Shown here one piece after another: positions 1 through 20,423 of a stretch of 20,423 nucleotides of DNA (within the stretch, counting starts at the first letter, position 1; each line of letters starts with the position of its first letter). The position numbers and the translations under genes were made by a program. Source of the DNA: Candidatus Campbellbacteria bacterium RIFCSPLOWO2_02_35_12 (GTDB lineage: Bacteria > Patescibacteriota > Minisyncoccia > Phycocordibacterales > UBA2163). A model generated the notes under the pieces. That model made no database searches. It had not been told where the DNA came from and saw only the letters and a list, made by a program, of their open reading frames with translations. The DNA lies in the NCBI GenBank assembly GCA_001774455.1, contig MFAC01000006.1:1-20423 (forward strand). Reading direction: 5' to 3'.

Positions 1-218
1 GAAAATGGCGGCTCAATATCACCGGTGAAACCACGTCCTTCAAGTAAGCTGCGGCTCAACTCATAATACCCGTCATCTCCTTTGATCGTTGGTATAAGGT
101 CGTAATCGTTAGAATGGAAGTTTATAAAAAAGAGTGCGCTACGCGTCAACAACGCGATCAGAAAAATAATGATCAGGATCTTATGTTTCTTAAAAAAAGT
201 TTTAATTGGCGTATGCAT
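1..218 (-). CDS. GT39/ArnT-like membrane glycosyltransferase, N-terminal part
   Basis: Only the first 72 codons are in the window; the gene runs off the left edge. The protein starts MHTPIKTFFKKHK, followed by a hydrophobic helix (about residues 14-32). An extracytoplasmic segment then contains GDDGYYELSRSLLEGRGF. An acidic pair, an aromatic and a 'LLEGRGF' element after the first helix is typical of the first periplasmic loop of GT-C enzymes of the PMT/ArnT (GT39) type. These transfer sugars from polyprenyl-phosphate donors to protein or lipid. The ATG is 5 nt after the stop of the GtrA-like gene, so the two are probably co-transcribed; GtrA proteins are thought to move polyprenyl-phosphate sugars, which fits the pairing. 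The family call is inferred from a short fragment; any other multi-pass GT-C enzyme is possible. Confidence 0.7.
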   Translation of the reverse strand, partial: MHTPIKTFFKKHKILIIIFLIALLTRSALFFINFHSNDYDLIPTIKGDDGYYELSRSLLEGRGFTGDIEPPF

Positions 219-223
219 ATTTC

Positions 224-688
224 TTATTGTTCTGTGTTCATACCGTGAACTTTCTTCTTCCGAAAAGTTACCGACTTATTGAACAAGAAACTACCCAATG
301 CTACCACACCAAGTGAAAAGAACTGCGCAAGAAGATACCATACGCCAAAGAATTCAACGAGGGTGTAGAGCAGAGCCGTATTAAGTCCTAAAAATAATAC
401 GCTTGAAAGGGTATAGAGGGCCGCTTGTCGTAGAGTGTGCCGCGGATGGAAAGTGGCGTCACCAAATGTCCATATCTTTTGCAAAAAAAATGCTACCACG
501 AGTGAAATAAGAAACGCAAAAATAGCAGAAGCTATGTACCATGTCCCTATTATGTCTGTAAAAATATACATGCTGGCGAGGTTCACGAAAGCCCCCGTAC
601 ATCCGGCCATTATATACTGAATAACAAGTTTACGGTCTGAAAAATGTCCGTAAAAAAAATTTTTCTTAGTGGTTTTGTTGCTGTTCAT
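224..688 (-). CDS. GtrA-like family membrane protein
   Basis: This is a 154-aa protein with four predicted membrane helices (about residues 22-45, 50-70, 88-111 and 115-137) and short basic ends. Both halves end in the aromatic/basic signature of the GtrA family: FLQKIWTF near residues 68-75 and FLFNKSVTF near 134-142. Length and layout match GtrA/DPMS_TMD proteins. Members are thought to act as flippases or anchors for undecaprenyl-phosphate-linked sugars. It lies 16 nt after a glycosyltransferase and 5 nt before a GT39-like enzyme that would use a lipid-linked sugar, supporting an envelope glycosylation role. Substrate unknown. Its G+C is visibly higher than in the genes upstream in the operon. 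Confidence 0.88.
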   Translation of the reverse strand: MNSNKTTKKNFFYGHFSDRKLVIQYIMAGCTGAFVNLASMYIFTDIIGTWYIASAIFAFLISLVVAFFLQKIWTFGDATFHPRHTLRQAALYTLSSVLFLGLNTALLYTLVEFFGVWYLLAQFFSLGVVALGSFLFNKSVTFRKKKVHGMNTEQ

Positions 689-704
689 GGATGCATGTCA
701 CTAT

Positions 705-1739
705 TTAGTGTGCGAGATATTTCCCTAGCTTGTCTCCAAGGAGCGATAAGCTGTGGTGGAATAGTACAAATACCCGAAGTCTCTCCCTTAGCTTTTTCTT
801 TTCTTCAGGGGAAAGTGCTAAGATCTTAATCAACTGCCTTGCGAGATCTTCTCCGTCATTTTCTCTAAAAAGAAAAGCGTCATCTATATTACCCTTTAGA
901 TTTATATTTGAAGTAAGCACCAAGCTTTCGCACGCCATTGCCTCAAAAATAGTTTTGTCGTACATTCCCGAGGGACTCGTATTTACAAAAATCTCGTGGG
1001 TATTGTAGATTTCGGGAGTTTTTTGGTTTGGTACGCCGCTTTGCATGTGAACTACATTTTCAAGACCAAGCTCCTTGATACGTGCCTTCAACCCTTCAAG
1101 ATATTGGGTGTCTTTTGGCAGTACGTTTCCGTATATGTTTGCGGAAAAGGGAACACCTTGTTTTTTTAAGAGTCCAAGCGCTTCAATAAACATGCGCACG
1201 TTTTTAGACGGAGCGATCCTACTCAAAAAGAGTATTGAGTTCTTCGCACGCTCCTTGCCTGCGGAAGTAAAGGCAACGGTATCAATTCCAACGGACATGA
1301 GTATCGTCTTTTTAGACCGTGCGGTAAAAGAATATTTTGAAGTACAAAAAACATGATCCGAGAGCATCATTGCAATGCGGGTAAAAAGACCACCAGCATA
1401 GTGATTTCTCCATAAAAATATTTTTTTATTCCAAAATTTCCAAAATTTCCATCCGAGCAAGATATATTCCTGATTCATATGAACAAAAACTGCGTCGTAG
1501 TTTTTTCTCTCATGCCAGATGTGTTTGTAGAAATTAAAAATATATTTTATTTTTGACTTACCTTTTTCTTTTCCGAGTGACAAAATTTTTATATTTTTTG
1601 GCAAATTATATTCTCCTTTTTGAAGACAAATTACAATAATAGATTGACAATGTTTCGCAAATTCTTCAATCCATCGGTGAAAAAAGCCTAGTATCGGGTC
1701 ATTTTTGTCAACTTTTTGTGTAATTATTAAGAGACGCAT
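705..1739 (-). CDS. GT-B glycosyltransferase, GT4-like, variant EX7E motif
   Basis: This 344-aa protein has the GT-B two-lobe pattern: N-terminal strand MRLLIITQK, then a C-terminal Glycos_transf_1 lobe with ILFLSRIAPSKN (about 169-180) and the nucleotide-sugar-binding stretch SGMYDKTIFEAMACESLV (about 257-274). The second Glu of the usual EX7E motif is E266. The residue eight positions earlier is G258, so the first Glu is missing and the segment reads GMYDKT. Its start overlaps the end of the upstream glycosyltransferase by 13 nt, suggesting translational coupling. It probably adds a sugar to a lipid-linked oligosaccharide on the cytoplasmic face. Donor and acceptor cannot be read from the sequence. 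The last two thirds of the gene (below about 1380) are richer in G+C than the first third. Confidence 0.85.
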   Translation of the reverse strand: MRLLIITQKVDKNDPILGFFHRWIEEFAKHCQSIIVICLQKGEYNLPKNIKILSLGKEKGKSKIKYIFNFYKHIWHERKNYDAVFVHMNQEYILLGWKFWKFWNKKIFLWRNHYAGGLFTRIAMMLSDHVFCTSKYSFTARSKKTILMSVGIDTVAFTSAGKERAKNSILFLSRIAPSKNVRMFIEALGLLKKQGVPFSANIYGNVLPKDTQYLEGLKARIKELGLENVVHMQSGVPNQKTPEIYNTHEIFVNTSPSGMYDKTIFEAMACESLVLTSNINLKGNIDDAFLFRENDGEDLARQLIKILALSPEEKKKLRERLRVFVLFHHSLSLLGDKLGKYLAH

Positions 1740-2803
1740 ATTAGTAGTTTTTTAAATTTTTCCAAATAATCTTGCTTATTTTTATATGGATAATTTTTTA
1801 ATTCCGCTATTTCCTTGTTTTTTCCTATATATTCAATGATATCTTTTTTTATAGAAACACGCTCTGTTACCTTAGCTCCTGCCTCGCGCGCTACGCCAAC
1901 ATCTGTTGAAATTACCGGGAGTCCGGCCGCAAGCGCTTCAATTATTGTCATTCCATATCCTTCATAATCAGAAGTCAGCAGAAACAAATCTGCGGTTTTG
2001 TAATATGAAAACAAAACATCTTTATTTTGCCAGCCGTCAAATATCACATTACCGTCCAATTTGAGAGACGATATCTGGGATTTAAGACTCTTTCGCTCTC
2101 TTCCTTCGCCAACAATTATAAGCCCTGTTTTTGGATATTCTTTTATAATTTCTTTCATTATGAAAATCGCAAGCGATATGTTTTTTTCTTTTTCTAATCG
2201 CGAAGACATTAAAATTATAAAATCAAATTGCGGATATTTTTTGCGCAAATCTACTTTAATAGAAACATTTTTTATTTTTTCAATATCAATAAATATCGGC
2301 AGAATTTGAATTTTTGAATCATCAACTATCGTTTTAAGTGTGTCCGCAATCCTTTTGCTTACCACGCGAATACAATTTGTTTTTGGTAATAAAAACTTTG
2401 CAACTACCACTCTCAATCTATTTAAAAGTGATTTTTGAACAAAATATCTGCTTAAAAAATCGGTATGGATTTGTAATTGTAATTTAATTTTAAATTTTTT
2501 AGCGATTAGCCAACCTGATATGCCTGTTTCAAATGGATCCTGAGTGGTAATAATAAAATTATTTGGTGATGTTTTAACTATTTTTTTACCAATTTTAACG
2601 GCATTTATTATATAAAAAAATTTACTCATTGAATTGGTTGAATAAACAAAAATATTATCAGACATTTTTGTTTTATTTTTTTCTTTACTAAAAACTATGA
2701 TATGCAGCTCGTCAAAAAGCTTTCCATATTCCCGCATGCGGCTTCTCACTGCGCTTCCATATTCAAATATTTTTCTGTCAGTTGAAATCATTAAAACTTT
2801 CAT
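1727..2803 (-). CDS. GT4-family glycosyltransferase
   Basis: A 358-aa GT-B glycosyltransferase. The N-lobe begins MKVLMISTDRKIFEYGSAVR. The C-lobe has ILMSSRLEKEKNISLAI (about 197-213), the VGEGRER turn (about 231-237) and a complete EX7E motif (E281 and E289) in SDYEGYGMTIIEALAAGLPV, followed by STDVG. These are the hallmarks of retaining GT4 enzymes that use nucleotide sugars. It overlaps the upstream glycosyltransferase by 4 nt (ATGA) and the downstream one by 13 nt, so it belongs to a tightly packed operon for a surface glycan or glycolipid. The specific sugar is unknown. Confidence 0.9.
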   Translation of the reverse strand: MKVLMISTDRKIFEYGSAVRSRMREYGKLFDELHIIVFSKEKNKTKMSDNIFVYSTNSMSKFFYIINAVKIGKKIVKTSPNNFIITTQDPFETGISGWLIAKKFKIKLQLQIHTDFLSRYFVQKSLLNRLRVVVAKFLLPKTNCIRVVSKRIADTLKTIVDDSKIQILPIFIDIEKIKNVSIKVDLRKKYPQFDFIILMSSRLEKEKNISLAIFIMKEIIKEYPKTGLIIVGEGRERKSLKSQISSLKLDGNVIFDGWQNKDVLFSYYKTADLFLLTSDYEGYGMTIIEALAAGLPVISTDVGVAREAGAKVTERVSIKKDIIEYIGKNKEIAELKNYPYKNKQDYLEKFKKLLICVS

Positions 2804-3942
2804 ATCGTTTTTAATATATTTATTGTTTCTTTAATCATTCGCTCTTCGCTGAATTCTTTGACTTTTTTCTTTGCTTCCTCCGCGAGTTTATTCGCATATT
2901 TTTTATCGCTTAAAAGTTTTGTGATAGATTTTTCAAGTCCTTTTTCATCATTATACCCGACAAGCAGTCCGTTTTCTCCGTCTTTTATAATTTCAGGATT
3001 TCCTCCTATCTTTGTCGTGATAAGTGGTATTCCGACATCCATTACTTCAAGCAATTGATGCGAAAATCCTTCATAACCAGTATTAAGAACGAATACATCA
3101 GATGCCTTAATATATCGGAGGAGCACTTCTTTCGGCAATGCGCCTGTAAAAGCAATATTATCGGAAAGTCCTTTATCATTAATTAACTTCTGTAATTTAT
3201 CCAGATCGGGTCCGGAGCCCGCGACAATAAGTTTCGCGTCATTAAATTTCTTTTTTATATCCGGAAAGATTTTTATAAGAGTATCAAAACCTTTCCATTG
3301 AACAATTCGCCCCGCGCTTATAATCAGCTTTCCTTCAAATTGTAAGAGGGCGCGGATAGTTTCTCTGTTGCCGGATTCTTGATTATATTTAAGTCCATTA
3401 TATATAACCGATATTTTCTTATCATTGATTCCCCACATTGAAACAATTTTTTTTAGATAAATACTCGGGACGATTATTTTCTTCGCTTTTTTCGCAACCC
3501 ATCGCTCTATCTTTCTTCTAATTTCGGTTTTGAAATCAAATCTTTGATTTTGAAACTTTTCAACGGTGATAAAATTTCTACTACCGTTTTGTGTTTTTCG
3601 CTTTTCATTTCGCGCTTGAAATTGCTCCCATGCGTAATCGCCAACAATTTTCAGAAGAAATTTTTTTCTTAAAATTTTTGCGGCAAGAACCGCTGGCAAT
3701 CCGACGCTTACCGGGTCTTGCGCGAAAATAATATCTGCTTTTTTGCCTCTATGCCAAACTTTAAAAAAGTAAACGATATGGCGAAGGATTTTTGGCAGTT
3801 TCCTTACTTCTCCAAAACTTAATATTGACACATTAAAATTATGTTTAGGCAATTCATCGGCAAGAAGCTTTGAGTATGTTGCCGGCCCGCCGATGTCGGG
3901 TGGATAAATCCCAGTCGCGATTAAAATCTTTTTATGTCCCAT
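2800..3942 (-). CDS. GT4-family glycosyltransferase
   Basis: A 380-aa GT-B enzyme. The N-lobe starts with ILIATGIYPPDIGGPATYS (about 6-24), the glycine-rich loop seen in many GT4 proteins. The C-lobe has ISAGRIVQWKGFD (about 208-220), VAGSGPD (240-246) and a complete EX7E motif (E291 and E299) in TGYEGFSHQLLEVMDVG, then TTKIGGNPEII. It is the first gene of the downstream part of the glycosyltransferase operon: its stop overlaps the next start, while upstream it is separated from the RAYT transposase gene by about 77 nt containing a palindromic repeat. The ATG has no SD motif before it. Substrate unknown. Confidence 0.9.
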   Translation of the reverse strand: MGHKKILIATGIYPPDIGGPATYSKLLADELPKHNFNVSILSFGEVRKLPKILRHIVYFFKVWHRGKKADIIFAQDPVSVGLPAVLAAKILRKKFLLKIVGDYAWEQFQARNEKRKTQNGSRNFITVEKFQNQRFDFKTEIRRKIERWVAKKAKKIIVPSIYLKKIVSMWGINDKKISVIYNGLKYNQESGNRETIRALLQFEGKLIISAGRIVQWKGFDTLIKIFPDIKKKFNDAKLIVAGSGPDLDKLQKLINDKGLSDNIAFTGALPKEVLLRYIKASDVFVLNTGYEGFSHQLLEVMDVGIPLITTKIGGNPEIIKDGENGLLVGYNDEKGLEKSITKLLSDKKYANKLAEEAKKKVKEFSEERMIKETINILKTI

Positions 3943-3980
3943 GTGTTTAATGCTTGTTTGTGTGTTTATTGACCGATGGT

Positions 3981-4007
3981 ATTGACGGAGGTCGCACCTC
4001 CGTCAAT
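3981..4007. repeat. REP-like palindrome, copy 1 (downstream of RAYT)
   Basis: A perfect 27-bp inverted repeat with 12-bp arms (ATTGACGGAGGT and its complement) around the 3-nt loop CGC on the plus strand. It starts 12 nt beyond the RAYT stop codon. The same core recurs inside the RAYT gene and just upstream of its start. No T-run follows on either strand, so it is not a good intrinsic terminator. RAYT proteins are known to recognise REP hairpins of this kind. Confidence 0.85.
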
Positions 4008-4019
4008 AATTCAATGATT

Positions 4020-4697
4020 TTAAGAATCTGTCAATTCTATACTGTATTCGCCTTCTTTCAGCCATTCAATCATGTCTTGCTGATATTGCCGCTTATTTGT
4101 ATCAAACATATCAAAAAAAAGTTCTTTGTTTGATGCATCAGCGAATTCCCCTTGTCCTTGTCCTATAATATCGCGATAGTTTGACCAGCGATACTCTTCA
4201 AGAAATTTTATCGCGCCTTTAATGTTTTTGATCCCATCTTCTCTCCAATTTGGTTGAAATACATCAAGTGGATTTGAGTGGATATAAAACGGCAGATGTA
4301 GTAAATGCGCATCGCGCATGACAGGTATGATTTTTGATCTTCCTTGAAATAGTACTCCGCTTCTATCATAGTTTTCATTGAAGTACATAGTATATCCTCC
4401 AAATATCTTGCGAGAAAACATGCCTGCAAACTTTTCGCCACATTCAGCAACAAGAAGGTGGGGGTGATTCGGCAACAAAGACCAGCAGAACACATCAACA
4501 AGTTGTTTTGACGGAGGTCGCACCTCCGTCACCTCCATCAAGTTATCATTTCTTCGACGCATATACGATTGAAGCGCATTGTCTACACTATTAAAATCAC
4601 TTATGTTATGAATGAAACGGATGTAATCTCTATTCGTAAGGAAAATTTTCCTTTTTTCCACGCCTCTATTAATCATGTGAAAGATATTTTTATCCAT
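4020..4697 (-). CDS. REP-associated tyrosine (Y1/HUH) transposase, RAYT type
   Basis: A 225-aa single-domain Y1 transposase (Transposase_17/IS200-like superfamily). The start region FHMINRGVEKRKIFLTNRDYIRFIH matches RAYT N-termini. The HUH metal-binding pair is H78 and H80 in SLLPNHPHLLV. The candidate nucleophile is Y138 in FYIHSNPLD. GGYTMYFNENYDRSGVLFQG (about 100-119) and the C-terminal EEYRWSNYRDIIG are typical of versions common in Parcubacteria. Such enzymes nick and rejoin single-stranded DNA at hairpins. Palindromes of one family lie 12 nt after the stop, 23 nt before the start, and inside the gene, where the repeat encodes about residues 56-63 in frame without breaking it. It interrupts a glycosyltransferase operon on the same strand. 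All core residues are present, so it may be active. Confidence 0.9.
   Translation of the reverse strand: MDKNIFHMINRGVEKRKIFLTNRDYIRFIHNISDFNSVDNALQSYMRRRNDNLMEVTEVRPPSKQLVDVFCWSLLPNHPHLLVAECGEKFAGMFSRKIFGGYTMYFNENYDRSGVLFQGRSKIIPVMRDAHLLHLPFYIHSNPLDVFQPNWREDGIKNIKGAIKFLEEYRWSNYRDIIGQGQGEFADASNKELFFDMFDTNKRQYQQDMIEWLKEGEYSIELTDS
4510..4530. repeat. REP-like palindrome, copy 2 (inside the RAYT gene)
   Basis: A perfect 21-bp inverted repeat with 9-bp arms GACGGAGGT / ACCTCCGTC around CGC (plus strand), in the same orientation as copy 1. It lies within the coding sequence between the N-terminal helices and the HUH motif, adding residues around VTEVRPPS. An extra imperfect half-arm (ACCTCCATC) sits directly next to it at 4531-4539, so the edge is a partial tandem. 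Confidence 0.85.
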
Positions 4698-4720
4698 AGC
4701 ACTAATACTATACAGAAATT

Positions 4721-4748
4721 ATATGACGGAGGTGCGACCTCCGTATAT
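4721..4748. repeat. REP-like palindrome, copy 3 (upstream of RAYT), opposite orientation
   Basis: Arms ACGGAGGT / ACCTCCGT around GCG on the plus strand, extended by ATAT on both sides with one bulged G (4725). The loop is the reverse of copies 1 and 2, so this copy is inverted relative to them and the RAYT gene is bracketed by an inverted pair. It ends 5 nt before the stop codon of the preceding glycosyltransferase. On the transposase strand it places GGAGGT and its complement upstream of the start. Confidence 0.8.
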
Positions 4749-4753
4749 TTTTA

Positions 4754-5896
4754 TTATAACATTTTTTCAAAAACATTTTCTTTCATATTTTTTGTTATTA
4801 AGTTCCAGTCATATTTTTCAGAAACTATTTGTTTTGCTTTTTTAATTATTCTCTCTCTCAATTCGTCATTTTTTATTAGGAGTTCTATTTTTTCCGATAT
4901 TCCTTTCGGGTCATCAGTACCGCAAAATAACCCTGTCTCGCCATCTTTAAGAAAATCTGTAATTCCGCCCACTTTCGTGGCTATAACAGGTACGCCTGCC
5001 GCCATCGCTTCAATAAATGAATTCCCCATACCCTCAGAAAGTGATGGGCGAACAAAAACATCCGAAATATGCAGATATTGCGGCAATTCATTGTGCTCTA
5101 TATTACCCAAAAATAATACTCTTTTTGTAAGTCGTAATTCATTCGTGAGTTTGCGAAGTTTATAAAAAAGCTCTCCCGAGCCGGCAATTAGTAATTTATA
5201 ATTACCGTGTAAAAATGAAAGAGCTCTTATAATAGTATCAATGGCATTTTTCTCCACCAGCCGCGAGGTGGTGATAATCACTTTTTCATTTTTTTCAATT
5301 CCTAATTCTTTTCTTAATTTTTGATTCTTTGTTTCCGATTCGCGATTTTCAAATCGTTTTATATCCGCTCCGTTCGGCACAATTTCAATCTCTCCTTTGT
5401 ATCCCATTTCACGCGCCCAGCCACCGAGGTATTTTGAAATAACTTGTATAAAGTCCGCTTTTGTAAAAACTTTTTTAAATAATCCGCCAACCGCGAACCA
5501 TAAAATTCCCGCGCGTTCTTTCGGATAACTTTTAGCGTCGCCTTCTTGAAGCGTTAAAAGAAATTTAACTTTTTTATTAGTCAATTTGAAAAACAAAGCG
5601 GCAAAACCTCCTCTTCCCGCCATCATAGACCATACAATGTCGTATTTATTTTTTCTATTAAGAAATATTGCTTTGAAATAAGCCGCGAATGGAAACATTA
5701 ATTTTGTGGAAGAAATTCTGTAAACATTTATATTCCCAATTTTTTTAAACTTCGGCAAAGTTCTGTTAAAACGCAGAGTAATCATATCAAACATGAAATC
5801 GCCCCGTTCAAGTCGGTCTGTTATTTCTTTTGCGGCAATTTCAGCTCCGCCCATAAACGGGCTATATGCCGTTGAAAATATTAAAATCCGTTTCAT
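4754..5896 (-). CDS. GT4-family glycosyltransferase, first gene of the operon
   Basis: A 380-aa GT-B enzyme counted from the ATG at 5896. The frame is open to an ATG at 5920, but the extra MVRCHHNY is unlike the family, while MKRILIFSTAYSPFMGGAE gives a normal first strand and glycine loop. The C-lobe has VIITTSRLVEKNAID (about 206-220), IAGSGE (237-242) and a complete EX7E motif (E288 and E296) in SLSEGMGNSFIEAMAAGVPV, then ATKVGG. It follows the terminator-like hairpin after rplE and so probably starts its own transcript; a weak TTGATT-17-CATAAC is the only promoter-like element seen. Downstream, the RAYT element separates it from the next three glycosyltransferases. Substrate unknown. Confidence 0.88.
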   Translation of the reverse strand: MKRILIFSTAYSPFMGGAEIAAKEITDRLERGDFMFDMITLRFNRTLPKFKKIGNINVYRISSTKLMFPFAAYFKAIFLNRKNKYDIVWSMMAGRGGFAALFFKLTNKKVKFLLTLQEGDAKSYPKERAGILWFAVGGLFKKVFTKADFIQVISKYLGGWAREMGYKGEIEIVPNGADIKRFENRESETKNQKLRKELGIEKNEKVIITTSRLVEKNAIDTIIRALSFLHGNYKLLIAGSGELFYKLRKLTNELRLTKRVLFLGNIEHNELPQYLHISDVFVRPSLSEGMGNSFIEAMAAGVPVIATKVGGITDFLKDGETGLFCGTDDPKGISEKIELLIKNDELRERIIKKAKQIVSEKYDWNLITKNMKENVFEKML

Positions 5897-5943
5897 ATAG
5901 TTATGATGACATCTAACCATAAAATCAATAAAAAGTCGTGTGT

Positions 5944-5977
5944 AAAAACCCAGACTTTCTTCTCAGAAAATCGGGGT
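5944..5977 (-). terminator. Terminator-like hairpin after the ribosomal cluster
   Basis: On the minus strand an imperfect hairpin (ACCC/GGGT, GA/TC and TTTCT/AGAAA paired segments with two single mismatches, 4-nt loop; 5948-5977) is followed by TTTTT. It lies about 180 nt after rplE and just before the glycosyltransferase operon, where transcription of the ribosomal genes would be expected to end. Confidence 0.5.
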
Positions 5978-6157
5978 ATTGTCTGCCAGATAAGAATATA
6001 TTATTTGGCAATAATAGCTGTTGTTTGTCTCAACGGTACTCTTACTTTACTATTGCCGACAAACAATAATTTATTACAATTATCCCTGATATGTATATCA
6101 AGAATAATCGTACCTCTTCCATTAGAATAGAATTTGTGGGCATTCAATATCCAACAA
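5978..6157. other. Non-coding stretch after rplE with interleaved inverted repeats
   Basis: No convincing gene is seen on either strand; the open frames here resemble nothing recognised. The stretch has a hairpin ATTATT-TGGC-AATAAT (5999-6014), a 7-bp pair GGCAATA (6007-6013) with TATTGCC (6051-6057), and a 9-bp pair TTGTTTGTC (6021-6029) with GACAAACAA (6058-6066). The last two interleave, so they are mutually exclusive or part of a pseudoknot-like fold. No rpsN (S14) gene is found, although that is the usual neighbour of rplE. Confidence 0.5.
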
Positions 6158-6700
6158 TTAATTAGCTTCTTTTTTGAATGGAAATCCAAGCGCTTTTAAA
6201 TATTCTTTTGCTTCCTCTTTATTTTTTGCGCTTGTTACAACTGTTATAGAAAATCCAAAGATATCTTTTAAATCCTCGTCCGAGGTCTCCGGGAATATGG
6301 TATGTTCTTTTATGCCAATAGTTAAATTACCCATTTCATCAATTGATTTTATATCAAGTCCTCTGAAATCTCTCATTCTTGGAATTGCGATATGAATAAG
6401 TCTGTCCAAAAAATCATACATTCTCTGTCCTCTTAGTGTTATTTGATAACCAATAATATCGCCTTGTCGAGACTTAAATGTCGCAATTGATTTTTTTGCC
6501 ATGCGAGATGCCGCCTTCTGTCCTGTAATTTTTGAAAGACGATCCTGTATAATTTTTATTTTTTCTTTGTCTTTGGTTGAACCGACCCCTATTGAAATTG
6601 CCATTTTTTTAATTCTTGGCACTTGCATTACATTTGTATAATTAAAAATATTTTTTAGTGAATCAAATATATTATTTTGTTTTTCTTTTGTGTGAATCAT
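6158..6700 (-). CDS. rplE: 50S ribosomal protein L5
   Basis: A 180-aa protein of normal L5 length that binds 5S rRNA in the central protuberance. Recognisable stretches are KIMVSIGVG-type MAISIGVGSTKDK near residue 31, KITGQKAASRMAKKSIATFKSRQGDIIG (about 52-79), TLRGQRMYDFLDRLIHIAIPRMRDFRGL (about 83-110) and GIKEHTIFPE (about 127-136). Its start is 9 nt after the rplX stop and has no SD motif. It is the last gene of the ribosomal block here; rpsN, rpsH and rplF, which normally follow in the spc operon, are absent from the window. Confidence 0.97.
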   Translation of the reverse strand: MIHTKEKQNNIFDSLKNIFNYTNVMQVPRIKKMAISIGVGSTKDKEKIKIIQDRLSKITGQKAASRMAKKSIATFKSRQGDIIGYQITLRGQRMYDFLDRLIHIAIPRMRDFRGLDIKSIDEMGNLTIGIKEHTIFPETSDEDLKDIFGFSITVVTSAKNKEEAKEYLKALGFPFKKEAN

Positions 6701-6709
6701 ATTGATTTA

Positions 6710-7015
6710 TTATATTATCACTCCGCTCTTTTTGGCGACTCTCACATATTTACCGTCTATAATTTTCTTGCCTATACGGGTGGGGGTTTTGCTTTTTGGA
6801 TCAAGAATCATTGCATTTGATATATGTATAGGCATTGTTTTGTCCAAAATCTGACCTTTTTGATTATTTTTTGCGGGTTTTTGATGTTTTTTCTTAATGT
6901 TTACTCCTTCTACGATTATTTGAGAAATGCCGGGAAAAGCGCGTAAAACTTTCCCGGTTTTACCTTTATCTTTTCCCGTTATTATTTTTACGATGTCGTC
7001 TTTTTTTATTTTCAT
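6710..7015 (-). CDS. rplX: 50S ribosomal protein L24
   Basis: A 101-aa L24, an early 50S assembly initiator that binds the 5' end of 23S rRNA. The N-terminal KOW motif is clear: KKDDIVKIITGKDKGKTGKV (about 4-23), followed by IIVEGVNIKKKHQKP (about 33-47) and the C-terminal GKKIIDGKYVRVAKKSG. Length is normal. It lies between rplN (71 nt upstream) and rplE (9 nt downstream), the conserved spc order. The start is preceded only by AT-rich sequence. Confidence 0.97.
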   Translation of the reverse strand: MKIKKDDIVKIITGKDKGKTGKVLRAFPGISQIIVEGVNIKKKHQKPAKNNQKGQILDKTMPIHISNAMILDPKSKTPTRIGKKIIDGKYVRVAKKSGVII

Positions 7016-7086
7016 AATATTTATTTTATATTTTAAAAAATTTAGTATTTTCTCATTTTCGCGCCGAAGTATTTATTCACTTTTAC

Positions 7087-7458
7087 TTAAACCACTTCCT
7101 GCGCAAGCGATATTATTTTCTGAAAACCAAGTTCGGCTATTTCTCTCGGTATTGGACCAAAAACCCTTCCCGCTATCGGCTCTTTTTTCTCCTTTTCTAT
7201 AATCACTACGGCGTTTTCATCAAATGAAATATAAGAGCCGTCTTTTCTTCTAAAAGGTTTTTTCTGACGCACAACCACTGCGCGCAAAACATCTTTTTTC
7301 TTAACTTGTTTTCTCGGCTCTGCGCTTTGCACGGAAAGTGTAACAATATCGCCTATGCGGGCGTATCGTCTTTTTGAACCTCCAAGCACCTTAAAAACGC
7401 GTCCAATTTTCGCGCCTGAATTGTCCGTTATTTTTACCAATGTTCGCGGCTGAATCAT
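7087..7458 (-). CDS. rplN: 50S ribosomal protein L14
   Basis: A 123-aa L14, which sits at the subunit interface and contacts 16S and 23S rRNA. It starts MIQPRTLVKITDNSGAKIG and contains VLGGSKRRYARIGDIV (about 24-39), RAVVVRQKKPFRRKDGSYI (about 59-77) and GRVFGPIPREI (about 97-107), ending LAQEVV. These are strongly conserved. Length is standard. It is 17 nt after rpsQ and 71 nt before rplX. No SD motif is seen upstream. Confidence 0.98.
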   Translation of the reverse strand: MIQPRTLVKITDNSGAKIGRVFKVLGGSKRRYARIGDIVTLSVQSAEPRKQVKKKDVLRAVVVRQKKPFRRKDGSYISFDENAVVIIEKEKKEPIAGRVFGPIPREIAELGFQKIISLAQEVV

Positions 7459-7475
7459 ATTGTTTTATTAAAATT

Positions 7476-7739
7476 CTAATTAATAATTTTGAAGGTTTTA
7501 TCTTTGGATATCGGCCTCGTCTGTTCAATTTGAACTTTATCTCCGACTTTATGCATATTGCCTTTATCGTGCGCTTTATATCTTTTTACTTTGTTTATAA
7601 ATTTTCCGTATTTTTTGTGCTTTTTATATCTGCTTACTGCGACAACAACCGTGTCTTTCATTTTATCCGACATCACAATACCACTTAATAATTTATGTTT
7701 TTTTATTATGTCTTTTTTTTCTGTTAATTTAATATTCAT
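7476..7739 (-). CDS. rpsQ: 30S ribosomal protein S17
   Basis: An 87-aa S17 with the OB-fold core that binds 16S rRNA early in assembly. Recognisable parts are LSGIVMSDKMKDTVVVAVSRYKKHKKYGKF (about 18-47), KYKAHD-type VKRYKAHDKGNMHKVGDKVQIEQTRPISKDK (about 51-81) and the terminal TFKIIN. Length is normal. It lies 18 nt after rpmC and 17 nt before rplN, in the conserved L29-S17-L14 order. Confidence 0.96.
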   Translation of the reverse strand: MNIKLTEKKDIIKKHKLLSGIVMSDKMKDTVVVAVSRYKKHKKYGKFINKVKRYKAHDKGNMHKVGDKVQIEQTRPISKDKTFKIIN

Positions 7740-7757
7740 AATTTTTGATTTATTGTT

Positions 7758-7943
7758 TTATTTATTTTTTTGACGAATGTTAATTTCGGTTAAAATCCGC
7801 GCTATGTCTTTTCTTATATTTCTCCCTTCCTTCACATTTCTAATCTTGCTTCCTGCAATGCCAAATTTAAAATTTCGCAATTTTCCTCGGTCTTTGTTAA
7901 TTAAAACGATTAATTCTTTTTCTGTCTTATTTTTTAAATCCAT
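7758..7943 (-). CDS. rpmC: 50S ribosomal protein L29
   Basis: A 61-aa L29, a two-helix protein near the polypeptide exit tunnel and part of the docking site for signal recognition particle and trigger factor. The pattern MDLKNKTEKELIVLINKDRGKLRNFKFGIAGSKIRNVKEGRNIRKDIARILTEINIR matches L29, with the conserved 'RNLRKDIARILT' region near residues 40-53. Position between rplP and rpsQ confirms it. Short but full length. Confidence 0.94.
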   Translation of the reverse strand: MDLKNKTEKELIVLINKDRGKLRNFKFGIAGSKIRNVKEGRNIRKDIARILTEINIRQKNK

Positions 7944-7968
7944 AAATATTTAAATATAAATTCTAATT

Positions 7969-8388
7969 TTATCGTCGACTTAATATCTTAGCAATAAGAG
8001 GTAGTTTCGCGCCAGCTTTTCGCAGCGCTTCTTTCGCGACTTCTTCCGAAACTCCGTCAATTTCAAACAAAATACGGCCCGGAAGAACTTCAAACTGATA
8101 CCCTTGCAAATCTCCTTTACCTTTTCCCATTCCGACTTCCGCAGGCTTTGCCGTATATGGACGATCAGGAAAAACTCGTATCCATATTCTTCCTGTCTTG
8201 CCCATTGCTTTACTGATAACCTTCCTTGCCGCCTCAATTTGATTTGATTTTATTCTCACATATGTCATTGATTTAAGTCCATATGCGCCAAAAGAAAGTT
8301 TATTGCCACGGGTAGCACATCTGATTTTTTTTAAATTTCTTCGTCTGGTTTGCCATTTTCTATGTTTTACTTTTTTAGGAAATAACAT
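7969..8388 (-). CDS. rplP: 50S ribosomal protein L16
   Basis: A 139-aa L16, which binds 23S rRNA near the A-site tRNA and completes the peptidyl transferase region. It starts MLFPKKVKHRKWQTRR, then FGAYGLKSM (about 33-41), RKVISKAMGKTGRIWIRVFPDRPYTAKPAEVGMGKGKGDLQGY (about 55-97) and LFEIDGVSEEVAKEALRKAGAKLP near the end. Length is standard. It lies 33 nt after rpsC and 25 nt before rpmC. Confidence 0.98.
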   Translation of the reverse strand: MLFPKKVKHRKWQTRRRNLKKIRCATRGNKLSFGAYGLKSMTYVRIKSNQIEAARKVISKAMGKTGRIWIRVFPDRPYTAKPAEVGMGKGKGDLQGYQFEVLPGRILFEIDGVSEEVAKEALRKAGAKLPLIAKILSRR

Positions 8389-8421
8389 ATTGATTTTATT
8401 AAATTTTTAAATATTTAAATA

Positions 8422-9093
8422 TTATTTTTTCTGAGAATTAGAAAAAATGTCTCCTTTATATATCCACACTTTAATACCGATTACGCCATACGGAAGATAC
8501 GCTTTTTCACGGGCAAAATCAATATCTGCGCGAAATGTCTGCAGAGGAATACGACCCTTTTTAATTTGTTCTTTTCTTGACATTTCGGCGCCTCCGAGCC
8601 GTCCTGATATCGCTATGCGCGCGCCAAGCACATCGCGATTTGCCATTACTTTTTCAAGTGTTTGTTTTAAAACCCGCCTAAATGTCATCCTTTTTTCAAG
8701 CGCTTCCGCCACCATTTGGCTTACAACAGCGGCGTTTGATTCGGGAGACTTTATTTCTTCAATGTCAAGTTTTATCTCCGAATTGTCTTGCGGAAGATGT
8801 TTTGAAATAATTTTTACTATATCGTTTTTTAACTTTACAGCGCCCTCTCCGCTTCTTCCTATTATAAGACCTGGACGCGATGTTTTTACGATTATTTTTA
8901 ATCTTTTTTCTCCTCTTTCTATTTCAACATCGCTTACATAAAACCCTCTTAATCTTTTTTGAAGATATTCGCGAATAAATGTATCACATTTTATAAATTC
9001 GCGATATTTTTTCGGGTCTGCGGAAAACCACCGAGACTTCCAGTCTCTTAAAATTCCTAATCTATGCGCGTATGGATGTACTGTATGTGTCAT
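8422..9093 (-). CDS. rpsC: 30S ribosomal protein S3
   Basis: A 223-aa S3, part of the mRNA entry channel of the 30S subunit. The N-terminal KH domain has the GXXG loop in RPGLIIGRSGEGAVKLKNDI (about 73-92). The C-terminal domain has VMANRDVLGARIAISGRLGGAEMSRKEQIKKGRIPLQTFRADIDF (about 147-191) and GVIGIKVWIYKGDIF. Length is normal. It follows rplV by 53 nt and precedes rplP by 33 nt. The start MTHTVHPYAHRLGILRDWKSRWF is a typical S3 N-terminus and supports the chosen ATG. Confidence 0.98.
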   Translation of the reverse strand: MTHTVHPYAHRLGILRDWKSRWFSADPKKYREFIKCDTFIREYLQKRLRGFYVSDVEIERGEKRLKIIVKTSRPGLIIGRSGEGAVKLKNDIVKIISKHLPQDNSEIKLDIEEIKSPESNAAVVSQMVAEALEKRMTFRRVLKQTLEKVMANRDVLGARIAISGRLGGAEMSRKEQIKKGRIPLQTFRADIDFAREKAYLPYGVIGIKVWIYKGDIFSNSQKK

Positions 9094-9146
9094 TGTATTG
9101 AGAGTTAAAAGTTGAAAGTTAAACGATAAATAATAATAAAATAAAA

Positions 9147-9509
9147 TTATGCTTTTAGTTTTTTGCCGTCGTTTTGCGTCTTCACCTGTTCCGAAAGAAC
9201 AATTAAAATATTACTTGTTCTTTTTCTTATTGGAAACGCTCTTCCGCGAGCTCTTGGCTGAGATCTTTTAAATACAATTCCTTTGTTGATTTGTATGTCT
9301 TTTACGGTTAAATTTTCTTTTTCTATCCCCGAATTTTTCTTAGCGTTTGCAAGCGCGGATTCAAGAAGTTTTTTAACAGGATTTGCCGCTCGTTTTTGCG
9401 TAAAAGAAAGAAGCGCGAGAGCTTTGTCCACTTTTTTGCCTCTAATAAGATCGGCCGCAAGGCGAACTTTACGCGGCGACTGTCTGTAATTTTTGAGATA
9501 TGCTTTCAT
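9147..9509 (-). CDS. rplV: 50S ribosomal protein L22
   Basis: A 120-aa L22, whose beta-hairpin lines the nascent peptide exit tunnel. It starts MKAYLKNYRQSPRKVRLAADLIRGKKVDKAL; the hairpin region reads VKDIQINKGIVFKRSQPRARGRAFPIRKRTSNILIVLSE (about 69-107). A short polar C-terminal tail follows. Length is usual. It lies 84 nt after rpsS and 53 nt before rpsC. Confidence 0.97.
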   Translation of the reverse strand: MKAYLKNYRQSPRKVRLAADLIRGKKVDKALALLSFTQKRAANPVKKLLESALANAKKNSGIEKENLTVKDIQINKGIVFKRSQPRARGRAFPIRKRTSNILIVLSEQVKTQNDGKKLKA

Positions 9510-9593
9510 AATTTATGTATATATTAACTTTGGAAAAGATTATTTTGCGGAGTAAAAACAAAAAAATGAGATGCTATTGGATGTATTTCTTAT

Positions 9594-9938
9594 TTATTTC
9601 TTATCATCTGCGGTTTCTTTGGCTGATTTTGCGGCGGTAATTTCAGCTTCTTTCTTTTTCTGTTCTAATTCTTTCTGCATCTTACCTCCATGCCGCAAAA
9701 ATTTTTTCGTATGAGAAAATTCTCCGAAACGATGTCCTACCATTTCTTCAGAGACAAGCACGTTTAGATGCTCTTTGCCATTATGAACACCGAATGTAAA
9801 ACCAACCATCTCCGGCGAAATCTGGCTTCTGCGCGCCCACATTTTAATAGAACCCTTAATATCTTCGGGCTTTTTTCCCTCTATTTTTTTGAGGAGTTTT
9901 TCATCAATATATGGTCCTTTTTTTAGCGACCTGCTCAT
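9594..9938 (-). CDS. rpsS: 30S ribosomal protein S19 with C-terminal extension
   Basis: A 114-aa S19, which with S13 contacts the 50S and A-site tRNA in the 30S head. Core motifs are MSRSLKKGPYIDEKLLKKIE (1-20), MWARRSQISPEMVGFTFGVHNGKEHLNVLVSEEMVGHRFGEFSHTKKFLRHGG (about 33-85). A normal S19 ends soon after this; here a charged, probably helical tail of roughly 25 residues rich in Lys, Glu and Ala follows. rplB, its usual upstream neighbour, is about 1.9 kb away behind an oppositely oriented cassette, so rpsS heads its own transcript. Confidence 0.97.
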   Translation of the reverse strand: MSRSLKKGPYIDEKLLKKIEGKKPEDIKGSIKMWARRSQISPEMVGFTFGVHNGKEHLNVLVSEEMVGHRFGEFSHTKKFLRHGGKMQKELEQKKKEAEITAAKSAKETADDKK

Positions 9939-9955
9939 TGTTTTTTCAAATTAAT

Positions 9956-9974
9956 AAGCCCTCCCTCAGGGCTT
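9956..9974 (-). promoter_or_regulatory. 5' stem-loop of the rpsS transcript
   Basis: A perfect 7-bp stem, AAGCCCT / AGGGCTT on the minus strand, around the loop GAGGG. It ends 17 nt before the rpsS ATG. With the promoter predicted at 9981-10008 the transcript would begin at about 9974, the first base of the stem, so the mRNA would carry a hairpin at its extreme 5' end. No U-tract follows on either strand, so termination is less likely. Confidence 0.5.
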
Positions 9975-9980
9975 TATAAA

Positions 9981-10008
9981 ATACTATCAAATATAAGCAT
10001 ATTGTCAA
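9981..10008 (-). promoter_or_regulatory. Promoter candidate for rpsS-rplE
   Basis: On the minus strand a perfect TTGACA (10003-10008) is followed after 16 nt by TAGTAT (9981-9986). The expected start is near 9974, about 36 nt before the rpsS ATG. It sits exactly where the second half of the S10 cluster would need a promoter because the upstream cassette runs the other way. Confidence 0.55.
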
Positions 10009-10026
10009 ATTTTGTAAACTCATCAG

Positions 10027-10048
10027 TATCAGAAAAAACTGATATAAT
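10027..10048 (+). promoter_or_regulatory. -10 box and overlapping palindrome before the methyltransferase fragment
   Basis: A perfect TATAAT (10043-10048) lies 11 nt before the ATG at 10060, so the mRNA would have only a few untranslated bases. A palindrome TATCAG-AAAAAA-CTGATA (10027-10044) overlaps it, and ATCAG also occurs once more directly upstream at 10022-10026. This could be an operator. No good -35 box is seen at normal spacing. Confidence 0.4.
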
Positions 10049-10059
10049 AAAATAAAATT

Positions 10060-10512
10060 ATGAGCAAAGACCAAAAACACCTAAATTACATAAACACTGT
10101 CAATCTAGGCTCTTATTATACGCCGGAGACCATTGTTGATTTGGCCTATTCTATTTTGAAAAAAAATATTGTAAACATTAAAGACTTTGCAATTTTAGAT
10201 TCGTCTTGTGGCTACGGTTCATTTTTAACAAAAAAAAATATTGTAAAAAGATTAGTCGGCGCCGATATTGACGAAAAAGCTGTTTCCGAAGCAAAAAAAA
10301 GAATCAATGATGTATATTTTACCTGTCAAAATTCACTTATGGATGTTTGCAGAAAAAATTTAGCGATTAATAATGATGAAAAACTTATCGCTATGGGTAA
10401 CCCTTCTTACAACGACACAACTTCAATAATCCGTAATTCCATAAAAGATGTTTCTGTTCAAGATAAAATCGATTTTAATATAAAAAAATTAGGTAATTTT
10501 ACAAAATTATGA
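10060..10512 (+). CDS. N6-adenine DNA methyltransferase, N-terminal fragment
   Basis: This 150-aa product is the front part of a class I DNA methyltransferase. LGSYYTPETIVDLA (about 16-29) is the start motif of TaqI-like and type II adenine methylases. AILDSSCGYGSF (44-55) is the SAM-binding motif I, GADIDEKA (68-75) motif II, and NPSY (114-117) the catalytic motif IV, with Ser replacing the usual second Pro of NPPY. The target-recognition half is absent: the frame stops about 33 residues after NPSY, whereas full enzymes are at least twice as long. Its TGA overlaps the ATG of the next gene (ATGA). An internal deletion that kept both ends of the original gene would explain this. It is probably inactive alone. 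Confidence 0.75.
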   Translation: MSKDQKHLNYINTVNLGSYYTPETIVDLAYSILKKNIVNIKDFAILDSSCGYGSFLTKKNIVKRLVGADIDEKAVSEAKKRINDVYFTCQNSLMDVCRKNLAINNDEKLIAMGNPSYNDTTSIIRNSIKDVSVQDKIDFNIKKLGNFTKL

Positions 10513-11282
10513 AAATTGCGTTAGAAACATCTAGCATAATGCCGCTGTTAGAAGTCACTCCTAGAACTTCTCCTCTTCAGCAGAATTTAAAAATCGTTAT
10601 TCAAAAAAACGACATTCAATTTTTTACTGATCTCTATTCTATTAAAGAAGCAAGTCAACAAATAACAACAAGTTTTGAGAACGCTATTAAGAGCTTGGAA
10701 AAGGCTATAAAAACTGCCAGTATTATCAACACTCGGGATACAAAAATTTTATCAGTCATTTTCATTAAATCTTTATGTGAGAATTGGTATGGGAGAGAGG
10801 AAACATTGAGATGGTCTGATGTTATAATTGACAAGAGACTTTATGATATTAAAAATTGTAGTGATTTTTTTATCATAATAAAAGAAAATTTATTAAGAAA
10901 AAAAGACAAATATATGTCTTCTTTACAAATAAATAATGGGGTTGTCTCCATAAATTGCAAAGAAATACAGTCATATTGGGTAAATCCACCATTTATTAAA
11001 GAACTGAAATTTGATATTAAAGTGATTGATAATAATACTCCTCTGGAAGAATTTTTTTTGAAAATACAATCTGATATTAAATCATCATTTTTAGGAAATA
11101 CAAAAATTAATGATATTGTTGATATATATCATCTTTATTCAATTTATAATGATGGGAATATTAACGAAATATGGTCATGCAATCAGTTATTTGTTAAAAG
11201 ACATAAAAAATATCTTTCTTCAGTAGATGAATTTAAAAATTTGTTTGATGAAAGTTTAGTAAAAATAAAAAGAATAAAATGA
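10509..11282 (+). CDS. Uncharacterised protein with PIN-nuclease-like features
   Basis: A 257-aa protein of no recognised family; the following is inference from pattern. The start MKIALETSSIMPLLE resembles the first strand of PIN-domain RNases, with E6 where Asp is usual. DLYSIKEASQQI (about 41-52) resembles the second PIN motif, with E47 as the acidic residue. DIVDIYHLYSIYNDGNINEIWSCNQLF (about 202-228) resembles the 'DaiHlA ... TnD..F' block, with D205 acidic and N225 where the last Asp would be. The middle has no recognisable domain. ATGA overlaps link it to the methyltransferase fragment before it and a 59-aa gene after it. It could be the toxin or nuclease of a restriction-like or toxin-antitoxin cassette. 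Base composition is far more AT-rich than the ribosomal genes around it. Confidence 0.6.
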   Translation: MKIALETSSIMPLLEVTPRTSPLQQNLKIVIQKNDIQFFTDLYSIKEASQQITTSFENAIKSLEKAIKTASIINTRDTKILSVIFIKSLCENWYGREETLRWSDVIIDKRLYDIKNCSDFFIIIKENLLRKKDKYMSSLQINNGVVSINCKEIQSYWVNPPFIKELKFDIKVIDNNTPLEEFFLKIQSDIKSSFLGNTKINDIVDIYHLYSIYNDGNINEIWSCNQLFVKRHKKYLSSVDEFKNLFDESLVKIKRIK

Positions 11283-11458
11283 AAAAATACGACATAAGAG
11301 CTAAATTTATCACAACCGTTGCATTTCCAGTAATTGAAGCAGGAAATAAAAAAGAGGCTTTAGAAAAAGCCGAACTGTTATTGTTAACAGATAAACATCT
11401 TGAAGAATCGCAAGATAACCTCCCGACTTGGGAGGTGGACAGATTGATAGGTAATTAA
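11279..11458 (+). CDS. Small 59-aa hypothetical protein
   Basis: A short frame starting at an ATG that overlaps the previous stop (ATGA), which supports its being translated. The product begins MKKYDIRAKFITTVAF and has a charged helical middle (NKKEALEKAELLL), ending PTWEVDRLIGN. Its overall look (strand, strand, helix beginning with 'KKEALEKA') is like small accessory proteins of mobile elements, but no family can be named. A 19-bp palindrome of the ACCTCC/GGAGGT type lies near its 3' end and encodes about NLPTWEV. The next open frame begins before it ends, in the +1 frame, so a frameshift joining the two is possible. Confidence 0.45.
   Translation: MKKYDIRAKFITTVAFPVIEAGNKKEALEKAELLLLTDKHLEESQDNLPTWEVDRLIGN
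11418..11436. repeat. REP-like palindrome ACCTCCC/GGGAGGT
   Basis: A perfect 7-bp inverted repeat, ACCTCCC and GGGAGGT, around GACTT, inside the 59-aa frame. It shares the ACCTCC/GGAGGT core with the RAYT-associated palindromes at 4.0-4.7 kb but differs in arm ends and loop, so it may belong to a different REP family. Confidence 0.5.
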
Positions 11459-11552
11459 CAATAATCCTGAGTTACAAATTGATCGTAGCCACCCAATAGC
11501 AAAAAATATAAATGGATTTGAGTTTGAATATACTCAGGTTAAATATCCGCTT

Positions 11553-11837
11553 TTGATTCACAAGTTTAATGGATACGAAATAGTTACTGAAATAAAAATT
11601 ACCGAAAAACAATATGCAGTCGGCACACAACCGATGTTATATTTATGTTTTCCAGTTACAAAACTGAAAGCGAAAACTAATTTAATTGGACGAACTGCCA
11701 AAACAAAAGAAATTGCTTATTTTGAAATAACAGAAAATAATATTAAAGTATTTTTAGAAATGCTAAAAATGTTTGGCGTTCTGTCTAATAGTCATAAACA
11801 TGATATTTTGCAAATTATAAATACAATTTTGACATAA
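11553..11837 (+). CDS. Hypothetical protein fragment, no normal start codon
   Basis: The frame is open from 11451 to 11837 (128 codons) but contains no ATG or GTG; the only common start is the TTG at 11553, giving 94 aa. Conserved-looking sequence extends upstream of that TTG (NPELQIDRSHPIAKNINGF, FEFEYTQVKYPLL), so the gene has probably lost its start or is joined to the preceding 59-aa frame by a +1 shift. The core NGYEIVTEIKITEKQYAVGTQ contains an E-x-K that could belong to a PD-(D/E)xK nuclease, but this is weak. No family is recognised. It ends 46 nt before the convergent rplB stop, with no terminator seen between. Confidence 0.4.
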   Translation: MIHKFNGYEIVTEIKITEKQYAVGTQPMLYLCFPVTKLKAKTNLIGRTAKTKEIAYFEITENNIKVFLEMLKMFGVLSNSHKHDILQIINTILT

Positions 11838-11883
11838 TTTGAAATATTATTATAAATCTAAGTAATTTAAGGTTTATATAATT

Positions 11884-12726
11884 CTATCTCTTCTTCCCGA
11901 CTTTTCTTCTTTTAATAATAAATCTATTTGAGTATTTTTTAGGCGTTCGCGTCTTTTGACCTTTCCCGGTCGGCTTGCCCCACATAGAAACGGCGCGTCT
12001 GCGTCCGCGTCCTGCTCGACCCTCTCCGCCGCCATGCGGATGGTCAACCGGATTCATAGCGGAGCCGCGCACCGTAGGCCGTCTCCCCATCCAACGCGCG
12101 CGGCCGGCTTTTCCGATATTTACCAAACGATGTTCGTCATTGCTCACCTCTCCTATGGACGCCCATGCTTTTTCACTGACTTTTCTTATTTCCGATGACG
12201 GCATTTTAAGATGAACAAAACCGTCATCATTTGCGATGACTTCCGCGTAATTTCCGGCTGAACGAGCAAGTTTTGCCCCGCTTTCTGGTTTTAGTTCTAC
12301 ATTATACACAAATGCGCCGACAGGTATTTTCTTAAGGGGCAAACTATTGCCAACCTTAATCACAGCATCCTCTGATGCTATTATCTTATCTCCGACTTTT
12401 ACGGATTTTGGCAATAATAAATATCTCTTTTCTCCATCTTTATAAGAAACAAGGGCTATAAACCCTGTTCTGTTTGGGTCATATTCAATAGTTTTTACGG
12501 TCGCTTCAATGTCTAATTTATCATATCTAAAACTTATCTCGCGCCACACTCTTTTGTGACCGCCTCCTTTATGGCGGACGGTGATTCTTCCTGCATTATT
12601 TCTTCCGACAGACCTATTGACGCCGCGAGTTAGAGCTTTATGCGGTTTTGACGCCGTAAGAATATTTCTATATGAGATTCCTGTCATTCCGCGTCTGCCA
12701 GGTGTTGTTGGTTTATATTTTTTCAT
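11884..12726 (-). CDS. rplB: 50S ribosomal protein L2
   Basis: A 280-aa L2, a primary 23S rRNA binder near the peptidyl transferase centre. It begins MKKYKPTTPGRRGMTGISY, contains GRNNAGRITVRHKGGGHKRVWREISF (about 42-67) and the conserved histidine region MNPVDHPHGGGEGRAGRGR (about 225-243), ending RRKVGKKR. Full length. It is separated from rplW by a 173-nt gap holding a 102-bp inverted-repeat element, and from rpsS by the oppositely oriented cassette. No terminator is visible after the stop, so its transcript may run antisense into the cassette. Confidence 0.98.
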   Translation of the reverse strand: MKKYKPTTPGRRGMTGISYRNILTASKPHKALTRGVNRSVGRNNAGRITVRHKGGGHKRVWREISFRYDKLDIEATVKTIEYDPNRTGFIALVSYKDGEKRYLLLPKSVKVGDKIIASEDAVIKVGNSLPLKKIPVGAFVYNVELKPESGAKLARSAGNYAEVIANDDGFVHLKMPSSEIRKVSEKAWASIGEVSNDEHRLVNIGKAGRARWMGRRPTVRGSAMNPVDHPHGGGEGRAGRGRRRAVSMWGKPTGKGQKTRTPKKYSNRFIIKRRKVGKKR

Positions 12727-12749
12727 AATTTAATTTATTTAATTTTCTT

Positions 12750-12851
12750 GAATTACGAAATGCAAAAATTTACGGTCTATTTGAGCAAAAACATTTAGAA
12801 GATAAAGGGGTTTTGCGACCCGAGGACCTAAATTTTTGCATCTTGTAATTC
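12750..12851. repeat. 102-bp inverted-repeat element between rplW and rplB
   Basis: The 23-nt ends (12750-12772 and 12829-12851) are reverse complements except for two positions. The pairing continues past a bulged C with GGTC/GACC, and an inner GCAAAA (12785-12790) pairs with TTTTGC (12811-12816). An alternative inner hairpin GGGT/ACCC is also possible. The right arm reads TAAATTTTTGCAT then CTTGTAATTC. It lies wholly in the gap between two co-oriented ribosomal genes and has no open reading frame of note. It could be a miniature transposable element or a large mRNA hairpin. Confidence 0.75.
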
Positions 12852-12899
12852 ATAGTAATTTGATTATTTTCTTTATACTGTTAACTTATCCTTCCAAAA

Positions 12900-13328
12900 T
12901 TATATTATTTCAATTTTATCTCCTTTTTTTAAATAAACATAAGCTTTTTTTCCTCCCGGTCGAATACCTTTATGCCCTCTCGTTCGCGAGAAAATTTTTT
13001 TTCGTGGAATTTTTACAATATTTATCTTAATTGGTTCTACGCTATAAAAATGTTTTATGGAATTTCTTATTTCTTTCTTTGTGGTGTTTTGTTTTACTTC
13101 AAACACATAAACTCCTTTTTCTTTTTCATTTGTCGCTTTCTCGGTAATTCTTGACTGTATTAAAACAGAAAAAAACATATCGTTTTCTTTATTTTGCGGT
13201 TTTATAGAGAGTTCCTGATTTTTAACGGCAATTTTTTTCGCGGGCAATGCCGTCTTTTTTGTTTCTTCAGTGGTTTTTTCAGATTTTTTAGAAACAATTT
13301 TTTTCTTTTTTAAACTAAATAATGCCAT
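12900..13328 (-). CDS. rplW: 50S ribosomal protein L23 with N-terminal extension
   Basis: A 142-aa protein; the L23 core starts at about residue 52 (FFSVLIQSRITEKATNEKEKGVYVFEVKQNTTKKEIRNSIKHFYSVEPIKINIV) and continues through RTRGHKGIRPGGKKAYVYLKKGDKIEII. L23 lies at the exit tunnel and docks trigger factor and SRP. The first 50 residues are a Lys-rich, low-complexity extension (FSLKKKKIVSKKSEKTTEETKK) absent from typical L23 of about 95-100 aa. Such extensions occur in Parcubacteria. The gene lies 35 nt after rplD. Confidence 0.95.
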   Translation of the reverse strand: MALFSLKKKKIVSKKSEKTTEETKKTALPAKKIAVKNQELSIKPQNKENDMFFSVLIQSRITEKATNEKEKGVYVFEVKQNTTKKEIRNSIKHFYSVEPIKINIVKIPRKKIFSRTRGHKGIRPGGKKAYVYLKKGDKIEII

Positions 13329-13363
13329 TTTGATTTATCTAATATATAAAAATTTAATAAAAT

Positions 13364-14113
13364 CTATTTGTCTTTTTTAATTTTGCCGATTTTCTTTTTC
13401 TTTTGTTTATCTGATTTATCAGCCGTATTTAATTTATTAATCTTATTTAATTTGTCTGATTTATTTTTCAAAAACTTAATTGTGTTATCGGGGTCAGAAA
13501 TTATTAAATATTTATATGTTAAAATTTTCAACGGGTCCATATTGCGCGCCTCGCCTACAGACATATTACTAAAATTTCTAAAACTTTTTTCAGTATTTCT
13601 GTCTTTTTCTCCCAACAAAAAGAGCGCTGTGTTTTTTCTTTTTGTCGCTAATTTTTCAAATCCCGCGATATTGGAAAGAGACGATATCGTCTTTTTTGCT
13701 TCCGAAGTTTTTGGTTCTGTAAAAATAAAGCGGTCTATAAAAATTATTTCATTGTCTTTAAGTTTTCGCGACAATACCGTAAAAAGTGTTTTTGTTTTCA
13801 TCTTTTTATTAATCTTTTTGCCGTAATCTTTATCGTTTCTTGGACCAAAAGTAATACCTCCTCCGCGCCAAAGGGGAGAACGAATTGAGCCATGGCGGGC
13901 TTGTCCGGTTCCTTTTTGTTTCCATGGTTTTCTGCCTCCGCCACGAACATCGCTTCTGTCTTTGCTGTGAGCGATTGGTTTTCTTGCGTTTGCCTGCATA
14001 GACACTACAACCTGATGGACAAGATTATTATTCCAAGGCAAATCAAAAATACTTTCGGGTAAGATTATTTTCCCTGTTTCTTTTCCTTCTTGATTGTAGA
14101 TTTTTGATTCCAT
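13364..14113 (-). CDS. rplD: 50S ribosomal protein L4 with Lys-rich C-terminal tail
   Basis: A 249-aa L4, whose loop reaches into the exit tunnel. The N-terminal core has IILPESIFDLPWNNNLVHQVVVSMQANARK (about 16-45), and the extended loop SDVRGGGRKPWKQKGTGQARHGSIRSPLWRGGGITFGP (about 53-90) is clearly conserved. The usual fold ends near residue 212 (IISDPDNTIKFLKN); the last 35 residues are a Lys/Asp/Asn-rich tail ending KIGKIKKDK. In E. coli L4 also represses its own operon; whether it does here is unknown. It lies 80 nt after rplC and 35 nt before rplW. Confidence 0.96.
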   Translation of the reverse strand: MESKIYNQEGKETGKIILPESIFDLPWNNNLVHQVVVSMQANARKPIAHSKDRSDVRGGGRKPWKQKGTGQARHGSIRSPLWRGGGITFGPRNDKDYGKKINKKMKTKTLFTVLSRKLKDNEIIFIDRFIFTEPKTSEAKKTISSLSNIAGFEKLATKRKNTALFLLGEKDRNTEKSFRNFSNMSVGEARNMDPLKILTYKYLIISDPDNTIKFLKNKSDKLNKINKLNTADKSDKQKKKKIGKIKKDK

Positions 14114-14193
14114 AATTTTTTTAAATAATAAAATATAAATTTTGAATTATGAGAAAATTTATCGCATTGATTCTCTTTTTATTATTTTAATTC

Positions 14194-14805
14194 TTAATTT
14201 GCATTTTGAATTTCAACGATTGTCCCTCTTCTCCCCGGCACAGGACCGTTTACAGCTATTTGATTGTTTTCTTTATCTATTTGTATAATTTTAAGTCCTT
14301 TTACGGTTATTCTGTCGCTCCCCATTCTGCCGCCCATCCTCGTGCCCTTAAAAACTCTTTGCGGACCTGTCGCTCCGATTGAACCGGGCTCTCTTTCCGA
14401 GTGTTTTTGTCCATGAGTTCTCCTCCCGCCATGAAAGCCGTGTCGTTTAACAACACCCTGAAACCCTTTTCCTTTTGAAATAGCCGTGATTTTAATTTTG
14501 TCTCCTTCCGCGAATACCGAGACATCAATCTTATCTCCTGTTTTATACTCGTCTTTACCATTCTTAAATTCTTTAAATCCTTCAAAATTGCCGAGTTTTT
14601 TAGAATGTCCTTTTTGGGCTTTGTTTATGTTTTTTTCTCTCTTCTCTCCATAGCCGACTTGTATTGCTTCATATCCGTCTTTTTCTTTATTCTTTACCTG
14701 CGTAACAACAGCGGGTAATATATTAAGTATAGTTGCCGGATGAACTTTGCCCTTATTATCAAAAATTTGAGTCATATTTTGTTTTTTTCCGATAATAAAT
14801 TTCAT
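14194..14805 (-). CDS. rplC: 50S ribosomal protein L3
   Basis: A 203-aa L3, an initiator of 50S assembly that reaches the peptidyl transferase centre. It starts MKFIIGKKQNMTQIFDNKGK, counted from the ATG at 14805; an in-frame ATG three codons upstream (14814) is possible but MQI is not typical of L3. Conserved blocks are KGKGFQGVVKRHGFHGGRRTHGQKHSEREPGSIGATGPQRVFKGTRMGGRMGS (central) and QIAVNGPVPGRRGTIVEI. It heads its own transcript here: a strong terminator and a promoter candidate separate it from rpsJ. Confidence 0.97.
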   Translation of the reverse strand: MKFIIGKKQNMTQIFDNKGKVHPATILNILPAVVTQVKNKEKDGYEAIQVGYGEKREKNINKAQKGHSKKLGNFEGFKEFKNGKDEYKTGDKIDVSVFAEGDKIKITAISKGKGFQGVVKRHGFHGGRRTHGQKHSEREPGSIGATGPQRVFKGTRMGGRMGSDRITVKGLKIIQIDKENNQIAVNGPVPGRRGTIVEIQNAN

Positions 14806-14852
14806 AATTTGCATATTAAATAATTTGCGTAAATACTATTTTCAATAAAATA

Positions 14853-14868
14853 GAAGGCAAACGCCTTC
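14853..14868 (-). promoter_or_regulatory. Hairpin in the rplC leader
   Basis: A perfect 6-bp stem, GAAGGC / GCCTTC, with the 4-nt loop GTTT on the minus strand, followed by TATTTTATTG. It lies between the predicted promoter and the rplC ATG, about 48 nt before the start. It could be an attenuator or a protein-binding site for feedback control of the operon; the U-tract is weak. Confidence 0.4.
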
Positions 14869-14889
14869 AGATAATATTTATACCATACT

Positions 14890-14919
14890 ATAATACCCGC
14901 TAAAATGCAAATACGGCAA
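14890..14919 (-). promoter_or_regulatory. Promoter candidate for rplC-rplB
   Basis: On the minus strand TTGCCG (14914-14919) and TATTAT (14890-14895) are 18 nt apart. An overlapping alternative, TTGCAT (14905-14910) with TATGGT (14882-14887), has 17-nt spacing. Either gives a leader of about 70-80 nt before rplC. Confidence 0.45.
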
Positions 14920-14939
14920 TTTTGCGTAAAATATAAATA

Positions 14940-15051
14940 TGCATACAAGATAAAATCATACTATATCGTATGTAATCGTATGCACAGATCAGACCTGTAC
15001 ATATATTGAGCATCGTCCTCTGTCAAAGCGAGACCTTTGACAAGTGGGACG
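14940..15051. other. Inverted-repeat-rich part of the rpsJ-rplC gap
   Basis: No gene is seen. The stretch has TGCATAC (14940-14946) paired with GTATGCA (14978-14984), enclosing CATAC (14957-14961) paired with GTATG (14968-14972). It also has an 8-bp stem TGTCAAAG (15021-15028) with CTTTGACA (15035-15042), extended by an outer CGTCC/GGACG pair (15014-15018 and 15047-15051). It lies between a terminator and a promoter, so its purpose is unclear. Confidence 0.5.
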
Positions 15052-15066
15052 CGCATAAACAATACA

Positions 15067-15101
15067 AAAAAGCCCCACTTCTCTTTCGAGCGGGGCTTTT
15101 T
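15067..15101. terminator. Bidirectional intrinsic terminator after rpsJ
   Basis: A perfect 10-bp stem, AAAAAGCCCC and GGGGCTTTTT, with a 15-nt loop that includes a small CTC/GAG stem. Minus-strand transcription leaves a run of six T; plus-strand transcription leaves TTTTTATTTTTATT. It starts 11 nt after the rpsJ stop codon, so it ends the str-rpsJ transcript before rplC. Confidence 0.85.
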
Positions 15102-15112
15102 ATTTTTATTGA

Positions 15113-15511
15113 TTAAACCATTTTTACATCAATATTGACGCCTGATGGCAAATTCATATTTGTAAGCGCCTCAATAACTTTTGGCGATGGATTTATTATA
15201 TCTATAACTCTCTTGTGAACTCTCATTTCAAACTGCTCGCGCGCATCTTTGTAAATAAACGGCGCGCGATTTACCGTGTATTTTTTAATCTCAGTCGGAA
15301 GCGGTATTGGTCCGACTATAACCGCGTCAAAACGAAGTATTGTGTCTATAATTTGTTTTATGGAATTGTCTAAAATCTTATGCTCATAAGCGCGGACACG
15401 GATTCTAAGTTTTTGCGTTTCGTCTTTCTTTGATATTTTCTTTACTATTTCTTTCTTTTTTTTTGTCTGCTTTACGATTTTAGTTTTAGCTGTTTTAGTT
15501 GTCGCTGTCAT
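15113..15511 (-). CDS. rpsJ: 30S ribosomal protein S10 with N-terminal extension
   Basis: A 132-aa protein; the S10 core begins at about residue 34 (KLRIRVRAYEHKILDNSIKQIIDTILRFDAVIVGPIPLPTEIKKYTVNRAPFIYKDAREQFEMRVHKRVIDI) and ends NLPSGVNIDVKMV. S10 is in the 30S head and also joins NusB in antitermination complexes. The first 33 residues are a Lys/Thr-rich extension not found in the usual 100-105-aa protein. It lies 68 nt after tuf and is cut off from rplC by a strong terminator, so it behaves as the last gene of the str transcript rather than the head of the S10 operon. Confidence 0.96.
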   Translation of the reverse strand: MTATTKTAKTKIVKQTKKKKEIVKKISKKDETQKLRIRVRAYEHKILDNSIKQIIDTILRFDAVIVGPIPLPTEIKKYTVNRAPFIYKDAREQFEMRVHKRVIDIINPSPKVIEALTNMNLPSGVNIDVKMV

Positions 15512-15579
15512 AAATTATTTTAATTAGCTTATTTTAAGAAACTTCATTATTCTAAAAAAGCTAAATGGCGCAAATCGTT

Positions 15580-16773
15580 CTATGCTATTATTTTTGTTAC
15601 AACACCCGCACCGACTGTTTTTCCTCCTTCTCTAATTGCAAATCTCTGTTGTTCTTCAAGAGCAATCGGGGAAACAAGTTTTACTTTAAATTTTGTCGTA
15701 TCACCTGGCATAACCATCTCCGTTCCTTCAGGCAGTGTCGCTTCCCCCGTAACATCGGTTGTTCTGATGTAAAACTGCGGCTTGTATCCTGTGAAGAAAG
15801 GTGTGTGCCGTCCCCCCTCTTCTTTTGTAAGAATATACGCTTCCGCTTCAAACTCCGTATGAGGTGTTATAGAGCCTGTCTTTGCCAAAACCTGACCTCT
15901 ATGAATATCTTCTTTTTTGATACCCCGAAGAAGAATACCAGCATTATCTCCTGCTATACCTTCGTCAAGCGATTTGTTAAACATTTCAATACCGATAACG
16001 ATTGTTTTTACCGTCTCTTTAATTCCGACAATTTCAACTTCTTCGCTTACCTTTATAATACCTCTCTCTATTCTGCCCGTTACAACAGCTCCGCGACCTT
16101 CAATTGAGAAAATATCTTCAATGGGCATTAGAAATGGTTTTTCTATATCTCGCGCGGGAATTGGTATATATTCGTCTAAAGCATTCGTCAATTCTAAAAT
16201 TTTCTTTGCCCATTCATCGTCAACCGACGTCGCTTCAAGAGCTTTGAGTCCCGAGCCCCGAATTACCGGGGCTTTCTCTCCGTCAAATTCATATTTTGTA
16301 AGAAGTTCGCGAACTTCTTCCTCAACGAGGTCAATAAGGTCTTTGTCGTCAACTTGGTCAACTTTATTAAGAAATACGATTATTTTCGGCACGCCAACCT
16401 GCTTTGCAAGCAAAATATGCTCTCTTGTTTGAGGCATAACGCCATCGGAAGCCGCGACTACCAGTATAGCGCCGTCCATCTGCGCGGCTCCTGTAATCAT
16501 ATTTTTAATATAATCAGCATGTCCCGGCGCGTCTATGTGCGCGTAGTGACGCGCGTCTGTCGCGTATTCATTATGAGAAAGAGCTATCGTAATACCACGC
16601 GCTCTCTCTTCAGGCGCGCTGTCAATTTCTTCAACTTTTCTTAACCTTACCGTTTTCCCGGCAAGATTAAGAACATGCAAAATTGCGGCGGTTAATGTGG
16701 TTTTTCCATGGTCAACATGACCGATTGTGCCTACATTTACATGCGGCTTTGTTCTATCAAATACTTCTGCCAT
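15580..16773 (-). CDS. tuf: Elongation factor Tu
   Basis: A 397-aa EF-Tu, the GTPase that brings aminoacyl-tRNA to the ribosome. GTPase motifs are GHVDHGKT (18-25), RGITI (59-63), DAPGH (81-85, with catalytic His85) and NKVD (136-139). The common DCPGH has Ala in place of Cys here. Domain 2 and 3 blocks include [13 protein letters not shown] and [10 protein letters not shown], ending [19 protein letters not shown]. Full length. It lies after fusA with an unusually long 247-nt gap that holds a good promoter candidate, so it may be transcribed separately as well as with the str operon. Confidence 0.98.
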
Positions 16774-16943
16774 ATTTTTAGCTTTTAGTTTTTAGTTTTT
16801 AAGCTTATCCGCTTATTAAACTAATACTAATAAATAATTAAGATTAATAATAAATGACCTGATAAATAAGCGATTAATTTTCTCTTAAATATGATAATAA
16901 TTTAGAATATTTATAAAATAACACTCTAAACAATATATTAAAT

Positions 16944-16972
16944 ATAATAACAAAGTAAGAAAATAATTGCAA
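16944..16972 (-). promoter_or_regulatory. Promoter candidate for tuf
   Basis: On the minus strand TTGCAA (16967-16972) and TATTAT (16944-16949) are separated by an ideal 17 nt. The expected start is near 16937, giving a leader of about 160 nt before tuf. That leader contains an inverted repeat (16810-16817 with 16865-16872). Confidence 0.55.
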
Positions 16973-17020
16973 CTTTTCGCGGTCTATAATACTTTTTTAT
17001 CGTTTTTATTGTCTTTATTT

Positions 17021-19168
17021 TTATTTTCTTGCTTCTACTATTTCTTTCGCAACATTAGCGGGAACAATTTCGTAGTGGTCAAACTCCATAGTGGAAGAAG
17101 CGCGTCCTTCCGTCATTGAACGAAGAGCTGTGGTATAGCCGAACATTTCAGACAACGGAACTTTTGCGTTTATAACTTTAAGCATACCTCTGTCTTCCGT
17201 ACTTTCAATCTGGCCGCGTTTTGAACTTAAATTTCCATTTATGTCTCCCATAAACTTCTCCGGAGTAACCACTTCAACTTTCATTATCGGCTCAAGAAGC
17301 GCCGGGGCGGCTTTTTTTGCGGCTTCTTGAAGCGCCTGCGAAGCGGCAATTTTGAAAGCGATTTCTGAAGAGTCAACATCATGGTAAGACCCGTCAAAAA
17401 GCTCCGCTGAAATATCAACGAGTTTATATCCGGCAATAACACCTCTTTCCATTCCTTCTTTTACACCTTTCTCAACCGCAGGTATAAATTCTTGAGGAAT
17501 AACGCCTCCTTTAATATTATTAATGAATTCAAACCCTTCTTCTCTTTTAGTGTTCTTGGCAATTTTTACGCCTTCTTTAAGCGGTTTAAGTGGCTTGATT
17601 CTGATATTGACATGACCATATTGACCGCGACCTCCAGATTGTTTGATATATTTAACTTCAGCTTCGGATTCTTTTTGGATTGTTTCTTTGTAAGCGACCT
17701 GCGGTTTGCCGACATTTGCTCCAACAGAAAATTCCCGTTTCATTCTTTCAACTATAATATCCAAATGAAGTTCCCCCATTCCGGAAATTATCGTTTCCAT
17801 TGTCTCCGGATCGGCGCTCACCTTAAATGTCGGGTCCTCATCGGAGAGTTTTTTTAGCGCAATACCCATCTTTTCCTGGTCAGCTTTCGTTTTTGGCTCA
17901 ATACGAAGATTAACAACAGGTTCCGGAAACTCAATTTTTTCAAGAATTATGCGGTTTGCTTCATCACAAAGAGTGTCCGATGTTTTGGTATTTTTAAGTC
18001 CCACTGCGGCGGCGATTTCTCCGGCATAAACCTTCTTTACTTCCTCCCGCGAATTCGCGTGTATTCGCAAGATTCTCCCTATTCTCTCTTTCTCTTCTGT
18101 TGATGAATTATAAACATACGAACCAGCTTCAAGCGCGCCTGAATACACGCGAAAGTATGTAAGCTGACCGACAAACGGATCACTCTGGAGTTTAAACGCA
18201 AGCGCGGTAAATGGTTCATTGTCCGAAGCCTTCCTCTCAATTTCTTCTTTTGTCTTCGGATTAATCCCCTTAACCTGCGGAATATCAATAGGCGACGGCA
18301 GATAATCAACAATGGCGTCAAGTATAAGCTGAACTCCTTTGTTCTTAAGAGACGAGCCTGTAAATACGGGCACAAGCTGATTTGCAATAACCGCTTTTCT
18401 TATAACTTTTTTGAGCTCATCAACTGAAATTTCTTTACCTTCCAAATAATCATTCATCAGCGCTTCATTATTTTCAACAATTTTTTCAATAAGTTCGTCC
18501 CGCAGTTTTTTAGCGTCGGCTTTTAAATTCTCGGGCGCGTCTTCAACTCTGATTTCAATGCCCATATTGCCTTCAAAATAAAAAGCTTTCATTTCTAAAA
18601 GGTCAATGATGCCTTTAAATTTATCTTCTTGTCCAATCGGAATCTGCATTCTGACGGCATTTTTCGTAAGCCGCTCCAATATTGTCTGAAATGACCTTTC
18701 AAAATCCGCGCCCGTTCTGTCTATTTTATTTATGAAACAAATTCTCGGAACTTTATATTTATCCGCCTGCCTCCATACCGTTTCCGACTGCGGCTCTACC
18801 CCCGCAACTCCGTCAAAAACAACCACGCCTCCATCAAGAACTTTTAGAGACCGTTCCACTTCGGCTGTAAAATCAACATGCCCGGGAGTATCAATAATAT
18901 TAAATTGGAAAGATTTTGATTTATCGATTTTATCTTCCGTGTATGTTGGCGTCCAAAAAGCGGTTGTCGCGGCGGATGTAATAGTAATACCGCGTTCTTT
19001 TTCCTGCTCCATCCAATCCATTATCGCTTCCCCTTTATGAACCTCTCCTATTTTATGCGACACGCCCGTATAAAAAAGCACCCTTTCCGTTGTCGTGGTT
19101 TTTCCGGCGTCAATATGAGCAATAATTCCGATATTTCTTATCTTTTCCAAAGGATAATCTCTTCCCAT
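17021..19168 (-). CDS. fusA: Elongation factor G
   Basis: A 715-aa EF-G, the translocase GTPase that also splits ribosomes with RRF. GTPase motifs are AHIDAGKT (17-24), [13 protein letters not shown] and [10 protein letters not shown]. Later domains show [44 protein letters not shown], the domain IV block [14 protein letters not shown] with [23 protein letters not shown], and [19 protein letters not shown] near the C-terminus. Length is normal for a full five-domain protein. It lies between rpsG (125 nt upstream) and tuf (247 nt downstream). No SD motif precedes the ATG. Confidence 0.98.
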
Positions 19169-19293
19169 AAATATATGAATAAATTAAAATTAAAAAATAC
19201 AAATCAACAATACAAAATTCAAAATAATATAGTTAGCGTGTTTTTAATTTTTGCGTTTTTTGTTTTATCTTTTATTTTTTGTATCAGAAAAAT

Positions 19294-19764
19294 CTACCAT
19301 GCAAAATGAGCAAACGCTTTATTGGCTTCCGCCATTTTGTGGACATTCTCTTTCTTCTTAACGGCATCTCCTTCATTTTTGCTTGCCAAAATAAGTTCGT
19401 CAGCAAGTCGTTTATACATTGGAGAGCCTTTTTTTGTCTCTGCGGCGCTAATAATCCATCTCATAGCAAGAAAAAGCCGCCTTTCCTGCCTCACTTCTCT
19501 TGGAACTTGATAATTGGCGCCGCCAACCCTCCTTGAGCGCACTTCTATAGCGGGTCCGACATTATCAAGCGCTGTTTCAAAAAGAACAGCTGGAGCGTCT
19601 TTTTTTTCTCTTTTTTTTATCTCATCAAGAGCCCCGTGAACAACCCTGCGCGCCGTGTTTTTCTTACCGTCTTTCATTATATAATTGATAAATTTGGCAA
19701 CTTTAACAGACCCGTGTATTGAATCTTTTGCGACTTCTTTTCTTTTTTTTATTTTTCTTCTCAT
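19294..19764 (-). CDS. rpsG: 30S ribosomal protein S7
   Basis: A 156-aa S7, which starts assembly of the 30S head and lines the E-site. It begins MRRKIKKRKEVAKDSIHGSVKVAKFINYIMKDGKKNTARRVVHGAL, then ALDNVGPAIEVRSRRVGGANYQVPREVRQERRLFLAMRWI (about 65-104) and ends KMAEANKAFAHFAW. Full length for the family. It lies 70 nt after rpsL and 125 nt before fusA, the standard str order. Confidence 0.98.
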   Translation of the reverse strand: MRRKIKKRKEVAKDSIHGSVKVAKFINYIMKDGKKNTARRVVHGALDEIKKREKKDAPAVLFETALDNVGPAIEVRSRRVGGANYQVPREVRQERRLFLAMRWIISAAETKKGSPMYKRLADELILASKNEGDAVKKKENVHKMAEANKAFAHFAW

Positions 19765-19834
19765 TATTCTTTATAAATTATAGACAGTAAATTTATTTTT
19801 AAATTTTTTTATTTGTAATTTTATACTCTTATGT

Positions 19835-20242
19835 TTATTTCGGCTTTTTGGCGCCATACGCGCTTCTTCCTCTTTTTCTATTTTCAACTCCGCCTGCGTC
19901 AAGTTTGCCTCGCACTATGGTATATCGCAAACCAATGTCTTTTACTCGCCCGCCTCGCAAAAGTACTACGGAGTGTTCTTGTAAATTGTGTCCGACTCCG
20001 GGAATATAAGCCGTAACTTCAATACCGTTTGTTAGACGAACTCTTGCCACTTTTCTTATAGCCGAGTTTGGTTTCTTTGGTGTTTTTGTCATCACCTTAA
20101 TACATACCCCTCTTTTGAACGGTGAAGAGTAAAATGTGGGTTTATTTTTTAAAGTATTAAAACTGCGCGCCAAAGCCACTGTCTTTAGTTTCGCGTAAAT
20201 TTTTTTTCTTTTCTTTTTTACCAATTGATTAATTGTTGGCAT
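19835..20242 (-). CDS. rpsL: 30S ribosomal protein S12 with altered decoding loop
   Basis: A 135-aa S12, part of the decoding centre. It begins [14 protein letters not shown]; the loop [18 protein letters not shown] (51-68) keeps the lysines where streptomycin-resistance changes occur in other bacteria. The second decoding loop is [24 protein letters not shown] (84-107). The usual KDLPGVRY is KDIGLRY here, one residue shorter and lacking the Pro; the Asp methylthiolated by RimO in E. coli is retained (D102). The protein is about 11 residues longer than E. coli S12, mostly through a longer N-terminal part. First gene of the str operon; promoter candidates lie upstream. Confidence 0.97.
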
Positions 20243-20304
20243 AATTTTCTATTACCTTAAATTATACTTTTTTATAAAAAAACTCGCTCTCGCAAGTAAT
20301 AGAC

Positions 20305-20332
20305 AGTTTACTATAAAGCTAAAAAAATGCAA
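20305..20332 (-). promoter_or_regulatory. Proximal promoter candidate for rpsL
   Basis: On the minus strand TTGCAT (20327-20332) and TAAACT (20305-20310) are 16 nt apart, 62 nt before the rpsL ATG. The -10 is weak but the position is reasonable. Confidence 0.3.
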
Positions 20333-20335
20333 ATA

Positions 20336-20366
20336 ATTATACGGTAAGTTCAACATATAAATGCAA
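20336..20366 (-). promoter_or_regulatory. Distal promoter candidate for rpsL
   Basis: A perfect TATAAT on the minus strand (20336-20341) is preceded by TTGCAT (20361-20366) with a long 19-nt spacer. It would give a leader of about 90 nt for the str operon. Confidence 0.4.
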
Positions 20367-20388
20367 CGCTTGGTAAAATATCAAGCGT
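20366..20388. promoter_or_regulatory. Inverted repeat between divergent starts
   Basis: A perfect 7-bp inverted repeat, ACGCTTG / CAAGCGT, around 9 nt. It abuts the distal rpsL -35 box and ends right before a plus-strand ATG. It could be an operator shared by the two directions. Confidence 0.35.
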
Positions 20389-20423
20389 ATGACAAAAAGA
20401 AAAAGATTTAAGCATTTATCGGT
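20389..20423 (+). CDS. Possible divergent gene, first 11 codons only
   Basis: An ATG at 20389 opens a frame (MTKRKRFKHLS) that runs off the right edge. The basic start is compatible with a membrane or secreted protein's N-terminus, but nothing can be identified. No SD motif is present, as elsewhere in the window. It may be chance. Confidence 0.3.
   Translation, partial: MTKRKRFKHLS

Follow-up and report, generated by a model that had tools for sequence, protein, structure and literature searches.

A relic of a PabI-type restriction-modification system with a replaced core between rpsS and rplB of a Campbellbacteria genome

Restriction-modification systems and toxin-antitoxin systems are both viewed as selfish elements and as analogues of each other. 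R.PabI and R.CcoLI are restriction DNA glycosylases (HALFPIPE; PF09522), and a published study assigns the catalysis of R.CcoLI to Tyr52, His222 and Asp225, and its lyase step to Lys71 (PMC7806768). In Helicobacter pylori, a PabI pair of methyltransferase (M) and restriction (R) genes was replaced by hrgC, with 78 bp remaining from the 5' end of M and 88 bp from the 3' end of R (PMC4615327, PMC10273834). The product of this single gene is predicted to be a transmembrane protein of fewer than 100 residues (PMC4615327, PMC10273834). The orientation of hrgC is opposite to that of M and R, and the authors speculated on a takeover by a toxin; they also suggested that PabI pairs inserted in operons may enforce the maintenance of the operon (PMC4615327). 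The hrgC locus was the one earlier case that we met of a toxin-like gene replacing the middle of a restriction-modification pair.

Here we describe a locus of Candidatus Campbellbacteria bacterium RIFCSPLOWO2_02_35_12, whose draft genome consists of 37 contigs and is 59% complete. The window, that is, the whole stretch of DNA that was analysed, comprises 20,423 nt (GCA_001774455.1, contig MFAC01000006.1, positions 1-20,423). On the reverse strand, rpsS (9594-9938) and rplB (11884-12726) flank a cassette of forward-strand frames: an M stub (10060-10512), a gene for a PIN-like (VapC-like) protein of 257 aa (10509-11282), a gene for a 59-aa protein as its possible partner (11279-11458), and a startless frame (11460-11837), in which the earliest possible start is a TTG at 11553. 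The initial annotation had described opposite-strand genes here, and its frames and strands were borne out, as were the ATGA stop/start overlaps at 10509 and 11279 and its counts of 9 G/C at 10861-10920 and 24 at 8041-8100. The AT-richness on which it relied is present but modest and not unique: the GC content was 28.1% in the cassette, 35.3% in the window and 28.2% in rplW, and 6-9 G/C were also counted in other 60-base lines of the window. Composition alone is therefore weak evidence for a cassette. Elsewhere in the window, a 225-aa frame (4020-4697, reverse strand) gave no Pfam match at E up to 1; it looks, we presume, like a REP-type tyrosine transposase.

The methyltransferase fragment, the PIN-like protein, the coupling and the restriction or toxin flavour of the genes had all been recognized at the outset, while the identity of the startless frame had been missed. 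This frame, the R stub, corresponds to the last 125 residues (codons 129-253, in the numbering of G388, another Patescibacteria genome) of a 253-codon R.PabI-type restriction DNA glycosylase. It matched all 119 positions of the PF09522 profile (E=7.8e-45) and the R.PabI-family chains 7cfa (E 2e-31) and 2dvy (E 1e-10) in PDB, and its DNA was 87% identical to the intact G388 gene over 417 columns. His and Asp of the catalytic triad were kept (HKHD), and the N-terminal half carrying Tyr was absent: the match to 7cfa, presumably R.CcoLI, begins at chain residue 114, past Tyr52 of R.CcoLI, so that no full-length enzyme with Tyr, His and Asp is encoded. As the startless frame thus encodes the C-terminal half of an R.PabI glycosylase, the cassette amounts to a damaged restriction-modification pair: it is what is left of a PabI-type (base-excision) system whose core was exchanged for a two-gene module. 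The match of R to G388 starts within the 59-aa gene, 18 bases before its end. The final codons of that gene, TTGATAGGTAAT, are similar to R's own TTGATTGGTAAT near the joint. This likeness may reflect microhomology, but the homologs of the 59-aa protein have similar ends.

The M stub retains the first 142 codons of a type II methyltransferase gene of 390 codons and then continues with 8 unrelated codons. It matched the PADLOC model MTase_II at positions 3-128 of 343 (E=3.3e-25) and was 83% identical in DNA to the intact 390-aa G388 gene over 454 columns. The match to G388 stops 22 bases before the PIN-like start, and with 142 of 390 codons left and the C-terminal 248 residues missing, no intact methyltransferase adjoins the R stub. 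The stub contains DSSCGYGSF, which we take to be the AdoMet motif, and NPSY where the intact G388 relative has NPPY, presumably an altered motif IV. Upstream of it, the 5' region of the cassette (10035-10059, forward strand) has a TATAAT-like element with the inverted repeat TATCAG-N6-CTGATA, which begins a few bases before 10035. The segment CTGATATAATAAA in this region is common to the window, G388 and the sister genome (G003), and the left arm of the repeat is shared with the sister only. The consensus promoter scan listed no sigma-70 promoter at 10035-10059; we regard the region as a putative promoter.

The PIN-like protein is predicted to have a VapC-like structure with a long helical insertion. 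In an alignment of 28 of its 46 homologs, the residue at E6 was acidic in 27/27, and D41, E47, D104 and D205 were acidic in 28/28 aligned members; the protein presumably has Glu where the VapC PIN motif usually has its first Asp. Searches of Pfam, NCBIfam and PADLOC gave it no significant match, and a fold search in BFVD returned nothing at E 0.001 or better. We thus describe a compact PIN-like family beyond the significant matches of these three libraries. The 59-aa protein had 9 homologs of 72-98% identity. Its Pfam similarity to DUF3933/DUF4288 was weak and fell short of the curated thresholds, and it was matched by no antitoxin model of the profile libraries searched.

A full-length pair is found in G388, where an M of 390 aa overlaps an R of 253 aa. 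In the sister genome, the rplB of which is 93% identical to that of the window, one contig (C16) ends 199 bp past rpsS, within the start of M, and another (C5) opens within the end of M, followed by R (a 272-codon frame, partly masked) and rplB; no match to the M profile was found for the middle of M in this assembly. Because the sister has the ends of M and R at the same rplB/rpsS site, the arrival of the pair is placed before the replacement, and the parent PabI system was probably at this site before the replacement took place. Another member of the genus (G001) has a nearly empty site with 85 bp between rplB and rpsS. The DNA identity of R between the sister and G388 was lower in the N-half, at 67% versus 89%; as the protein alignment shows a variable middle segment, a mosaic R in the sister is not claimed. 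The sister also has a second match to the R.PabI C-terminus, of 33 codons (G003:C42:15959-16057; L005 1501-1599). R.PabI is scarce: with the window included in both counts, it was found in 3 of 60 relatives and in 3 of the 379 phylum genomes, a sample from a larger group, and two of the latter three exceeded the curated cut-off. In a further relative (G029; L042 1411-3029), a 236-aa R.PabI stands beside a methyltransferase whose best PADLOC model is unlike that of the window, which suggests that R.PabI changes partners.

The junction of rplB and rpsS was surveyed in 60 genomes, 6 of the genus and the rest of the order. Both genes were on one contig in 46 and on different contigs in 12, and these searches found no rplB in one genome (G006) and neither gene in another (G028). 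Leaving out G019, in which the genes lie 45 kb apart and in another order, 45 colinear genomes were counted, the window included. The gap was at most 150 bp in 7, 151-400 bp in 6, 401-1000 bp in 10, 1001-6000 bp in 20, and larger in 2. The expectation that rplB adjoins rpsS thus fails in this order, where the gap exceeds 400 bp in 32/45. Genes in the gaps were scanned in 44 of 58 frames of at least 90 aa, from 19 loci picked for their gaps. They matched 33 Pfam families, mostly with one member each (N_methyl 3, TrmB 2) and including IMPDH, TruD and L10, and among the 25 families listed of these 33 there was no restriction or toxin family in the other genomes. For a split S10/spc cluster in the CPR literature, no operon term stood among the matches listed, which is not proof that such a split is undescribed.

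Between the cassette and rpsS, the promoter scan found a promoter-like element, TTGACA-16-TAGTAT (9981-10008, reverse strand), and a hairpin with a 6-pair stem (9956-9974, reverse strand) lies directly upstream of rpsS. In 6/6 genus members (the window and G001-G005), an invariant TTGACA, 16 bases, a TA-initial hexamer and then a 6-pair hairpin were found upstream of rpsS; in G004, the element and the hairpin lie roughly 0.2 kb further upstream. Since the scan of 9800-12000 gave 19 promoter-like sites compared to 11.8 expected in shuffles, it is the conservation of this element that counts and not the match. In the hairpin, one pair was changed on both sides, and the covariation was not above that of shuffles (104/500 reach it). 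The hairpin might serve as an attenuator or bind a ribosomal protein. In two genus members, G004 and G005, rplB is immediately followed by an inverted repeat with a T-run. With the rpsS element conserved but no terminator-like site after rplB of the window in the scan of 9800-12000, we infer that the cassette probably sits between transcription units.

Presence of the same genes across a deep clade, which the initial annotation had named as evidence against its reading, was not seen: among the 60 relatives, the window included, the parent system was at this site in the sister only and the PIN-like gene in the window only. The PIN-like gene occurred in 1/60 relatives and 1/379 phylum genomes, and the 59-aa family in 1/379, and in every case the hit was the gene of the window. 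The idea that the PIN-like gene is widespread in the lineage was therefore rejected. When 84,980 species genomes were scanned by pattern, 26 stretches came up and one relative was found, that of UBP14 bacterium UBA6098 (L044). This homolog is 55% identical and starts one base after the stop of a 154-aa N-half of R.PabI, which matches solved R.PabI with E 4e-8 and has 243-aa proteins as closest relatives, most relatives being 241-246 aa long. An N6_N4 methyltransferase frame that looks complete follows, and PF09522 had no match in the UBA6098 genome. The methyltransferase N-part at L044 3063-3497, which adjoins the truncated R.PabI, has LAPPF, where we would presume DPPF. PIN-like genes thus adjoin a truncated R.PabI in 2/2 loci, which is notable given the rarity of R.PabI but stands at n=2 with the window as one of them. 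A single recombination point in R was rejected, as the UBP14 N-half matches its relatives about 30 alignment columns past codon 129, where the window stub begins; the two breakpoints lie in the same region without being identical. The PIN-like family was found in 1 of 17 genomes in the phylum of UBA6098, namely UBA6098 itself, and in 0 of 6 in the order of G388. Carriage by phages or plasmids was also considered: there was no match in the plasmids or phages collections, and viral_contigs gave 8 pattern stretches and no relative. A literature search for PabI together with a PIN domain found only titles on other subjects.

At a probability of roughly 0.72, we favor the reading that a PabI pair was inserted in an ancestor and that its middle was later replaced by the PIN-like/59-aa module, breaking M and R together. 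The pair, M then R, would have been acquired, probably horizontally, by a common ancestor of the window genome and its sister and would have settled in the space that separates rplB from the rpsS promoter region. In the window lineage, a module of roughly 0.97 kb would then have taken the place of the last 248 codons of M and the first 128 codons of R by recombination, disabling both restriction-modification halves at once. The module would now lie behind the 5' region and translation start of M through the ATGA coupling; it may have captured the promoter, with CTGATATAATAAA of the M 5' region now driving it. The PIN-like protein would be a nuclease held or tuned by its 59-aa neighbor. We hold only tentatively that the module works as a toxin-antitoxin-like unit, and the rest of the probability, besides that and simple decay, goes to other nuclease roles, an accessory action among them. 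That an unnamed PIN-nuclease family takes over PabI loci, silences M and R and inherits the promoter and start of M, giving a toxin-antitoxin-like element in at least two phyla, we regard as unlikely.

The two stubs are non-functional by content, the presumed motif IV of M is changed and the module occurs in a single genome of the phylum sample, so the whole cassette might be decaying debris in which the module is a mere passenger and nothing is expressed or selected. This seems to us rather unlikely, given that the PIN-like and 59-aa frames are full length, ATGA-coupled and carry family-wide conserved residues, and that close homologs (P0002-P0005, 72-83% identical) are listed from other sources. 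The contact with truncated R.PabI in both genomes where the PIN-like gene was found, together with the complete-looking methyltransferase frame in UBP14, would also fit a protein that stands in for R as a new effector, or that forms a third component, in restriction-modification systems of the PabI or another type. However, the M of the window is truncated too, which leaves no methyl guard at the locus, and G388 and G029, with their full-length PabI pairs, have no PIN-like homolog in their genomes; at n=2, we find this doubtful. The initial annotation had read the locus as a working restriction or toxin cassette whose anchoring in an essential ribosomal operon would make for addiction, and operon-inserted PabI pairs have been published with a suggested role in operon maintenance (PMC4615327). 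But M and R are both truncated, so the PabI system should not hold its host by post-segregational killing. The anchoring itself was not supported, as rplB and rpsS are often far apart in the order and all genus members retain the promoter-like element upstream of rpsS; with such a loose gap and such an element, addiction through operon anchoring was rejected as unnecessary and is very unlikely. An assembly join, with the stubs from two strains and the module from elsewhere, would suit a fragmented draft and a sister whose contigs likewise break inside the cassette. It is highly improbable, as both flanks and stubs match the sister genome and clusters P0001 (99%, 14 members) and P0047 (98%, 5 members) also contain module genes, although these may be the window's own assembly.

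Compared with the R.PabI/R.CcoLI glycosylases, the R stub spans the whole Pfam profile and keeps His and Asp, but with the N-terminal half it has lost the triad Tyr and the N-terminal base-recognition residues. The module resembles VapBC in its predicted PIN-like structure, its conserved acidic residues and its small ATGA-coupled gene, and differs from it in the long helical insertion and in its small gene, which lies downstream and belongs to no antitoxin family that was recognised. The closest parallel is hrgC (PMC4615327, PMC10273834). In both cases a PabI pair is without its middle, and 5' M and 3' R fragments surround a non-homologous gene. On the other hand, hrgC is inverted, whereas the PIN-like and 59-aa genes have the same orientation as M and R; compared by size, the inserted gene encodes fewer than 100 residues against 257; the stubs of the window measure about 0.43 and 0.38 kb and so exceed the 78 and 88 bp of H. 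pylori, its module overlaps the M stub by ATGA, and the phylum is different. A second case, from another phylum, in which a different toxin-like gene runs in the direction of M and R and is coupled to the M stub, allows the idea of takeover to be tested. The architecture of the cassette is that of the hrgC case, and the replacing genes, their orientation, their coupling and the phylum differ.
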